From contig NC_021149.1 of the NCBI RefSeq assembly GCF_000380335.1, positions 1,798,001 through 1,862,000 of the forward strand: a stretch of DNA of 64,000 nt, in the 5' to 3' direction. Positions 1 through 64,000 of the stretch are shown in pieces (the stretch's first letter is position 1; the number at the start of each line of letters is the position of its first letter). This DNA is from Azotobacter vinelandii CA. Lineage in GTDB: Bacteria; Pseudomonadota; Gammaproteobacteria; Pseudomonadales; Pseudomonadaceae. Made by a program: the position numbers and the translations under genes. The notes under the pieces were generated by a model that was not told the DNA's origin, made no database searches, and saw only the letters and a program-made list of their open reading frames with translations.

Positions 1-580
1 GACAGGTGTTCCAGCAAGCCGCATGCCATGGGCTAAACGATTGATTTTAAATAACTAAGTCTATTTTTCTGTACGCTTCGCTACATAGCGGGATGGCGTC
101 TGTGTGGGGTAGGGGACAAAGTTGCGGGGCTCCTGGGCGGCCGGGATGTGCCTGGCGCGGTTTCAGGTGCCGGACCGGGGGCTGGCCGGAAGGCGAACGG
201 GAGCATCGTTTCGATCGGTATATGTGTATCGCGCGAAGTCATATAAGGTTTATGTATCCGAAAGTTCGCTTCATTCATTTTCCTTTTCGAAACGGATGGC
301 ATTTCCCGATGTAGATGGGACAATTTTTGTAATAGCTGGACTTTGACATTTCCCAAGTGCGGTTGCAGTATCGCCTTGGATTTTCCGGCTCGGACAGTTC
401 ATGTCGGCTTTCCGGATTTTTGCTTCAATTTTATTGCCTTTTGCTGAAATTAGACGGCAAGTTCGGCTTTTCCGAAAGTTTCGGGCCGAAGGTGTTTGAT
501 TTTTCGATGTCCGGCCTTATATGTAACTAGCGCACGCCTTGCGGCATGCGATCCTTCATCGGCAACCAGTAGAGAAAACC
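1..580. other. Intergenic region, no supported gene
   Basis: No reading frame here has a convincing ribosome-binding site or a recognisable product. The stretch from about 220 to 520 is clearly more AT-rich than the genes that follow and is probably the upstream region of the DUF2076 gene. I see no clear operator or terminator in it. Confidence 0.5.
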
Positions 581-1339
581 ATGCAGTCTGAAGAGAAGAA
601 TCTGATCGATGGCCTGTTTTCCCGCCTCCGCGATGTCGAAGGCCAGTCCACGCCTCGCGATCCGCAGGCCGAGAGCGTGATCAGGGAGCACATCGCCCGT
701 CAGCCGGCTGCTCCCTACTACATGGCCCAGGCGATCATCGTGCAGGAAAACGCCATCCAGCAGCTCGACGGCCGCGTCAAGGAGCTCGAGGCCCAGATTG
801 AACAACTGAAGCAGCAGCAGGCCCAGAACGACAGCCGCCAGCAGAGCAGCGGCGGTTTTCTGGCCGGCCTGTTCGGCGGTGGCCGCAGCGAACCGAAGCC
901 CCAGCAGCCCGTCGCCCGCCCGCAACAGCCGGTGGCCCGCCCGGCCGCTTCTTCGGGCTGGAGCGAGCCCGGCTACGGCAATCAGGGCGGCTTCGGCCAG
1001 CAGCCCGGCCAGCAGCCCGGCTTCCAGCGTGGCGGCGCCTATGCTCCCCAGGCGGGGGGCGGTTTCCTCTCCGGCGCCCTGCAGACCGCGGCCGGCGTGG
1101 CCGGCGGCATGGTGCTGGGCAATGTGCTGATGGATCTGTTCAACGGTGACGAGGGGCACGCGGCGGCTGCCGAAACCGCGGCGGCCGCGCCGGAGCCGGC
1201 TCCGCAGGTCGCCGAAGAAAGCCATGCGCCGCAGGAAGACTACTTCGCCGATAGCGGCGATAGCGGCGGCGACTACTTTGCCGACAGTGGCGATGCCGGT
1301 GGCGACTTCTTCGGCGGCGACGACGAAGACTTCGTCTGA
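581..1339 (+). CDS. DUF2076 domain-containing protein
   Basis: The product is 252 residues and matches the DUF2076 family, whose function is unknown although some members are labelled periplasmic ligand-binding sensors. The N-terminal ~90 residues are a conserved helical, Gln-rich segment beginning MQSEEKNLIDGLFSRL. A Gln/Pro/Gly-rich linker follows, then a Gly-rich hydrophobic stretch near residues 165-190 with FLSGALQTAAGVAGG, and an acidic tail of DYFADSGD-like repeats. The start at 581 was preferred to the upstream in-frame ATG at 539 because family homology begins at MQSEE. It stands alone on the plus strand and is convergent with the yjdM-like gene. Family confidence is high; role unknown. 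Confidence 0.85.
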   Translation: MQSEEKNLIDGLFSRLRDVEGQSTPRDPQAESVIREHIARQPAAPYYMAQAIIVQENAIQQLDGRVKELEAQIEQLKQQQAQNDSRQQSSGGFLAGLFGGGRSEPKPQQPVARPQQPVARPAASSGWSEPGYGNQGGFGQQPGQQPGFQRGGAYAPQAGGGFLSGALQTAAGVAGGMVLGNVLMDLFNGDEGHAAAAETAAAAPEPAPQVAEESHAPQEDYFADSGDSGGDYFADSGDAGGDFFGGDDEDFV

Positions 1340-1427
1340 TCCGATCCGCAGACGCGGAGCCGTCCCGGACGGCTCCGCGGAATGCCGCGGGGCGCTTCGC
1401 ATGCGAGGCGCCCCTGGCTTCAGGACA

Positions 1428-1772
1428 TCAGACTTTCTTCACGAACTCCGACTTCAGCTTCATCGCGCCGATCCCGTCGATCTTGCAATCGATGTCGTGG
1501 TCGCCGTCGCACAGACGGATATTCTTCACCTTGGTGCCGACCTTCACCACCAGGGACGAGCCCTTGACCTTCAGATCCTTGATCACGCTGATGGTGTCGC
1601 CGTCCTGCAGGACGTTGCCGACCGAGTCCTTGATCACCCTGCCGCCTTCTTCCGCCGTTTCGGCCGCCCCGCCGGCGGACCATTCGTGGGCGCATTCCGG
1701 GCAGACCAGTTGGGTGCCGTCCTCGTAGGTGTATTCGGAAGCGCATTTGGGGCAGGGAGGCAGGGAGCTCAT
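1428..1772 (-). CDS. yjdM: PhnA/YjdM-type zinc-ribbon protein
   Basis: This 114-residue protein has the two-part PhnA-like structure. The N-terminal zinc ribbon has Cys pairs CPKC and CPEC at about residues 7-27. The C-terminal PhnA domain carries the [12 protein letters not shown] and [19 protein letters not shown] signatures. It is the family once annotated 'alkylphosphonate utilization protein PhnA', but no phn genes are nearby and the family's role is not established. The start at 1772 is preceded by GAGGA at a suitable distance on the minus strand. Length and motifs are complete. Confidence 0.93.
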
Positions 1773-1906
1773 GGGGTGTCCTCGGGTACGGCACAATGAA
1801 TGGGGCGGGGATTGTATAGCTTTTGGCCGGCCCCGACAGCGGGCGGGCCGTGCCGATGGCCGCAGGTCCGGCGGCCGGAGGCTCCGCTCCTCGTTGCGCG
1901 GTCCCT

Positions 1907-2263
1907 CTACCTTCTGGGCATTATCCGGTGGTGGGACCAGGGTTCGTGCCGGGCGTTTTCCTTGAGGTTCCGGTCGGCGAAGCGGTACCAGCCTTCCTTG
2001 AAGTGTGTCCACCAGCCATGGTCGAGGTCGCTGCCGTGCCTGCGCACGATCTCTTCCAACTGCTCGAGGTCCAGGTGCGAGGCGTCGTAGGCGATATCCA
2101 GGCGACCGCTGGCCTTGTCGAGGTCGACCCTGTCCACCCCCACCAGGTGGTCGATTTCCTGCGCGATGGCGTCGGCTCTGGCCGCATCCAGCGCTTCGAG
2201 CTTCAGGTGGCGTTTCACCAGGTAGGCCTCGCGAACTCCCGGCCGGTGATCCATATCGGACAT
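1907..2263 (-). CDS. Conserved hypothetical protein, metal-associated-domain-like
   Basis: This 118-residue protein begins [20 protein letters not shown] and has an alternating beta/alpha pattern ([15 protein letters not shown]...[19 protein letters not shown]) reminiscent of heavy-metal-associated ferredoxin-like folds. The usual CxxC metal site is absent. Similar proteins in pseudomonads are labelled cation transporter-like or hypothetical. GGGAGA lies just upstream of the start at 2263. It is a single gene, with no operon partner on its strand within about 130 bp. No function is assigned. Confidence 0.7.
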
Positions 2264-2545
2264 GATCGTTCTCCCGCGTTCGAGTCACATGTTGTCGTGG
2301 CGGTGCCTGCGCCGGAAAATACCGCTGGCTCACCACAACTATAGATAGATCGCCGGGAATACGGCCGACTGGCGGCGGCATGCCGGCGGCGACCTGTGCT
2401 ATACCCTGTCAGGATCGGATGAGGCGTACAGGACGCGACTCCCGCCCGCGCTAGCCGCGGCGCCGGGCGGAACATCCGGGCCGCAACCGGCCGCGCCGGG
2501 GCAGCGGATGCCGGCAGACGGCCCGCAGACAGCGAGGTTTCGAGC

Positions 2546-2806
2546 ATGTCCCTGATGCAATGCACCTACCGCGATCACACCATTGCCGCCGACGTCCTGC
2601 AGCATGAGGGCGGCCCCATGCCCTGGGCTGGCGGCTGCCGCATCACCACACCGGAAGGCCGCACCACCCGGCGTTTGCCCCTGCCGGTCGGATACGCCCT
2701 CATGGCCGAACTGGAGCAGGCCCAGCACGCCTCCATCGCCCACGGCAAGTGGCTGGTCGATCAGTGCCTCGACCACGGCAAATCGCTCTTTTCCGAAGCG
2801 GCCTGA
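2546..2806 (+). CDS. Conserved hypothetical protein (86 aa)
   Basis: This small soluble protein has no signal peptide or membrane segment. It contains a central beta-rich part (GGCRITTPEGRTTRRLPLPVG) and a helical C-terminal half ending SLFSEAA. It looks like the short conserved hypotheticals of Pseudomonas, but I cannot name a domain. The ATG at 2546 follows a GAGG-like sequence at about 2533-2536. Codon use is GC-rich and normal for the neighbourhood, which supports real coding. Function unknown. Confidence 0.6.
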   Translation: MSLMQCTYRDHTIAADVLQHEGGPMPWAGGCRITTPEGRTTRRLPLPVGYALMAELEQAQHASIAHGKWLVDQCLDHGKSLFSEAA

Positions 2807-3511
2807 ACGGCCGGCCTTCCCGGTCCCGGCGGGTGGCAAAGCCGCGAGACGCTTTCCACCCTCGACCCCGGCGCCCGCCGGACTGTCCTGCGCTGTGATG
2901 CCTCCTGGCCGCAAATATCAAGGATTAGGCTGCAAGCGTTATTGTCCCGGTCTTGTCCGCCGGCCACTCTAATACCGTTCCGCCAGGATGACGTTTTGCA
3001 TGCGGCGGGCAGCGATTGGCGATGAGTTATAACAATCATTCGGAAAAGACTCATGCAAGCACGAAAAACAATCCCCTTCCCGGAAATGTCTTCGGCGGCC
3101 GCAGGTCAAGGCGGTGACCCGCGCAGTCGTAAGCATGCCGTTCCGGGCATCAGGCTTCCGAGCGGAGCGTTCGAGCCTTTCAGCGGTTCTTCTTCCCACC
3201 CGGGCCGGTGCCCCTGCCGAATTCCCATCGATCCTTCTTGACCCGGTTGTCCAGCGGGACGGTGGGCACTCTCCCGGCGTCGTGAGCCTGCGCGGCCGGA
3301 GCCGCTAGCGGCAGGCCGCCTGCGCGTACGTCGCTAGCCGTCCCGCGGGTACCGAACCGAGACCGGAACACGCCCGATCCAGCCGAACGGGGCGTGACGG
3401 GTGGCCATTGCCTGCGCGATTCCAGACGTGGCGGCCGGTCATGGCTGAGCGGTGGCGACGAAGCCCTCCGCGCCCGCGATAAGAACAACAAGACAGAAGG
3501 ACCACGATGCG
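2807..3511. other. Intergenic region upstream of OprD porin
   Basis: About 700 bp without a convincing gene. Overlapping frames at 3053-3308 (plus) and 2969-3491 (minus) lack recognisable products. The region presumably carries the porin promoter; no specific operator was recognised. Confidence 0.45.
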
Positions 3512-4774
3512 ATGTTCAAGACCTCTCACCTCGGAGGCATGGCCTTTTCCCTGTCCGTCCTGGCGTTGGCCGGCGGCATGCCCTCGCCGGCCCAGGCCGA
3601 TTTCTTCGCCGACAGCAAGGCCAGCCTGTTGATACGCAACTACTACTACAACCGCGATTTCCGCCAGGAGGGTGGCAGCAGCACGGGACAGTCGCATGCC
3701 GACGAGTGGGCCCAGGGGTTCATCCTGAACTATGAATCCGGTTTCACCGAGGGAGCGCTGGGATTCGGCATCGACGCCGTCGGCATGTGGGGCATCCGTC
3801 TCGACTCCAGTCCCGGTCGGGCCGGCACCGGCCTGCTGCCGGTGCACAACGACGGCGATGTGCCCAACGACTACGGCAAGATGGGCGCCGCGCTCAAGCT
3901 GCGCTACTCCAAGAGTCTGCTGCGCTACGGCACCCTGTTTCCCAGGATGCCGACGGTCATGCCCAACGAGACGCGCCTGTTTCCCACCTATTTCCGTGGC
4001 GCCAGCCTGGTTTCCCAGGAAATCGATGGCCTGACCCTGAATGTCGGGCGCCTGACCCACCTCATCGAGCGCAATTCCAGCGCCAGCGAGGACATCACCA
4101 TGGTCAACAAGGGCATGGAGGGTCTGGACCCGACCGATCAATTCGACTTCGCCGGGATCAAGTACAAGTGGAGCGACAACCTGACCACCGCCTACGACTA
4201 CGCCAACCTGGACAACAACTATCACCAGCACTTCTTCACCCTGAACCACCGGTTGCCCATCGACGGCCTGCGCTCCCTGGCGACGGACCTGCGTTTCGCG
4301 CGCTCCTCCGACGACGGCGATAGCAACGTGGACAACAAGGCGATCAACGCCATGTTCGTCTACAAGCAGGCGGCCCACAGCTTCGGCCTGGGCTATCAGA
4401 AGATGATCGGCGACACCGGTTTCGCCTACATCGCCGGCACCGACCCCTATCTGGTCAACTTCGCCCAGGTGAACGACTTCGCCAACCCGGGCGAGAAGTC
4501 CTGGCAACTGCGCTACACCTACGACTTCGCTACCCTGGGCATACCCGGGCTGACCTTCATGACCCGCTACCTCAGCGGCCGTGATATTCGCCGGGTCGAC
4601 GGCAGCAAGGGGGAGGAGTGGGAGCGCGATATCTATGTCGATTACGTATTTCAGAGCGGTCTTCTCAAGAACCTCAGCCTGCAATGGCGCAACGCCGTGT
4701 TGCGCAACGACGGCAGCGGCAACGATCTCGACGAGAACCGCCTGATCGTCACCTATACCATGCCCTTGCTCTAA
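3512..4774 (+). CDS. OprD-family outer-membrane porin
   Basis: This 420-residue protein has a classical signal peptide ending near AQADFFADS. The mature part has the OprD pattern: FFADSKASLLIRNYYYNRDF at the start, many amphipathic beta strands, LRYTYDFATLGIPGLTFMTRYLSG near residue 345, and a C-terminal strand ending in a hydrophobic residue (YTMPLL). OprD porins pass small organic acids, basic amino acids or aromatics across the outer membrane. The start at 3512 was chosen over 3452 because the signal peptide begins at MFKTSHL. A MaoC-like gene follows 38 bp later and may be co-transcribed. The substrate cannot be deduced. Confidence 0.92.
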   Translation: MFKTSHLGGMAFSLSVLALAGGMPSPAQADFFADSKASLLIRNYYYNRDFRQEGGSSTGQSHADEWAQGFILNYESGFTEGALGFGIDAVGMWGIRLDSSPGRAGTGLLPVHNDGDVPNDYGKMGAALKLRYSKSLLRYGTLFPRMPTVMPNETRLFPTYFRGASLVSQEIDGLTLNVGRLTHLIERNSSASEDITMVNKGMEGLDPTDQFDFAGIKYKWSDNLTTAYDYANLDNNYHQHFFTLNHRLPIDGLRSLATDLRFARSSDDGDSNVDNKAINAMFVYKQAAHSFGLGYQKMIGDTGFAYIAGTDPYLVNFAQVNDFANPGEKSWQLRYTYDFATLGIPGLTFMTRYLSGRDIRRVDGSKGEEWERDIYVDYVFQSGLLKNLSLQWRNAVLRNDGSGNDLDENRLIVTYTMPLL

Positions 4775-4812
4775 CGGGAGAAGCGACCGAAATGGGAAAA
4801 GAGGAATGCACC

Positions 4813-5277
4813 ATGAACGCTGTCCGGCGAGAGATGAATCTTTATCTGGACGATCTGGCCGTGGGCGCACGCTTTCGCAGTAGCGAATTCGTGCTGGACG
4901 AAGAGGCTCTCAAAGCCTTCGCCGCGCAATTCGACCCGCAGCCTTTTCATCTGGACGACGAGGCGGCCAGGCAGACCCTGTTCGGCGGACTGGCGGCCAG
5001 CGGTTGGCATACCGCGGCCATCACCATGCGTCTGCTGGTCACCAGCGGCATGCCCCTGGCCGACGGACTGATCGGCGCCGGCGGCGAGATCGACTGGCCC
5101 AGGCCGACCCGGGCGGGGGACACCCTGCACGTGGAGAGCTGCATCCAGGCGATCACGCCGTCGCGCTCCAAGCCGGATCGCGGCATCGTCGCTCTGGAAA
5201 GCCTGACGCTGAACCAGCGTGGCGAGGTGGTGCAACGCTTGCTGGCCAAGCTGGTCGTGTTCCGGCGGCCACTGTAG
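4813..5277 (+). CDS. MaoC-like hotdog-fold dehydratase
   Basis: The 154-residue product is a single-hotdog MaoC-like protein with the typical order: LYLDDLAVGARFRS, FAAQFDPQPFHLDDEAA (catalytic Asp/His region), a GGLAASGWHTAA helix and GGEIDWPRPTRAGDTL. MaoC-type proteins hydrate enoyl-CoA or related thioesters. The start at 4813 follows GAGGA with 7-8 bp spacing; an upstream in-frame ATG at 4792 is less well placed. It lies 38 bp after the porin stop, suggesting uptake and catabolism of an acid, which is inference. Confidence 0.88.
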   Translation: MNAVRREMNLYLDDLAVGARFRSSEFVLDEEALKAFAAQFDPQPFHLDDEAARQTLFGGLAASGWHTAAITMRLLVTSGMPLADGLIGAGGEIDWPRPTRAGDTLHVESCIQAITPSRSKPDRGIVALESLTLNQRGEVVQRLLAKLVVFRRPL

Positions 5278-5326
5278 AGGCTGTGCCGGCAGGCGAGGGC
5301 GGGCGTCCCGCCTGCCTGGCGTTCCA

Positions 5327-5602
5327 TCAGCGCTGCTTGGCCATCTCGATATGCTGGTCGAGGTTCTCGTCCAGCATCTTGCCGAACTGCTCTCTGTACC
5401 AGTCGAAGGCCTTCTCCTTGTCGACCGACAGGTCGCCGGAGCGGCACGCGGCCTCGTGGGCGCTGAAGCGGGCCGCGGCGTAGCGGATGGCAGCGCTGAT
5501 CTGCCCCAGATCCTTCTGTTCCTCTTCGAGCAGGCGGTTGGCGACGGCGATGAACTCATCGGCCATGTCGAAGATTTCCATGTTTACGGGGTTGTTGGAC
5601 AT
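5327..5602 (-). CDS. DUF3144 domain-containing protein, copy 1
   Basis: The product is a 91-residue helical cytoplasmic protein of the DUF3144 family. Signature stretches are IFDMADEFIAVANRLL, ISAAIRYAAARFSAHEA and FDWYREQFGKMLDENLDQHI. Function unknown. A second divergent DUF3144 gene lies at 62977-63285, sharing FDxADEFIxxANRLxxEE, the ALRYAAAR-type core and FxxMLDEN. The minus-strand start at 5602 has AGGAG just upstream. It is convergent with the MaoC gene. Confidence 0.9.
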   Translation of the reverse strand: MSNNPVNMEIFDMADEFIAVANRLLEEEQKDLGQISAAIRYAAARFSAHEAACRSGDLSVDKEKAFDWYREQFGKMLDENLDQHIEMAKQR

Positions 5603-5777
5603 GTTCGGCTCCTGTTGGCATTGAAAGGGAGTGTTTTCGTTGTACGTGGCACGCAAGTAAACAACGCCTGCCACGGCGCCGGAGCAGGGAGGACCGAGGG
5701 CTGCCCGGCGGTCCGGCGAAGTTTTCGCGGGTTCGCGTTGTCCATTACAGCACAGCGACCCAGCAAGGGAGAGTCGT

Positions 5778-6023
5778 ATGGCCCGCAAGCATTTTGCCAA
5801 GTTCGATGCCATTTCCTCGGCTGTTCCCGTCGACGACGTCTTCGAGGCCGTCATCGCCGTCAAGCGCCGGGGTGTGGACGAAAACGCCCGCGTACATAAG
5901 GTGGCCAACGGCCAGCGCTACGACCTGGCCTCCGAAGCCGACGCGGCGGCCGAGGCCGCCTTGAGCAAGGTGGTCGAGGTCCGCGACGACGGCGAACTGC
6001 TCTGGGAACCCCATGCGCTGTGA
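5778..6023 (+). CDS. Conserved hypothetical protein (81 aa)
   Basis: The 81-residue protein starts MARKHFAKFDAISSAVPVDD and is mixed alpha/beta with a basic N-terminus and an acidic C-terminal half. No membrane segment or cysteine motif is present. AAGGGAGAG lies directly before the start. It is divergent from the DUF3144 gene and convergent with the YebC gene. Similar small proteins occur in pseudomonads but I cannot name a function. Confidence 0.62.
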   Translation: MARKHFAKFDAISSAVPVDDVFEAVIAVKRRGVDENARVHKVANGQRYDLASEADAAAEAALSKVVEVRDDGELLWEPHAL

Positions 6024-6071
6024 CGGGGCGCTCCGGCGGCAGGGCCGGCGTCGCGCCTGCGCGGCCGAGTG

Positions 6072-6770
6072 TCAGACGCTCAGTCCGACGTAGACGTTCT
6101 GCACGTCGTCATGGTTGTCGAGGGCTTCGAGGAAGGCCTCGACCTCCTCGAGTTCGCTGCCCGACAGGCTCACCGGGTTCTTCGCCTTGTAGCCGAGGTT
6201 GGCCGACTGCACGGTGAAGCCGAACTCCGGCAGCGCCTTGCACACCGCGTCCAGGTCGGTCGGATCGGTGTAGAACAGGGTGGCGCCTTCCTCGGCTGGC
6301 TCGAAGTCCTGGGCGCCGGCCTCGATGGCGGCCAGTTCCGGATCGGCGCCGTTCTCGGCGGCGGCCTCGATCATGCCCAGGTGGTCGAAGTCCCAGCTCA
6401 CCGAGCCGGAAGTGCCGAGTTGGCCCTTGCGGAACAGCACGCGGATTTCCGCCACGGTGCGATTGATGTTGTCGGTCAGGCACTCGACGATCACCGGCAC
6501 GCGGTGCGGGGCGAAGCCCTCGTAGAGCGTGCGCTCGTAGTTGACCACCTCGCCGGAGAGTCCCGCGCCTTTCTTGATGGCGCGCTCCAGGGTGTCCTTG
6601 GGCATCGAGGCCTTCTTCGCCTGATACACCGCCAGGCGCAGCTTGGGGTTCATGTCCGGGTCCGCACCGTTGCGTGCGGCAATCATGATTTCCTTGACCA
6701 GCTTGCCGAAGATCTTGCCCTTGGCATTGGCGGCAATTTCCTTGGGTCTGGCTTTCCACTGGGCGCCCAT
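6072..6770 (-). CDS. YebC/PmpR-family DNA-binding regulator or ribosome rescue factor
   Basis: The 232-residue product has the complete YebC/TACO1 structure: [14 protein letters not shown]-like N-terminus (here [18 protein letters not shown]), then [19 protein letters not shown], the [17 protein letters not shown] segment, and the SWDFDHLG-type second domain. Family members are known as transcription regulators (PmpR, which represses quorum sensing in Pseudomonas) and, more recently, as factors relieving ribosome stalling at prolines. The sequence resembles the YeeN-type paralogue rather than the ruvC-linked YebC, since no ruv genes adjoin. It stands alone. Confidence 0.9.
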
Positions 6771-6921
6771 ATCGGTTCTCTCGCTGCAACGATCGGCTCC
6801 CGGCCGGTCCGGGAACGAAAGGGGGCGATTCTAGCGCTTCGCGGGCGGGCAGGGCAGCACCGGGAATGAAACCGCCGGCGGCAATGACGGCGCCCGCGAG
6901 CGACTGCCGGGCGCGCGGGAC

Positions 6922-7323
6922 TCAGTGCAGCAGCTCGGGCGGCACGTTACCGCCGTTTTCCGCCAGCTTCTGCAGTACGGCCTTGTGCAGCCAGGTGTTC
7001 ATCTGCGCCGAGTCGCCCATCTTCTCCGGCGGACAGCCCAGCTCGCCGGCCAGTTCCTTGCGCGCCTGCGGGCTGCTGTCCAGATCGAGCAGCTTGAGCA
7101 GGTCGACGATGGAGGTCTTCCAGTTGAGCTTTTCCGGGTGTCTAGCCGCCAGGTCTTCCAGTTTGCCCACCACGTCCACCGGTCCGCCGCCCGTCGTCGT
7201 GGAGGCGGTCGGTGTGGGACCGGCCGGTGTGGGCGTCGGCGGTGGTGCACTGGTCGGAGCTTCCGCCGCCCGCGCTTTCGAGCCGAACCCGAGCGAATTG
7301 AGAATATTGCTGAACAGGCCCAT
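6922..7323 (-). CDS. DUF3597 domain-containing protein
   Basis: The product is 133 residues. It begins MGLFSNILNSLGFG, typical of DUF3597, followed by an Ala/Pro/Thr-rich linker (about residues 20-48). The conserved C-terminal domain has LNWKTSIVDLLKLLDLDSS and MNTWLHKAVLQKLAENGG. The C-terminal part resembles a compact helical domain found in phage and cell-wall-associated proteins; function is unproven. The start at 7323 follows a GGAGGGAC sequence on the minus strand. The gene stands alone between the YebC gene and a frameshifted DUF1176 gene. Confidence 0.85.
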   Translation of the reverse strand: MGLFSNILNSLGFGSKARAAEAPTSAPPPTPTPAGPTPTASTTTGGGPVDVVGKLEDLAARHPEKLNWKTSIVDLLKLLDLDSSPQARKELAGELGCPPEKMGDSAQMNTWLHKAVLQKLAENGGNVPPELLH

Positions 7324-7563
7324 GGGGGTCCCTCCATTTTCCGGTTGTGGCGGAGTGGAGCATAGATCAGGGAGGCGTCGTCATCCGGGCGGTAGTTGCC
7401 GGGGAAATACTGGCAATTTGCCGAAAAATGACGGTATCGGGTACGCGGTGCGGGGCGCCGTGCTGCTGTCGGCGGCCGGCGGCGCCCGCCGGTCGCGCTT
7501 GTGGCATCCCGGTTCGGCGCGCAAGATGCGCGTCAAGATCGCCCCATGCAGAACGGAGTTCCC

Positions 7564-8602
7564 ATGTCGCGCCTGTTGCCCGTGACTCTTCTCCTGCTCG
7601 GAGGCGCCGCCCAGGCGGCGCCGGAGCCGGTTCCCCTGTATCGCGAAATCAAGGACTGGGTGGTGGCTTGCGACAACCTGCGCAGTTGCCAGGCCATCAG
7701 CGCCGCAGCCTTCGGCTTCAGCCCCCTGCGGCTGGTGATCGGCCGCGATGCCGGCCCCCGGGCGCAGCCGTGGGTGCGTCTGACCTACAGCGGGCAGCCC
7801 GGGCATTTCACGTTGTCGACCGACGACCGGCCGCTGCCGGATGCGCTGGCGAGCCTCCTGCGGACCGGGGCGGGCGAAGGAGAGCCGATCCTGCACGGCG
7901 AGGGCGATATGGCGCGCGCTGCTGGCCGAGTGGCGCGATGGCGAGATCCTGCGCCTGGACGCGGAGGGCGAGGAGGCCGAGCTTTCCCTCGCCGGCCTTT
8001 CCGCGGCGCTGCTGTTGATGGATTCGGTGCAGGGGCGCCTGGACACCCGCGGCGCACTGTACCGACTGGGCGAGCGCGACGATCGCGAGGTGCCGGAAGC
8101 GCCGCCGCTGCCCCTGCTGCGGCCTTTCCCCGGTGTCACGCCGCTGACCGACGCCGAGCGTCAGGGCATCCCCCTGGCGGTGATGGAGGCCACGCGCAGC
8201 GAATGGCTGGAGGCCGACCCGGAGAGCCTGGAGCCCGAAGCCGAGGCCCATGCCCTCAACGGCCAGGAGGCGCTGGTGCTGATCCAGACGTCCTGTGCGG
8301 CCTATAACTGCAGTTTCGCCCTCTACCGGGTCGCCCGCCAGGCGCCTTATCCGCGCCAGCCGTTGCGTATCGAGCCCTTGCCGTTCGGCGGCGAGGGACT
8401 TGGCGGCTGGGTCAACTACGACGAAGGGAGCGGAGAGCTGGGGTATTTCATGAAGGGCAGGGGTGTCGGCGATTGCGGCGATGCGGGCAGTTGGCTGTTC
8501 GACGGCGAGCGCTTCCAACTGCAGTCCGCGCGGATGATGCAGCGGTGCGCCGGCAGCCCACCCGATGACTGGCCGGAGCTGTGGCGCGCGGCCAGGCCGT
8601 AG
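7564..8602 (+). pseudogene. DUF1176 protein, frameshifted
   Basis: Two overlapping frames together make one DUF1176 protein. The first (7564 to about 7915) encodes a signal peptide (MSRLLPVTLLLLGGAAQAAP) and the N-terminal part with YREIKDWVVACDNLRSC. The second (about 7915 to 8602) continues with LLAEWRDGEILRLDAEG and runs to the family C-terminus with FMKGRGVGDCGDAGSW. The break lies in a GC-dinucleotide run at about 7909-7922; two missing bases would restore one frame. DUF1176 proteins are periplasmic with paired cysteines and unknown role. This could be a sequencing error or a real recent inactivation. Confidence 0.85.
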
Positions 8603-8783
8603 GAGAGGCGTTTCCGGCTTCGTTCACTGCGCCATCCGGCGAGGGCCGGGGGCCTCCGATCGAGGCTTTCCAGCGGTGGATAGCGGCGAGCCGGGGCGGA
8701 TGAAAGTGTTTCGCGAGGATTCGCGGCGCTGGCGCGACGCGCTACCATCCGCGGCCTTCCTCCCGCCGGGACGCACCTTCGTC

Positions 8784-9569
8784 ATGTCCTTTGCCTTCGA
8801 AATCGCCTTGGACCCTGTCACCCTCGTCGTCCTGGCGTGCGTGGCCTTCGTCGCCGGTTTCATCGACGCCATCGCCGGCGGGGGCGGCCTGATCACGGTA
8901 CCCGCGCTGCTGACCGCCGGCCTGCCGCCGCATCTGGTGCTGGGGACCAACAAGCTCTGCTCCACCTTCGGTGCGGCCATCGCCAGCCTGACCTTCATCC
9001 GGCGTGGCCTGTTCCATCCCCGGCAGTGGTATGGCGCACTCGCCGCCACCGCCCTTGGCGCACTCCTGGGCGCCGCCGTCGCCCATTACCTGCCGGCCAG
9101 GTGGCTGAACCAGTCGCTGCCGGTCATCGTCTTCGCCTGCGGGCTGTATCTGCTGTTCAGCCGTACTCCGGGCGGCATCCAGCGGCCCGATGCGCGGATC
9201 GCGAAGCTACGCCAGTGGCCGCAGGGTCTCGCCCTCGGCGCCTACGACGGTGTGGCGGGCCCTGGTACCGGCACCTTCTGGACGGTCAGCACCCTGCTGC
9301 TGTATCCGCTCGACCTGGTGCGCGCCAGCGGCGTGGCCCGCAGCATGAATTTTGTCAGCAACGCCGTGGCCTTGAGCGTCTTCATCGGCAGCGGCCAGGT
9401 GGCCTGGCTGCTCGGCCTGAGCATGGGCTGTGCGCTGATGACCGGCGCCTGGCTGGGCGCCCGTACCGCCATCGGCGGCGGGGCCCGCCTCATTCGTCCG
9501 CTGTTCATCGGCGTGGTGCTGGTCCTGACGGTGCGTCTGGCCTGGCAACACTGGTTCGGGCATGGCTGA
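8784..9569 (+). CDS. TauE/SafE-family sulfite/anion exporter (TSUP)
   Basis: The product is a 261-residue integral membrane protein with about eight hydrophobic segments. Family hallmarks are FVAGFIDAIAGGGGLITVPALL in the first repeat, LGTNKLCSTFGAAIASLTF, and ALGAYDGVAGPGTGTFW in the second repeat. TSUP transporters move sulfite, sulfoacetate or other anions across the inner membrane; the substrate is not evident here. The start at 8784 gives the expected N-terminus. It stands alone on the plus strand, followed about 150 bp later by the TIGR02449/zapA pair. Confidence 0.93.
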   Translation: MSFAFEIALDPVTLVVLACVAFVAGFIDAIAGGGGLITVPALLTAGLPPHLVLGTNKLCSTFGAAIASLTFIRRGLFHPRQWYGALAATALGALLGAAVAHYLPARWLNQSLPVIVFACGLYLLFSRTPGGIQRPDARIAKLRQWPQGLALGAYDGVAGPGTGTFWTVSTLLLYPLDLVRASGVARSMNFVSNAVALSVFIGSGQVAWLLGLSMGCALMTGAWLGARTAIGGGARLIRPLFIGVVLVLTVRLAWQHWFGHG

Positions 9570-9715
9570 ACAGCAAAGGCGCGGTTCGGCCATGCCGCGC
9601 CAGGGCGGCTGAATGCGCCGGGTCGCACGGCGAAAACGATCCGCTCGAAAACTTTTCCTTTTGCCTGTGTTCTCAGATAACCTTTTCCGCTTCTTCACGG
9701 ATTCAGATACTTACC

Positions 9716-9943
9716 ATGCTTGATACAACTCTTGCTCAACTCGAACGCGTCGTGGCCGATCTCCTGCAACAGAATCGGACTCTGGCCGAAAATTGCAGCC
9801 AGCTCGAGCAGGAGCTGCGCCAGGCCAGGGAGGAGAACGATAACCTGCAACTGGCCGCCCTCGAACAGGAAGAGCGGCAGGCCGCCACGCTCGCCCGCCT
9901 GCAGGCGCTGCTCGAACGCGCCGGTGCCAGTAGCGTCGCATGA
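9716..9943 (+). CDS. TIGR02449-type coiled-coil protein, ZapB-like
   Basis: The 75-residue protein is almost entirely heptad coiled coil (LEQELRQAREENDNLQLAALEQEERQ). It matches the short TIGR02449 proteins that pseudomonads encode just upstream of zapA, and it resembles ZapB in size and coiled-coil character. Its stop overlaps the zapA start (ATGA at 9940-9943), a translational coupling that supports a shared role in cell division at the Z ring. The start at 9716 lacks a strong Shine-Dalgarno sequence. Confidence 0.85.
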   Translation: MLDTTLAQLERVVADLLQQNRTLAENCSQLEQELRQAREENDNLQLAALEQEERQAATLARLQALLERAGASSVA

Positions 9944-10221
9944 AGGAGAATGGCGTCCGTGTCCTGAAGATTCTCGGGCGCGACTACCCGATCAAGGCTT
10001 CCGCCAGCGAGGAGCGCGTCCTGCAGGAGGCCGCCGACCTGCTTCAGCAGCGCCTGTCGGAAAGCCGCCAGCGCTTTCCCGCCGCCAGCAAGGACGAACT
10101 GCTGGTGCTGACAGCCCTCAATCTCTGCGTCCCGATGCTGCAGCAGGAGCGGCAAATGCGCGAGGCCGAGCAGCGCCTCGCCGCCTGCATCGAGCAGATC
10201 AGCCGCCAGTTGCAGGCATAG
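9940..10221 (+). CDS. zapA: Cell division protein ZapA
   Basis: The 93-residue product is a ZapA: an N-terminal beta-rich head (VRVLKILGRDYPIKAS, then EERVLQEAADLLQQRL) followed by a coiled-coil tail. ZapA binds FtsZ and cross-links filaments at the division site. It overlaps the TIGR02449 gene by 4 bp. In many pseudomonads zapA is followed by 6S RNA and a 5-formyltetrahydrofolate cyclo-ligase gene. Here the next gene is an acyltransferase and no 6S RNA was recognised, so this neighbourhood is rearranged or this is a second copy. Confidence 0.9.
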   Translation: MKENGVRVLKILGRDYPIKASASEERVLQEAADLLQQRLSESRQRFPAASKDELLVLTALNLCVPMLQQERQMREAEQRLAACIEQISRQLQA

Positions 10222-10404
10222 CCCGCCGCGCCGGCCCGCGCGCTCCGACGGGAGGCATGCAGGCCGTCGCCCGGCCGGATCGCGAAAGGAAAGCCCAGGG
10301 TCCCAGGAGTACTGGCCGGCGCGAAAGCGCGCGGGCGGGGCGGCGCTATCCGGAGCAAGCGAAGCCGATCCATCGAAGCGAATACGCGCCCCTGATCGTT
10401 CACC

Positions 10405-11664
10405 ATGGAGGACACGCCAGTGAAACTCCAGGCAGTGAAGTTCGGCGATGGTTTTACGCGATGGCTACGCCGTGACGCTCGTCCGCCGACCGCGCGGGAA
10501 CTGTCGCAGGCCATCGGGTTCGCACGCATCACCCTGATCGTCGGCCTGGTGTTCCTGCACTACATGAGGTACCCGAATTCGCAGGTTTCGCCCTTCGACG
10601 GCATGGACGTCGCGCATCATCCGCTGGCGACCTTCGTCAACAGCTTCGTCCTGTTCTTCTTCTTCAGCGCGGTTCCCTTGCTCAGCCTGATTTCCGGTTG
10701 GCTGTTCTTTTCCTTCGCCGCGCGGCCGCATGCCGCCCGTTTCGAGCTGCAGCGGCGCATTCGCCGCCGCCTGAGGTCCCTGTACCTGCCGCTGGTGTTC
10801 TGGAACGCCGTGTTCCTGGCGATCCTGCTGTCCCTTTTCCTCTGGCGGGCGAGCGATCCCCTGCCTGGAGTCCTCAACATCCGCTTCGAGCGTGCCGGCT
10901 GGTTCGACTATCTCAATGCCGTCTTCGGCCTCACCCGGCACCCGGTGGGGTTCCAGTTCTGGTTCGTGCGCGACCTGTTCGTCACTGTCCTGATCAGTCC
11001 GCTCCTGTGGCTGCTGCTGCGCCATGCGCCTTACCTGGGACTGGCGATACTGGGGCCGGCGTGGTTGGCCGGCCACGACCTGCTGATCTTCTTCCGCTCC
11101 GACGTGGTGTTCTTTTTCCATCTGGGAGGTTGGTTGCGTATAGGCGGTGTGTCGCTGGAGGTGGGGCGACGTGCTGCGTTGACGCTGGCGCTGGCCTACG
11201 TCGTTCTCGTCGCGCTGCGGGCCGCGGCGCCCCTGTTGCTAGGCTGGGACGATCAGCGCCCCGAATGGCTGTCGGTGGCGACGCGTGCCATGCGCCCGAT
11301 CGGCGTGCTGGCCTGCTGGGGGATGGTCCTGCAACTCGCGGCGACGCCGGCGGGCGCTGCCGTCGCACGCTACGGCGGTCTGGCCTTCTTCCTCTATGCC
11401 ATGCACTTTCCGCTGATCGCCGAGGTGAAGATCCAACTGTGGCGCCTGGTCCCGGCTCCGACGGACGGCTGGATGCTGGCGCATTATCTGGCCAGCGTTC
11501 TGATCACCGTGGCGATCGCGCTTTGCGCCGGCTTGCTGTTGGCATACAAGGCGCCGCGTTGCTTCGCCCTGATGAACGGCGGCAGGGCGCTCGATGCCGG
11601 GAATAGCCGTGCGGAGCCGGCAACACGGCCGGCAGCGGCCGTGTTCGAGCGGAAGCGGGATTGA
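10405..11664 (+). CDS. Acyltransferase-3 family membrane protein
   Basis: The 419-residue protein has about ten membrane segments and the acyltransferase-3 pattern: IGFARITLIVGLVFLHY near residue 36 (the usual catalytic His lies in this first segment), a RRLRSLYLPLVFWN loop, FQFWFVRDLF, and a late FFLYAMHFPL helix. Such enzymes transfer acetyl, succinyl or fatty acyl groups to cell-surface sugars or exported small molecules. No polysaccharide genes adjoin, so the acceptor is unknown. The C-terminal ~30 residues are an Ala/Arg-rich tail. The upstream region (10222-10404) holds no gene I can support. Confidence 0.85.
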   Translation: MEDTPVKLQAVKFGDGFTRWLRRDARPPTARELSQAIGFARITLIVGLVFLHYMRYPNSQVSPFDGMDVAHHPLATFVNSFVLFFFFSAVPLLSLISGWLFFSFAARPHAARFELQRRIRRRLRSLYLPLVFWNAVFLAILLSLFLWRASDPLPGVLNIRFERAGWFDYLNAVFGLTRHPVGFQFWFVRDLFVTVLISPLLWLLLRHAPYLGLAILGPAWLAGHDLLIFFRSDVVFFFHLGGWLRIGGVSLEVGRRAALTLALAYVVLVALRAAAPLLLGWDDQRPEWLSVATRAMRPIGVLACWGMVLQLAATPAGAAVARYGGLAFFLYAMHFPLIAEVKIQLWRLVPAPTDGWMLAHYLASVLITVAIALCAGLLLAYKAPRCFALMNGGRALDAGNSRAEPATRPAAAVFERKRD

Positions 11665-11712
11665 GCCTGCCGGCCATGCAGCGGCACGGGCCCGGCGCAT
11701 GGCGCGTCGGGG

Positions 11713-11844
11713 TCATGAGGTGGCGCCGTGGCTGCCCAGCAGGCTGTGCCCGGATTTCTTGAGGCGCTTGGCCTGGCGTTTTTCCTGGGGGTTCTTCAGC
11801 GGTTTTTTCTTGGCTTCCTTGTGCGTCTCGTGGCTTTTGCTCAT
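11713..11844 (-). CDS. Small Lys-rich conserved protein (43 aa)
   Basis: This 43-residue protein, MSKSHETHKEAKKKPLKNPQ at its start, is very basic with about 12 lysines and four histidines. Similar tiny Lys-rich proteins occur widely in pseudomonads as hypotheticals. The minus-strand start at 11844 has a good ribosome-binding region (CCCTGGAGATAGCC before ATG). It is too short for most gene tracks but is supported by composition and RBS. A nucleic-acid-binding role is a guess from charge only. Confidence 0.6.
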   Translation of the reverse strand: MSKSHETHKEAKKKPLKNPQEKRQAKRLKKSGHSLLGSHGATS

Positions 11845-12016
11845 GGCTATCTCCAGGGAAAGAGGGATCAGCGGGGAATGCGTGGGGCGTGCATCATCAT
11901 CACCTCCCTGGCGTCGGCCTCGATTGCGGAATCGGTTCAAGTCTAGTACGGAAGCGGGACGGCATTGCGCTCCCGGCGGAGATGCACTTTGCGCGCGTGT
12001 GCCGGTGCGAGGCGAG

Positions 12017-12033
12017 GTTCCCACGCGAGGGCG
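12017..12033. repeat. Left half of REP-like palindrome with IS target duplication
   Basis: GTTCCCACG begins at 12017, and 12024-12033 is CGCGAGGGCG, the 10-bp target duplication of the IS4 element. Joined to the right half at 13484-13500, the pre-insertion site reads as an inverted repeat GTTCCCACG-N6-CGTGGGAAC. Confidence 0.88.
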
Positions 12034-13483
12034 CTCGTCGTTATATACAACTCCAGTCCCCACAGGTCTATACCCAAAAGGGATTCGTGGAGAATGACGA
12101 TGAACTGGGCAGAGGAAGAAATGCAGACCGCCGACCTAGGCGATGAGCGCCTGAATGTACGGGTAGCCAAGGTCCTGGAGCGGTTGGGAGCGCACCCGGG
12201 GAGCAGCATTCCCGCGGCCTGCCGGGGCTGGGCGGAAACGATGGCGGCCTATCGGTTCTTCGACCACGAGAAGGCAACATTCGAGACGGTGCTGACACCG
12301 CATCGGGATGCCACGCTGCAGCGCATGGAGTGTTGCCCGGTGGTGTTGCTGGTACAGGACACCACCGAGCTCGACAAGTGGGTGAGCCTGGGCCCCAAGG
12401 GCGTGGGCACGCTCAAGGAGCAGCAGAAATACCCGCGTCGGTTGCATCCGACCGTGGCCTTTACCCCAGAACGCATCTGCCTTGGGGTCGTGGAGGCCTT
12501 GTGGTGGAGCCGCGACGAACCGAGTCCGCGCAAGGCGCGTCGTGGCAAGGGCGTGGACGAGAAGGAGAGCCGGCGCGGGATCGACAGTTACCAGGCTAGC
12601 TGCGCGTTGCAGGGGCAGATCCCCAAAACGCAATTGGTGAACCTCGCCGATGCGGAAGGGGATCTGTATGAATGGTTCACCGAGTATGCGGAAGTCGCAC
12701 CGTCCACGCGGGCGCAGTGGATCGTGCGTGCGGCACAGGATCGACGCGTGCTGACGGGCGATGCCGACAAGCTATGGGCATCGCTGGCCATGGCGCCGGG
12801 TCTGGGGCAGCTCGCCGTCGAGGTCCGGGCACGCCCGAAGCGCCCGGCCCGGCAGGCCCGGGTCACGTTGCGTTCGGCCACTGTCGTGCTGCGTCCCCCC
12901 GCTCGAATCGGTCGCCACTTGCCGGAAGTCTCCGTCAATGCCGTGCTGGCCCGCGAAGAGAATCCTCCGGAGGGCGTCGAGCCGCTGGAGTGGCTGTTGC
13001 TGACCAGCTTGCCGGTGGGCAGCCTGGAACAGGCCTCTACGATTGTCGCCTGGTATGCCGTGCGCTGGTATATCGAGATTTACTTTCATGTCCTGAAAAA
13101 CGGCTGTCAGATCAATTGCCTGCAACTGGAAACCGAGGAGCGGCTACTGCCTTGCATCGGGCTTTACCTGGTGGTTGCCTGGCGAGTGCTGTACAGCCTG
13201 ATGCTCGGACGTGCCTGCCCGGAGCTGAATTGCGAGTTGATTTTCGAAGCCCGGGAGTGGCGGGCCGCCTACCTCGTGATCAAGCGCTGCCCACCGCCGC
13301 CGGTGCCACCTCGACTGGGCGAGATGGTTGAGTGGGTGGCCGGTCTGGGCGGCTATCTGGGGCGCAAACACGATGGCCCACCCGGCCCCAAGGCCATGTG
13401 GATCGGATTGCAGCGATTGCGGGAGTTTGTCATTGCACTGGAAGCACGCGATGCGCTCGCCGGAACTTATGTATAACGACGAG
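12034..13483 (+). mobile_element. IS4-family insertion sequence, copy 1 (1,450 bp)
   Basis: The element has imperfect terminal inverted repeats starting CTCGTCGTTATA at the left and ending TATAACGACGAG at the right. It is flanked by a perfect 10-bp target duplication CGCGAGGGCG (12024-12033 and 13484-13493). It encodes one complete transposase. A second copy of identical length lies inverted at 19016-20465. The only difference I noticed is one base in the terminal region (TTATATAC here, TTATACAC in copy 2). Intact ends and duplications imply recent movement. Confidence 0.95.
12100..13476 (+). CDS. IS4-family transposase (Tn5/IS50-like group), copy 1
   Basis: The 458-residue enzyme has a Tn5-type N-terminal DNA-binding domain (MNWAEEEMQTADLGDERLNV, then AACRGWAETMAAYRFFDH) and an RNase H-like DDE core. 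The first Asp is in VLLVQDTTELD, the second in NLADAEGDLYE, and the Y-x2-R-x3-E-x6-K signature of the IS4 family is present as YAVRWYIEIYFHVLK. The start at 12100 follows GGAG with 7-bp spacing; another ATG at 12094 is too close to it. The stop lies 7 bp inside the right end. It is expected to cut and paste the element. Confidence 0.95.
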   Translation: MNWAEEEMQTADLGDERLNVRVAKVLERLGAHPGSSIPAACRGWAETMAAYRFFDHEKATFETVLTPHRDATLQRMECCPVVLLVQDTTELDKWVSLGPKGVGTLKEQQKYPRRLHPTVAFTPERICLGVVEALWWSRDEPSPRKARRGKGVDEKESRRGIDSYQASCALQGQIPKTQLVNLADAEGDLYEWFTEYAEVAPSTRAQWIVRAAQDRRVLTGDADKLWASLAMAPGLGQLAVEVRARPKRPARQARVTLRSATVVLRPPARIGRHLPEVSVNAVLAREENPPEGVEPLEWLLLTSLPVGSLEQASTIVAWYAVRWYIEIYFHVLKNGCQINCLQLETEERLLPCIGLYLVVAWRVLYSLMLGRACPELNCELIFEAREWRAAYLVIKRCPPPPVPPRLGEMVEWVAGLGGYLGRKHDGPPGPKAMWIGLQRLREFVIALEARDALAGTYV

Positions 13484-13500
13484 CGCGAGGGCGTGGGAAC
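13484..13500. repeat. Right half of REP-like palindrome with IS target duplication
   Basis: 13484-13493 repeats CGCGAGGGCG, the target duplication, and is followed by TGGGAAC. Together with 12017-12033 it rebuilds the interrupted palindrome. Confidence 0.88.
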
Positions 13501-13567
13501 GGGATGGGGAAGCCTACCCGGACCGGCGAGGGAGTCGGGTAGGCTTGGGTTCAGGCAAGACTGTCGG

Positions 13568-13900
13568 TCAGCAGTATTTGTCCACATAGTGAACGCCGGG
13601 ATTGCTCCGGGCGACGCGCCAGTGTTCAGTCAGGGTCTGGTGAACGCGATCGATGAATTCCCGATCGGCCGCGGCTTTCTTGCCGACGTAGCCCTTTCCC
13701 CGGCGATAGGCTCTGAGCCTGACACGCATGGCAGGGGTGCGCTTCTCGAATTCCGTTTCCTCCATGCCGGCCGGAAGGCGATCGAGATGGACTTCGCCCG
13801 CCTCGCAGATCCAGAGGATGTGGCTTTCGCTCTTGTCCCTGCGTTGGGCGAACAGTTGAGCCAATTCATCGGGAGAGAGTGCATTGTTGTTCAGATTCAT
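13568..13900 (-). CDS. Conserved hypothetical protein (110 aa)
   Basis: The protein begins MNLNNNALSPDELAQLFAQR and continues through a DKSESHILWICEAGEVHLDRLP stretch and a basic region (RVRLRAYRRGKGYVGKKAAAD) to a C-terminus ending VHYVDKYC. It has no membrane segment. Family unknown to me, though similar hypotheticals exist in Pseudomonas. The start at 13900 is favoured by GAGGA about 9 bp upstream; the frame is open up to 13921 with two further ATGs. It lies just beside the IS4 copy, which did not truncate it. Confidence 0.6.
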   Translation of the reverse strand: MNLNNNALSPDELAQLFAQRRDKSESHILWICEAGEVHLDRLPAGMEETEFEKRTPAMRVRLRAYRRGKGYVGKKAAADREFIDRVHQTLTEHWRVARSNPGVHYVDKYC

Positions 13901-13921
13901 GTGCAAGGTCCTCATGGTCAT

Positions 13922-14765
13922 CCATTGATCGAGCGTTTGCGAAAATGTGCCGCCTTTCGGTTCAGGCCAGCCGTCCGTGGATCGATGGATCGGACGGTGG
14001 CCTGCATGCCGTGCAGCTGGGTCCAGATCACAACATGAGCCTTATGTAGCGCCGATCTGAGCTAACTACACAAAGCAAACCTGGAGAAGCCGGGGCGGGA
14101 TCGCGAGGAGGAGAGGACGGGAGGCGAGCACCGATGGTGTCTGGAACGGGCCGGAGGGGTCGTGCGGTCCGCCACAAGCATCATCAGAATGTCTCGCCAG
14201 CGCTTTCTCGCCACCAGTGCGATCACTGCCAGTCAACTTCATCAGTCCGCCTTGTGGGCAGTACAGCCGCGAAGTGGCTCGACGAGGTGGGTCGAGCAAA
14301 CCGCGAACACCCTTACCAGGGCTCCCTGTTAGGGAAGCAGCTTCATCATCGGGGGATGGGTGCGGTCGTGTCAATAGTTTTGTAGTGATTTTTTTCGTGA
14401 ACTACAAGGTGCGCATCCATGCGGGTATACCGGTGCGTCATGGCCGGCCTGGGCATTCGGGGGTGTCGGACGTGGCTCGTCGCCAGCGACCCTATCCCGC
14501 TTGTTCGCCGATGCCAGCGGGGCGCTGGTATCGACAGGAAAGCCGGAGGGCGAGGGCGCTGAGGCCATGTAGCCCTTCTATCCGCCGGCGGCTGGCAGTG
14601 GTACGCGAGGGCCCGGATCATCGAGTGGAAAGGAAAGCTGGCAAGCGGGGAATGCCTGAAAATCCCGAAACCGAAAGAGTCTCTTCTTTTGATTTGGGTC
14701 AATTTGTCAAGAACGGATTATTGCTACATATTGCCGCACAATATGAATGTCAGGGAGAGATAACG
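13922..14765. other. Long non-coding or relic region
   Basis: About 840 bp without a gene I can support. Open frames exist on both strands at 14066-14385, but neither product is recognisable and no clear RBS precedes them. The segment 14380-14410 is T-rich (gtagtgatttttttcgtga). The stretch could be a decayed mobile element, but I found no terminal repeats. The last ~100 bp are more AT-rich and probably hold the promoter of the small membrane protein. Confidence 0.4.
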
Positions 14766-14915
14766 ATGTTGATGGCCATTGTTCTTACCGTAGTGTTTAC
14801 CTGGTTGGTTCTGTTCGTGGCGGGTGTGTGCCTGGGACGTTGGATGCGTCCTTCGTCCAAGGTGGCAACCCATGCGGACGGCGTGGTGGACAGTACCGGT
14901 CTCAGACTGGGTTGA
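14766..14915 (+). CDS. Small single-pass membrane protein (49 aa)
   Basis: The 49-residue protein has one hydrophobic helix at about residues 3-25 (AIVLTVVFTWLVLFVAGVCL), then GRWMRPSSK and a short polar tail. GGGAG lies 9-10 bp upstream of the ATG and a strong intrinsic terminator follows 21 bp after the stop. RBS, membrane helix and terminator together support a real gene. I do not recognise a family. Confidence 0.6.
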   Translation: MLMAIVLTVVFTWLVLFVAGVCLGRWMRPSSKVATHADGVVDSTGLRLG

Positions 14916-14936
14916 TGCGAAAACCGGAAGAAAATG

Positions 14937-14973
14937 AACGACAAAGCCCTGCTCGACGCAGGGCTTTGTCGTT
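14937..14973. terminator. Intrinsic terminator, bidirectional
   Basis: A perfect 15-bp stem AACGACAAAGCCCTG / CAGGGCTTTGTCGTT with a 7-nt loop. It lies between the small membrane protein gene and the convergent rlhA gene and probably serves both. Confidence 0.9.
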
Positions 14974-15009
14974 CAGCACCGGTTCGGTTTTCCGGGCAGA
15001 TCGGCGGGC

Positions 15010-17010
15010 TCAGCGTTGCGCTCTGTTCCTGATGGTCTTGAGCAACTCCTCGGGACTGATCTGGCCGACGATACCGGTCGAGCTGCCGGGTTGGGGCTGG
15101 GCGAGGATGTGGTCTTTCATCCTGCCGATGACGTGCATCTCGCAGGCCTTGCAGTCGAACGTCAGGGTCAGCACCTCGTCCTGATGCACCAGTTGCATCG
15201 GCGCGACCCTGGTGCGCACGCCCGTGACGCCCTTGGCCTGTTTCGGGCACAGGTTGAAGGAGAAACGCAGACAGTGCTTGGTGATCATCACCGGCACTTC
15301 GCCGGCCTCCGCGTGAGCCTCGTAGGCCGCGTCGATCAGTTGCACGCCGTAGCGGCGATAGAACGCCCGGGCCTTCTCGTTGTACACGTTGGCCAGGAAG
15401 GTCAGGTGCGATTCCGGGTACACCGGCGGCGGCTCGCTGACCGGCTTGCGGCTGCCGCGCCGGTGGGTGGCCAGGCGGGCGGCAGTCAGGGCCTCGATGG
15501 CCTCGCGGCGCAGGGCCTTGAGCAGGGAGTTCGGGACGAAGAATGCCTGCGGTGCATCGATCTCCACTTCTTCGGCATGGTAGAGGGTGGTGCCCAATTG
15601 ACCGAGCAGGTCGCGCAACTGCTCGAGCGCCTGTTCCGGCTTCTTCGCCAGTCCGAAGGGCCCGGCGAGACTCGCCGAAGCGCCGACGCCTTCCTCGCTG
15701 GTCACGTTCAGGTCGAGTGCCTCCTCCGTCAGCCGGACCTGCCAGCGCACCCCGACCCGGCGCTCGGCGGAAGTCTTCTGCAGCGCCTGCTGCCAGTCGT
15801 GGTCCAGGTTGCGGTTCAGCGCATGATGCGGACGCAACTGCTTCAGCGCGGCCGGCATCTCGTTGGGCTCGATGCGGTATTGCCAGTGGGGCTTGCCGCC
15901 CCGCTCGGAGCGTTCGAGCTGTTCGACGACGCTGGCACGGAAGCCCACCACTTCGCGCTTGACCAGCACGTTCAGGCCGTCGCCGTTGCCGAGCGGCTCC
16001 GTGGTGCCGGCGATGAAATCCTTCTTGCGGACCTTGAGTATCTCGCCCACCGGCAGGCCGGTGAAGGTCGGCGAATCGAAGGCGCCGATGTCGATCCTGC
16101 GCTCGTTGACGAAGTAGTCCGTGCTGCCGCGGTGGAAGGTCTTGTCCGGGTCCGGCACGAAGAAGTGCTCGGTCCGGCCGCTGGAGGCTCGTGCCAGCTC
16201 CGGGCGCTCGCTCAGGACCTCGTCGAGCCGTTGCCGGTAGTAGGCGGTGATGTTCTTCACGTAGCCCATGTCCTTGTAGCGTCCCTCGATCTTGAAGGAG
16301 CGCACCCCGGCATCAATCAGCGCGCGCAGGTTGGCGCTCTGGTTGTTGTCCTTCATCGACAGCAGGTGCTTGTCGTAGGCCACCACCCGGCCCTGGTCGT
16401 CCTTCAGGGTGTAGGGCAGCCGGCAGGCCTGCGAGCAGTCGCCGCGGTTGGCGCTGCGCCCGGTCTGCGCGTGGGAGATGTAGCACTGCCCGGAGAAGGC
16501 CACGCACAGCGCGCCGTGGATGAAGAACTCGATGGTCGAGTCCACTCGCGCGCCGATGGCGCGGACCTCCGCAAGGCCGAGTTCGCGCGCTAGCACCAGT
16601 TGGGAGAAACCGGCGTCGGCCAGGAATTTCGCCTTTTCCAGGGTGCGGATGTCGCACTGGGTGCTGGCGTGCAGCTCGATGGGCGGAATGTCCATTTCCA
16701 GGATGCCCATGTCCTGCACGATCAGCGCGTCGATGCCCGCGTCGTGTAGCTGCCAGATCAACTGGCGGGCTGGTTCCAGCTCGTCGTCGTGCAGGATGGT
16801 GTTGAGGGTGACGAACACCCGGGCGTGGAACTGGTGGGCGAACTCCACCAGGCCGGCGATATCCGTCACATCGTTGCCGGCGCTGTGCCGCGCACCGAAG
16901 CTGGGGCCGCCGATGTACACGGCATCGGCGCCATGCAGGATCGCCTCCTTGGCGATGGACACATCCCGTGCCGGGCTGAGCAGTTCCAGATGGTGCTTGG
17001 GTAATGACAT
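15010..17010 (-). CDS. rlhA: U32-family 23S rRNA C2501 hydroxylase RlhA
   Basis: The 666-residue product matches RlhA (formerly YdcP), which with prephenate and iron-sulfur chemistry forms 5-hydroxycytidine at C2501 of 23S rRNA. The N-terminus HHLELLSPARDVSIAKEAI and GADAVYIGGPSFGARH is diagnostic, as is FVTLNTILHDDELEPA. The Cys cluster of peptidase-U32 proteins is visible as SQACRLPY and nearby Cys residues (GALCVAFSGQCYISH). The C-terminal collagenase-like extension of the long RlhA type is present, with its own Cys residues (CLRFSFNLCPKQAKG, DCKACEMHVIG). It is much longer than TrhP (about 450 aa). The minus-strand start at 17010 matches the E. coli N-terminus. Confidence 0.93.
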   Translation of the reverse strand: MSLPKHHLELLSPARDVSIAKEAILHGADAVYIGGPSFGARHSAGNDVTDIAGLVEFAHQFHARVFVTLNTILHDDELEPARQLIWQLHDAGIDALIVQDMGILEMDIPPIELHASTQCDIRTLEKAKFLADAGFSQLVLARELGLAEVRAIGARVDSTIEFFIHGALCVAFSGQCYISHAQTGRSANRGDCSQACRLPYTLKDDQGRVVAYDKHLLSMKDNNQSANLRALIDAGVRSFKIEGRYKDMGYVKNITAYYRQRLDEVLSERPELARASSGRTEHFFVPDPDKTFHRGSTDYFVNERRIDIGAFDSPTFTGLPVGEILKVRKKDFIAGTTEPLGNGDGLNVLVKREVVGFRASVVEQLERSERGGKPHWQYRIEPNEMPAALKQLRPHHALNRNLDHDWQQALQKTSAERRVGVRWQVRLTEEALDLNVTSEEGVGASASLAGPFGLAKKPEQALEQLRDLLGQLGTTLYHAEEVEIDAPQAFFVPNSLLKALRREAIEALTAARLATHRRGSRKPVSEPPPVYPESHLTFLANVYNEKARAFYRRYGVQLIDAAYEAHAEAGEVPVMITKHCLRFSFNLCPKQAKGVTGVRTRVAPMQLVHQDEVLTLTFDCKACEMHVIGRMKDHILAQPQPGSSTGIVGQISPEELLKTIRNRAQR

Positions 17011-17470
17011 GGCGGTGAGATTCGGGACGAAACGAGCGTGCCATTGTAGCCGGCTTGGGCGAGTTTTGATCGCTTCAGGCGCCTTTGGCAACGGGGCCGG
17101 TGACAGCCTGCATCGGGGACGATCGGGGGAGCGGTCCGGACTGAAAGGGCGTATCCCGTGCGAAGTTCCCGGCGAGGTGATCGCTATGCCGAACTCCGGT
17201 CGATTTCATGTTCTTGCATGAAGGCAGGGCAGATGACCGTCGGCAGACAGGGTGAGAGGTTCGGGGCGACCGAAAAATCGATCCTAGGCCTGTCTCGGAT
17301 TGCACGTCCATCCCCTATCGCCGCCATTGTTACGGACTTCTGACACAAGTCAGCAATGCATATTTTTCTCTGCACAGGGGGCTTCCAGACGCCTCGGTTC
17401 GGCGTAGTCTGGAGGTGTCGCGATGCAACTACGCGGCACCATTGCTGATCGATTGAAGAGGGAATGGCAT
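17011..17470. other. Intergenic region between divergent rlhA and HPF-like genes
   Basis: About 460 bp that must carry promoters for both divergent genes. The segment 17330-17375 is AT-rich and the most promoter-like. No operator was recognised and the short frames here have no recognisable product. Confidence 0.45.
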
Positions 17471-17881
17471 ATGCAACTCCAGGTTCACAGCGATAACCAT
17501 ATCGAAGGCAGTGCCCGTCTGGCCGGCTGGGTCCGCGCCACCATCGCCAGCAAGTTCGAGCGTTACGGCGAGGAATTGACCCGCGTTGTCGTCCATCTGA
17601 ACGACGAGAAAGGCAACAAGGCCGGAGCCAACGACAAGCGCTGCCAGATCGAAGCCCGCGCCAGGGGATGCCAGCCGCTGTCGGTGAGTCACAACGCCGA
17701 GTCCCTGGAGTTCGCCCTGGATGGCGCGATGGAAAAACTCGGCCATGCCCTGGCCCATCGGCTCGGCAAGCAGCGCAACAAGCGCATTGCGGACAGCCGT
17801 GGGTTCGCTGGCAGCGTGGCCGGTCGCGACCGTTTGCTGGAGGAGGACTTCCTCATCGAGGAGCAACTGCGCATCGCCTGA
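17471..17881 (+). CDS. HPF/RaiA-family ribosome-associated protein
   Basis: The 136-residue protein resembles the short hibernation-promoting factors: MQLQVHSDNHIEGS, a beta-alpha-beta fold with RVVVHLNDEKGNKAGANDKRCQIEAR, and ALDGAMEKLGHALAHRLGKQR near residue 85. HPF-type proteins bind the 30S decoding region in resting cells. This variant carries a C-terminal ~30-residue extension (GRDRLLEEDFLIEEQLRIA) instead of the long dimerisation domain. GAGGGA precedes the start at 17471 and a terminator follows closely, so it is monocistronic. Confidence 0.82.
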   Translation: MQLQVHSDNHIEGSARLAGWVRATIASKFERYGEELTRVVVHLNDEKGNKAGANDKRCQIEARARGCQPLSVSHNAESLEFALDGAMEKLGHALAHRLGKQRNKRIADSRGFAGSVAGRDRLLEEDFLIEEQLRIA

Positions 17882-17892
17882 GTCCGCAACGG

Positions 17893-17929
17893 AAAAACCG
17901 CCGGCAGGCCGGATCTGTCGGCGGTTTTT
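17893..17929 (+). terminator. Intrinsic terminator of HPF-like gene
   Basis: An AAAAACCGCC / GGCGGTTTTT hairpin begins 12 bp after the stop codon and ends in a T run. The A run on the other arm means it could also work in the opposite direction for the repeat-protein gene. Confidence 0.88.
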
Positions 17930-18025
17930 CATGGCCCGTTTGAATGATCGCTCCTACCACGCCGCGTAGGACCGGGACCGCGGTGTCCCTTTGCGCAAGC
18001 GGTGGGGTGTCGCTCCATCTACGGC

Positions 18026-18769
18026 TCAGGCCGGTTTTTGCTGAATTTGCTCCATCTGCTCCTGAATCGCTCTCAGCGCTGGATGGTTCTGAAAGTGCTC
18101 CATCTCCTCCTGAATCGTTTTCAGCGCCGGATTGTTCTGAAGGTGTTCTATCTGTTCCCGGAACGTTTTCAGCGCCGGGTTGTTCTGGAAATGCTCCATT
18201 TCCTCCTGAATCGCTTTCAGTGCCGCAGTGTTCTGAAATTGCTCTATCTCTTCCTGGAGCGCTTTCAGCGCCGGATTGTTCTGTAAGTGTTGCATTTCCT
18301 CCTGGAGCGCTTTCAGCACTGGATTGTTTTGAAGTTTCTCCATTTCTTCGCGGATCGTTTTCAGCTCCATATTGTTCTGAAAGTACTCCATCTGCTCTTG
18401 ATATCCCTTCATCACCGGATGGTTTCGAAGTTGCTCCATCTGCTCCTGGAGCGCTTTCAGCTCTGGGTCGTTCTGAAAGCGCTCCATCTGCTCCTGAAAC
18501 TCCTTCAGTAGCGGGTTGCTCTGGAATTTTTCCATCTGCTCCTGAAATTCCTTCAACACCCGATTGTTCTGAAGTTGCTCTATCTGCTCCTGGAGCGTTT
18601 TTAGCATCGAATTATTCTGTAAGTGCTCCATCTGCTCCTGGATCGCTTGCAGTGCCCCATTCTTCTGAAAATTCTCCATCTGCTCCTGAAGCGTTTTCAG
18701 CGTCGCGTTGTTCTGAAGGTGCTCCAGTTGTTCCTGAAATCCCTTCAGGCATTGGTTGATGTTGTCCAT
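18026..18769 (-). CDS. Protein of fifteen tandem 16-residue repeats
   Basis: The 247-residue product is seven N-terminal residues (MDNINQC) followed by exactly fifteen 16-residue repeats and nothing else. The consensus is LKxLQEQMExLQNNPA, with L/K at positions 1-2, I/L/F at 4, QE at 5-6, M/I at 8, F/L at 11 and N-N-P near 13-15. Each unit would form one amphipathic helix capped by an Asn/Pro turn, so an alpha-solenoid or stacked helical array is more likely than one long coiled coil. There is no signal peptide, membrane segment or second Cys. AAGGAG precedes the start at 18769. I do not recognise a family; function unknown. Confidence 0.88.
   Translation of the reverse strand: MDNINQCLKGFQEQLEHLQNNATLKTLQEQMENFQKNGALQAIQEQMEHLQNNSMLKTLQEQIEQLQNNRVLKEFQEQMEKFQSNPLLKEFQEQMERFQNDPELKALQEQMEQLRNHPVMKGYQEQMEYFQNNMELKTIREEMEKLQNNPVLKALQEEMQHLQNNPALKALQEEIEQFQNTAALKAIQEEMEHFQNNPALKTFREQIEHLQNNPALKTIQEEMEHFQNHPALRAIQEQMEQIQQKPA
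18029..18748 (-). repeat. 15 x 48-bp in-frame tandem repeat array
   Basis: The DNA counterpart of the fifteen 16-residue repeats is 720 bp with no interruption. The units are diverged from each other, so the array is old enough to have drifted but keeps exact 48-bp phasing. The top strand shows recurrent CTCCTGAA and CTCCATCTGCTCCTG motifs. Confidence 0.9.
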
Positions 18770-19005
18770 GACTGTCTCCTTCGTATCGACTCGATAGTGA
18801 TGTGGAGCTCTCGCCAAACCAGCCTTGATATTCCACTGTCATACATTTGCTACCACGGGCTTTTCCTCTGCACACATCAACGAAAGCACAAAGTGGCGCA
18901 TGAGCAATGGGATTCTACGAACGGCCAAGTCGGGGCGTTTTGGCGTTTTGGCGTGAGCCGTGTTGGCGTGTCGAATGCCGCCAGGTAAGGCGTCACGAAG
19001 CCGAT
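18770..19005. other. Intergenic region between repeat-protein gene and IS4 copy 2
   Basis: About 235 bp with no supported gene; it should contain the promoter of the minus-strand repeat-protein gene. Nothing else recognised. Confidence 0.4.
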
Positions 19006-19015
19006 CGCTCCCACG
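19006..19015. repeat. IS target duplication and left half of REP-like palindrome
   Basis: CGCTCCCACG is repeated exactly at 20466-20475. Joined to TGGGAGCG at 20476-20483 it rebuilds an 18-bp perfect palindrome interrupted by IS4 copy 2. Confidence 0.9.
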
Positions 19016-20465
19016 CTCGTCGTTATACATAAGTTCCGGCGAGCGCATCGCGTGCTTCCAGTGCAATGACAAACTCCCGCAATCGCTGCAATCCGATCCA
19101 CATGGCCTTGGGGCCGGGTGGGCCATCGTGTTTGCGCCCCAGATAGCCGCCCAGACCGGCCACCCACTCAACCATCTCGCCCAGTCGAGGTGGCACCGGC
19201 GGCGGTGGGCAGCGCTTGATCACGAGGTAGGCGGCCCGCCACTCCCGGGCTTCGAAAATCAACTCGCAATTCAGCTCCGGGCAGGCACGTCCGAGCATCA
19301 GGCTGTACAGCACTCGCCAGGCAACCACCAGGTAAAGCCCGATGCAAGGCAGTAGCCGCTCCTCGGTTTCCAGTTGCAGGCAATTGATCTGACAGCCGTT
19401 TTTCAGGACATGAAAGTAAATCTCGATATACCAGCGCACGGCATACCAGGCGACAATCGTAGAGGCCTGTTCCAGGCTGCCCACCGGCAAGCTGGTCAGC
19501 AACAGCCACTCCAGCGGCTCGACGCCCTCCGGAGGATTCTCTTCGCGGGCCAGCACGGCATTGACGGAGACTTCCGGCAAGTGGCGACCGATTCGAGCGG
19601 GGGGACGCAGCACGACAGTGGCCGAACGCAACGTGACCCGGGCCTGCCGGGCCGGGCGCTTCGGGCGTGCCCGGACCTCGACGGCGAGCTGCCCCAGACC
19701 CGGCGCCATGGCCAGCGATGCCCATAGCTTGTCGGCATCGCCCGTCAGCACGCGTCGATCCTGTGCCGCACGCACGATCCACTGCGCCCGCGTGGACGGT
19801 GCGACTTCCGCATACTCGGTGAACCATTCATACAGATCCCCTTCCGCATCGGCGAGGTTCACCAATTGCGTTTTGGGGATCTGCCCCTGCAACGCGCAGC
19901 TAGCCTGGTAACTGTCGATCCCGCGCCGGCTCTCCTTCTCGTCCACGCCCTTGCCACGACGCGCCTTGCGCGGACTCGGTTCGTCGCGGCTCCACCACAA
20001 GGCCTCCACGACCCCAAGGCAGATGCGTTCTGGGGTAAAGGCCACGGTCGGATGCAACCGACGCGGGTATTTCTGCTGCTCCTTGAGCGTGCCCACGCCC
20101 TTGGGGCCCAGGCTCACCCACTTGTCGAGCTCGGTGGTGTCCTGTACCAGCAACACCACCGGGCAACACTCCATGCGCTGCAGCGTGGCATCCCGATGCG
20201 GTGTCAGCACCGTCTCGAATGTTGCCTTCTCGTGGTCGAAGAACCGATAGGCCGCCATCGTTTCCGCCCAGCCCCGGCAGGCCGCGGGAATGCTGCTCCC
20301 CGGGTGCGCTCCCAACCGCTCCAGGACCTTGGCTACCCGTACATTCAGGCGCTCATCGCCTAGGTCGGCGGTCTGCATTTCTTCCTCTGCCCAGTTCATC
20401 GTCATTCTCCACGAATCCCTTTTGGGTATAGACCTGTGGGGACTGGAGTTGTGTATAACGACGAG
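19016..20465 (-). mobile_element. IS4-family insertion sequence, copy 2 (1,450 bp, inverted)
   Basis: This is the same element as 12034-13483 in the opposite orientation, with the same length and an identical predicted transposase. Ends read CTCGTCGTTATA and TATAACGACGAG, flanked by a perfect 10-bp duplication CGCTCCCACG. Because each copy has its own matched duplication, both arose by separate transposition events. Confidence 0.95.
19023..20399 (-). CDS. IS4-family transposase, copy 2
   Basis: The 458-residue transposase is identical in sequence to copy 1, with the same DDE residues and the YREK signature. The start at 20399 is the mirror of the start chosen in copy 1. It is complete and apparently functional. 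Confidence 0.95.
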   Translation of the reverse strand: MNWAEEEMQTADLGDERLNVRVAKVLERLGAHPGSSIPAACRGWAETMAAYRFFDHEKATFETVLTPHRDATLQRMECCPVVLLVQDTTELDKWVSLGPKGVGTLKEQQKYPRRLHPTVAFTPERICLGVVEALWWSRDEPSPRKARRGKGVDEKESRRGIDSYQASCALQGQIPKTQLVNLADAEGDLYEWFTEYAEVAPSTRAQWIVRAAQDRRVLTGDADKLWASLAMAPGLGQLAVEVRARPKRPARQARVTLRSATVVLRPPARIGRHLPEVSVNAVLAREENPPEGVEPLEWLLLTSLPVGSLEQASTIVAWYAVRWYIEIYFHVLKNGCQINCLQLETEERLLPCIGLYLVVAWRVLYSLMLGRACPELNCELIFEAREWRAAYLVIKRCPPPPVPPRLGEMVEWVAGLGGYLGRKHDGPPGPKAMWIGLQRLREFVIALEARDALAGTYV

Positions 20466-20483
20466 CGCTCCCACGTGGGAGCG
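20466..20483. repeat. IS target duplication and right half of REP-like palindrome
   Basis: CGCTCCCACG (target duplication) followed by TGGGAGCG. The uninterrupted site CGCTCCCACGTGGGAGCG is a perfect palindrome. Confidence 0.9.
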
Positions 20484-20558
20484 GAGCACCCCCCCCCGAG
20501 CGTGCTCGAAAGGCCTGCAATCGCGCATCATGGAGGTAGTCATATCGAGGAGGTTTCC

Positions 20559-21407
20559 ATGCGCATTGCTTCATTCGTGGCACGGCTCGCGGCCGTATCG
20601 CTGGGTCTGGTGTCCGCCGTCGTCGGGGCCGGCGAAGAGGCGCAACTGGTGGCGTCGATCAACGCCTACCGGGCGCAGGTGCAGAGTTGCGCCGGCCGGG
20701 CGGCCGGCGAGCTGCCGCCGCTGACGGACGATCCGCGGCTGATCCTGCCGGCCGATGGCAGTGGGGATCTGCGGGAGTCTCTGGGGCTCGCCGCCTATCC
20801 GCTGGTCAACGCACAGGCGATCAGCCTGTCCGGCCCGCGCGACGCGCAAGCCGCCATGGCGACCTTGCGGCAGAGCTTCTGTCAGGTGGTGCTGGACCCG
20901 CAGTTCGTCGATATCGGTGTCAGCCGCGCGGAACGCGACTGGCGCATCGTGCTGGCGCGACCGTTGCTGGCCGGGCGCATGGGCGACTGGCAGGCGGAAG
21001 GGCAGAAGCTGCTCGAACAGATCAACGCCGTTCGCGCGCAGCCGCGCCAGTGCGCTGGCCAGCGGTTCGCCGCGGCGCCACCGCTGGCCTGGAGCTCTGT
21101 CCTGGGCGGCGCGGCCGAAAGCCACAGCCGGGCCATGGCCAACGGCAACTTCTTCGACCACAAGGACCGCGACGGCCGTACTCCGAGCGACCGGGCGGAA
21201 CTGGCCGGCTACACCGGCGGGCTGATCGGCGAGAACATCGCCGCCGCCATGGACAACGCGCGCAAGGTGGTCGACGGCTGGCTGGCCAGCCCTGGTCACT
21301 GCGCCAATCTGATGAATCCGCAGTTCAGCGAACTGGGTGCGGCCTACGCCGCCGATCCGAAGAGCGATGCGGGAATCTACTGGACGGCGTTGTTCGGCGC
21401 GCCCTGA
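20559..21407 (+). CDS. Secreted CAP (SCP/PR-1) superfamily protein with a degenerate duplicate
   Basis: The 282-residue protein has a signal peptide (MRIASFVARLAAVSLGLVSA, cleavage near VGAGEE). The C-terminal ~145 residues are a CAP domain: LLEQINAVRAQPRQC, LAWSSVLGGAAESHSRAMA, FFDHKDRDGRTPSDR, GENIAAAM and VDGWLASPGHCANLM, including the His and Glu of the CAP cavity. The N-terminal half (LVASINAYRAQVQSCAG...) looks like a second CAP copy that has lost the HSRAMA and GENIA motifs. GAGGAGG precedes the start. CAP proteins are extracellular; the bacterial role is poorly known. Confidence 0.87.
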   Translation: MRIASFVARLAAVSLGLVSAVVGAGEEAQLVASINAYRAQVQSCAGRAAGELPPLTDDPRLILPADGSGDLRESLGLAAYPLVNAQAISLSGPRDAQAAMATLRQSFCQVVLDPQFVDIGVSRAERDWRIVLARPLLAGRMGDWQAEGQKLLEQINAVRAQPRQCAGQRFAAAPPLAWSSVLGGAAESHSRAMANGNFFDHKDRDGRTPSDRAELAGYTGGLIGENIAAAMDNARKVVDGWLASPGHCANLMNPQFSELGAAYAADPKSDAGIYWTALFGAP

Positions 21408-21488
21408 GCGGACGATGGCGCTCTTGCCTGCTGCTATCCTGAACGGTGGGCATCGCCCGTCCTTTCAGTCAACTCGGGAGAACTCGCG

Positions 21489-21830
21489 ATGAGCAGCTTC
21501 GAGATTGAGAGCTGGCGCAAGACCAGACCCACCGAGAAATCGGTTCCCATGGGACTGATCCACTTCTATATCGGCGGCGACGACCGCCAGCACCTGGAAC
21601 AGGCCGAGGAGCGCTTGCAGAGCACCGGCGAATCCGAGGCGCTGGTCGAGGTTGACCTGAACACCCTGGAACTGGTCACCCCGCCCGAATGCGGGCCGTT
21701 GTCCGACTGCCACTTGCGGGTCTACCTGCGGCCGGAGGATCGGCGCGGGCAGTTTCACTTGGTTGGACATCGTGCCAGCGACGGTAGCCTGATCTACACC
21801 AACGCTTTGCTGATCGACTCGCTGATGTAG
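21489..21830 (+). CDS. Conserved hypothetical protein (113 aa)
   Basis: This soluble protein begins MSSFEIESWRKTRPTEKSVP and includes IHFYIGGDDRQHLEQAEERLQ and a C-terminal beta-rich part (FHLVGHRASDGSLIYTNALL). It has no signal peptide or membrane helix. GGGAGA lies 7-8 bp before the start. It follows the CAP gene by about 80 bp and could share its transcript. No family is recognised. Confidence 0.65.
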   Translation: MSSFEIESWRKTRPTEKSVPMGLIHFYIGGDDRQHLEQAEERLQSTGESEALVEVDLNTLELVTPPECGPLSDCHLRVYLRPEDRRGQFHLVGHRASDGSLIYTNALLIDSLM

Positions 21831-21987
21831 TGCCTTCGGTCCTGGAAAGCGTGAGGATAACCGGCACGGCTCGGGGTATCCCTGGCGTTCGCTGGGGATG
21901 AGTTCGTACGGAGTTTTTTATGGCTTGATTGCTATAACGCTTTCGCCCATCCTGAGGCTCCACGTTGATCCGTTATCGGGGACAGGC

Positions 21988-22197
21988 ATGAGCACGGCAG
22001 GGGTAAACCTGGCATTGTTGGCCAAGGTCAATCATTTTCTGGCTGCGAAAGGGGAACGGCAGATCAAGCGCTGCCAGCCCGACAGCGACAGGTATGAGGA
22101 GTTGGGAAGCCTGTATCTGATCGAAATGGCTTCCGGCGAAGTGCTCGACCACCATGTGGATATCGAAGCGTTCGCCGAGAAGATCGGCCTCGCCTAG
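21988..22197 (+). CDS. Conserved hypothetical protein (69 aa)
   Basis: A small mixed alpha/beta protein beginning MSTAGVNLALLAKVNHFLAA and ending EAFAEKIGLA. The start at 21988 follows GGGGACAGGC; an upstream in-frame ATG at 21898 would add 30 residues without a better RBS. A strong intrinsic terminator follows within 20 bp, supporting real transcription. Function unknown. Confidence 0.6.
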   Translation: MSTAGVNLALLAKVNHFLAAKGERQIKRCQPDSDRYEELGSLYLIEMASGEVLDHHVDIEAFAEKIGLA

Positions 22198-22216
22198 AAA
22201 AGGCGAGCCTGTGTGG

Positions 22217-22241
22217 AACCCCGGCCTGGTGTCGGGGTTTT
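22217..22241 (+). terminator. Intrinsic terminator
   Basis: A 7-bp stem AACCCCG / CGGGGTT with a 9-nt loop and a following T run (TTTTGCTTT). A group II intron remnant starts a few bases downstream at 22247. Confidence 0.85.
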
Positions 22242-22246
22242 GCTTT

Positions 22247-22430
22247 GTGCGCCCAGCATGGGCGCACTCCTGTGGGTACAAGTCCCGTCGTAAGTTGATC
22301 ACAGCGAATCGCGAGCGCGAACATGGCGTTGGCGTGGAGGCGCGTCAGGGCCAGTCGCGGCAGAGCCGGGGTGGATGGACGGTCGAGCCATTTCGATCGG
22401 GAGCGATTCCTGGCGGGTCTGTTTGCGCTT
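22247..22430 (+). mobile_element. Group II intron remnant (5' end plus RT fragment)
   Basis: From 22247 the sequence starts GTGCGCCCAGCATGGGCGCA and matches the 5' end of the complete intron at 61087 for about 67 bp with few changes. Past about 22315 the match to the intron 5' region ends. About 30 bp on, the frame reads RRVRASRGRAGVDG, clearly related to RVRANRGSAGVDG of the intron-encoded reverse transcriptase. Most of domain I and the start of the RT gene are therefore deleted and the rest is lost. Like the intact copy, it lies directly after a terminator. Confidence 0.8.
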
Positions 22431-22662
22431 GCCGGCGTACTCGGCATCGGCAAAGGTCATCTGCTTCATCGGGAAACTCGGGCAATGGGATCGGTGTATT
22501 TCACCAGATTCAGAAAGTCTTCTTCAGATGGTATGGACGCCTCCCCCGGCAGCGGGCCGATTGCAACACCTCTGCATCGATAGAGGATCCTCGCTGCTCG
22601 GCATCGGAGTGCCACAGTGAAGCATGTGAATGGCAAGCATCACTTGAGCAAGAGGATCCATC

Positions 22663-23688
22663 ATGGAACATAGCGTGATCGGCATGGACATCGCCAAGAA
22701 GGTTTTCCAACTACATACCGTCGACCAGAACACCGGAAAAATCGAGCGCATCAAACTGCGGCGCGATGAAGTCCTGGCGTTTTTCGCCCGGCGCCAACCC
22801 TGCCTGGTGGCGATCGAGGCGTGCGGCAGCGCCCACTGGTGGGCTCGTCAGCTTCGGCAGCAGGGGCATGAAGTGCGCTTGCTGGCCCCTCGCTCAGTGC
22901 GTCCCTTCGTACTGCGCAACAAGACCGATGCGGCCGACGCCCAGGCCATCTGGACAGCGGTACAGCAGCCCGGCGCCTGCCTGGTCGCCATCAAGCAAGC
23001 GGACCAGCAGGCCATTCTCTCGCTGCACCGTATTCGTGCCCAACTGCTGAAGTTTCGCATCATGCAGAGCAATGGTTTGCGAGGGCTGTTTTACGAGTTC
23101 GGGATTGTGCTGCCGGAGGGGTATGCCCCCTTGTCCAAGGCTATGCCGGAAGCCTTCGCCGAGGCGGAAAATCAGGTTCCTCCCGTACTTCTGGAGAGCC
23201 TGCGCGAGCAGTGGGCGCGGGTGCTCAGACTGGAGGAGGAAATCCAGGTGATCGAACTCCGCCTGAAGCGCTGCCTGCGCGAGAACCCCGACTGCCAGAA
23301 AATTGCAGAGATCCCCGGCATCGGTTTATTGACGGCCACCGCTGCGGTTGCCTCGCTGGGAGACGCGACGACCTTTCGTTCCGGCCGACAGTTCGCCGCC
23401 TGGCTGGGACTGGTTCCCCGGCAGACCGGTACCGGCGGTCGAGTCCGGCAACTGGGGCTGAGCAAGCGCGGTGACAGCTACCTGCGCATGCTGTTGATGC
23501 ACGGGGCTCGCTCGATCCTCGCCAGGAGCCAGAAATCCGGATGGCTTGAGCGCTTGCTGGCCAGGCGGCCTCACAACGTGGCGGTCGCCGCGGTGGCCAA
23601 CAAGCTGGCCCGAACCCTGTGGGCCGTGCTGGCCAAGGGCTCTCCGTACCGGGCCGAGCGCTTTACCGCATGCCCTGCGGGGCATTGA
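22663..23688 (+). CDS. IS110-family transposase
   Basis: The 341-residue DEDD recombinase has an N-terminal RuvC-like domain (IGMDIAKKVFQLHTV with the first Asp, IEACGSAHWWAR with the Glu, NKTDAADAQAI with the two late Asp residues) and a C-terminal transposase-20 domain (IPGIGLLTATAAVASLGD, QFAAWLGLVPRQ, LSKRGDSYLRMLLMHGAR with the Ser). IS110 enzymes use an element-encoded structured RNA to choose targets and usually lack terminal repeats. The ATG at 22663 follows AAGAGGATCC. Complete and probably active; exact element ends are not visible. Confidence 0.93.
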   Translation: MEHSVIGMDIAKKVFQLHTVDQNTGKIERIKLRRDEVLAFFARRQPCLVAIEACGSAHWWARQLRQQGHEVRLLAPRSVRPFVLRNKTDAADAQAIWTAVQQPGACLVAIKQADQQAILSLHRIRAQLLKFRIMQSNGLRGLFYEFGIVLPEGYAPLSKAMPEAFAEAENQVPPVLLESLREQWARVLRLEEEIQVIELRLKRCLRENPDCQKIAEIPGIGLLTATAAVASLGDATTFRSGRQFAAWLGLVPRQTGTGGRVRQLGLSKRGDSYLRMLLMHGARSILARSQKSGWLERLLARRPHNVAVAAVANKLARTLWAVLAKGSPYRAERFTACPAGH

Positions 23689-24083
23689 GAAACGGCAGCC
23701 AACAGGCTTCACAAGGAGCGCAGGCGGTAAGCACGTGATGGCGGAACAGGTCAGACCGTGGCGAGGTAAACCTGATAAGGAAGATGAGCCAGGGCGCTGC
23801 CCACAGCTCGATTTTCAGATGCGGGCCTCGCCAGCGGATTCCATCAGGGCCAGCAGGTTTTTCGGCCTGCACAAACAGGCCGGATATAAGACTGCTCCTA
23901 CCTGAACGCCAGCAGGCCTACCTCTTGAGTTCCGGGAGGCGTCCATATAAGCCTTCCTTAGGTGTTTGTTCCCGGAAAGTACTGGTTCATGGTACGAGCC
24001 TCTCTCGAAGGAGGGTCCATGGCCATGGGAGGTTCCGGTCGCCTTTCGGGGACTACCTCTGGGCGTGTAACAGCAGTCGTCCG
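23689..24083. other. Non-coding region after IS110 transposase, candidate guide-RNA end
   Basis: About 395 bp with no supported gene. The first ~220 bp contain several short inverted repeats, for example GGCCTGC...GCAGGCC-like motifs around 23860-23920, and are the right place for the non-coding end of an IS1111-type IS110 element. The remainder (to the IS481 stub) is unidentified debris. The element boundary cannot be fixed from sequence alone. Confidence 0.4.
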
Positions 24084-24189
24084 TTATGCGTGCTGAAAGG
24101 GCGTACTCCGATTGGCCTTATCCTGGAACAGTGGTATGAGGATCCGCAGCTCTTCAAAGACGATCCTGGCCATTACTTCCCGGGACCAA

Positions 24190-24356
24190 GCACCCATCGG
24201 AGCATCGGTTGTCGTGGTCCGCGTCCTCCACTTGGTCACGGTCTTCGGATTCAGCCCGTAGCGGGTGGCAAGGGCTCGGGTGCTCTGTTTCGACGCTTGG
24301 AGCTTGGCTCGAACACGCGGCGCCGTGCGGGCGCAGCCGTGAAAAACACTTCCCAT
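24190..24356 (-). pseudogene. IS481-family transposase, N-terminal fragment
   Basis: The frame starting at 24356 encodes a helix-turn-helix typical of the IS481 N-terminus: RVRAKLQASKQSTRALATRYG, then LNPKTVTKWRTR and TTTDAPMG. A normal IS481 transposase continues for more than 250 residues with a DDE core. Here the match stops after TDAPMG and the next ~35 residues are unrelated. The fragment is a dead remnant. Confidence 0.75.
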
Positions 24357-24414
24357 AGGGCATCCTCCTCTTGACGACTCAGGGATGAGGCACCGCTACA
24401 CGTTGGGACTACAC
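24190..24414 (-). mobile_element. IS481-family element, 5' stub
   Basis: The stub runs from a terminal-repeat-like end (read on the minus strand TGTGTAGTCCCAACG, about 24400-24414) through the first 55 codons of the transposase. It breaks off near 24190, where the sequence changes to unrelated DNA. The outer end lies two bases from the stop codon of the ArsR gene. Confidence 0.65.
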
Positions 24415-24416
24415 AC

Positions 24417-24740
24417 CTAGATCTTTTCTTGCAGTGTTTTGAGAAAGGCATCGATGTTTTCGTCATGACGCTTGTAGTAAGTCCACGGGCCGATCCGATG
24501 CGAGGTCACGAGTCGTGCGCGCTGAAGGGCGGTGAGGTAAAGCGACGTAGTGGACTGCGAAAGGCCCGTGCGCTCCTGGATGATGCTGACGCACACGCCC
24601 ACTGTTTCCGGGTCGACTTCCTGCTCGGGAAAATTCGTCTTTGGATCCTTGAGCCAATTGAGGATATCGAGGCGCATCGGGTTCGCCAGGGCTTTAAGAA
24701 CTTCGTTAAGGTCAATGTTCATAGGGTTTGTGATACCCAT
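24417..24740 (-). CDS. ArsR-family winged-helix repressor
   Basis: The 107-residue protein has the ArsR/SmtB fold: LKALANPMRLDILNWL as the first helices, TGLSQSTTSLYLTALQRARLV as the recognition helix, and SHRIGPWTYYKRHDENI as the wing. There is a single cysteine, near residue 50 (VGVCVSII), and no CxC metal motif, so it may sense a thiol-reactive compound rather than a metal; that is inference. The next ATG is at 24722. A palindrome sits 8 bp upstream of the start. It faces the same way as the LLM, OYE and ALDH genes and may control them. Confidence 0.85.
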   Translation of the reverse strand: MGITNPMNIDLNEVLKALANPMRLDILNWLKDPKTNFPEQEVDPETVGVCVSIIQERTGLSQSTTSLYLTALQRARLVTSHRIGPWTYYKRHDENIDAFLKTLQEKI

Positions 24741-24748
24741 TTTTCGCG

Positions 24749-24760
24749 ATATTGCAATAT
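24749..24760. promoter_or_regulatory. Candidate ArsR operator palindrome
   Basis: ATATTGCAATAT is a perfect 12-bp palindrome centred about 15 bp upstream of the ArsR start at 24740. The position fits autoregulation. Binding is inferred only. Confidence 0.5.
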
Positions 24761-24821
24761 TCTCCTCGTCCGTGTGAGGAATTGGAAGGCCTACGAGAAG
24801 CCTTCATGATGCGTCACCTGT

Positions 24822-24860
24822 CGAAAGTAGTGGAAACGTTCACGAATGTTCCTACTTTCG
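24822..24860. promoter_or_regulatory. Long imperfect inverted repeat between LLM remnant and ArsR gene
   Basis: CGAAAGTAG at 24822 pairs perfectly with CTACTTTCG ending at 24860, and the inner parts GGAAACGTTC / GAATGTTCC extend the stem with one bulge. It could end the LLM transcript or form a regulatory site; the absence of a clear T run makes terminator use uncertain. Confidence 0.5.
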
Positions 24861-25826
24861 TCCTGTTAAACCTCTGCGTCGGGAGGCGCGGGCCCTGACG
24901 TGAGGAAGGATATACATGCCGAGTTCCTCGAGCGCTTCGGCCACAGGACGCTTGCCATATTTCAAGTTCAGGATGACGTGGTCCACGCCGGTATCCTGAA
25001 GCGTCTGTAGCAAGGCCCGCAGGTGATCGCGCCCGAGGCGGAACCCCGGATGAATGTGGATGGGCGAGCATCCAGGTCGATGTAAAGCGACTGCATGAAC
25101 GGCTTTTAGGCAGCACCGCACTGTTTCATGACCTCCTCTCGCCAGTCCTCCACGATCAGCCGCTGCATTTTCGGCGGGCGTGGAGAGTTGATCCAGCCAT
25201 GGCTTTCGCGCGCGATCCAATCGAGCGACTGTCGGCTGTGTCCGGTCACGAACAGCGGGATTTCCCAGGTCGTGGGTTTGGGGATGAGGTCGGCGCTCAG
25301 CAATTCGCCGTCACTCCAGCGGATGGGCGCGAAGCGAGTGCGATGGGCCTGGCGTATCACTTCGCAGTGCTCTCGAAATATCTCGCCACGCTTTTCGGGA
25401 TCGACATTAAAGGCAGGGAACTCCACTGGCTGGTCGCCGAAAGCCTCCCTCAGGAGCAAGCGGACGCTCGCCGCCGCCTTGGTGGTATGCAAGGGATGGT
25501 GCAAGGGAAGGGCGATGGAGGCGGTGCCTAGCACGATGTCTGTCGTATGGGCGGCCATGTAAGCCCAGGTACACCCAAGGGTCGAAGACTTGGCCGATAT
25601 CGCCGAAATCCGGATCCCGAAGAGGGACGTCGCGAAACCAGAGTGCGGAAAGCCCAAGCTCCTCTGCGCGTTTGGCCAATGCGACCTGATTAAGCATGCT
25701 TGGTGTGTCCCCTTCGAAGGCCTCTAAGGGAAAGAACAATCCTAGGCTCAAGTGGCCTTGCGTGAAGGTTCGCCTGAATCCTCGATGCTCATGGTGGGAA
25801 ATCATGCTCGGTTGATACATGTTCAT
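24852..25826 (-). pseudogene. LLM-class (luciferase-like) flavin oxidoreductase, broken
   Basis: Three successive frames carry pieces of one luciferase-like monooxygenase. The first, from 25826, has LSLGLFFPLEAFEGDTPSM and AKRAEELGLSALWFRDVPL. The second has AAHTTDIVLGTASIALPLHH, then FPAFNVDPEKRGEIFREH and PLFVTGHSRQSLDWIA. The third, to 24852, has LRALLQTLQDTGVDHVILNL and ends at YILPHV-like residues. At least two frameshifts are needed, and the piece between KAAASVRLL and REAFGDQPVEF looks shortened. LLM enzymes oxidise substrates with reduced flavin. The gene is almost certainly inactive, unlike its intact neighbours. Confidence 0.85.
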
Positions 25827-25885
25827 CTTCCTCGGTCGGCGAACGCGAGCCGCGCTCTGGAGCCCCAGGGCGCGGGGTTGATCGC

Positions 25886-27010
25886 TCAGGGGCGATAGGT
25901 CGGGTAGTCGGTGTAGCCCTTGTCGGTACCGCCGTACATGCTGGTCAGGTCGACTGGATTGAGCGGCCAGTTGTTGGCGATACGGTCGGGCAGGTCGGGG
26001 TTGGCGATGAAGGGGCGACCAAACGCGATCAGATCGCCCCAGCCGGCCTGGATCACCCGATTGCCGCGTTCTGCGGTGTACTTGCCGGCATAGAGGATCT
26101 TGCCGCTGAAGGTCTTGCGAACATCCTCGCGGAAGGCCTCCGGCAACTCGGGGGCGTTCTCCCAGTCGGCTTCGGCGAGCGACAGGTAGGCGATGCCCTC
26201 GTCCTCCAGGATCTTCACGGCCTCGATGTAGGTCTGGTGGGGGTCTTCCTCGACCAGGCCGAGGTAGACGCGGTCTTCGTCCGTGGTGGCGAACAGGGGA
26301 GCGAAGCGGACGCCCATGCGCTCCTTGCCAACGACATCGGCAACGGCCTGAGTGATCTCGCGCAGGAAGCGCAGGCGGTTGTGCAGCGAGCCGCCATATT
26401 CATCGTCACGCCGGTTGGTATGGGCGGAAATGAATTGGTTCACTAGGTAGCCGTTCGCGCAGTGCAGTTCCACCCCGTCGAAACCGGCTTCCAAGGCATT
26501 GCGGGCGGCCTGGGCATAGAGCTGGATCAGCTCCTTCACCTCCGCAGTAGTCAGCGCCCGTGGAGTGGACGGCTCGGCCAGCGCGCCCGTGCCGGGGCCG
26601 GTCTCGATGAACACCTTGACGCTGTCCGCCCGGATGGCCGAGGGCGCAACCGGCGCTTCACCGCCGGGCTGCAGGGAGGTGTGCGACACGCGGCCGACGT
26701 GCCAGAGTTGAGCGAAGATCACACCCCTTTCGGCATGCACGGCATCGGTGACCTTGCGCCAGCCTTCGACCTGCTCGGCGCTGTGGATGCCTGGGGTCCA
26801 GGCGTAGCCCTGGCCACGGGGCTCGATCTGGGTACCTTCGGTCACCATGAAACCGGCACCAGTGCGCTGGCGGTAATAGGTGGCCATCAGATCGTTCGGA
26901 ATATTGCCAGGCTGGGAGCTGCGCGAGCGGGTCAGTGGCGGCAGGACGATGCGGTTCTTGAGGGTGTACGGGCCCAACTGGGCGGTAGTAAAGAGTGCGG
27001 ACTGTTTCAT
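25886..27010 (-). CDS. Old Yellow Enzyme family alkene reductase
   Basis: The 374-residue enzyme is an FMN-dependent ene-reductase of the NemA/XenB group. Visible motifs are NRIVLPPLTRSRS near the start, YYRQRTGAGFMVTEGTQI, FAQLWHVGRVSH, the substrate-binding His/Asn pair in HCANGYLVNQF, RRDDEYGGSLHNRLRFL, and the C-terminal FGRPFIANPDLPDR. It reduces activated C=C bonds of enones or nitro compounds with NADPH. MKQSALF at 27010 is preferred; an ATG at 27025 adds five residues. It lies 63 bp after the ALDH gene in the same direction, so an operon is likely. Confidence 0.93.
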   Translation of the reverse strand: MKQSALFTTAQLGPYTLKNRIVLPPLTRSRSSQPGNIPNDLMATYYRQRTGAGFMVTEGTQIEPRGQGYAWTPGIHSAEQVEGWRKVTDAVHAERGVIFAQLWHVGRVSHTSLQPGGEAPVAPSAIRADSVKVFIETGPGTGALAEPSTPRALTTAEVKELIQLYAQAARNALEAGFDGVELHCANGYLVNQFISAHTNRRDDEYGGSLHNRLRFLREITQAVADVVGKERMGVRFAPLFATTDEDRVYLGLVEEDPHQTYIEAVKILEDEGIAYLSLAEADWENAPELPEAFREDVRKTFSGKILYAGKYTAERGNRVIQAGWGDLIAFGRPFIANPDLPDRIANNWPLNPVDLTSMYGGTDKGYTDYPTYRP

Positions 27011-27073
27011 TTCATATACCCACATATCTAGAATATTAGATGTATTGAGTCAAATGAACGAGGCTGTGCGCGG

Positions 27074-28573
27074 TCAGAACAACCCGAGCGGCGCTTCGTT
27101 GAGGCTGACATAGATGTTCTTCTTCTGGCTGTAGGCTTCCAGAATCGACTTGTGGGTTTCCCGTCCCAGGCCGGATTTCTTGTAGCCGCCGAAGGGCGCG
27201 TGGGCGGGGATTTCGTGATAGGTGTTGACCCACATCCGCCCGGTTTCCACCGCGCGTGCCACGCGCAGCGCCCGGTTGATGTCCTGGGTCCAGACCGCGC
27301 CCGCCAGGCCGTATTCCGAATCGTTGGCCATGGCAATGACGTCCGCTTCGTCCTTGAACGGAATCACGCATAGAACGGGACCGAAGATTTCCTCGTAGGC
27401 CACACGCATGTCGTTGCGTACGTCGACCAGGATTGTTGGCTGGATGAAGAAGCCCGCATCGTAATCGGCACCTGTCAGACGACCACCGCCTAGCAGTACC
27501 TTGGCACCTTCCTGCTTGGCGATATCGACGTAGCCAAGGATTCGCTCCATCTGTGTCTTGCTGACCTGGGCACCCATCATGGTGTCCGGATGCAGCGGGT
27601 CGCCCACGCGCACGGCTTCGAATTTCTGCTTGACCTCATCCAGGAAGCGCTCGTAGATCGACTCGTGCACGAACAGCCGAGCGCCGGATTCGCAGACTTG
27701 GCCCTGGTTCCACAGAATGGCGAGTGCTGCGCCTTCCACGGCCTTGTCCCAGTTGGCATCGGGGAAGACGATATTGGCCGACTTGCCGCCCAGCTCGAGG
27801 GTCGCCGGAATGAGCTTCTTCGCCGCCGCGTCGGCCACCCGATGGCCGACACTTGTCGAGCCGGTGAAGGCAAGCTTGCGCACGTCCGGATGGTCCAGCA
27901 GCGCCTGGCCCGCCGAGGCACCCGTACCGGTGACGATGTTCACAACCCCGGCCGGCAATACCTGGGCGAAGATCTTTGCGAGTTCGAGGATGCTGACCGG
28001 GGTCAGTTCGGAAGGTTTGATGACGACGGTATTTCCTATCGCGATGGCCGGGGCGATTTTCCAGGCGGCCATCAGCAGTGGGAAGTTCCAAGGGATCACC
28101 TGGCCGACGACGCCCAGCGGCTCGCTGAGCACGATGCTGAGCGTCTGTTCATCCAGCATGACTGCCTCGTCCGAGTGGCTGCGGATCACGCCGGCGAAAT
28201 AGCGGAAGTGATCGATCGCCAACGGGATGTCGACGGAACTGCTCTCACGGATTGGCTTGCCTACATCGAGGGATTCCAGGGCGGCGAACCGTTCGGCGTC
28301 GGCTTCCAGCAAGTCGGCGATCTTCAGCAGCGCATTGGCGCGTTCTATTGGCGTGGTGCTGCGCCAGGCTTCGAAAGCGCGTTGCGCGGCCTGTACTGCA
28401 CGGTCGACGTCGACCGCCGTGGCGTTCGGGATGCCGGTGAGGGTTTTCCCGTTGGCGGGATTGAGGATGGTGATGGTTTCGCCGTTTTCACCTGCAACCC
28501 ACTGATTGTCGATGAACAGGCCGTAGCTGCTGTCGGGAGCGTAGTTCGAACGGGTATCGTTGGACGCTTGCAT
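27074..28573 (-). CDS. NAD(P)-dependent aldehyde dehydrogenase
   Basis: The 499-residue enzyme is a complete class-1/2-type ALDH. It has GVVGQVIPWNFPLLMAAWK, the cofactor motif FTGSTSVGHR, catalytic Glu in LELGGKSANIVF, catalytic Cys in NQGQVCESGARLFV, EEIFGPVLCV and PFGGYKKSGLGRE. It oxidises aldehydes to acids. AGGAGG precedes the start at 28573. The OYE gene follows on the same strand, and the divergent TetR gene starts 182 bp away, so the shared intergenic region probably controls both directions. The pairing of OYE and ALDH suggests handling of unsaturated aldehydes. Confidence 0.94.
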   Translation of the reverse strand: MQASNDTRSNYAPDSSYGLFIDNQWVAGENGETITILNPANGKTLTGIPNATAVDVDRAVQAAQRAFEAWRSTTPIERANALLKIADLLEADAERFAALESLDVGKPIRESSSVDIPLAIDHFRYFAGVIRSHSDEAVMLDEQTLSIVLSEPLGVVGQVIPWNFPLLMAAWKIAPAIAIGNTVVIKPSELTPVSILELAKIFAQVLPAGVVNIVTGTGASAGQALLDHPDVRKLAFTGSTSVGHRVADAAAKKLIPATLELGGKSANIVFPDANWDKAVEGAALAILWNQGQVCESGARLFVHESIYERFLDEVKQKFEAVRVGDPLHPDTMMGAQVSKTQMERILGYVDIAKQEGAKVLLGGGRLTGADYDAGFFIQPTILVDVRNDMRVAYEEIFGPVLCVIPFKDEADVIAMANDSEYGLAGAVWTQDINRALRVARAVETGRMWVNTYHEIPAHAPFGGYKKSGLGRETHKSILEAYSQKKNIYVSLNEAPLGLF

Positions 28574-28719
28574 AGGGTGCCTCCTGGGGGATGTGTGGTG
28601 GACTTCGAATTCAGATTATTTTCGATATCGAGATATGTCAATATTTAGTTTTTTAGTTTTTTCTCACCGTGCATGCAGCACCACCATGCAATCCCCCGTG
28701 CTACAAGGGAAGCGCTTGC

Positions 28720-28747
28720 TTGACTTTTGAGACGATCGGTCTAAATA
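28720..28747 (+). promoter_or_regulatory. TetR-gene promoter with overlapping operator
   Basis: TTGACT (28720-28725), a 16-bp spacer and TAAATA (28742-28747) form a promoter. The operator GAGAC-GATCG-GTCTA lies at 28729-28743 in the spacer. The same core occurs before the AcuI gene. The pattern resembles the NemR box TAGAC-N5-GTCTA, as I recall it. Confidence 0.75.
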
Positions 28748-28755
28748 ATGAATCC

Positions 28756-29388
28756 ATGAACACTGACAAACCTACGGCCCGCCGGGGCCGGCCTCCCAGG
28801 ATCAATCGAGAGCACGGCGACACGCGTGAGGCCCTCCTGCGTGCCGGGATGGAAATACTCACCGAGCAAGGTTTCGCGGCCACTGGCATCGATACCGTGC
28901 TCAAGCGTATCCAAGTGCCCAAGGGGTCCTTCTACCACTACTTCGACAGCAAGGAGGCGTTCGGCCAACAGGTCCTCGAGCGCTATGCCGCCTACTTCGC
29001 CCGCAAGCTCGACCGCTGGCTGCTGGATCAGGACGAAGCCCCGCTGCAGCGACTGCGGAATTTCGTCGAGGACGCGAAGGCCGGCATGGCCCGGCACCAG
29101 TTCCGGCGCGGTTGCCTGGTCGGCAACCTGGGCCAGGAGGTCGTGGTCCTGCCGGACAGCTTCCGCTGGCAGTTGGAGCAGGTCCTGCTCGATTGGCAAC
29201 AACGCCTTGTCCGTTGCCTGAACGAGGCGGTCGAAGCGGGTGAGATCGCTCCCGGTACCGACTGCAACGCCCTTGCGGCGTACTTCTGGATCGGCTGGGA
29301 AGGCGCCGTGCTACGCGCCAGGCTGGTCCAGGGTATCCATCCCCTGGATGTCTTCATCCAGGGATTTCTGACTGGCATCGAACGCTGA
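28756..29388 (+). CDS. TetR-family repressor, AcuR/NemR-like
   Basis: The 210-residue protein has an N-terminal TetR helix-turn-helix (REALLRAGMEILTEQGFAAT, VLKRIQVPKGSFYHYFDSKEAF) and an AcuR-type C-terminal domain with RRGCLVGNLGQEV, whose Cys is a candidate electrophile sensor. AcuR represses acryloyl-CoA reductase genes and NemR represses nemA. Here an AcuI-like gene lies directly downstream and an OYE gene is in the divergent operon. Operators in front of its own gene and of the AcuI gene suggest autoregulation and control of acuI. A weak hairpin with eight T residues lies at its 3' end (29374-29400). Confidence 0.88.
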   Translation: MNTDKPTARRGRPPRINREHGDTREALLRAGMEILTEQGFAATGIDTVLKRIQVPKGSFYHYFDSKEAFGQQVLERYAAYFARKLDRWLLDQDEAPLQRLRNFVEDAKAGMARHQFRRGCLVGNLGQEVVVLPDSFRWQLEQVLLDWQQRLVRCLNEAVEAGEIAPGTDCNALAAYFWIGWEGAVLRARLVQGIHPLDVFIQGFLTGIER

Positions 29389-29397
29389 TGCTTTTTT

Positions 29398-29427
29398 TTG
29401 CTGTTTTATAGACGATCGGTCTAAATT
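29398..29427 (+). promoter_or_regulatory. acuI promoter with perfect TetR operator
   Basis: TAGAC-GATCG-GTCTA (29409-29423) is a 5-bp-arm inverted repeat lying between a weak -35 candidate TTGCTG (29398-29403) and TAAATT (29422-29427). It shares 14 of 15 bases with the site upstream of the TetR gene. Confidence 0.75.
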
Positions 29428-29436
29428 GAGGTCAAG

Positions 29437-30420
29437 ATGTTCAAGGCAATCGTGATCGACAAGGACGCTTCGGCGTATCAGGCCCGGATGGCCGAGCTGG
29501 ACGACGAGAAACTGCCCGAAGGTGATGTCACCGTGCGGGTGTCCTACAGCACGCTCAATTTCAAGGATGGGTTGGCCATTACCGGTAAAGGCCCGGTGGT
29601 GCGCCAGTTCCCGATGGTGCCGGGGATCGATTTCGTCGGCACGGTGGAGGCGAGCACGGATCCCCGCTACCAGCCGGGAGACAAGGTACTGCTCAACGGA
29701 TGGGGCGTGGGGGAAACCCACTGGGGAGGGCTGGCGCAGAAAGCCAGGGTCAAGGGCGATTGGCTGATCCCGCTGCCTTTGGGCATGACTGAACGGCAGG
29801 CCATGGCCATCGGTACCGCGGGCTACACCTCGATGCTGTGCCTGATGGCATTGGAGCGTCACGGTGTGCGACCGGAGCAGGGCAAGGTGTTGGTCACGGG
29901 TGCCAACGGTGGTGTGGGCAGCTTCGCGATCGCGCTCCTGGCGCGCAATGGCTATTCGGTCATCGCCGCGACAGGCAGGCCCGAGGAGACCGATTACCTC
30001 AAGCAACTGGGTGCGGAAACGATCATCCATCGATCCGAACTCTCGGAGCCTGGGCGTCCCCTCGGGAAGGAGCGCTGGGCGGCGGCAATCGATTCGGTGG
30101 GCAGCCATACCCTGGCCAATGTCTGCGCTGGAACTCAGGCGGAAGGGGCGGTTGCCGCGTGCGGCCTGGCCCAGGGCATGGACCTGCCGGCAACCGTCGC
30201 GCCCTTCATCCTCAGAGGCGTGAGCCTGCTGGGTGTTAATAGTGTCACGCAGCCCTACCTTCGACGGGTCGAGGCCTGGAGCCGTCTGTGCGCCGAGCTG
30301 GATCTGGAAAAACTGACCGACATCACCCATGAGATCGGGTTGGAACAGAGTCTTCAGGCCGCGCAGCACTTGCTGCAAGGGAAGGTGAGGGGACGCTTGG
30401 TAGTGGACGTGAACAGCTGA
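29437..30420 (+). CDS. acuI: AcuI-type NADPH-dependent acryloyl-CoA reductase (MDR family)
   Basis: The 327-residue zinc-free medium-chain reductase matches AcuI/YhdH: MFKAIVIDKDASAYQARM, YSTLNFKDGLAITGKG, FPMVPGIDFVGTVEAS, LNGWGVGETHWGGLAQKARV, the NADPH motif VTGANGGVGSFAIALL and a late VNSVTQPYLRR. AcuI reduces the toxic acryloyl-CoA to propionyl-CoA and protects against acrylate. GAGG precedes the ATG. It is under the TetR-type operator just upstream. Its close homology to AcuI is clear, though related quinone or enone reductases cannot be fully excluded. Confidence 0.88.
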   Translation: MFKAIVIDKDASAYQARMAELDDEKLPEGDVTVRVSYSTLNFKDGLAITGKGPVVRQFPMVPGIDFVGTVEASTDPRYQPGDKVLLNGWGVGETHWGGLAQKARVKGDWLIPLPLGMTERQAMAIGTAGYTSMLCLMALERHGVRPEQGKVLVTGANGGVGSFAIALLARNGYSVIAATGRPEETDYLKQLGAETIIHRSELSEPGRPLGKERWAAAIDSVGSHTLANVCAGTQAEGAVAACGLAQGMDLPATVAPFILRGVSLLGVNSVTQPYLRRVEAWSRLCAELDLEKLTDITHEIGLEQSLQAAQHLLQGKVRGRLVVDVNS

Positions 30421-30508
30421 AAGCCGTACTTCACGGTCTCGGGGTGGCCATGGCCGCCCCGGATCAACATGGCGATCTCATATCGGGTGTTGCTTAGAGG
30501 ATGTGCAA

Positions 30509-30528
30509 GTTTACATATATTTGTAAAC
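30509..30528. promoter_or_regulatory. Unassigned operator-like palindrome
   Basis: GTTTACA-N6-TGTAAAC is a perfect 7-bp inverted repeat about 97 bp upstream of the broken HU gene. The spacing and AT-rich centre fit a dimeric repressor site. I cannot assign the protein. Confidence 0.45.
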
Positions 30529-30624
30529 ACCTTCTTAGGACGCGATTAACCATACAAAAAACATGGTCGAATCGCTTCAGCGGAATTTATCCTCGCGTTG
30601 ACTGCTACAGCCAGAGGATTCCCG

Positions 30625-30898
30625 ATGAACAAATCCGAATTGATCGCCAGCGTAGCGAATCATGGCGATCTGGATAAAGCCACTGCCACGAAGGTCATCA
30701 ATGCTCTGCTGGAGACCATCGCGGCGCGAACTGAAGGCGGGTCGTGAAGTGAGTCTGGTGGGCTTCGGCGCCTTCACGGTGAAGGAGCGGGCCGCACGCA
30801 CCGGGCGCAATCCCTCCACCGGTCAAGAACTCGAGATCAGGGCTGCAAGAGTTCCCGGCTTCAAAGCGGGTAAGGGGCTGAAAGAAGCGGTGAACTGA
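30625..30898 (+). pseudogene. HU-family DNA-binding protein, frameshifted
   Basis: From 30625 the frame reads [20 protein letters not shown], a clear HU N-terminus, then reaches a stop at about 30745. The remaining HU sequence ([50 protein letters not shown]) continues in the next frame to 30898. One extra C in the run GCGGCGCGAACTG near 30730 explains the break. HU bends and compacts DNA. The rest is fully conserved, so this is either a sequencing error or a very recent mutation of a secondary HU gene. Confidence 0.88.
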
Positions 30899-31098
30899 TA
30901 TGCGCTTTATAAATCACAACGTTTAGATGTTCCAAAAGTCCCTTGTACCTCTGGTCCCGTTCGTCAGGATAATAGTGATCTATCAGGCTTGTGATGGACT
31001 GAGAGCTTTCCTGACGCATTACTACAGTGTGTCGCATTATATCTTTGGCGCCTTCGTACCCCTGTTTTTTGGCTATTGGAACATCGGTCGAAAGAAAA

Positions 31099-31320
31099 AT
31101 GCCAAACGGGAAATGGACCTGGCATTGGTCCTTTGTTTCCGGTGTGAGCTATGTTCTCCTCATGAATGTGGTAAAAGAAGTGTTCGACGATCCAACTGCG
31201 AACGGTATTCCATTCCTGCTGACTTGGCATCAGCTCGCTGCGGATATGTCCGGTCTCATTACTTTCATCGTGTGCTACATCGTCTGGTTCCGGCTTCAAC
31301 AGGCGAAACTGCAAGCTTGA
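31099..31320 (+). CDS. Small hypothetical membrane protein (73 aa)
   Basis: The 73-residue protein has two hydrophobic segments, about residues 8-24 (HWSFVSGVSYVLLMNVV) and 50-65 (MSGLITFIVCYIVWF), separated by a charged loop. Start choice is uncertain: only an AAAGAA sequence lies before 31099 and the frame is open further upstream. GC content is lower than average, suggesting acquisition. No family is recognised. Confidence 0.45.
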   Translation: MPNGKWTWHWSFVSGVSYVLLMNVVKEVFDDPTANGIPFLLTWHQLAADMSGLITFIVCYIVWFRLQQAKLQA

Positions 31321-31502
31321 CTGTGGCGGGGCTCAGCGACACCTCACTGCCCACAACTGATCTGATCTAATGATGTCGCGAATTTGCCGCGATTTTTTGA
31401 AAAACGAGAATTATATGCTGAAAATAGTCTGCGAATTCATGACTCCCCCTGCCGGCGGATAATTTGCAGTGGCTACTACTCATCAACCATTACCCAACTT
31501 GG

Positions 31503-32480
31503 CTATCCTGTAGCAGACGATTGATCCTGACCAACGAATGCCGGTATCGCTCGGATATAGATCAGCTCTCCAACCAGCTCGACCAGGGTCTGAGTGATTA
31601 CCGCTGCCGCCGCAAGACCGCGAATGTCCTCAGGCAATGCCAAGGCTAACGGCAGAACTACCAGGGAATTGCGAGTAGAAGCGCTGAAGGTCACGGCCCT
31701 TGCTGCGCCAGTTGGAAGTTTGAACAGCTTCGAAACCAGCGCACCGACCAACGGCGCCAAGAAAAGGAAGCCGATATATACCGGCATCACTGGCAGCAAC
31801 TTTTCAATATCGCTTACAACGGCTGCGATCTGCGATCCGACTACAACGACGAGCACGATAGCCATGGCTGGCACCGGCAACCATGCCCAGAGAGCAGTCC
31901 ATGTCCTGATGATAGCTGACCTTTTGGCTATGGCTTCAGTAAGTAATGCCAAGACCAGAGGCGCCACAATCAGAGCGAGGAAGGCCTTGATGAACGGGCC
32001 GATAGACACCACTACCCCGGAAACACCACTGAGCATCAGGCCCAGATAGAGCGGCAACAGGACGAGTTGCAGCAACAGCAAGATCGGTGTAGCGGAAAGC
32101 ATCAGCTTGGAGTTGCCTTTTCCAATGTGAGTGAAGACAACTACATAGTCGATGCAAGGCGTCAGCAACACCAGCAACGCCCCGGCCAGGATGGCTGGGT
32201 GACCAGATAGCGCACGAGTCAGACCCCACACCAGGAGCGGGATCAAGATAAAGTTGGCAACCAGTAGGGCGCCCATGAAAGACCTGCTGCTCAGACCTTC
32301 GCGCAAGTGGAGGAAGGGGATTTGCAGGAACATCGCATACATCAAAACAGCGATAGTCGGAGTGACCAGAGCTTCCAGTCCCGCCGCTGCCGACGGTGCA
32401 ACAAGACCACCGAGCGCGGCGATAATGATCGCCACGAAATAGATCGGTATCTGATTCTGTTCCAGTGCATCCCTGTGCAT
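31503..32480 (-). CDS. ACR3/BASS-like arsenic-resistance-type transporter
   Basis: The 325-residue protein has about ten membrane helices. It belongs to the bile-acid:sodium symporter/ACR3 superfamily: VAPSAAAGLEALVTPTIAVLMY at the start, LLTPCIDYVVVFTHIG in the fourth segment (the Cys position conserved in ACR3 efflux pumps) and TFSASTRNSLVVLPLALALP late in the protein. Arsenite export is a plausible but unproven role, since no arsC lies nearby. GC content is lower than that of the flanking genes. A decayed MerR-type gene lies just upstream on the same strand. Confidence 0.82.
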   Translation of the reverse strand: MHRDALEQNQIPIYFVAIIIAALGGLVAPSAAAGLEALVTPTIAVLMYAMFLQIPFLHLREGLSSRSFMGALLVANFILIPLLVWGLTRALSGHPAILAGALLVLLTPCIDYVVVFTHIGKGNSKLMLSATPILLLLQLVLLPLYLGLMLSGVSGVVVSIGPFIKAFLALIVAPLVLALLTEAIAKRSAIIRTWTALWAWLPVPAMAIVLVVVVGSQIAAVVSDIEKLLPVMPVYIGFLFLAPLVGALVSKLFKLPTGAARAVTFSASTRNSLVVLPLALALPEDIRGLAAAAVITQTLVELVGELIYIRAIPAFVGQDQSSATG

Positions 32481-32529
32481 ATGTCTTTACCTCACAAAGC
32501 CCAAACTCTACGCGTTCCCTCACTGCACG

Positions 32530-32790
32530 TCGAACGCGCGGTAAGCAGGCTGTTCGCATCGCTGCGGTTCTGACAGGGATCGTTCAACGGAGCAGGGTAC
32601 GGATCTCCTTGTAGGTCTTGTCCAGCAGGCGGCAGTGGCGAATGAGTGACAACTTCTCGACATGGGTACCCGTGACGCGGAAGTTGTCCCCCGAGTGGGC
32701 TGGCGCGGCCAGCAGTCCTGCCCGCTCGTGGTAGCGGATTTTTCCACCTGCGCTCCAGTGATCTCCGCCAGCCCCCGATTTTCGCTGCAA
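32530..32790 (-). pseudogene. MerR-family Cd/Pb/Zn-responsive regulator, decayed
   Basis: Pieces of a CadR/PbrR-like regulator are spread over frames. The middle frame has KIRYHERAGLL, APAHSGDNFRV, and VEKLSLIRHCRLLDKTYKEI. The start, AKIGG..., and the first helix need one-base insertions near 32745 and 32780. The continuation after RTLL (DPCQNRSDANSLLTA) is in another frame and fades out near 32530. The metal-binding C-terminus is absent. It lies divergent from the CadA-type ATPase, the usual place for cadR. It cannot make a working protein as read. Confidence 0.82.
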
Positions 32791-32835
32791 TATCTTGGCG
32801 TTTGGTTGCGCGTGTCCTGCTTCGACTTTGGCCGC

Positions 32836-32866
32836 TTGACTCTGTAGTGGCTACAGAGTGTCTACT
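32836..32866 (+). promoter_or_regulatory. MerR-type promoter/operator of the P-type ATPase gene
   Basis: TTGACT (32836-32841), a 19-bp spacer and TCTACT (32861-32866). The spacer contains the perfect inverted repeat ACTCTGTAG-TGG-CTACAGAGT (32839-32859). The long 19-bp spacer and palindrome are the hallmark of promoters activated by CadR/PbrR/ZntR proteins. The site is intact although the adjacent regulator gene is broken. Confidence 0.85.
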
Positions 32867-32904
32867 CGCGGATAGCAACGACGCCGAAGGGGAGGGAGAA
32901 GGAC

Positions 32905-35091
32905 ATGAGCGAATGCAAGGCCGACGGGTGTGGCTGTTCCGCCGCGACGCCCGTGCAGCCGCTGGCGCTTCCGGCCGAGGGCCCGGAGGTCGTGCGCTAC
33001 CGTATCGACAACATGGACTGTCCCGTCGAGGAGCGGCTGATCCGCGGCAGGCTGGAAGCCTTTCCGGGCATCGCCGGGCTGGACTTCGACCTGCTGGGGC
33101 GCACATTGACCGTGCATCATCGTCTGGACTCCACCGCGTCGGTCGAAGCGCAACTGCGCGCCATCGGCATGCAGGCGCGGCGGCTCGATGCGGCGGCCCC
33201 CTCCGGCTCGCAGGCGACCGCCGAGGCCCCGGGGCAGCGCTGGTGGCCGCTGGCGCTGGCCGGGGTCAGCGCGACGCTGGCCGAGGTCGTGCACTGGCTC
33301 AACGGCGGCAACCACTGGCTGGTGGTGGTCCTTGCCGTGCTGGCGATCGTCAGCGGCGGCCTTTCGACCTACAGGAAAGGCTGGATCGCGCTCAGGAACC
33401 GCGACCTGAACATCAATGCGCTGATGTCGATCGCCGTCACCGGCGCGATGCTCATCGGCGAATGGCCGGAGGCAGCCATGGTGATGGTTCTGTTCGCCCT
33501 GGCCGAGGTGATCGAGGCCCGCTCGCTGGACCGCGCGCGCGATGCCATCCGCGGCCTGCTGGAGCTGGCGCCGGACACCGCCACCGTCCTGCAGGCGGAC
33601 GGCGAATGGCGCAGCGTACCCGCCCGGCAGGTGGCGGTCGGCGCGACGGTGCGCCTGCGGCCCGGCGAGCGGATCGCCCTGGACGGCGTGGTGACCGACG
33701 GGCGCTCGAGCGTCGACCAGGCGCCGATCACCGGCGAGAGCCTGCCGGTGGAAAAGGCCGAGGGCGATAGCGTGTTCGCCGGCACCATCAACCAGACGGG
33801 CTCGTTCGAGTACCGGGTGACGGCCGAGGCCGGACAGTCGACGCTGTCGCGGATCATCCATGCCGTCGAGTCCGCCCAGGCCGCCAGGGCGCCGACCCAG
33901 CGCTTCATCGACCGCTTCGCGCAGGTCTACACGCCGGCGATTTTCCTCGTCGCCTTGCTGACCGCGGTGCTGCCGCCGCTGTTCGCGGACGGCGCCTGGA
34001 CGGACTGGATCTACAAGGCGCTGGTGTTGCTGGTGATCGCCTGTCCGTGCGCGCTGGTGATCTCCACCCCGGTGACCATCGTCAGCGGCCTGGCGGCGGC
34101 GGCCCGCAAGGGCATCCTCATCAAGGGCGGCGTGTACCTGGAGGAGGGGCGCAGGCTGGCCACCCTGGCCCTCGACAAGACCGGCACCCTCACCCGCGGC
34201 AAGCCGGCGCAGACCGATTTCGTCGTCTGGACGGGCGACGAAGCGCCGGTGCGCGCCCTGGCGGCGAGCCTCGCCGCGCGTTCCGATCACCCGGTGTCCC
34301 GGGCCATCGCCGTGGCGGCGGAGGAAGCTGGGCTGGCGATCCGCCCGGTGGACGAGTTGCAGGCCATTCCGGGGCGCGGCGTGCGCGGGCGTATCGACGG
34401 GCACCTGTACCAGTTGGGCAACCACCGGCTGGTCGAGGAACTGGGGCTGTGCTCGGAGGCCATCGAGGCTCGCCTGTTCGCCCTGGAGCGCCAGGGCAAG
34501 TCGGTGGTGGTGCTGGTCGACGAACAGGACGTCCTGGGGATCTTCGCGGTGGCCGACACGCTGCGGGACAGCAGCCGGGAGGCCATCGGCGAACTGCACG
34601 CACTCGGCGTGAAGACCCTGATGCTGAGCGGCGACAACGTCCATACCGCGGAAACCATCGCCCGTTCGGTCGGCATCGACGAGGCGCGCGGCGGTCTGCT
34701 GCCGGAGGACAAGCTCAGGATCGTCGAAGGCTTGAGGGAGGCGGCCGGGAAGGGCACGGTCGGCATGGTCGGCGACGGCATCAACGACGCGCCCGCCCTG
34801 GCCAAGGCCGATATCGGCTTCGCCATGGGCGCGGCCGGTACCGATACCGCGCTGGAAACCGCGGACGTGGCCCTGATGGACGACGACCTGCGCAAGATTC
34901 CGGCCTTCGTGCGCCTCTCGCGGGCGACCGCGACGGTACTGTGGCAGAACATCGCCTTCGCCCTCGGGATCAAGGCGGTGTTCATGCTGCTGACCTTCGC
35001 CGGTCTGGGCAGCCTGTGGATGGCGGTGTTCGCCGACATGGGCGCCAGCCTGCTGGTGGTGGCCAACGGACTGCGCCTGTCGCGCGGGTAG
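32905..35091 (+). CDS. cadA: CadA/ZntA-type Zn/Cd/Pb-translocating P-type ATPase
   Basis: The 728-residue P1B-ATPase exports Zn, Cd or Pb from the cytoplasm. It starts with a Cys-rich tag (CKADGCGCSA) and a metal-binding domain with IDNMDCPVEE. Then come the TGES-type actuator (ITGESLPVEK), the CPC ion motif (VIACPCALVIS, near residue 380), the phosphorylation site DKTGTLTRG (Asp near 424), the HP motif (SDHPVSRA) and the hinge GDGINDAPALAKAD. About eight membrane helices are present. A strong GGAGGGAGAAGG precedes the start. It is driven by the MerR-type promoter at 32836-32866 and starts the metal island. Confidence 0.96.
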   Translation: MSECKADGCGCSAATPVQPLALPAEGPEVVRYRIDNMDCPVEERLIRGRLEAFPGIAGLDFDLLGRTLTVHHRLDSTASVEAQLRAIGMQARRLDAAAPSGSQATAEAPGQRWWPLALAGVSATLAEVVHWLNGGNHWLVVVLAVLAIVSGGLSTYRKGWIALRNRDLNINALMSIAVTGAMLIGEWPEAAMVMVLFALAEVIEARSLDRARDAIRGLLELAPDTATVLQADGEWRSVPARQVAVGATVRLRPGERIALDGVVTDGRSSVDQAPITGESLPVEKAEGDSVFAGTINQTGSFEYRVTAEAGQSTLSRIIHAVESAQAARAPTQRFIDRFAQVYTPAIFLVALLTAVLPPLFADGAWTDWIYKALVLLVIACPCALVISTPVTIVSGLAAAARKGILIKGGVYLEEGRRLATLALDKTGTLTRGKPAQTDFVVWTGDEAPVRALAASLAARSDHPVSRAIAVAAEEAGLAIRPVDELQAIPGRGVRGRIDGHLYQLGNHRLVEELGLCSEAIEARLFALERQGKSVVVLVDEQDVLGIFAVADTLRDSSREAIGELHALGVKTLMLSGDNVHTAETIARSVGIDEARGGLLPEDKLRIVEGLREAAGKGTVGMVGDGINDAPALAKADIGFAMGAAGTDTALETADVALMDDDLRKIPAFVRLSRATATVLWQNIAFALGIKAVFMLLTFAGLGSLWMAVFADMGASLLVVANGLRLSRG

Positions 35092-35193
35092 CCGGAGAAG
35101 CGGCGGGCGACGATCCGTCGCCCGCCCGCCGGTTCTCCGGTCGAGCCGCAATTGCTAAGATTCCACCCCGTCGAACGCTTCGTGAAAGATCCC

Positions 35194-35553
35194 ATGCGCC
35201 GTTGGTTGACGATTCTTCTGCTGGTGATGATGCCGCTGCAGCTCGGTTGGGCCGCATTGGGCAGCTATTGCCAGCACGAAGCGGACGGCCAGCCGAAGCA
35301 TCTCGGCCATCACTATCATCAGCACAAGGCGGCCCAGGCGGGCGACGATGGCGACGGTTCCGACGCCAAGACCGGCAAGAGCATGCACGGCGACTGCAAC
35401 GGCTGCGTTTCCGCCGGCATGCTTCCGCTCTTCTCCCACCACTATCCGCTGGAGCTGAGCGCCGCCACGGCCGATATGCCAGGCCTGCGGGCCCAGCCGA
35501 TCTTCCGGCCCGCGTTGCCGCCCGACCGCCCCGACTGGCTTCGCCTCGCCTGA
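35194..35553 (+). CDS. czcI: CzcI-like periplasmic His-rich protein
   Basis: The 119-residue protein has a signal peptide (MRRWLTILLLVMMPLQLGWA). Its mature part is rich in His and Asp (CQHEADGQPKHLGHHYHQHK), contains a GDCNGCV motif and FSHHYPLEL, and ends in a Pro-rich tail. This fits CzcI, a small protein encoded ahead of czcCBA in Pseudomonas and Cupriavidus that influences metal efflux. It lies about 100 bp after cadA and 120 bp before czcC. The start at 35194 gives a proper signal peptide. Confidence 0.82.
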   Translation: MRRWLTILLLVMMPLQLGWAALGSYCQHEADGQPKHLGHHYHQHKAAQAGDDGDGSDAKTGKSMHGDCNGCVSAGMLPLFSHHYPLELSAATADMPGLRAQPIFRPALPPDRPDWLRLA

Positions 35554-35675
35554 TCGGCGAGGCGCCTCCCCCGCGATCCGCCCCGACCGGCGTCGTCCGA
35601 CGCCAGCCGGTGGCTTGGTCCTGTCGATGATGTCTCGCCGATTCCCGTGGTCGTTTTCATCACTGGAGAGTCGGG

Positions 35676-36956
35676 ATGTTCCCAAGCAAAACCAAGAAAT
35701 GGTTGCCCTGCGCCCTGCTGGTGCTGGCCGGCGGCGCTTCCTGGGCGCAGGCCGCGGAGCCGCGATCCGCCACAGCCGGTGCCTTTTCGCTGAAGCAGGC
35801 GTTCGATGCCGCCTGGGCTCGCCAGCCCGAAGCGCAGTCGCTGTCCACCCGTAACGAGGCAGCCAGGGCGCGGCGCGAGGTCGCCGATGGCTGGCTCGCC
35901 GAGCCGGCGGCCCTGTCGTTGTCGACCGAGGGCGATCAACTCGACGGTAACGACGGTAGCCGCGAGCACATCGTCGGCCTGTCGCTGCCGTTGTGGCTGC
36001 CCGGCGAGCGCTCGCGGATGGGGGCCGTGGCCGACGCCGAGGCGCAGGCCACGACGAGCGGCGCGCTGGCGGCGCAGTTGCGCACGGCAGCGCAGGTCCG
36101 CGAAGTCTATTGGCAATGGCAACGGGCTCGCGTGGAGCGGGATCTGGCCCGCGAGCGGCAGGCCAAGGCGCGGCAACTGGCCGCGGATGTCGCCCGGCGG
36201 GTCGTGGCCGGAGAACTGGCGCTGGCCGACCGTCACCAGGCCGAGGGCGCCGCCGCCCTGGCCGACATGGAGCTGACCACGGCCGAGTCCGTGCTGGCCG
36301 GTGCCGCGCAGCGGTTGCGGACGCTGACCGGCATGCGTCCCGTGGAGGCCGCGTCGCCGCCGGAGCGGATCGTCGACGGCGAACCGGAGCCCGCCGACAG
36401 CGAGGATGCGCCTGCGCTGGAGGCCGCCCATCCCGCGCTGGCGGCATTGCGCGCGCAGAGCGAGGTGGCACGCAGTTCGGCCGAACTGGCGCGGGTGCAG
36501 ACCCGCGCCAATCCCGAGTTGACCCTGTCGGCGACGCGCGAGCGGGAGCGTTCGGGCGAATCCTACGACCAGACCCTGCTGGTGGGCGTGCGCATTCCGT
36601 TCGGCTCGGCGAGCCGCAACCGGGCCAAGCAGGCCAGCGCCCAGGCCGACGCCATCGAGGCCGAGGTGCAGTGGCGCCTGGAGCGTGAGCGCGTGCTGGC
36701 CGACCTGGAGGCCGCCCGTCTGCGCCTCGACGCCGCCGTGGCGAAGGCCCGCGCCGCCGAGCAGCGCGCCCGGCTCGCCGAGGAGTCGCGCGGCTTCTTC
36801 GACAAATCCTTCCGCCTTGGCGAAACCGACCTGCCGACCCGCCTGCGCATCGAGCTGGAGGCGAGCGAGGCGCGCCGCCAGGCCGCCCTGGCCGGGCTCG
36901 ACCGGACGGCCGCCACCTCCGACTTGCGCCAGGCCCTCGGCCTGCTGCCCGAATGA
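35676..36956 (+). CDS. czcC: CzcC-type outer-membrane efflux protein (TolC family)
   Basis: The 426-residue protein has a signal peptide (WLPCALLVLAGGASWAQA) and two OEP repeats of long amphipathic helices (VREVYWQWQRARVERDLARE; AELARVQTRANPELTLSATR, then VGVRIPFGSASRNRAKQASA). CzcC forms the outer-membrane channel of a tripartite RND pump. GGAGAG precedes the start. The next three genes follow closely (20, 14 and 14 bp gaps), so czcC, the His-rich gene, czcB and czcA form one operon. Confidence 0.92.
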   Translation: MFPSKTKKWLPCALLVLAGGASWAQAAEPRSATAGAFSLKQAFDAAWARQPEAQSLSTRNEAARARREVADGWLAEPAALSLSTEGDQLDGNDGSREHIVGLSLPLWLPGERSRMGAVADAEAQATTSGALAAQLRTAAQVREVYWQWQRARVERDLARERQAKARQLAADVARRVVAGELALADRHQAEGAAALADMELTTAESVLAGAAQRLRTLTGMRPVEAASPPERIVDGEPEPADSEDAPALEAAHPALAALRAQSEVARSSAELARVQTRANPELTLSATRERERSGESYDQTLLVGVRIPFGSASRNRAKQASAQADAIEAEVQWRLERERVLADLEAARLRLDAAVAKARAAEQRARLAEESRGFFDKSFRLGETDLPTRLRIELEASEARRQAALAGLDRTAATSDLRQALGLLPE

Positions 36957-36975
36957 ACTCCCGAGGACTTCGACG

Positions 36976-37518
36976 ATGAACCTTTTTCCAAGACCGACCG
37001 CCTGCGCCATGGCGGTTCTGCTTTTCGCCGCGGCACCGGGCGTTCCGGCGGACGACGGCCATGACCACGGCGAGGCGCCCGCCACGCGAACGGGACCGGC
37101 CCTGCCGCGCTTCGCCGCGGTTTCCGAGCATTTCGAGCTGGTCGGCGTGCTCGACGACGGGCATCTCGCCCTCTATCTCGACCGGGCCGACGACAACAGC
37201 CCGGTGACCGGTGCCACGCTCGAACTGAGCGTCGGTGGCATCGCCATCGCCGTCGAGGAGCACGCCCCTGGCGAGTTCGAGGGCAGCCTGGCAGCCGAAC
37301 TCGAAGAGGGCGAACTGGCCGTGGTCGCCACGGTCGCCGTCGGCCAAGTGCGCGAGCGGCTGACCGGCGAGCTGGATATCCACCATGACGAGCATGCCGA
37401 CGAGCACGACCACGGCATTTCCCAGGGCCTCTACGGCGCCGCCGCCGGAGCGGCGCTTCTGCTCGTATTGCTGGGCTGGGCAGTGCGCCGCGCCCGTACC
37501 GCTTCCCGTCTTGTGTGA
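36976..37518 (+). CDS. His-rich membrane-anchored accessory protein of the czc operon
   Basis: The 180-residue protein has a signal peptide (CAMAVLLFAAAPGVPA) followed by DDGHDHGEAP, a beta-rich middle domain (FELVGVLDDGHLALYLDRAD, VTGATLELSVGGI), a His/Asp/Glu cluster HHDEHADEHDHG at about residues 135-150 and a C-terminal membrane helix (YGAAAGAALLLVLLGWAV). It shares DDGHDHGEA with the start of mature CzcB. It is not one of the classic CzcCBA subunits. It may bind Zn/Cd in the periplasm and hand it to the pump; that is inference. Confidence 0.78.
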   Translation: MNLFPRPTACAMAVLLFAAAPGVPADDGHDHGEAPATRTGPALPRFAAVSEHFELVGVLDDGHLALYLDRADDNSPVTGATLELSVGGIAIAVEEHAPGEFEGSLAAELEEGELAVVATVAVGQVRERLTGELDIHHDEHADEHDHGISQGLYGAAAGAALLLVLLGWAVRRARTASRLV

Positions 37519-37531
37519 AGGTGCCCCATTC

Positions 37532-38632
37532 ATGAAAGCGAACTTCCTGATTTTCGCCGCCTGCCTGAGCCTGGGCGCTCCGGCCCTGGCGGACGACGGC
37601 CACGACCATGGCGAGGCCGCGCCGGTGGCCAACGCCAACGGTCCCCAGCGTTTACCCGATGGCAGCGTGTTCCTGCCCAAGCCGGCGCAGCGCCAGCTCG
37701 GCGTGCGCACGCTGCCGGTGAGCCTGGACGAACTGCCGCGCAGCTTCGAACTGAGCGGCAAGGTGGTCATGGATCCGAACGCCGGCGGCAGGGTCCAGGC
37801 CATGCTGGCCGGGCGCCTGGAGGCCGGACCGCGTGGCCTGCCCGGCATCGGGCAGACTGTGAAGAAAGGCGAGGTCCTGGCCCATGTGGTGGCCAGCAGC
37901 GACGTGCTGGAGCGGGCCAACCAGGCCGCGCAACTGGCGCAATTGCGCGCCGCCCGGCAATTGGCCGAGCAGCGTGTGGCGCGGCTGCGCGAACTGAGCG
38001 ACACGGTGCCGCGCAAGGACATCGAGGCGGCGGCCAGCGAGGTCGCCAGTCTGGCGGCGCAGATCGCCGCGCTGGGTGCCGGCGCCGGGGCGCGCGAAGC
38101 GCTGGTGGCGCCGGTTTCCGGGGTGATCGCCTCGGCCAGCGCGGTCGCCGGCCAGGTGGTCGGCGCCGGCGAACTGATCTTCGAAGTGATCGACCCGACC
38201 CGGCTGCGCGTCGAGGCGCTGGTCTACGACCCGCAGCAGGCCGCCGACGTGGCGGGCGCCAGCCTGGCCGTGGGCGGCGAGCGCGTGCCGCTGACTTTCG
38301 TCGGCTCTGCCCGCAGCCTGCGCGAGCAGGCGCTGCCGATGCTGTTCCAGGGCGAGGGCGAGGCCCTGGCGCGCCTGGCGGTGGGGCAGGCGGTGCGGGT
38401 CTTCGTGCAGAGCGCCAGCCGGGTCAGTGGCATCCGCGTTCCGGCGGCGTCCCTGATGAAAAATGCCGCCAACCAGAACGTGGTCTGGGTCAAGACCGCG
38501 CCGGAACGCTTCGAGCCGCGCGTCGTCGTCTTCGCCGTGCTGGACGGCGCCTCGGTGGCGGTGACCGCCGGGCTGCAGGCCGGCGAGCGCGTAGTGACCC
38601 AGGCCGCCGGCCTGCTCAACCAGATCCGCTGA
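37532..38632 (+). CDS. czcB: CzcB-type membrane fusion protein (HlyD family)
   Basis: The 366-residue periplasmic adaptor has a signal peptide (FLIFAACLSLGAPALA) and the mature N-terminus DDGHDHGEAA. A lipoyl-like half-motif GRLEAGPRGLPGIGQTVKKG, a coiled-coil hairpin (RAARQLAEQRVARLRELSD), the second lipoyl half LVAPVSGVIASASAVAGQVV, and beta-barrel and membrane-proximal domains follow. It links CzcA to CzcC. It lies 14 bp after the His-rich gene and 14 bp before czcA. Confidence 0.93.
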   Translation: MKANFLIFAACLSLGAPALADDGHDHGEAAPVANANGPQRLPDGSVFLPKPAQRQLGVRTLPVSLDELPRSFELSGKVVMDPNAGGRVQAMLAGRLEAGPRGLPGIGQTVKKGEVLAHVVASSDVLERANQAAQLAQLRAARQLAEQRVARLRELSDTVPRKDIEAAASEVASLAAQIAALGAGAGAREALVAPVSGVIASASAVAGQVVGAGELIFEVIDPTRLRVEALVYDPQQAADVAGASLAVGGERVPLTFVGSARSLREQALPMLFQGEGEALARLAVGQAVRVFVQSASRVSGIRVPAASLMKNAANQNVVWVKTAPERFEPRVVVFAVLDGASVAVTAGLQAGERVVTQAAGLLNQIR

Positions 38633-38645
38633 AGGAGCCGACAGC

Positions 38646-41600
38646 ATGTTCAAGTGGCTTCTCGACAACAGTCTCGGCAACCGCCCGCTGGTGATGGTCG
38701 CCAGTCTGGTACTGATGGTCTACGGTGCTTTCACTCTGGCGCGCATGCCCGTGGATGTCTTCCCCGACCTCAACAAGCCGACCGTCACCCTGATGACCGA
38801 GGCCGGCGGCATGGCCGCCGAAGAGGTCGAACAACTGATCACCTTCCCGCTGGAAACCACCATGAACGGCCTGCCCGGCGTGGAGAGCGTGCGCTCGGTG
38901 TCCGGCAGCGGGCTGTCTTTCGTCTACGTCACCTTCGACTGGAACACGGAGATCTTCCGCGCCCGGCAGATGGTGTCGGAGCGACTGTCGGCCATGGAGG
39001 AGGGCCTGCCGCCGGGCGTGGTGCCGCGGATGGGGCCGATCAGTTCGATCATGGGCGAGATCATGCAGATCGCGATTCCCATCGACGAGGCGAGGATCAC
39101 GCCCATGCAGGTGCGCGAGTTCGCCGACTGGGTGCTGCGCCCGCGGCTGATGGCGATCCCCGGGGTGGCCCAGGTGATTCCCATCGGCGGCGAGGTGCGC
39201 CAGTTCCAGGTGCAGCCGGACACCGCGCGCATGGCGGCGCTGGGCATCGGCCACGGGCAGTTGGAGGAGGCACTGCGGGGCTATTCCTCGAACAGCTCCG
39301 GCGGTTTTCTCGAACTCAATGGCCGCGAGTACCTGATCCGCAACCTGGGACGCACCTCGGACCTGGACGATCTGGCGAACCTCGCGCTGACCGCCCGCAA
39401 CGGCCAGCCGATCCTGCTGCGGCAGGTCGCCGAGGTGACCTTCGCCCCGGCCCTGAAACGCGGCGACGCGGGGTTCGAGGGCAAGCCGGCGGTGATCCTT
39501 GGCATCCAGAAGCAGCCGACGGCCGACACCATCCACCTGACCCGCGCCATCGAGACGGCCCTGGGCGAGATGAGCGCCTCGCTGCCGGCCGGCATGCAGG
39601 CGCCGCAGGTGACCTTCCGCCAGGCCAGTTTCATCGAAGCCTCGATCGGCACGCTGCAGGGCAAGCTGATCGGCGCCTCGGTGTTCGTCGCGGCGATCCT
39701 GTTCCTGTTCCTCGGTACCCTGCGGCCGACGATCATCGCGCTGACCGCCATCCCGGTATCGATCTTCATGACCGGCCTGGTGTTCAAGTATTTCGGCTTG
39801 TCGATCAACACCATGACCCTGGGCGGCCTGGCCATTGCCATCGGCGGGCTGGTCGACGACGCCGTGGTCGGGGTGGAGAACGTCCTGCGCCGCTTGAAAG
39901 AGGACCGGGCCAGGCATCCGGAACACCGCCTGCATCCGCTGGAGCTGGTCGGCCAGGCGACCCTGGAGGTGCGTTCGGCGATCCTCTACGCCACCCTGAT
40001 CATCGTCCTGGTGTTCCTGCCGCTGTTCGCCCTGCCAGGCATGGAGGGGCGGCTGTTCGTGCCGCTGGGGATCGCTTTCATCGTCTCGACCCTGGCTTCG
40101 CTGGTGGTTTCGGTGACCGTCACCCCGGTGCTGTCCTTCTACCTGCTGCCGCGGATGAAGTCGCTGGAGCACGACGATACCCGCCTGCTGGCCTGGCTGA
40201 AGCGGCGCTATCGCGCCAGCCTGCGGGCCGTGCTGGAGCGGCCGAAGGCGGCGCTGGCACTCGGCGGCCTCGCCGTGCTGGTCGCGGCGGCGGGGGTGCC
40301 GCTGTTCCCGAAGACCTTCCTGCCACCGTTCAACGAAGGCACCCTGCTGATCGGCCTGCGCCTGAATCCGGGGGTGACCCTGGCCGAGTCCTCGGTGCTG
40401 GCCCGACAGGCCGAGACACTGGTGATGCAGGTGCCGGAGGTGACCCACGTCGGCCGGCGCAGCGGCCGGGCCGAGCTGGACGAGCATGCCGAGGGCGTGC
40501 ACGTCAGCGAATTGGATGTCGGCCTCGAGTCGGCGGCGGAGCTGACCCGTTCGATGGACGAGATCGCCGCCGACATCCGCGCGCGGCTGGTCAACCTGCC
40601 GGCGGCCATCGGCATCGGCCAGCCGATCTCCCACCGCATCGACCACATGCTGTCGGGGGTGCGCTCGCAGATCGCCATCAAGCTGTTCGGCGAGGATCTG
40701 GACACCCTGCGCGGCCAGGCGGATGCCCTGCGCGCCCGTCTGGCCGGCATTCCCGGCATCGCCGACCTGGAAATCGAGAAGCAGGTGCTGGCCCCGCAGA
40801 TCAAGGTCCGCATCGACTATGCGGCGGCCGCGCAGTACGGCGTGCCGGCGCCGCAGCTCCTGGCGACCCTGCAGAGTCTGGTCGAGGGCGAGAAGCTGAC
40901 CCAGATCGTCGAGGGCAGCCGGCGTTTCGCCCTGGTGCTGCGCCTGCCCGAGGCGGCGCGTTCGCCGCAGGGGCTCGGAAGCATCCTGTTCGAGACGCCG
41001 AACGGCCGGGTGCCGTTGTCGCGTTTCGCCAGCATCGAGGAGAGCGACGGGCCGAACCAGATCAGCCGCGACGACGGCAAGCGGCGCATCGTGCTATCGG
41101 CCAACGCCCAGGGACGGGCGCTCTCGGACGTCGTCGGGGACATCCGCGAGGCGGTCGCCGGGATGCCGTTGCCGGAGGGCTACTTCGTCACCCTCGGCGG
41201 CCAGTTCCAGGCCCAGGAGGAGGCATCGCGGCTGGTCGGCCTGCTCTCGGGCGTCTCGCTGGTGCTGATGTTCGTAGTGCTCTACAGCCGCTACAAATCG
41301 GCGACCCTGTCGGCGCTGATCATGGCCAATATCCCGCTGGCCCTGGTCGGCGCGGTGCTGGGCCTATGGCTGTCGGGGCAGCCGCTGTCGATCGCCGCGC
41401 TGATCGGGTTCATCACCCTGGCCGGCATCTCGGTGCGCAACGGCATTCTCAAGGTCAGCCACTACATCAATCTGATGCGCGTCGAGGGCGAGAACTTCGA
41501 CCACGCGATGATCCTGCGTGGCTCGCTGGAGCGCCTGAGCCCGGTGCTGATGACCGCGCTGGTCACCGCCTTCGCCCTGGCGCCCCTGCTGTTCGAGGCC

Positions 41601-41765
41601 GAGCGCCCCGGCACCGAGATCCTGCATCCGGTGGCGGTGGTGATCTTCTCCGGTCTTATCAGCTCGACCCTGCTGGATACCTACCTGACGCCGGCGATGT
41701 TCTGGCTGTTCGGCCGCCGGGACAGCGAGCGCCTGGTGGCTGAAGGCGGCGGGGGCGCGTTCTGA
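38646..41765 (+). CDS. czcA: CzcA-type heavy-metal RND transporter
   Basis: The 1,039-residue inner-membrane pump is full length for the HME-RND family. It shows DVFPDLNKPTVTLMTEAGGM near the start, PVSIFMTGLVFKYFGLSINT, and a TM4 motif GGLAIAIGGLVDDAVVGVEN with the Asp pair used for proton coupling. It also has ITLAGISVRNGILKVSHYIN and a C-terminal segment STLLDTYLTPAMFWLFGRR. It moves Zn/Cd/Co using the proton gradient, with CzcB and CzcC. AAGGAG precedes the start. Its last 85 bp overlap the end of a convergent ParA-like gene. Confidence 0.96.
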   Translation: MFKWLLDNSLGNRPLVMVASLVLMVYGAFTLARMPVDVFPDLNKPTVTLMTEAGGMAAEEVEQLITFPLETTMNGLPGVESVRSVSGSGLSFVYVTFDWNTEIFRARQMVSERLSAMEEGLPPGVVPRMGPISSIMGEIMQIAIPIDEARITPMQVREFADWVLRPRLMAIPGVAQVIPIGGEVRQFQVQPDTARMAALGIGHGQLEEALRGYSSNSSGGFLELNGREYLIRNLGRTSDLDDLANLALTARNGQPILLRQVAEVTFAPALKRGDAGFEGKPAVILGIQKQPTADTIHLTRAIETALGEMSASLPAGMQAPQVTFRQASFIEASIGTLQGKLIGASVFVAAILFLFLGTLRPTIIALTAIPVSIFMTGLVFKYFGLSINTMTLGGLAIAIGGLVDDAVVGVENVLRRLKEDRARHPEHRLHPLELVGQATLEVRSAILYATLIIVLVFLPLFALPGMEGRLFVPLGIAFIVSTLASLVVSVTVTPVLSFYLLPRMKSLEHDDTRLLAWLKRRYRASLRAVLERPKAALALGGLAVLVAAAGVPLFPKTFLPPFNEGTLLIGLRLNPGVTLAESSVLARQAETLVMQVPEVTHVGRRSGRAELDEHAEGVHVSELDVGLESAAELTRSMDEIAADIRARLVNLPAAIGIGQPISHRIDHMLSGVRSQIAIKLFGEDLDTLRGQADALRARLAGIPGIADLEIEKQVLAPQIKVRIDYAAAAQYGVPAPQLLATLQSLVEGEKLTQIVEGSRRFALVLRLPEAARSPQGLGSILFETPNGRVPLSRFASIEESDGPNQISRDDGKRRIVLSANAQGRALSDVVGDIREAVAGMPLPEGYFVTLGGQFQAQEEASRLVGLLSGVSLVLMFVVLYSRYKSATLSALIMANIPLALVGAVLGLWLSGQPLSIAALIGFITLAGISVRNGILKVSHYINLMRVEGENFDHAMILRGSLERLSPVLMTALVTAFALAPLLFEAERPGTEILHPVAVVIFSGLISSTLLDTYLTPAMFWLFGRRDSERLVAEGGGGAF

Positions 41766-42592
41766 TGGGTGGTTTCGCGGTACGTGGGTACGACACCGGG
41801 TAGGACACGAGCGCGTAGGCAACGGCATTGGTCGGCGCCGGCGGGACTCTTTCGTCCGGCCGGTTTGACGGGTTCGAATCGGTGGATGGGTTGGCCGAGC
41901 GCGGCGGCTTGGCGAAATGCCGTCAGGTGCCGCAGGTGGGCGTTCATCACGCCAACGCGGGTGTCGGCCGTTTCCGGGAACATCTTGCGCAGCGTGTCGG
42001 CGACGTCCTGGGCGTGGCGGGTCTCGTCGAGACGATTGATCAGCAGGGAGACCCGCGGTATGCGGAGATGGGTGTACTGCGTCAGGGTTTGCAATTCGTC
42101 GAGCATGCCCAGGGTGCCGCGGATGAACTCGCGGGCCGCGAGCAGCTCCGGGGTGATCGGCGACAGCGCGTGGTCGCTGGCGAGCACGGCCGACTCCAGG
42201 GTGATGCTGCGGGCGCCCTGGGTGTCGATCAGCACCACGTCATAGCCGTGGAAGCGGCGGATCAGGTTGGAGAGGCGGAAGCGGCCGTCCGGCGCGGCCA
42301 GCAGGAGCTGGGGGAGCTGTCCCTGGAAGTCGTTGGAGACGACGATATCCAGTCCGTCGATGACGGTCCTGGACACGACCTGGTCGGGGTCCGTCTGGTT
42401 GAGCGCGATCAGTTCGTAGACGCCGCCGCGGGCCTCGCTGGTCAGCCGGTAGTAGCTGGAGAGGGTCGGCTGGCTGTCGAGGTCCAGCATCAGGACCCGC
42501 AGGCCGGCGTCGGCGAGCAGGGCGCCGAGGTGGGCGCAGGTGGTGGATTTTCCGACGCCGCCCTTGGTTGAGATTACCGTGATTGTGAACAA
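41681..42592 (-). CDS. parA: ParA/MinD-family ATPase
   Basis: The 303-residue protein has the deviant Walker A STKGGVGKSTTCAHL at its N-terminus, VLMLDLDSQPTLSSYY, and Walker B DVVLIDTQGA. It resembles ParA proteins encoded near the ends of integrative conjugative elements, so it could be a relic of one; no ParB or integrase is visible. The start is TTG at 42592, chosen because AGGAGG lies 7 bp upstream and homology begins there. After AGRKSPAGAD (about residue 252) the C-terminus does not look like ParA, and the reading frame runs 85 bp into czcA. The tail is probably a frameshift artefact. Confidence 0.85.
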   Translation of the reverse strand: MFTITVISTKGGVGKSTTCAHLGALLADAGLRVLMLDLDSQPTLSSYYRLTSEARGGVYELIALNQTDPDQVVSRTVIDGLDIVVSNDFQGQLPQLLLAAPDGRFRLSNLIRRFHGYDVVLIDTQGARSITLESAVLASDHALSPITPELLAAREFIRGTLGMLDELQTLTQYTHLRIPRVSLLINRLDETRHAQDVADTLRKMFPETADTRVGVMNAHLRHLTAFRQAAALGQPIHRFEPVKPAGRKSPAGADQCRCLRARVLPGVVPTYRETTHQNAPPPPSATRRSLSRRPNSQNIAGVR

Positions 42593-42732
42593 AGCTATTC
42601 CTCCTGAATTTCATCATGAGGAACGGCATGCTCAAGGACCCTCGGGCTAGCTGTTCTCCGTCTCCCTTAAGCCTTCGTTAAGGGTGGAAACGCGAGAATC
42701 GCCTCCAATCTCCCCACCCCGAGGTTTGCAAG

Positions 42733-43419
42733 ATGGAGCTGTCATGGGAACGGCACGAACCCCTGGCTCTGATCGGGCGTCAACGAACGCTGAGTGTGCA
42801 CCTGGTCAGGCCCTCTCCGGGCTCGGTTCGCCGCCAGGCGCTGGAAACCTTCATCCGGACCCGCTTCGCCGACTACTACGCGGCGCGCATCCGGCATTTC
42901 ATGCCCTGCCTGCTGGGTTTCGAGGATGAGGACGGCGAGGTACAGGCGGCCGCCGGCCTGCGTCCGGCCAGGGAAGCGCGGGAGCTGTTTCTCGAACGCT
43001 ATCTGGACGCGCCCATCGAGCGTGTCGTCGGCGAGTGCACGGGACTGCCGGTGGTCCGCGAGAACATCGTCGAAGTAGGCAATTTCGCTGCCCGGGGACC
43101 CGGCGGCGCGCGCGTGCTGATCACCGCCCTGACCGATCTGGTCGGTGCCCTGGGGTTCCGTTGGGTCGTGTTCACCGGGACGGCGATCCTGCTGAACAGT
43201 TTCCAGCGCCTGGGGCTGCCGCTGGTCGAGCTGGGGCCGGCGGACCCGGCCCGCATGGGGGCGGAACTGGCCGACTGGGGGCGCTACTACGACAGCCATC
43301 CGCAGGTCATGGCGATCGACGTCGCCGAAACCCACGGGCGCCTGCGGGCTGCCGGCATCTATCAGCGCCTGGGTTATCGGCCGCTGTATCGGGAGATCGC
43401 CGATGTCGCCTGCGGTTGA
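42733..43419 (+). CDS. Thermostable-hemolysin family protein (GNAT/LuxI-like fold suspected)
   Basis: The 228-residue protein matches the thermostable hemolysin family (PF12261): RIRHFMPCLLGFEDEDGEVQ, a VVRENIVEVGNFAARGPGGA core, LGFRWVVFTGTAILLNSFQRLG and a short C-terminus. The strand-helix pattern around EVGNFA and the FQRLGLPLVELG tail look like acyl-homoserine-lactone synthases and GNAT acyltransferases, so the hemolysin label may mislead; this is inference. It starts a tight cluster: the next gene begins 17 bp before its stop. No signal peptide is present. Confidence 0.82.
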   Translation: MELSWERHEPLALIGRQRTLSVHLVRPSPGSVRRQALETFIRTRFADYYAARIRHFMPCLLGFEDEDGEVQAAAGLRPAREARELFLERYLDAPIERVVGECTGLPVVRENIVEVGNFAARGPGGARVLITALTDLVGALGFRWVVFTGTAILLNSFQRLGLPLVELGPADPARMGAELADWGRYYDSHPQVMAIDVAETHGRLRAAGIYQRLGYRPLYREIADVACG

Positions 43420-44863
43420 ATCCTTCTGGCAGGCCCTGGCGGCCCATGGCGAGCGGCCCGCCCTGCAGGAAGGCGAGTGCCGGTTGAGCTATCGCCAGTT
43501 GCTCGACGAGGTGGACGTCCGGGCCGGCTATCTGCGTCGGGCCGCCGTCCGGCGCCTGGCGCTGGATCTGGACAACGGCATCGAATGGGCGCTGTGGGAT
43601 CTGGCGGCGCTGCGCGCCGGCGTCGTTTGCGTTCCGCTGCCGGGCTTCTTTTCCGCCGAGCAGCAGCGCCATGTACTGGACAGCGCCGGCGTCGACACGC
43701 TGATCGCCGCCGATCTTTCCCGGCATACCGGCCTGGGTTTCGAGCCGCTGGCCGGACAGGTCGCGCAGCGCCGGCCGGCGCGGGTCGCCGAGTTGCCGGC
43801 GGGAACCCTGAAGATCACCTACACCTCCGGCACCACCGGTCGGCCGAAAGGCGTCTGCCTGGATGCCGACCTGCAACTGCGGGTGGCTTCCAGCCTGTGG
43901 CAGTCCTGCGGGCCGAGCGGGATCGAACGCCACCTGTGCGTGCTGCCGCTGGCGGTCCTGCTGGAGAACGTCGCCGGTCTTCATGCGCAGCTACTCGGCG
44001 GGGCGCTGGTCGAGTTGGCGCCGATGGCCCGGGTGGGCCTGGAAGGGGCGAGTCGCTTCGATCTGCCGCGCTTTCTCGAAACGCTGCGACGCAGCCGTCC
44101 GAGCAGCCTGATCCTCCTGCCGCAACTACTGCTGGCCTGGGTGACGGCTCTGGAAAGCGGCCAGCCGCTAGCCGACTCCCTGCGTTTCGTCGCGGTCGGC
44201 GGCGGACGGGTCGCGCCGCAGTTGCTCGAACGCGCCGAGGCGCTCGGCCTGCCGGTGTTCGAGGGCTACGGGCTGTCCGAGTGCGCTTCAGTGGTCTGCC
44301 TGAATAGCCCCGGCCAGCGGCGCATCGGCAGCGTCGGCCGGCCCCTGCCGCACCTGGAGCTGCGCCTGGCCGACGACGGCGAGGTCGAGGTCCGCGGCGC
44401 GCGGATGCTCGGCTACCTCGGCGAGCCGGCGCCGCGCGGCGATTGGCTGGGTACCGGCGATCTCGGCCACTTCGAGGACGAGTTCCTGGTCCTGCGCGGG
44501 CGCAAGAAGCACCAGTTCGTCACCGCCTTCGGACGCAACGTCAACCCGGAATGGGTCGAGGCTGAACTGCTCCAGCAGGCGCCGATCGCCCAGGCCTGGC
44601 TGTACGGCGAGGCGCTGCCGGCCAACGTGGCCGTGCTGCAGCCGCGCTCGGCCGGGATCGACGACGAGGCGCTGGCGCAGGCCGTGGCGCGGGTCAACGC
44701 CGGCCTGCCGGACTATGCCCGCGTCCATCGCTGGCTGCGTGCCGAGCAGCCGTTCGGCGTCGCCAACGGCCTGGCCACCGCCAATGGCCGGCTGTGCCGG
44801 GCGGCTCTGCTCGAACATTACCGGACGGCCATCGAACGTGTGCTGTCCACCCCCGTTCCCTGA
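43403..44863 (+). CDS. AMP-forming acyl-CoA/acyl-acid ligase (ANL superfamily)
   Basis: The 486-residue enzyme has the adenylation P-loop TYTSGTTGRPKGV (about residues 138-150), FEGYGLSECASVVC, the GDWLGTGDLGHFEDEFL motif with the conserved Asp, and RGRKKHQFVTAFGRNVNPEW leading to the C-terminal domain. ANL enzymes activate a carboxylic acid as its adenylate and transfer it to CoA or a carrier. The usual C-terminal Lys may sit in ANGLATANGRLCR, where an Arg replaces it; this may affect the first step. It overlaps the hemolysin-family gene and lies 10 bp before the diiron-protein gene. Confidence 0.87.
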   Translation: MSPAVESFWQALAAHGERPALQEGECRLSYRQLLDEVDVRAGYLRRAAVRRLALDLDNGIEWALWDLAALRAGVVCVPLPGFFSAEQQRHVLDSAGVDTLIAADLSRHTGLGFEPLAGQVAQRRPARVAELPAGTLKITYTSGTTGRPKGVCLDADLQLRVASSLWQSCGPSGIERHLCVLPLAVLLENVAGLHAQLLGGALVELAPMARVGLEGASRFDLPRFLETLRRSRPSSLILLPQLLLAWVTALESGQPLADSLRFVAVGGGRVAPQLLERAEALGLPVFEGYGLSECASVVCLNSPGQRRIGSVGRPLPHLELRLADDGEVEVRGARMLGYLGEPAPRGDWLGTGDLGHFEDEFLVLRGRKKHQFVTAFGRNVNPEWVEAELLQQAPIAQAWLYGEALPANVAVLQPRSAGIDDEALAQAVARVNAGLPDYARVHRWLRAEQPFGVANGLATANGRLCRAALLEHYRTAIERVLSTPVP

Positions 44864-44873
44864 AGGAGACACC

Positions 44874-45527
44874 ATGGATTTCCATACGAGGCTGCAAGCG
44901 CAGACCGTGGCCGAACGCGAGTACCTGCTGGCGGCGCCGCTCATCGAGCTGGCGTTGCAGGGGCGGCTCGCCCTGAACGGTTATCTGGCGTTCCTCGGCC
45001 AGGCCTACCATCACGTCAAGCACACCGTGCCGCTGCTGATGGCCTGCGGGGCGCGCCTGCCCGAGCGGCTGGAATGGCTGCGCGAGGCGATCGGCGAATA
45101 CATCGAGGAAGAGTACGGCCACCAGGAATGGATTCTCGACGACATCCGTGCCTGCGGCGGCGATGCCGAGGCGGTGCGCCGCGCCACGCCCAACCTGCCC
45201 ACCGAACTGATGGTCAGCTACGTCTACGACCGCATCAACCGCGGCAACCCGGTCGGCTTCTTCGGCATGGTCCAGGTGCTGGAGGGCACCAGCGTCGTCG
45301 TCGCCAGTCGCGCCGCCGCCGCCCTCCAGGCATCCCTCGGACTGCCGCCGCAGGCGTTCAGCTACTTGACCTCGCACGGCAGCCTGGATCTCGAACACAT
45401 CGAGCTGTTCAAGGGGCTGATGAATCGTCTGGAGGATGGCGAGGACCAGGCCGCGGTGATACACACCGCGAAGGTGGTCTATCGCCTGTATGGCGATATG
45501 TTCCGCAGCCTGTCGCTGAGCGCCTGA
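44874..45527 (+). CDS. Heme-oxygenase-like diiron (HDO) / TenA-like protein
   Basis: The 217-residue all-helical protein resembles iron-containing redox enzymes of the heme-oxygenase-like fold. Candidate ligands are YHHVKHTVP in helix 2, EEEYGHQEW (a Glu-x2-His pair), VLEGTSVVVASR (Glu) and LDLEHIELF (Asp/Glu and His). Relatives such as UndA act on fatty acids with O2 and two irons; TenA relatives act on thiamin. Placement next to an acyl ligase and an SDR favours the redox role. AAGGAGACACC precedes the start at 44874. Confidence 0.8.
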   Translation: MDFHTRLQAQTVAEREYLLAAPLIELALQGRLALNGYLAFLGQAYHHVKHTVPLLMACGARLPERLEWLREAIGEYIEEEYGHQEWILDDIRACGGDAEAVRRATPNLPTELMVSYVYDRINRGNPVGFFGMVQVLEGTSVVVASRAAAALQASLGLPPQAFSYLTSHGSLDLEHIELFKGLMNRLEDGEDQAAVIHTAKVVYRLYGDMFRSLSLSA

Positions 45528-45537
45528 GGAGGAAGAC

Positions 45538-46329
45538 ATGCAGTTGTCCGATTGTCGAGGATTGCTGACCGGCGCCGGTGGCGGCATCGGCCAGGCGCTG
45601 GTGGTGCGGCTCTGCGAGGGCGGAGCCCGGCTGTTGCTGGTCGGGCGCCACCTCGAGCCGCTGCAGAGGCTGCGGCAGCGCTATCCGGCGCAGCTGGAAA
45701 TCGTCCAGGCGGACATCGCCGAGGCAGCGGGGCGTCAGGCGGTACTGGCCGCGGCCAGGCGTTTCGGCGGCCTCAACACCCTGGTCAACGCCGCCGGGAA
45801 CAACCGTTTCAGCCTGCTGGAGGACCACGACGAGGAGGGGATCGCCGAACTGATCGGGCTCAACGTCACCGCCACCCTGCAGCTCACCCATTGCCTGCTG
45901 CCCTTGTTGCGCCAGCAGACGCGTGCCCTGGTGGTCAACGTCGGCTCGACCTTCGGCTCCCTCGGCTACCCCGGCTTCACTGCCTACTGCGCCAGCAAGT
46001 TCGCCGTGCGCGGCTTCTCCGAGGCGCTGCGCCGCGAACTCGCCGATACCCAGATCAAGGTCCTCTACGTCGCGCCGCGGGCCACCCATACGGGAATGAA
46101 CGCCGACAACGTGGTGGCGATGAACGACGCGCTGAAGGTGGCCATGGACGACCCGCAGACGGTGGCGGCGGCGCTCGCCGAGGCGATCCTGCGCGAGCGC
46201 GAGGAGCTTTACCTGGGCTGGCCGGAAAAGCTCTTCGTGCGCCTCAACAGCCTGTTGCCGCGGGTCGTCGACCAGGCCCTGCGCAAGCAGTTGCCGGTCA
46301 TCCAGCGTTTCGCCCGCGACAAGTCCTGA
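45538..46329 (+). CDS. SDR-family oxidoreductase
   Basis: The 263-residue Rossmann enzyme has the cofactor motif LLTGAGGGIGQALV, NAAGNNRFS (NAAG), an active site with Ser in VGSTFGSLGY and YCASKFAVRGFSEALR (YxxxK), and the RATHTGMNADNV loop. It would reduce a ketone or oxidise an alcohol with NAD(P). The C-terminus (LYLGWPEKLFVRLNSLLPRV) is amphipathic and may touch membranes. It follows the HDO gene by 10 bp. The Arg residues near VGRHLEP suggest NADPH preference. Confidence 0.9.
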   Translation: MQLSDCRGLLTGAGGGIGQALVVRLCEGGARLLLVGRHLEPLQRLRQRYPAQLEIVQADIAEAAGRQAVLAAARRFGGLNTLVNAAGNNRFSLLEDHDEEGIAELIGLNVTATLQLTHCLLPLLRQQTRALVVNVGSTFGSLGYPGFTAYCASKFAVRGFSEALRRELADTQIKVLYVAPRATHTGMNADNVVAMNDALKVAMDDPQTVAAALAEAILREREELYLGWPEKLFVRLNSLLPRVVDQALRKQLPVIQRFARDKS

Positions 46330-46467
46330 GCGAAGTCCCTGGCGCAGCGGCTGGAGGTATTCCGTGAACCGGTTCATCCTGCGCGGCCAGGGCGCGAGAT
46401 CGCCGATAGCGGACGGCGCCCGGCAGGGCGCCGGGCCGAAGTGACCCGGAAAAGGCGGGAGTGGAGC

Positions 46468-47127
46468 ATGCGTATTTTGCTGGTGGAGGACGATGCGGCG
46501 CTGGGCGAGGGTATCCGCACCGCCCTCAAGCCCGAGGGCTATACGGTCGACTGGCTGCAGGACGGCGCCAGCGCGCTGCACGCCCTCGGTTGCGAGAGCT
46601 TCGATCTCTGTGTGCTCGATCTCGGCCTGCCGCGGCTGGATGGTCTGGACGTGCTCCGCCGCCTGCGTGCCGCGGGCAATCCGCTGCCGGTGCTGGTGCT
46701 GACCGCGCGCGACGCGACCAGCGAGCGCATCGCCGGACTGGATGCCGGCGCCGACGACTACCTGGTCAAGCCCTTCGATGTCGCCGAGCTGAAAGCCCGT
46801 CTGCGGGCGCTGCTGCGGCGCAGCTTCAACCGCCCGCAGCCGGCCCTGGAATATCGCGGCATCCAACTCGACCCGCAGAGCCAGGCGGTCAGTTACCAGG
46901 GGCGGGACATCACCCTGGCGCGCAAGGAGTTTTTGCTGCTGCACGAACTGCTGGCGCAGCCGGGCCGGGTGCTGACCCGCGATCGTCTGCAGCAGGCGCT
47001 CTACGGCTGGAGCGAAGAGGTGGAGAGCAACGCCCTGGAGGTGCATGTGCACCACCTGCGGCGCAAGTTCTTTCCCGAACTGATCCGTACCGTGCGCGGC
47101 GTCGGCTACATGGTGGACAAGGCCTGA
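46468..47127 (+). CDS. OmpR-family response regulator (QseB/PmrA-like)
   Basis: The 219-residue regulator has a receiver domain with acidic pocket VEDDAA (Asp8/9), phosphoacceptor Asp51 in VLDLGLPRLDG, TARDATSER, and KPFD (Lys near 101). A winged-helix DNA-binding domain follows, with LTRDRLQQALYGW and NALEVHVHHLRRKF. The stop and the kinase start overlap (TGATG). It follows the SDR gene after 138 bp, so the two-component pair probably senses something linked to the preceding enzymes. Confidence 0.93.
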   Translation: MRILLVEDDAALGEGIRTALKPEGYTVDWLQDGASALHALGCESFDLCVLDLGLPRLDGLDVLRRLRAAGNPLPVLVLTARDATSERIAGLDAGADDYLVKPFDVAELKARLRALLRRSFNRPQPALEYRGIQLDPQSQAVSYQGRDITLARKEFLLLHELLAQPGRVLTRDRLQQALYGWSEEVESNALEVHVHHLRRKFFPELIRTVRGVGYMVDKA

Positions 47128-48545
47128 TGCGCTCGATCCGCGCCCGCACCCTGTTTCTCGTCCTCGCTGTGCTGGCCTTCACCCTCTCGCTGATCTCCTA
47201 CAAGAGCTACAGGGACGCCCAGCACGAGATCGAGGAGTTGTTCGATGCGCAACTGGCGCAGACCGCCCGCCTGCTCGCCGGGCTGGTCGGCCGCGAAATG
47301 CTCGAACGCGAGCGCGAGGAGGTGCAGGCCATGCTCGACGAGGCGCTGGCGATGCAGACCCTGCCGGGCGGGCACGCGGCACTGTCGCTGGGACACCGCT
47401 ACGAGGGCAAGCTGGCCTTCCAGGTGTTCGACGAGCGGGGCGAATTGATCCTGCATTCGGCGAGCGCCCCGCGCACCCTGTTGTCCAGCCTGCTGACGCA
47501 GGTGCCGGACGCCCTGGCCGACGAGCGGCTGATCGGCTACCACCTGCTGGATCTGGAGCCGTTTCGCTGGCGAGTCTTCGTTCTCCACGACCGGGCTGAC
47601 CAGCGCTGGATTCTGGTCGGCGAGCGCGAGGACGTGCGCGGCGAACTGGCGGACAAGATCGCCAAGCGCAGCCTGTTGCCGGACCTGTTCGGCCTGCCGC
47701 TGCTGGCGTTGCTGGTCTGGCTGGCGATCGGCTGGGGCCTGCGTCCGCTCGAACGCATGGTCGGGCTGATCCGGGCGCGCGACCCGGACAACCTGGCGCC
47801 GTTGCTGCTGGCGCCCCTGCCGCGGGAGCTGGAGCCGGTGGTGGCGGCCCTCAACCGCCTGTTGCTGCAGGTCACCCAGTTGCTGGAGCGCGAGCGCCAG
47901 TTGCTCGCCGCCGCCGCCCACGAGCTGCGCACGCCGCTGGCGGTGCTGCGCATTCATGCGCAGAACGCCCTCGAGGCGCCCGATCCGGCCGACCGCGCCG
48001 AAGCGCTTCGCCAACTGGGGCCGGGCGTCGAGCGGGCGACCCGGGTGGTCGGGCAGTTGCTGGCGCTGGCCCGCCTGGAGCCGGCGGCGGTGCAACTGCA
48101 CATGACCCGTCTCGACCTGGCCGCCTTCCTGCGCAGCGAACTGGCCGAACTGACGCCGCTGGCGCTGGCCAAGGGGCAGGAGCTGACCCTGGAAACCACC
48201 GGCGCAGGCGGCTATGTGCTGCGCGGCGATGCGCCCAGCCTGGCGATCCTGGTGCAGAACCTGGTCGCCAATGCGGTGCAGTACACCCCGCAAGGGGGTT
48301 GTATCCGATTATTGCTCGAGGCCGATGCGGACGACCTCCTGCTGCGCGTGCAGGACAGCGGGCCGGGAATTCCGCCGGCGCTGCGCGAGAAGGTGTTCGA
48401 GCGCTTCTTCCGTGCCGGAGACGGCCAGGGCGCCGGGCTCGGCCTGTCCATCGTGCGACGGGCGGTGGAGTTGCACGGCGGCGAGATCGCCCTGGGCGCT
48501 TCGCCCCTCGGCGGACTGGAGGTTTCCGTTCGCCTGCCCCGTTAG
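47127..48545 (+). CDS. Sensor histidine kinase (QseC-like)
   Basis: The 472-residue kinase has a first membrane helix near residues 7-24, a ~165-residue periplasmic sensor, a second helix (LFGLPLLALLVWLAIGWGL), a HAMP-like linker, the H-box AAAHELRTPLAV (His near 265), and an ATPase domain with VQNLVANAVQYTP, DSGPGIP, RFFRAGDGQGAGLGLSIV. It overlaps the regulator by 1 bp. QseC/PmrB-type sensors detect cations, peptides or hormones; the ligand here is unknown. Its stop is about 73 bp before a MITE-like element. Confidence 0.93.
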   Translation: MRSIRARTLFLVLAVLAFTLSLISYKSYRDAQHEIEELFDAQLAQTARLLAGLVGREMLEREREEVQAMLDEALAMQTLPGGHAALSLGHRYEGKLAFQVFDERGELILHSASAPRTLLSSLLTQVPDALADERLIGYHLLDLEPFRWRVFVLHDRADQRWILVGEREDVRGELADKIAKRSLLPDLFGLPLLALLVWLAIGWGLRPLERMVGLIRARDPDNLAPLLLAPLPRELEPVVAALNRLLLQVTQLLERERQLLAAAAHELRTPLAVLRIHAQNALEAPDPADRAEALRQLGPGVERATRVVGQLLALARLEPAAVQLHMTRLDLAAFLRSELAELTPLALAKGQELTLETTGAGGYVLRGDAPSLAILVQNLVANAVQYTPQGGCIRLLLEADADDLLLRVQDSGPGIPPALREKVFERFFRAGDGQGAGLGLSIVRRAVELHGGEIALGASPLGGLEVSVRLPR

Positions 48546-48618
48546 CTATGCTGCCCAGCCAGAGGGCCGCCGCCCTCCCATTGATGAGCGGGCGAGGTGA
48601 TTACCCTGCGGCTTGCTA

Positions 48619-48912
48619 GGGCCTGTTGACGTTTGGGCGTAGGCCGCGACGGAGGCCCGTTTGGCGCAGAACAAGGAACGAGGAGAGAAGTTTGGTCATT
48701 CCAAATGAACGACGAGCGACGCCGTGCTGCGCCAAACGGGCCCCGTCCCTGCGGGTGGGGCCGCCCAGGTTGCGCGGCAAATGCCGCCATGCGGCGTTGC
48801 GGGTCTTGGCAAGGGAATGACCATTGCCGGCGACCCGCGCCTTGCCGAACGCGGCCCGGCCTGGCGGCATTTGACGCGGCAGCGCGGCTCACGCCCAAAT
48901 GTCAACAGGCCC
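48619..48912. mobile_element. MITE-like element (294 bp) with TA duplication
   Basis: The ends are inverted repeats: left GGGCCTGTTGACGTTTGGGC, right GCCCAAATGTCAACAGGCCC, with one mismatch. TA is found directly outside both ends (48617-48618 and 48913-48914), as for Tc1/mariner or IS630-type elements. The inside carries another inverted pair (CCCGTTTGGCGCAG / CTGCGCCAAACGGG) and no long meaningful gene. It is probably non-autonomous and mobilised by a transposase elsewhere. It sits between the kinase and HIT genes. Confidence 0.85.
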
Positions 48913-48948
48913 TAAATCCACCCAGAATCCGCACAAGGAGACAAGGTC

Positions 48949-49374
48949 ATGTTCGCTCTGGATTCACGTTTGCAACAGGACACCCTGCCCATCGGCGATT
49001 TCCCGTTGTGCCGTCTGCTGCTGATGAACGATGCCCACTATCCCTGGTTCGTCCTGGTGCCGCGCAGGGAGGAGGTCGTCGAGCTGTTCCAGCTCGACGC
49101 CGAGGACCAGCGGGCCTTCTGGCAGGAAACCACCGAACTGGCGGAGACCCTCAAGGACACCTTCGGCGCCGACAAGATGAACGTGGCCGCCCTGGGCAAC
49201 CAGGTCGCCCAACTGCACATGCACGTCATCGTGCGCCGGCGCGACGACGCCGCCTGGCCGACGCCGGTGTGGGGAAGGCATCCGGCGAAGCCCTACACGG
49301 ACGCGCAGATCGCCGCCATCCGCGACAAGCTGCGTCTGGTGCTGACCGGGGATTTCCGCTTCATGGAGGAATGA
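48949..49374 (+). CDS. HIT-family nucleotide-binding protein
   Basis: The 141-residue protein carries the HIT region as [14 protein letters not shown], in which the first histidine of HxHxH is Gln (QLHMH), a variant common in the gammaproteobacterial subgroup. [18 protein letters not shown] and [16 protein letters not shown] fit a HIT fold. HIT proteins hydrolyse or bind nucleotide substrates such as adenylates. AAGGAGACAAGGTC precedes the start. slyX follows 2 bp later, so they are co-transcribed. Confidence 0.88.
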
Positions 49375-49376
49375 AC

Positions 49377-49586
49377 ATGAGCCTGGAAACGCGCATCAAC
49401 GATCTGGAAACTCGCCTGGCCTTCCAGGACGACACCATTCAGGCGCTGAACGATGTACTGGTCGCCCAGCAGCGGGTAGTCGAGCGCCTGCAGATGCAGT
49501 TGGAAGCCTTGGCCAAGCGCCAGGAGGAACTGATCGAGGAATTCGGCTCGGTGGACGACGACGGGGCGCCGCCACCGCACTACTGA
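49377..49586 (+). CDS. slyX: SlyX-like coiled-coil protein
   Basis: The 69-residue protein is a Sly[22 protein letters not shown], then [20 protein letters not shown] and a C-terminus ending PPPHY, the usual SlyX tail. It forms a helical coiled coil; function unknown. The ATG at 49377 follows AGGA with good spacing, rather than the ATG at 49371, which overlaps the HIT stop. It lies directly after the HIT gene, a frequent pairing in pseudomonads. Confidence 0.9.
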
Positions 49587-49608
49587 CCCGAAACTCCGTG
49601 CCTGCTCC

Positions 49609-49890
49609 GGTCGTGAATGAATTCGCTCCTACCCGGGAGCGCCCCTTGCAGCAGCGAACGTTCGGTGCTCTTCACTGTGGCAGCGAATTCATTCGCGCCC
49701 CGCGCCAACGGCGCGGCAAACCGGAGGCTGGCCGTGAGGCGGCCGTAATCCGCCGATGGTTCGGCGGGACGGCTGCTTTTCGTAGGAGTGGATTCATCCG
49801 CGACCTGCCGCGAAGCGGCAGCTATCGCCGTAGCGTGTCGCCGATTTGCCGTACTGCCGGCCCAGGGGGCGCGGATGAATTCGTTCCGGA
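49609..49890. repeat. Cluster of REP-like elements
   Basis: Four related copies of a GTGAATGAATTCGCTCCTAC-type motif occur within 280 bp: forward at about 49612-49632, inverted near 49681-49700 (GCGAATTCATTCGCG), a variant at 49791-49812 (CGTAGGAGTGGATTCATCCG, inverted) and forward near 49869-49890 (GCGGATGAATTCGTTCC). They alternate in direction, typical of REP doublets in pseudomonads. No gene overlaps them. Confidence 0.7.
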
Positions 49891-50077
49891 AGAGGCGAGC
49901 GGGGCGCTGGGCTTCATTAAATGCATTATTTGTATATCTATTACAAAATAATGCACCGAATAAATAATATTCTTATTTGAAAAAAGAATTTCAATTTCTT
50001 TTTTTATAAAAATACGCTGGGCTCCACACCGTCACTAAGAACCGCCCGACCTTCGCGGGCTGCAGATGGATGGACCC
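49891..50077 (+). promoter_or_regulatory. AT-rich upstream region of the peptide ABC operon
   Basis: The segment 49915-50010 is strongly AT-rich (TATTTGTATATCTATTAC; AAAATACG near 50009), in sharp contrast to the flanks. It is the probable promoter region of the ABC operon starting at 50078. No specific operator was recognised. Confidence 0.5.
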
Positions 50078-51841
50078 ATGAGCGATTATCCGAACGACAG
50101 CTTTTCCCTTTCCTCCCTGGTCGGTCACTCGCCCGGCAAGTCCAGTCGCCCCGAAGCGCCGGCGGCATTTGTCCCCGGCCAGTCGAACGGCACCGCGCCG
50201 GGCGCACTGCGCAGTCTGGCGCGCCGCCTGGCCGGCCTGGTGATTCCCGTGGCCGCCACGCTCGCCCTGGCCGGCTGCTCGCCGTCGGCCGAGGACGGCC
50301 AGGCCGCCAGGACCCTGAAGATCGCCTTCTGGGGCGACAACACCGTGCTGGTCAGCGTCGATCCCTTCCAGGTCTACTGGATCGAGCATCGCGTGCTGTT
50401 GCGCAACGTCGCCGAATCGCTGACCGACCAGGACCCGAAGACCGGCGAGATCATTCCTTGGCTGGCGAAAAGCTGGGAAGTGAGCGACGACGCCCTGGAG
50501 TACACCTTCCACCTGCGCGAGGACGTCACCTTCAGTAACGGCGAGCGTTTCGACGCCCAGGCGGTGAAGATCGCCTTCGACAGCAACAAGGCGTTCGCCG
50601 CCGAGGTGCCGTCGACTTTCGGCGCCACCTACCTGGCCGGCTACGAGCATGCCGAGGTGCTCGACGCTTTCACCGTCAAGCTGGTGCTGTCGCGGCCCAA
50701 TGCCGGTTTCCTGCAGGCCGCCTCCACCACCAACCTGGCGATCCTCGCGCCCGCTTCCTACCGACTGACGGCCAGGGAGCGTTCCCTCGGCAAGATCGTC
50801 GGCAGCGGCCCCTTCGTCCTGGAAAGCTACACCCCGGAAGTCGGCGCCAGACTGGTCAAGCGCAAGGACTACGCCTGGCCTTCGGCGAACCTGAAGAACC
50901 CCGGCGCGGCGCACCTGGACAGCGTCGAACTCAGCTACGTGCCGGAGGAAAGCGTGCGCAACGGCCTGTTCCTGCAGGGGCAGGTCGACATCCTCTGGCC
51001 GCGCAACCCTTTCTCCGAGGTGGACCTGAAGCTGTTCCAGTCCAGGGGCGCCACCATCCAGAGCCGTTCGCTGCCGGGGCCGGCCTTCAACCTTTATCCG
51101 AACGCCCAGGACAAGCGTGTCCTGGCCGACCCCAGGGTACGCCTGGCGCTGCAGAAGGCGATCGACCGCAAGACCTACGCCGCCACCATCTACAACCCGG
51201 ATTTTCCAGTGGTGGACGGGGTGTACGACCTGACCACGCCTTATTTCAAGACCCAGGGCGCCAAGCTGGCCTACGACCCGGCCGGCGCGGAGCGCCTGCT
51301 CGACGAGGCCGGCTGGGTCAAGGGCGCCGACGGCTACCGGCAGAAGGACGGCAAGCGCCTGAGCCTGACCTACATCCTGTCGCCCGCCGAAACGGCCGGC
51401 GACGTGCTGGTTCAGGATCAACTGCGCAAGGTCGGCATCGAGCTGAAGCTCGACGTGCTCACCCGCGCCGAGCGGGTCACGGCCAACGCCGCGGGCAACT
51501 ACGACCTGACCTCCAGCTACATGAGCCGTGCCGATCCGATCATCCTGCAGACCATTCTCGATCCGCGCACGGCCAACAGCGCCGCCCTGGCCAGCAACAT
51601 CTATTCCCCGCAGACCCTGGAGCGCGCCACGGCGCTGTTCGACGCCGGCATCACCGCGACCGCCGGCGGGCAGCGCGCCCGCGCCTATGGCGAACTGCAG
51701 GACCTGCTGATCGACGAGGGCCTGGCCTTCCCGATCTACGAGCGCGTCTGGCAGGCCGCCACCGCGCCGCGCGTGCGCAACTTCCAGTGGTCCGCCGAGG
51801 GCTTCGCCTTCCTCAGCGACATCGAGGTGGACCAGCCATGA
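50078..51841 (+). CDS. Peptide/nickel-type ABC transporter substrate-binding lipoprotein
   Basis: The 587-residue protein belongs to the solute-binding family 5 (DppA/OppA-like). A lipobox LALAGCSP lies at about residues 62-69, unusually far from the chosen start, after a polar N-terminal stretch rich in Ser/Pro. The mature part has ITDQDPKT-like LTDQDPKTGEIIPWLAKSW, YTFHLREDVTFSNGERF, and LADPRVRLALQKAIDRKTY. A shorter true protein starting nearer the lipobox cannot be excluded, although no better start codon is obvious. It heads a four-gene operon with ATGA-type overlaps, so substrate capture feeds the permeases. Confidence 0.88.
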   Translation: MSDYPNDSFSLSSLVGHSPGKSSRPEAPAAFVPGQSNGTAPGALRSLARRLAGLVIPVAATLALAGCSPSAEDGQAARTLKIAFWGDNTVLVSVDPFQVYWIEHRVLLRNVAESLTDQDPKTGEIIPWLAKSWEVSDDALEYTFHLREDVTFSNGERFDAQAVKIAFDSNKAFAAEVPSTFGATYLAGYEHAEVLDAFTVKLVLSRPNAGFLQAASTTNLAILAPASYRLTARERSLGKIVGSGPFVLESYTPEVGARLVKRKDYAWPSANLKNPGAAHLDSVELSYVPEESVRNGLFLQGQVDILWPRNPFSEVDLKLFQSRGATIQSRSLPGPAFNLYPNAQDKRVLADPRVRLALQKAIDRKTYAATIYNPDFPVVDGVYDLTTPYFKTQGAKLAYDPAGAERLLDEAGWVKGADGYRQKDGKRLSLTYILSPAETAGDVLVQDQLRKVGIELKLDVLTRAERVTANAAGNYDLTSSYMSRADPIILQTILDPRTANSAALASNIYSPQTLERATALFDAGITATAGGQRARAYGELQDLLIDEGLAFPIYERVWQAATAPRVRNFQWSAEGFAFLSDIEVDQP

Positions 51842-52794
51842 GCCGCTACCTGATCGGCCGCGTCGGCCAGGCCCTGCTGGTGCTCTGGGGGGCCTACAGC
51901 ATCGCCTACGCCATCCTTTATCTGCTGCCCGCCGATACCCTGGCAATCATGCTCAGCGCCTCGGGACTGGAGATCGACTCGCTGCCCGAGGAGGAGATCG
52001 CCCGTGCGCGCGCCTACTATGGGCTGGACCGGAGCTTCCTGGAGCAGTATTTCGACCTGTTGTGGGGCGCCCTGCAGGGCGACCTCGGCCAGTCGCTGAC
52101 GCAGAACCGCCCGGTCGCCGAACTGCTCGCCGAACGCCTGCCGCAGACCCTGTCGCTGGCCGGGTTGGCGATACTGCTGTCGCTGGCCGGCGGCATCGGT
52201 CTGGCCTACCTGACCGCCTACGTGCGTTGGCAGCCCCTGAAGGCGGCGCTGGCCCGCCTGCCTTCGCTGGGCTTCTCGATCCCGGTGTTCTGGATGGGCC
52301 TGCTGCTGATCCAGGTGTTCGCCTTCGGCCTCGGCTGGTTCCCGGCCACCGGCAACGCGGGTTTCGAAAGCCTGGTGCTGCCGGCGGTGACCCTGGCGAT
52401 CCCCAGCGCGGCGGTCTACGCCCAGGTGCTGCAGCGCGGCTTCCAGTGCGTGTGGCGCGAGCCCTATATCGTCACCGCCTACGCCAAGGGGCTCAGCCAT
52501 GGCCAGGTACAGGCGCGCCATGCCTTCAAGAACGCTGCGCTGCCGCTGCTCACCCTGATCGGCCTGCAGGTGGGCAACACAGTGTCCGGCGCGGTGCTGG
52601 TGGAGACCATCTTCACCCGCTCCGGGGTCGGCCGGCTGGTCCAGGAAGCCGTGCTGCGCCAGGACATCCCGGTGGTGCTGGCGGTGGTCGCGGTGTCCGC
52701 GGCGGCTTTCGTCGCGGTCAACCTGATCGTCGACCTGCTCTATCCCACCCTCGACCCGCGCATCGCCCATATGCCCGAGGTGTCACAGCCATGA
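51838..52794 (+). CDS. ABC transporter permease (DppB-like)
   Basis: The 318-residue permease has six membrane segments and the EAA-type cytoplasmic loop YAKGLSHGQVQARHAFKNAALPLLT. The N-terminus YLIGRVGQALLVLWGAYSIAY and DRSFLEQYFDLLWGALQGDLGQS are typical of DppB. It forms a heterodimer with the next gene product and imports peptides or similar solutes. It overlaps the substrate-binding gene by ATGA and the next permease by ATGA. Confidence 0.92.
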   Translation: MSRYLIGRVGQALLVLWGAYSIAYAILYLLPADTLAIMLSASGLEIDSLPEEEIARARAYYGLDRSFLEQYFDLLWGALQGDLGQSLTQNRPVAELLAERLPQTLSLAGLAILLSLAGGIGLAYLTAYVRWQPLKAALARLPSLGFSIPVFWMGLLLIQVFAFGLGWFPATGNAGFESLVLPAVTLAIPSAAVYAQVLQRGFQCVWREPYIVTAYAKGLSHGQVQARHAFKNAALPLLTLIGLQVGNTVSGAVLVETIFTRSGVGRLVQEAVLRQDIPVVLAVVAVSAAAFVAVNLIVDLLYPTLDPRIAHMPEVSQP

Positions 52795-53693
52795 CCGTCG
52801 ATATCCGTTTCGATTCTCCGCTGGGCGCCGTGGAGACGGGCGATGCCACTTGGCGTCGTCGCGGCCGCCTGCGCCGCAGCCTCGCCGCCTGCCTGCCGCT
52901 GCTGCGCCGGCCCGGCTTCCTGCTGGCCCTGGCGGTGGTCGCCTTCGCCCTGCTGGCGGCCGTCGCTCCCGGTCTGCTGAGTGGCTTCGATCCCTACGCC
53001 ACCGCGCCGGCCGACAAGCTCAGGCCGCCCGACGCCACGCACTGGTTCGGTACCGACGAACTGGGCCGCGACCTCTACACACGGGTGGTGCACGGCGCCA
53101 GCCTGTCGGTGCTGGCGGCCCTGCTGGCGGTGGGCATCGCCCTGGCCGGCGGGCTGGGTCTCGGCATCCTTTCCGGCTTCGCCGGCGGCCGCCTCGACGC
53201 CTTCATCATGCGTTTCATCGACGTGCTGCTGGCCTTGCCCGGCCTGTTGCTGGCGCTGGCCATAGTCACCGCCATCGGCTTCGGCACCGTGCCGGTGGCC
53301 ATCGCCGTGGGCGTCGCGCTGGTTCCGGGCTTCGCGCGCACCACCCGCGCCGAGGTGCTGCGGGTCAAGACCCTGCCCTACGTGGAGGCCGCGCGCCTGG
53401 GCGGCGCCAGTTGGACGCGCACCCTGCTGCTGCACATCCTGCCCAACGCCTGGAGTCCGGTGGCGGTGCTCGCCACCCTGGATTTCGGTGCCGCCATCCT
53501 GGCCACCGCCGGCCTCAGCTTCCTCGGTTTCGGCGCGGCGCCGCCGGCGGCGGAGTGGGGCACGCTGATTTCCAATGGCCGGCACTTCCTGATCACCGCT
53601 CCCTGGGTGTCGCTGCTGCCGGGGCTGTTCCTGGTGGCGGTGGTGTTCAGTCTCAACCACATTGCCCGTACCCTGGAGGAGGTTCAGCGATGA
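52791..53693 (+). CDS. ABC transporter permease (DppC-like)
   Basis: The 300-residue protein is the DppC-type partner: a polar N-terminus of about 40 residues, then PGFLLALAVVAFALLAAVAP, THWFGTDELGRDLYTRVVHG (the DppC signature), and the EAA loop VEAARLGGASWTRTLLLHILPN. Six membrane helices. ATGA overlaps at both ends show tight translational coupling with the rest of the operon. Confidence 0.93.
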   Translation: MTVDIRFDSPLGAVETGDATWRRRGRLRRSLAACLPLLRRPGFLLALAVVAFALLAAVAPGLLSGFDPYATAPADKLRPPDATHWFGTDELGRDLYTRVVHGASLSVLAALLAVGIALAGGLGLGILSGFAGGRLDAFIMRFIDVLLALPGLLLALAIVTAIGFGTVPVAIAVGVALVPGFARTTRAEVLRVKTLPYVEAARLGGASWTRTLLLHILPNAWSPVAVLATLDFGAAILATAGLSFLGFGAAPPAAEWGTLISNGRHFLITAPWVSLLPGLFLVAVVFSLNHIARTLEEVQR

Positions 53694-55318
53694 GTGAACG
53701 ACAACCCCTGGTCGAGGTCAGCGGGCTTGCCGTCTCCTACCGCTTCGCCGGTCAGCTCGTCCAGGCCGTGCGGGATGTTTCCCTGTCCGTCGGCGCGGGC
53801 GAAATCCTGGCCATCGTCGGCGAGTCCGGTTCGGGCAAGACCACCCTGGCCAACGCCATTCTCGGCCTGCTGCCGGACAATGCGCGGGTCGTTTCCGGTC
53901 GGCTGCTGGTCGCCGGGCAGGATATCGGCCGGGCCCCCGAGCGCCTCGGGCGGCAGTTGCGCGGCAGCGTCGTCGGCCTGGTGCCGCAGGACCCGATGGT
54001 CAGCCTCAACCCGACCCTGCGCATCGGCCGGCAGATCGCCGAGGCACTGATCCGGGCCCGCGGCAGCCGCTATCCCGGACTGGACGCCGAGGTCGTCGCG
54101 CTGCTCGAACAGGTCGGCCTGGACAAGCCGCTGCTGCGCGCCCGCCAGTACCCCCACGAACTGTCCGGCGGCATGCGCCAGCGCGTGCTGATCGCCATCG
54201 CCCTGGCCGGCGACCCGCGCCTGATCGTCGCCGACGAGCCGACCAGCGCCCTCGACGTCACGGTCCAGCGGCGCATCCTCGACCACCTGGAACGGCTGGT
54301 GAAGGAGCGCGGCATCTCGTTGCTTATCATCACCCACGACCTCGGCGTGGCCGCCGACCGCGCCGACCGGGTGCTGGTGATGAAGGATGGCGAACTGGTC
54401 GAGCAGGGCCCGCCGCAGCACATCCTGGTCGCCCCGCGGCAGGACTACACCCGCGCGCTGATCGCCGCCGCCCCGGCTTTCGGCAACCGCCCGCGGCCGG
54501 CCGCGCCGCCGCCCGCCGGCGAGGTGCCGCTGCTGGCCCTGGAAGATGTCGGCAAGCACTACCGACTGCCGCGGCTGAAGGGCGAGGCGTCGAGCCTGCG
54601 GGCGCTCGACGGGGTCGGCCTGGAGGTCCACCGCGGCCAGACCCTGGCCATCGTCGGCGAGTCCGGTTCCGGCAAGAGCACCATCCTGCGCATCGCCCTC
54701 GGCCTGGAGAAGCCCGACCGGGGGCGCGTGCTGTTCGACGGCGAGGACGTCACCGGCTTCGGCTGGCGGCAATTCCGTCCGCTGCGCCGGCGCATGCAAC
54801 TGGTCCAGCAGAATCCCTTCGCCGCCCTCGACCCGCGCTTCTCCATCTTCGACAGCATCGTCGAACCGCTGGTCTCCTTCGGGCTGGCCAAAGGGCGCGA
54901 GCTGGAGGTGGCCGCGCGCCGGCTGATCGACCGGGTCCGCCTGCCGACCGCCTACCTCGACCGCCTGCCGCGCGAACTCTCCGGCGGTCAGCGCCAGCGC
55001 GTCGCCATCGCCCGCGCCCTGGCCCTGCAGCCGGACCTGCTGCTGCTCGACGAGCCGGTTTCGGCCCTCGACGTCTCGGTTCAGGCGCAGATCCTCGACC
55101 TGCTCGACGAACTGCAGCACGAGTTGGGGGTCGCCTACGTGCTGGTTTCCCACGACCTCGCGGTGGTCGGCAGCATCGCCCACCGGGTGTTGGTGCTGAA
55201 CAAGGGCCGGGTGGTGGAACAGGGGCCGACCGGCCAGGTCTTCGAACGGCCGGCCAGCGACTACACGCGGGAACTGCTCGACGCCATACCGGGGCGGAGG
55301 CTGGCGAAGGCATCCTGA
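53690..55318 (+). CDS. ABC transporter ATP-binding protein, fused DppD-DppF type
   Basis: The 542-residue protein has two complete nucleotide-binding domains. The first has Walker A GESGSGKTTLAN, signature LSGGMRQRV and Walker B LIVADEPTSALD. The second has GESGSGKSTILR, LSGGQRQRV and LLLDEPVSALD. Most relatives use two separate proteins, but the fused arrangement is also common. It energises uptake by the two permeases. It overlaps the second permease by ATGA. The first ABC domain also carries a C-terminal oligopeptide-type extension (VEQGPPQHILVAPRQDYTRAL). Confidence 0.93.
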   Translation: MSERQPLVEVSGLAVSYRFAGQLVQAVRDVSLSVGAGEILAIVGESGSGKTTLANAILGLLPDNARVVSGRLLVAGQDIGRAPERLGRQLRGSVVGLVPQDPMVSLNPTLRIGRQIAEALIRARGSRYPGLDAEVVALLEQVGLDKPLLRARQYPHELSGGMRQRVLIAIALAGDPRLIVADEPTSALDVTVQRRILDHLERLVKERGISLLIITHDLGVAADRADRVLVMKDGELVEQGPPQHILVAPRQDYTRALIAAAPAFGNRPRPAAPPPAGEVPLLALEDVGKHYRLPRLKGEASSLRALDGVGLEVHRGQTLAIVGESGSGKSTILRIALGLEKPDRGRVLFDGEDVTGFGWRQFRPLRRRMQLVQQNPFAALDPRFSIFDSIVEPLVSFGLAKGRELEVAARRLIDRVRLPTAYLDRLPRELSGGQRQRVAIARALALQPDLLLLDEPVSALDVSVQAQILDLLDELQHELGVAYVLVSHDLAVVGSIAHRVLVLNKGRVVEQGPTGQVFERPASDYTRELLDAIPGRRLAKAS

Positions 55319-55530
55319 GCCCTCCGCATCGACGAACGCCGCCGCCTGCCCCGACGCCACGCATAGGGAGCGGGTGCGGGGCGATCGCGGCTGCGCAAAG
55401 GACCGGAAAAGACCCTGCCGCGATCCCGCCCGGTCCGAGGCCGGGCGGGAGCTTGCATGCGTTTGCCCCGCGCGCGGCAGCCCGCGCGGCTCTGGGTTAG
55501 AATGCAGGCAGAATCCCGCAGGAGTCTTCC

Positions 55531-55794
55531 ATGTCGTCCTTCAAAGAAATGATCGAGAACATCACCCCGGAGATCTACCGGAATCTCAAGCTGGCGGTGG
55601 AAATCGGCAAATGGCCGGATGGCCGCAAGCTGACCCAGGAGCAGAAGGAACTGAGCCTGCAGGCGATGATCGCCTGGGAGATCCGGAACCTGCCGGAGGA
55701 GGAGCGCACCGGCTACATGGGCGAGCAGAAATGCAAGTCGAGCGGCGAGCCGATTCCCAACCTGCTGTTCAAGCCCTCGGATACCCTGCACTGA
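55531..55794 (+). CDS. yeaC: YeaC-family (DUF1315) protein
   Basis: The 87-residue protein is YeaC-like: SSFKEMIENITPEIYRNLK, KWPDGRKLTQEQKELSLQAM, IAWEIRNLPEEERTGYM. It is small and helical, of unknown function, and usually encoded next to the DUF2797 gene as here. Its stop overlaps the next start by 1 bp (TGATG). GCAGGAGTC precedes the ATG. The gap before it (55319-55530) shows nothing beyond likely promoter sequence. Confidence 0.9.
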   Translation: MSSFKEMIENITPEIYRNLKLAVEIGKWPDGRKLTQEQKELSLQAMIAWEIRNLPEEERTGYMGEQKCKSSGEPIPNLLFKPSDTLH

Positions 55795-56621
55795 TGGCCG
55801 AACTCGCACGCGGCGCGCTGGACAAAATGGCGACGCGCCTCGATGCCCCGGTGCAGTACGCCCTGCGCCTGGGCGAGGCGCAGGTGCCGGTCAACCCGCT
55901 GCTCGGCAGCCCTCTGCGCCTGGAATACCTGGGCGTCATCCATTGCTGCCATTGCGGGCGCAGGACCGCCAAGAGCTTCGGCCAGGGCTACTGCTATCCC
56001 TGTTTCAAGAAGCTGCCGCAGTGCGACAGTTGCATCGTCAGTCCGGAGAAGTGCCACCATGCCCAGGGCACCTGTCGCGATCCGGCCTGGGGCGAGCGCT
56101 TCTGCATGAGCGAGCATGTCGTCTACCTGGCCAACTCCTCCGGCGTCAAGGTCGGCATCACTCGTGCCAGCCAGGTGCCGACCCGCTGGCTCGACCAGGG
56201 CGCCAGCCAGGCGCTGCCGATCCTGCGCGTCGCCACCCGCCAGCAGTCGGGACTGGTGGAAGACCTCCTGCGCAATCAGGTCGCCGACCGCACCAACTGG
56301 CGCGCGCTGCTCAAGGGCGAGGCCGCGCCGGTCGATCTGCCGGCCGTGCGCGAGCGACTCTTCGAAATCTGCCGGGAAGGACTCGAAACCCTGCGGACAC
56401 ATTTCGGCCCGCAGGCGATCCAGCCCCTGGGCGACGCCGAGCCGGTGGAGATCCGCTATCCGGTGGAAAGCTACCCCGGAAAGATCGTCAGCCTCGACCT
56501 GGACAAGACACCCGTGGTGGAAGGAACCCTGAAGGGCATCAAGGGCCAATATCTGATCTTCGACGTCGGGGTGATCAACATCCGCAAGTACACGGCGTAC
56601 CAGTTGGCCGTCTCGATCTGA
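55794..56621 (+). CDS. DUF2797 domain protein with zinc-binding Cys clusters
   Basis: The 275-residue protein carries several Cys motifs (HCCHCGRRTAKSFGQGYCYP and CDSCIVSPEKCHHAQGTC) in its N-terminal half, suggesting structural zinc. YLANSSGVKVGITRASQVPTR resembles the start of a GIY-YIG-like domain, which has been suggested for this family. Function is not established. It is coupled to yeaC and lies 74 bp upstream of pepN. Confidence 0.87.
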   Translation: MAELARGALDKMATRLDAPVQYALRLGEAQVPVNPLLGSPLRLEYLGVIHCCHCGRRTAKSFGQGYCYPCFKKLPQCDSCIVSPEKCHHAQGTCRDPAWGERFCMSEHVVYLANSSGVKVGITRASQVPTRWLDQGASQALPILRVATRQQSGLVEDLLRNQVADRTNWRALLKGEAAPVDLPAVRERLFEICREGLETLRTHFGPQAIQPLGDAEPVEIRYPVESYPGKIVSLDLDKTPVVEGTLKGIKGQYLIFDVGVINIRKYTAYQLAVSI

Positions 56622-56695
56622 GCCGGGCCCGGCCTTATATCCCCTCACCCCATCCCGCTCCCGCCGAGGGCGGCGGGTATCGATGGAGCCGAACG

Positions 56696-59353
56696 ATGCG
56701 TACCGAACAGCCGAAAACCGTTTACCTCAAGGACTATCAGGCGCCGGACTACCTGATCGACGAGACCCACCTGAGCTTCGAGCTGCACGAGGACCGCACC
56801 CTGGTGCAGGCGCGCCTGGCGATGCGCCGCAACCCGGCCGGTGGCGCCGGCCTGCCGCCGCTGGTGCTGGACGGGCAGCAACTGGAGCTTTTGGCGGTCA
56901 CCCTCGACGGCCGCGAGCTGGGCGTCCACGAATACCAACTGGACGACAGCCACCTGAGCCTGCAGCCCGAGCGCGCCGAGTTCGTCGTCGAAACCCGCGT
57001 ATGCATTCACCCGGAGAGCAACACCGCGCTCGAAGGGCTCTACAAGTCCGGCAAGATGTTCTGCACCCAGTGCGAAGCCGAGGGCTTTCGCAAGATCACC
57101 TACTACCTCGACCGTCCGGACGTGATGAGCCGCTTCACCACCACGCTCAGCGCCGAGCAGCAGCGTTACCCGGTGCTGCTCTCCAACGGCAACCCGGTGG
57201 CCAGCGGCAATACCGACAACGGCCGGCACTGGGCGACCTGGGAGGACCCGTTCAGGAAACCGGCCTACCTGTTCGCCCTGGTCGCCGGCGACCTCTGGTG
57301 CGTGGAGGACGAATTCACCACCCTGAGCGGCCGCCGGGTGACCCTGCGCATCTACGTCGAGCCGGAGAACATCGACAAGTGCCAGCACGCCATGGACAGC
57401 CTCAAGCGTGCCATGCGCTGGGACGAGGAAACCTATGGCCGCGAGTACGACCTCGACATCTTCATGATCGTCGCGGTCAACGACTTCAACATGGGCGCCA
57501 TGGAGAACAAGGGGCTCAACATCTTCAACTCCAGCGCCGTGCTGGCCAAGGCCGAGACCGCCACCGACGCCGCCCACCAGCGGGTCGAGGCGATCGTCGC
57601 CCACGAGTATTTCCACAACTGGTCGGGCAACCGGGTGACCTGCCGCGACTGGTTCCAACTGTCGCTCAAGGAAGGCTTCACCGTATTCCGCGATGCCGGC
57701 TTTTCCGCCGACATGAATTCCGCCACGGTCAAGCGCATCGAGGACGTCGCCTACCTGCGCACCCACCAGTTCGCCGAGGATGCCGGCCCCATGGCCCACT
57801 CGGTGCGCCCGGACTCCTACATGGAGATTTCCAACTTCTATACCCTGACCGTCTACGAGAAGGGTTCCGAAGTGGTCGGCATGCTCCGCACGTTGCTCGG
57901 CGCCGAGGGATTCCGGCGCGGCAGCGACCTCTATTTCGAGCGTCACGACGGTCAGGCGGTGACCTGCGACGACTTCGTCAAGGCCATGGAGGACGCCAAC
58001 GGCGTCGACCTGACCCAGTTCAAGCGCTGGTATGCCCAGGCCGGCACGCCGTGCCTGGAGGTCGCCGAGCGGTACGACGCCGCGGCCGGGACCTGCACCC
58101 TGACCTTCCGCCAGAGTTGCCCGCCGACCCCCGGCCAGGCGCACAAGGAACCCTTCGTGATTCCCGTGGCGCTGGCGCTGCTCGACGGCCAGGGCCGCGA
58201 ACTGCCGCTGCGCCTGGCCGGCGAGGCCGAGGCCGCCGGCAGCGGCCGGGTGCTGGCGGTGACCGCCGCCGAGCAGGCGTTCACCTTCGTCGACCTGCCC
58301 GAACGGCCGCTGCCGTCGCTGCTGCGCGATTTCTCCGCGCCGGTCAAGCTGGTCTACCCCTACAGCCGCGACCAACTGATGTTCCTCATGCAGCACGACT
58401 CCGACGGCTTCAACCGCTGGGAAGCCGGTCAGCAGCTCGCCGTGCAGGTGTTGCAGGAACTGGTCGGCCAGCAGCAGCGCGGCGAGTCCATGGTACTCGA
58501 CCGGCGCCTGCTCGCAGCGCTGAAGAGCGTGCTGGAGAACGAGGGGCTGGACCCGGCGATGGTCGCCGAAATGCTCTCCCTGCCGGGCGAGGCCTACCTG
58601 ATCGAGATCAGCGCGGTGGCCGACGTCGAGGCCATCCACGCCGCCCGCGAGTTCGCCCGCCGCGAGATCGCCGGCGCCCTCTACGAGCCGCTCTGGCAGC
58701 ACTACCGGAGCAATCGCGAAGTCTCGCGGCAGAGCCCCTACGTCGCCTCGGCCGAGCACTTCGCCCGCCGTGCCCTGCAGAACATCGCGCTGTCCTACCT
58801 GATGCTCAGCGGGAAGCCGGAAGTGCTGGCCGCTTGCCAGGACCAGTACCAGGCGACCGACAACATGACCGAACGTCTCGCCGCCCTGGCGGTGCTGGTC
58901 AACTCGCCGTTCGAGGCGGAGAAGGCCAAGGCGCTGGCGATGTTCGCCGACTACTTCCAGGACGATCCGCTGGTCATGGACCAGTGGTTCGGCGTGCAGG
59001 CCGGCTGTCCGCTGCCCGGCGGCCTGGAACGCGTGCAGGCGCTGATGGAGCACCCGGCGTTCACCCTGAAGAACCCCAACAAAGTGCGTGCGCTGATCGG
59101 CGCTTTCGCCAACCAGAACCACGTCAACTTCCATCGTGCCGACGGCCTGGGTTATCGCTTCCTCGCCGACCAGGTGATCATGCTCAACGCCCTCAACCCG
59201 CAGATCGCCGCCCGCCAGTTGGCGCCGCTGACCCGCTGGCGCAAGTACGACGCGGCCCGCCAGGTGCTGATGCGGGCCGATCTGGAGCGCATCCTCGCTT
59301 GCGGCGAACTGTCCAGCGACGTCTACGAAGTGGTCAGCAAGAGCCTGGCCTGA
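56696..59353 (+). CDS. pepN: Aminopeptidase N (M1 metallopeptidase)
   Basis: The 885-residue M1 peptidase is full length for gammaproteobacterial PepN. It has the exopeptidase motif GAMENKGLNIFN (near residue 265) and zinc ligands in VAHEYFHNWSGNRV with the third Glu in LSLKEGFTVFRD. The N-terminus MRTEQPKTVYLKDYQAPDYL is typical. It removes N-terminal residues from peptides in the cytoplasm. It lies downstream of yeaC and DUF2797, as seen in other pseudomonads. Confidence 0.96.
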   Translation: MRTEQPKTVYLKDYQAPDYLIDETHLSFELHEDRTLVQARLAMRRNPAGGAGLPPLVLDGQQLELLAVTLDGRELGVHEYQLDDSHLSLQPERAEFVVETRVCIHPESNTALEGLYKSGKMFCTQCEAEGFRKITYYLDRPDVMSRFTTTLSAEQQRYPVLLSNGNPVASGNTDNGRHWATWEDPFRKPAYLFALVAGDLWCVEDEFTTLSGRRVTLRIYVEPENIDKCQHAMDSLKRAMRWDEETYGREYDLDIFMIVAVNDFNMGAMENKGLNIFNSSAVLAKAETATDAAHQRVEAIVAHEYFHNWSGNRVTCRDWFQLSLKEGFTVFRDAGFSADMNSATVKRIEDVAYLRTHQFAEDAGPMAHSVRPDSYMEISNFYTLTVYEKGSEVVGMLRTLLGAEGFRRGSDLYFERHDGQAVTCDDFVKAMEDANGVDLTQFKRWYAQAGTPCLEVAERYDAAAGTCTLTFRQSCPPTPGQAHKEPFVIPVALALLDGQGRELPLRLAGEAEAAGSGRVLAVTAAEQAFTFVDLPERPLPSLLRDFSAPVKLVYPYSRDQLMFLMQHDSDGFNRWEAGQQLAVQVLQELVGQQQRGESMVLDRRLLAALKSVLENEGLDPAMVAEMLSLPGEAYLIEISAVADVEAIHAAREFARREIAGALYEPLWQHYRSNREVSRQSPYVASAEHFARRALQNIALSYLMLSGKPEVLAACQDQYQATDNMTERLAALAVLVNSPFEAEKAKALAMFADYFQDDPLVMDQWFGVQAGCPLPGGLERVQALMEHPAFTLKNPNKVRALIGAFANQNHVNFHRADGLGYRFLADQVIMLNALNPQIAARQLAPLTRWRKYDAARQVLMRADLERILACGELSSDVYEVVSKSLA

Positions 59354-59531
59354 GTGGCGGCGTCCCGCCTTTCCCGGCAGGGGAAGGGCGGGGACGCCTC
59401 TGCTCTTTCGCGTTGAACGTCGGCGAACTTCATCAATACGACCTATGTCTACCCTCGACTTAGGTCTGGAAGCGCAATTTCAGCGAAACGATAGACTCGG
59501 GAGGTCGTCAACCTGACTCCAGGAAGCTCCC

Positions 59532-61028
59532 ATGAATTCTGATCGCATTCGCCTGCCCTCCCTACTCGAGAAAGTCAAGAGCGCCGACGAAGCCGCTGCG
59601 TTGATCAAGGACGGCATGACCGTCGGTATGAGCGGTTTCACCCGTGCCGGTGAGGCCAAGGCCGTACCGCTGGCCCTGGTCGAGCGGGCCAAGAAGGACC
59701 CGCTGAAGATCACTCTGGTGACGGGGGCGAGCCTCGGCAACGATATCGACAAGAAGCTGACCGAGGTCGGAGCCCTGGCCCGCCGTCTGCCGTTCCAGGT
59801 CGACAACACCCTGCGCAAGGCCATCAACGATGGCCAGGTGATGTTCATCGATCAGCATCTCTCGGAAACCGTCGAGCAGATGCGCGCCAACCAGATCGCC
59901 CGGCCGGACATCGCGGTGGTCGAAGCGGTCTCCATCACCGAGAAAGGCCACATCGTTCCGACCACCTCCGTGGGCAACTCGGCCAACTTCGTACAGTTCG
60001 CCAAGCAGGTGATCGTCGAGATCAACACCACCCTCAGCCCCGAGCTGGAAGGGTTGCACGATATCTACCTCCCGGAAGAGCGCCCCAACCGTACCCCGGT
60101 CAACCTGCTGAAGCCCGATGACCGCATCGGCACCACCGCCATCGAAGTCGATCCCTCGAAGATCGTCGCCATCGTCTTCAGCGACCTGTCCGACTCGCCG
60201 TCCAACGCCCTGCCGGCGGACAGCGAAACCCAGGCCATCGCCGACCACCTGATCGAGTTCCTCAAGCAGGAAGTGGATGCCGGTCGTCTGCCCAACAGCC
60301 TGCGTCCCCTGCAGGTAGGCATCGGCACCATCGCCAACGCGGTGACCAGCGGTCTGGTCAAGTCGCCCTTCACCGATCTGGTCCAGTATTCGGAAGTGCT
60401 GCAGGACTCCACCTTCGAACTGCTGGATGCCGGCAAGCTGAAGTTCGCCTCGGCCAGCTCCATCACCGTATCGGCTCCCTGCGCCGAGCGCGTCTTCGGC
60501 AATATCGCCAAGTACAAGGACAAGCTGGTGCTGCGTCCGCAGGAAATCTCCAACCTGCCGGAAATCGTCCGTCGCCTCGGCACCATCAGCATCAACACTG
60601 CGCTGGAGTTCGACATCTACGGCAACGTGAACTCCACCCATGTGAACGGCAGCAAGATGATGAACGGCATCGGCGGCTCCGGCGACTTCGCCCGTAACGC
60701 GCAACTCGCCGTGTTCGTGACCAAGTCCACCGCCAAGGGCGGGGCCATTTCCAGCGTGGTGCCGATGGTCAGCCACGTCGACCACACCGGCCATGACACG
60801 GACATCCTGGTCACCGAGATCGGCCTGGCCGACCTGCGTGGCCTGGCGCCGCGCGAGCGCGCCCGCGCCATCATCGACAACTGCGTGCACCCGGACTATC
60901 GCTCTGCGCTGAACGACTACTTCGAGCGCGCCTGCGCCAAGGGCGGTCAGACCCCGCATATCCTGCGCGAAGCCCTGGAGTGGCACATCAACCTGGAAGA
61001 GCGCGGCAACATGCTGTCCAAGGGCTAA
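59532..61028 (+). CDS. Acetyl-CoA hydrolase / succinyl-CoA:acetate CoA-transferase
   Basis: The 498-residue enzyme belongs to the acetyl-CoA hydrolase/transferase family (Cat1/AarC type). It shows MTVGMSGFTRAGEAKAVPL, VGNSANFVQFAKQVIVEIN, VGIGTIANAVTSGL, and QYSEVLQDSTFELLDAGKL, whose Glu is the likely acyl-CoA intermediate residue. It would exchange CoA between acetyl/propionyl-CoA and succinate or acetate. Its intrinsic terminator directly precedes a group II intron. The start at 59532 gives the expected N-terminus. Confidence 0.93.
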   Translation: MNSDRIRLPSLLEKVKSADEAAALIKDGMTVGMSGFTRAGEAKAVPLALVERAKKDPLKITLVTGASLGNDIDKKLTEVGALARRLPFQVDNTLRKAINDGQVMFIDQHLSETVEQMRANQIARPDIAVVEAVSITEKGHIVPTTSVGNSANFVQFAKQVIVEINTTLSPELEGLHDIYLPEERPNRTPVNLLKPDDRIGTTAIEVDPSKIVAIVFSDLSDSPSNALPADSETQAIADHLIEFLKQEVDAGRLPNSLRPLQVGIGTIANAVTSGLVKSPFTDLVQYSEVLQDSTFELLDAGKLKFASASSITVSAPCAERVFGNIAKYKDKLVLRPQEISNLPEIVRRLGTISINTALEFDIYGNVNSTHVNGSKMMNGIGGSGDFARNAQLAVFVTKSTAKGGAISSVVPMVSHVDHTGHDTDILVTEIGLADLRGLAPRERARAIIDNCVHPDYRSALNDYFERACAKGGQTPHILREALEWHINLEERGNMLSKG

Positions 61029-61052
61029 TCGCCCGAGGCTCGCTCGACCCTG

Positions 61053-61081
61053 AAAACCGCGGCCCCCGGGCCGCGGTTTTT
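61053..61081 (+). terminator. Intrinsic terminator of the CoA-transferase gene
   Basis: A GC-rich hairpin AAAACCGCGGCCC / GGGCCGCGGTTTTT, about 25 bp after the stop codon, ending in a T run. The group II intron starts 5 bp downstream. Confidence 0.92.
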
Positions 61082-61478
61082 ATTTGGTGCGCCCAGCATG
61101 GGCGCACTCCTGCGGGTGCAAGTCCCGCCATGAGCTGGTCACAGCGAATGAAGCGAAGCGCAACTGCGTGAGGGCGACCGAGCGTGGGGAGGAAGCGCGG
61201 AGCGTAAATCGTGAGCCGATGAACAAGAACCGCATAGAAGGCGCTGCCGAGCAGGGCAAGCGGGCCAATAACCGCGAAGCTCTTGTGACCAAGGCGAGGC
61301 GGCGTAGATGCGGCGGTTGTGCGGTGAAGGAGTGCGTTCTTACCTGGGGAGATCTCGCCTCATGCCTGAAAGGGCGACGGTGTCGAGCCGGAGCGAGAAG
61401 TCAGCAGAGGTCGTAGTAGCCGCAGTAGCGGGGCCGCAGAGGCCAGATGCGAACCGGTGAAGGACCGAACGAGAGGAA

Positions 61479-62858
61479 GTGTCGGAAACGATGTTGATGT
61501 CGGAGGCCATGCACCAGAGGCCCGCGTGCGCGGGGCGGCATGCCGCAGGCCAGGGTGAAGCCCCGGCCAAGGTATCCCGTGGTGAAGCCGAAGGCCCGCG
61601 ACACGAGATGGAAGGCACAGGGTCGGCGCTGCTGGAAGCGGCGCTGACGCGAGAGAACCTGCGGCAAGCGTTCAAGCGGGTGCGAGCCAACCGGGGATCG
61701 GCGGGCGTGGACGGTCTGGACATCGACCAGACGGCGCGCAAGCTGGTGACCGAGTGGCCTGCGATCCGGGAGCAATTGCTGCGGGGGACGTACCGGCCCA
61801 GTCCGGTACGGCGGGTGATGATTCCGAAGCCGGATGGGAGCCAACGAGAATTGGGTATTCCGACGGTGACGGATAGACTGATCCAGCAGGCGTTGTTGCA
61901 AGTGCTGCAACCGCTGCTTGATCCGAGCTTCAGTGAGCACAGCTACGGGTTCAGGCCCGGAAGACGGGCGCATGACGCGGTGTTGGCCGCGCAATCGTTC
62001 GTGCAGTCGGGCCGGCGGATAGTGGTGGACGTGGACCTGGAGAAATTCTTCGACCGGGTCAACCACGACATTCTGATCGACCGCCTACGCAAACGCATCG
62101 ACGACGCGGGAGTCATCCGGCTGATTCGTGCGTACCTGAACGCGGGGATCATGGATGGCGGGGTGGTCATCGAGCGGGACCAGGGGACGCCGCAAGGCGG
62201 GCCGCTGTCGCCGCTGTTGGCCAACGTCCTGCTCGACGAGGTGGACCGGGCGCTGGAGCGGCGGGGCCATTGCTTCGTGCGCTACGCCGATGACTGCAAC
62301 GTGTACGTACGCAGTCGGCGGGCGGGCGAGCGGGTGATGAATCTGCTGCGCAAGCTGTACGGCCGGCTCAAGCTGAGGGTCAACGAAGCCAAGAGCGCGG
62401 TGGCCAGTGCGTTCGGCCGCAAGTTCCTGGGGTATGCCTTCTGGGCAGCGCCGAAGGGACAGGTCAAGCGCAAAGTGGCGGCCAAGCCGTTGGCGACGTT
62501 CAAGCAGCGGATCAGGCAACTGACGCGGCGCAGCGGTGGGCGCAGCATGGCGCAAGTCGTGCAGGAGCTGCGTCCGTATGTGCTGGGCTGGAAGGCTTAC
62601 TTCGGACTGTCGCAGACACCGAGAGTCTGGCGTTCGCTGGGCGAATGGCTGCGGCATCGGTTGCGTGCCGTCCAGCTCAAACAGTGGAAACGCGGCAAGA
62701 CCCTGTTTCGGGAACTGCGCGCCCTGGGGGCCAGCCACGAGGTGGCGCAACGGATCGCGGCCAACAGCCGCCGATGGTGGCGCAACAGCGGCAAGCTCCT
62801 GAACAGCGTGCTCAACCTGGCGTGGTTCGACCGGCTTGGCCTACCCCGACTCGCCTGA
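61479..62858 (+). CDS. ltrA: Group II intron reverse transcriptase/maturase
   Basis: The 459-residue protein has the RT blocks RVRANRGSAGVDGLDID, RPSPVRRVMIPKPDGSQREL, GIPTVTDRLIQQA, SYGFRPGRRAHDAVL, DVDLEKFFDRVNHD, GTPQGGPLSPLLANVLLDE and the active site RYADDCNVYV (residues 269-272). A thumb/maturase X domain (GWKAYFGLSQTPRVWRSLGE) follows. The H-N-H endonuclease domain is absent, as in class C introns. The first codon is GTG at 61479; ATG at 61491 is an alternative. It helps splice the intron and copies it for mobility. Confidence 0.93.
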   Translation: MSETMLMSEAMHQRPACAGRHAAGQGEAPAKVSRGEAEGPRHEMEGTGSALLEAALTRENLRQAFKRVRANRGSAGVDGLDIDQTARKLVTEWPAIREQLLRGTYRPSPVRRVMIPKPDGSQRELGIPTVTDRLIQQALLQVLQPLLDPSFSEHSYGFRPGRRAHDAVLAAQSFVQSGRRIVVDVDLEKFFDRVNHDILIDRLRKRIDDAGVIRLIRAYLNAGIMDGGVVIERDQGTPQGGPLSPLLANVLLDEVDRALERRGHCFVRYADDCNVYVRSRRAGERVMNLLRKLYGRLKLRVNEAKSAVASAFGRKFLGYAFWAAPKGQVKRKVAAKPLATFKQRIRQLTRRSGGRSMAQVVQELRPYVLGWKAYFGLSQTPRVWRSLGEWLRHRLRAVQLKQWKRGKTLFRELRALGASHEVAQRIAANSRRWWRNSGKLLNSVLNLAWFDRLGLPRLA

Positions 62859-62872
62859 CCTCAAGCTCTCGA

Positions 62873-62904
62873 ACCGCCCGGTGCGGACCCGCATGCCGGG
62901 TGGT
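62873..62904 (+). ncRNA. Intron domain V hairpin
   Basis: ACCGCCCGG pairs with CCGGGTGGT around TGCGGACCCGCA, the short bulged hairpin that forms the intron catalytic core. Domain VI follows (GGGGCGCTGCC / GGCAGCCCC) with a candidate branch A in CCTATGCCGAT. Confidence 0.78.
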
Positions 62905-62976
62905 GTGGCAGGGGCGCTGCCTTGACGGCAGCCCCCTATGCCGATCATGCCGGAAAGACTTCCGACGCATTTGTGT

Positions 62977-63285
62977 TCAGCACTTGTCGTCGCCGCCCAT
63001 CTCGATGATGAGTTTCTGCCCGAGGCGGTCGATATGTTCCCTCATGTTTTCGTCGAGCATGTCGTTGAACTGGTTGGTGTACCACTTCTGCAGCCTGTCC
63101 CCTTCGGCGGCCAGGTCCTGGAACAGACAGGAAGCCTCGTAGGAGCTGACGCGGGCGGCGGCATAGCGCAGGGCTGTGCTGACATGTCCCAGCTCCTTGT
63201 GTTCCTCCTTGAAAAGGCGGTTGGCCAAATCGATGAACTCGTCGGCCAGGTCGAAAATCACCATATTGTCTTGAGCGTCTGACAT
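62977..63285 (-). CDS. DUF3144 domain-containing protein, copy 2
   Basis: The 102-residue protein begins MSDAQDNMVIFDLADEFIDL and shares IFDxADEFIxxANRL, RYAAAR and FxxMLDEN with the protein at 5327-5602, but is diverged and has a C-terminal extension (KLIIEMGGDDKC). The same helical family of unknown function. Its 3' end is just 31 bp from the 3' end of the group II intron on the other strand. The region upstream of its start is AT-richer than its surroundings. Confidence 0.9.
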   Translation of the reverse strand: MSDAQDNMVIFDLADEFIDLANRLFKEEHKELGHVSTALRYAAARVSSYEASCLFQDLAAEGDRLQKWYTNQFNDMLDENMREHIDRLGQKLIIEMGGDDKC

Positions 63286-63676
63286 TTATGAACCTTTGTG
63301 TAAATAAGTGAGCGCTGACGATGCCACTGCCGGGCAATCCGGCAGCGTCCCCATTCGGGTAAGCAAATATCGGGCAAGTCCGGCTGTTCGGCGGATGCGT
63401 CATGTCCGTTCGGGCTGGTAGATGGCATGTTGGGGGCGGAGTGGGTGGGCCCAGCCGGCAAACCCGGTCGGGAGCGGTCGCGGATGGACCCGCTCCCGCG
63501 GGGCAGTCGAATGGATTCCCACGCTCCTTCTGCCCCTTGGGATGTGGGGAGCGAACCGTGCATGCCACCTGCACACATCCGCCCGGCGGTCCACCGAACC
63601 TGGCTGGTGGGCGGGCGAGCCCTGCCGATTCTGTTCCTGCACCCTGTCCGGCGTGTGCCCGTCCCGCGCGGTTTCC
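63286..63676. other. Intergenic region between copy 2 of DUF3144 and the BatD-like gene
   Basis: About 390 bp with no supported gene; overlapping open frames here are GC-rich shadows. It should contain the DUF3144 promoter near 63286-63320. Nothing else recognised. Confidence 0.4.
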
Positions 63677-64000
63677 TCAGCGCGGATAGAGCGGCGGCAA
63701 CTGGCTCCGTTCGCGGGCCGTGTCCGCGTCCTGGGCCGGCGGCAGGTCGCGGATCGCCTGCCAGAGATCCTCGCCTTGCCAGCGCTGGCCGCTTTCGCTG
63801 TAGAGCGCGCCGTTCAGCCCGTCGAGCGCGTCCGACAAGGGCACGAAACGCGCCGCCATCGCCGCCAGGGTTTCCGGTTGCTGACGGGCCCAGGCGTCGA
63901 GGGCCTGGCGGGTCGCCTGGGTGTCGTTGGCCTGGCAGGCGCGGCGCAAATCGTCGAGCAGGCGTGGGCTCGGCCAGCCGGCGGCGCTGCGCAGGACCGC
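63677..64000 (-). CDS. BatD-like protein, C-terminal part (cut by window end)
   Basis: This is the C-terminal 107 residues of a gene that continues past the right edge. It reads LRRACQANDTQATRQALDAW, ARQQPETLAAMAARFVPLSD, LNGALYSESGQRWQGEDLWQ and ends LPPLYPR. This tail resembles the C-terminal domain of BatD (oxygen-tolerance) proteins of pseudomonads. No start codon is present inside the window in the true frame. Identity is tentative because only a quarter or less of the protein is visible. Confidence 0.65.
   Translation of the reverse strand, partial: AVLRSAAGWPSPRLLDDLRRACQANDTQATRQALDAWARQQPETLAAMAARFVPLSDALDGLNGALYSESGQRWQGEDLWQAIRDLPPAQDADTARERSQLPPLYPR

Follow-up and report, generated by a model that had tools for sequence, protein, structure and literature searches.

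Tandem repeats of 16 residues are found in the ice nucleation proteins of Pseudomonas, which form a β-solenoid with the consensus AGYGSTQTAGEESSLT (PMC9418140). A second report (PMC8010706) describes Sgt2-C as a set of amphipathic helices that are rich in Met and contain conserved prolines as helix breakers; when no client is bound, Sgt2-C is reported to be mostly random coil. Here, we analyzed a gene for a protein built from 16-residue units in a 64,000-nucleotide stretch of Azotobacter vinelandii DNA, hereafter called the window, which belongs to a genome consisting of a single contig of 5,366,370 bases. The product, P0001, is a real and unusual orphan repeat protein, the unit number of which is constant across the species seen. 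With one predicted helix occurring fifteen times, and with length and phase kept across species, it offers a clean natural test of repeated single-stripe helices.

Repeat pattern, coding status and predicted fold

The original prediction had located a gene at 18026–18769 and left out the strand. The gene is real and lies on the minus strand (Table 1), where this interval reads as a 247-aa open frame; the plus-strand reading has stops. The translation agrees with the predicted layout of seven residues followed by fifteen 16-residue units and nothing else: MDNINQC precedes exactly 15 units with the consensus L-K-(A/T)-Phi-Q-E-Q-M-E-x-(L/F)-Q-N-N-P-A. Residues 16 positions apart are identical at 129 of 231 positions, whereas 2000 residue shuffles average 22 and never exceed 40, and TRF finds a period of 48 in the gene with 14.9 copies, 72% matches and 0% indels. 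Unit-to-unit likeness is about equal at any spacing; the best spacing is three, with a p value of 0.06 versus shuffled order.

Table 1. Features of the repeat gene and its immediate surroundings (window coordinates)
Feature	Position	Strand	Remarks
Repeat-protein gene (P0001, 247 aa)	18026..18769	minus	ATG 18769-18767, stop 18028-18026
Fifteen 48-bp units of 16 residues each, residues 8-247 of P0001	18029..18748	minus	
AAGGAG ribosome-binding site, 6 bases 5' of the ATG	18776..18781	minus	GAGGAG in two homologues
Upstream stretch, ~165 bp	18770..18934	minus	conserved along with the gene in two homologues, even at another genomic site
Downstream stretch, ~30-40 bp	17988..18025	minus	conserved along with the gene
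48-bp end of a dispersed intergenic repeat	18933..18980	.	adjoins the module; missing at that place in G003

Hydrophobic residues occupy positions 1, 4, 8 and 11 in 15/15 units each, that is, in 60/60 places, and residues of the set LIMFVYW occur at only 7 of the other 180 positions of the units (67 in all). Position 8 is Met in 11/15 units. At the unit end, Pro is present at position 15 in 9/15 units, and Asn at positions 13 and 14 in 12/15 and 10/15, respectively; the literal triplet NNP, read from the sequence, occurs in 4/15. The N-N-P helix ending that had been proposed thus stands as a consensus but not as a constant, and the strict feature of the units is the hydrophobic pattern 1/4/8/11 rather than NNP. 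The uninterrupted heptads of a continuous coiled coil are absent, since each 16-residue unit consists of two heptads and a further two residues, and Asn/Pro mark the junction. A 16-residue period with such caps would be unfit for one unbroken coiled coil.

AF2 was run on the single sequence and again with the homologue from G002 included; both runs returned 15 helices, mostly of 14 residues, separated by two-residue breaks. Confidence was low, with mean pLDDT values of 61.6 and 62.2 and pTM values of 0.22 and 0.20; at this level, both models support the earlier suggestion of a helical array instead of a plain coiled coil. The local helix-break pattern of the model appears believable, and P0001 would accordingly be expected to adopt a helix-break-helix fold. 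A Foldseek search with the model gave no PDB match at E values up to 10, which, together with the low AF2 confidence, suggests that the chain alone may be largely disordered. At 100 degrees per residue, positions 1, 4, 8 and 11 form a stripe spanning ~80 degrees; such a width would be suited to a single contact per helix, and P0001 is therefore expected to pair with itself or with a partner. P0001 has a pI of 4.9 and a net charge of −17, and its most hydrophobic 19-residue window scores −0.25 (Kyte-Doolittle). No membrane-like segment is present and, in line with the original prediction, no signal peptide is seen by eye, which points to a cytoplasmic location.

Judged by sequence comparison, P0001 is a real coding protein under purifying selection. 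We compared dN/dS for the coding frame and the three opposite-strand frames. Against the copies of two other species, the coding frame gives 0.08 and 0.16, with 0.19 between those two; the neighboring S30AE gene gives 0.19–0.24. Two antisense frames with 1–4 stops have values of 1.3 to 4.4, and the third has 0.16–0.36, yet contains 16–18 stops. An antisense frame of 271 codons, 17944–18759 (+), is open across the array in the window, and its dN/dS of 1.3–4.4 gives no sign of protein-level selection. The dS of the repeat gene (0.30 and 0.29) is in line with that of the S30AE gene (0.30 and 0.31), so within Azotobacter the repeat gene has changed no faster or slower than usual. The 741 nt compared across three species contain no indel, which bears out the claim that selection has kept the phase. 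The AAGGAG site was also correctly recognized, as it lies 6 bases before the ATG and is retained as a ribosome-binding site in the homologues. The ~165-bp upstream stretch presumably holds the promoter; no sigma-70 consensus was found in 17850–19050 and no RNA family in 14000–24000. The G+C content of the gene is 48.9% versus 65.1% for the window, and 67% versus 77% in the S30AE gene at third positions. This low value stems partly from the Gln/Glu/Asn/Lys make-up, and a foreign origin could account for the remainder.

Distribution and genomic position

The repeat gene is present in three of four Azotobacter genomes, with homologues at 94 and 89% identity. All three copies have 15 units in the same order; in 89 of 90 comparisons a unit is most similar to its orthologous counterpart, and the remaining comparison is a tie. 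The fourth genome is without the gene, so a species can do without it. No paralogue was seen in the window's own genome. This constancy of length suggests that total size or register matters. The anticipated variation in copy number is thus not found in Azotobacter, where 3/3 copies from three species have 15 units; it does occur in viral-contig proteins of the same unit length and layout, which may or may not be kin to P0001 (see below).

Among 298 Pseudomonadaceae genomes, seven match P0001 at an E value of 0.001, namely the three Azotobacter genomes, G101 and G291 with array proteins, and G125 and G192 with chance coils. Array profile A1 includes rows from G101 and predates P0005, so that arrays of the P0005 type could be missed; in sampled genome sets it matched 4/390 genomes at the order level at E 0.001 (the window's own, G101 and two chance matches), 1/369 at the class level at E 0.0001 (the window's own) and 2/398 at the phylum level at E 0.0001 (the window's own and G101). 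Searching viral contigs and phages with P0001 gave no match. Several candidates were set aside. The chance coils lie in a sensor-kinase-like frame (G192) and a MotB-like frame (G125) and were dropped as relatives; G571 has stops in frame, G645 has one short helical stretch without an array, L043 has no long frame where it was read, and L045 has a 630-residue frame without an array. A match on a Bradyrhizobium plasmid is the reading of another simple repeat, antisense to an annotated gene, and secondary matches on the opposite strand of the repeat gene are artifacts of the repeat.

Family searches agree with the statement that P0001 has no recognizable family. In Pfam, the only match above the cut-off is DUF6757 (PF20542), with 30.9 bits and a best stretch of 25 residues. 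Column-scrambled P0001, however, passes the cut-off of a different family with 29.7 bits, whereas the reversed sequence gives 23.9 bits, below cut-off, and a plain shuffle gives no match. We therefore reject membership in DUF6757 as an artifact of periodic composition, and the remaining Pfam matches likewise, since the scrambled control gives a match of similar strength and the reversed one several weaker matches. NCBIfam and PHROG matches were judged by analogy with these Pfam controls: all NCBIfam matches are below cut-off, and the best PHROG match (E 3.6e-6 over 35 residues) is to a family of unknown function. A hint of a cyclophane RiPP (E 0.0059, 16.7 bits versus a cut-off of 36) was dropped, and neither PADLOC (best E 0.06) nor a PDB sequence search (best E 0.15) gave anything usable with P0001. 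A literature search of titles and abstract openings found no paper or experiment on P0001 among the matches listed. For a comparison with gas vesicles and GvpC, we note that GvpA matches in 0/4 Azotobacter genomes, but also in 0/14 control genomes.

The gene and its close surroundings form a module, the place of which differs between species: ~165 bp upstream and 30–40 bp downstream are conserved with it at differing sites. The module neighbors the S30AE gene in the window and in G003. It is missing from the corresponding site in G002 and G001, where <100 bp of other DNA separates the S30AE and CAP-protein genes. G002 (A. chroococcum) carries a ~960-bp block with the gene, at 89% identity, at a different site; in the window's genome, the counterparts of its flanks lie at distances of ~53 and 61 kb from the copy in the window. 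The counterpart stretch there measures 8.1 kb and for the most part does not resemble that of G002, so that it does not represent a clean empty site. At its upstream end, the module borders on a dispersed intergenic repeat in the window's genome (48 bp) and in G002, but not in G003, and it has no clear inverted or direct repeats on either side. Our guess is that the module was relocated by recombination between dispersed repeats. The repeat piece beside the G002 copy has 23 matches in the window's genome; in the window, the dispersed repeat was noted at 18933–18980 and about 48617–48912. Separately, two copies of one IS with a Tn5-type transposase, at 12019–13485 and 19014–20480, are 99.7% identical over 1467 bp and mutually inverted; the pair encloses the U32 peptidase, S30AE and repeat genes.

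Array proteins with a hydrophobic segment and an SH3-like domain

The two other array proteins, P0004 (G101, 445 aa) and P0005 (G291, 389 aa; from L008), come from one other genus of Pseudomonadaceae. Both consist of an N-terminal array of 16-residue units, a hydrophobic segment and an SH3-like domain, and we refer to proteins of this order as TM-SH3-type. The best 19-residue hydropathy is 2.14 in P0004 and 1.88 in P0005; from its sequence, the segment is probably transmembrane. SH3_3 scores below cut-off in P0004 and above it in P0005, and also above it in L061 and L063, the two viral-contig proteins scanned. With P0005 as the query, relatives were found on five viral contigs, with arrays in 5/5. 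Their hydrophobic segment is weaker in L068 and L070 (1.28 and 1.17), so a transmembrane segment is not certain there. We found no family name for these proteins, and "SH3 domain" is absent from the papers among the matches listed. P0005 and the L063 protein gave no match against phages and plasmids, nor did P0004 against viral contigs and plasmids.

In all five viral contigs, an integrase gene lies directly upstream of the array protein; in L061 (3955–6209) and L068–L071 (about 4890–7383), the integrase is of the tyrosine type and the protein directly after it is TM-SH3-type, with a head of 16-residue repeats. The L068 and L069 proteins are identical in all aligned columns, and one is without exactly 32 residues, that is, two units or 96 bp. 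This integrase-adjacent set, with arrays that change length by whole units, is the most interesting side result of our analysis, and its members are candidates for lysogenic-conversion or exclusion genes. By blastp, the C-terminal parts of seven compared proteins are linked, including L041 and L039, which have differing N-terminal halves; different heads thus occur on a related base. No array is visible in the N-terminal half of L041. The L039 relative (850–2067) has a head of 31-residue repeats (about 16+15), with an identity of 0.76 at lag 31. P0004 matches 8/199 genomes of its genus: G101 itself, six through the C-terminal base, and G804 through an N-terminal stretch that we take for chance. 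In L047 (6069–10976), the neighbors of P0004 are a UvrD/GajB-like helicase and a further protein with a weak match of the DUF4238 type, so that the setting resembles a defense island.

On P0001, 16-residue units with hydrophobic positions 1/4/8/11 are found, and there is no transmembrane-like segment, as the hydropathy given above indicates, and no SH3 match. The shared features are the unit length of 16, the mostly kept hydrophobic positions, Gln or Arg at position 5, often Met at position 8, and Pro near the unit end. The TM-SH3-type proteins differ in their additional hydrophobic segment and SH3 domain, in a varying unit number, in Tyr or His at position 16 and in Pro one place earlier.

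Proposed role and comparison with known systems

We propose that P0001 is a soluble cytoplasmic linear array of fifteen ~14-residue amphipathic helices that serves as a multivalent scaffold or adaptor, pairing with itself or with a hydrophobic partner, and we put the chances of this reading slightly short of even. Asn/Pro caps would separate the fifteen short helices. Each would expose one narrow hydrophobic stripe (L1, Phi4, M8, Phi11), the remaining surface being acidic and rich in Gln, Glu and Asn. The fifteen stripes, nearly equivalent to one another, might pair among themselves in short coiled-coil-like contacts, within or between chains, or repeatedly clasp a hydrophobic partner. Since a single stripe would let each helix make one contact, the array is most likely a multivalent scaffold or adaptor, and we infer multivalent binding from this. 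Directly established are the repeat, its phase, the stripe, purifying selection, the constant unit number in three species and the differing genomic positions.

The Met at position 8 in 11/15 units, the helix-breaking Pro/Asn between helices and the low-confidence fold of the chain alone would also fit an STI1/Sgt2-like holder, in which flexible Met-bearing helices become ordered only around a hydrophobic helix and shield membrane or aggregation-prone segments; the Met-rich helices with helix-breaking prolines described for Sgt2-C in PMC8010706 are a further likeness. We nevertheless think such a role unlikely, because no STI1 profile appeared among the best 25 of 26 matches at E up to 10, the units differ from STI1 helices in being uniform, and a TPR-like partner domain is absent. 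P0001 might also be an acidic amphipathic protein that coats granules or lipid surfaces, PHB for example, in the manner of phasins or apolipoproteins; such a role would make use of tandem proline-broken amphipathic helices, and Azotobacter stores PHB. Most lipid-binding helices, however, are unlike a narrow stripe with a net charge of −17, and one of four Azotobacter genomes is without the gene; we consider this role very improbable.

P0001 could instead be a free, soluble version of the TM-SH3 array heads that has the same origin and ligand as these heads and might act in competition with them. Unit length, stripe positions, Gln5 and frequent Met8 coincide, and a P0001 search retrieved the G101 and G291 proteins at E 6e-10. 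With a profile of the Azotobacter units, the arrays of P0004 and P0005 score 27.2 and 53.9 bits, respectively, and with a profile of the TM-SH3 units, the array of P0001 scores 72.5 bits. Among 2000 free column permutations each, 0, 2 and 0 attain these three scores (maxima 25.6, 73.2 and 69.5). Permutations that keep residue class or stripe, however, reach them in 33, 48 and 148 of 2000 (2–7%), and the reversed arrays score nearly as well as the forward ones (50.2 versus 53.9 for P0005; 63.6 versus 72.5 for P0001), so convergence is possible. The shared 16-residue layout is real and could reflect either common ancestry or convergence. P0001 is also without the transmembrane segment and SH3 domain, has its Pro one place later and differs at position 16, and we hold a free head to be doubtful, much as we do the holder. 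A broader idea, more doubtful still, is that Pseudomonadaceae share the 16-residue helical array as a recognition head of tunable length. Next to phage integrases, it would be carried by TM-SH3 anchors and gain or lose entire units; in Azotobacter, it would be free, soluble and fixed at fifteen, and would compete for the ligand of the anchored form or report on it. Should P0001 indeed be linked to the viral-contig proteins, this would point to an uncharacterized integrase-adjacent type with a head length changing by whole units, which would be a plausible phage-exclusion or sensing device.

For the multivalent array that we favor, known systems offer partial likenesses. Designed helical constructs (PDB 6nz1 and similar) share the order of helix, ENP loop and helix, but are artificial, and their E values of 0.15–0.69 are not significant. 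The Pseudomonas ice nucleation proteins have 16-residue tandem repeats and come from the same bacterial family, but they form a β-solenoid, whereas P0001 is predicted, with low confidence, to be all-helical; we reject an ice nucleation repeat, as P0001 contains 0 TxT, 0 SLT and 0 GYG. The helices of STI1 and Sgt2-C are mutually unlike and belong to eukaryotic co-chaperones with TPR domains, which sets them apart from P0001; common to both are short Met-bearing amphipathic helices that are broken by proline and would be flexible alone.
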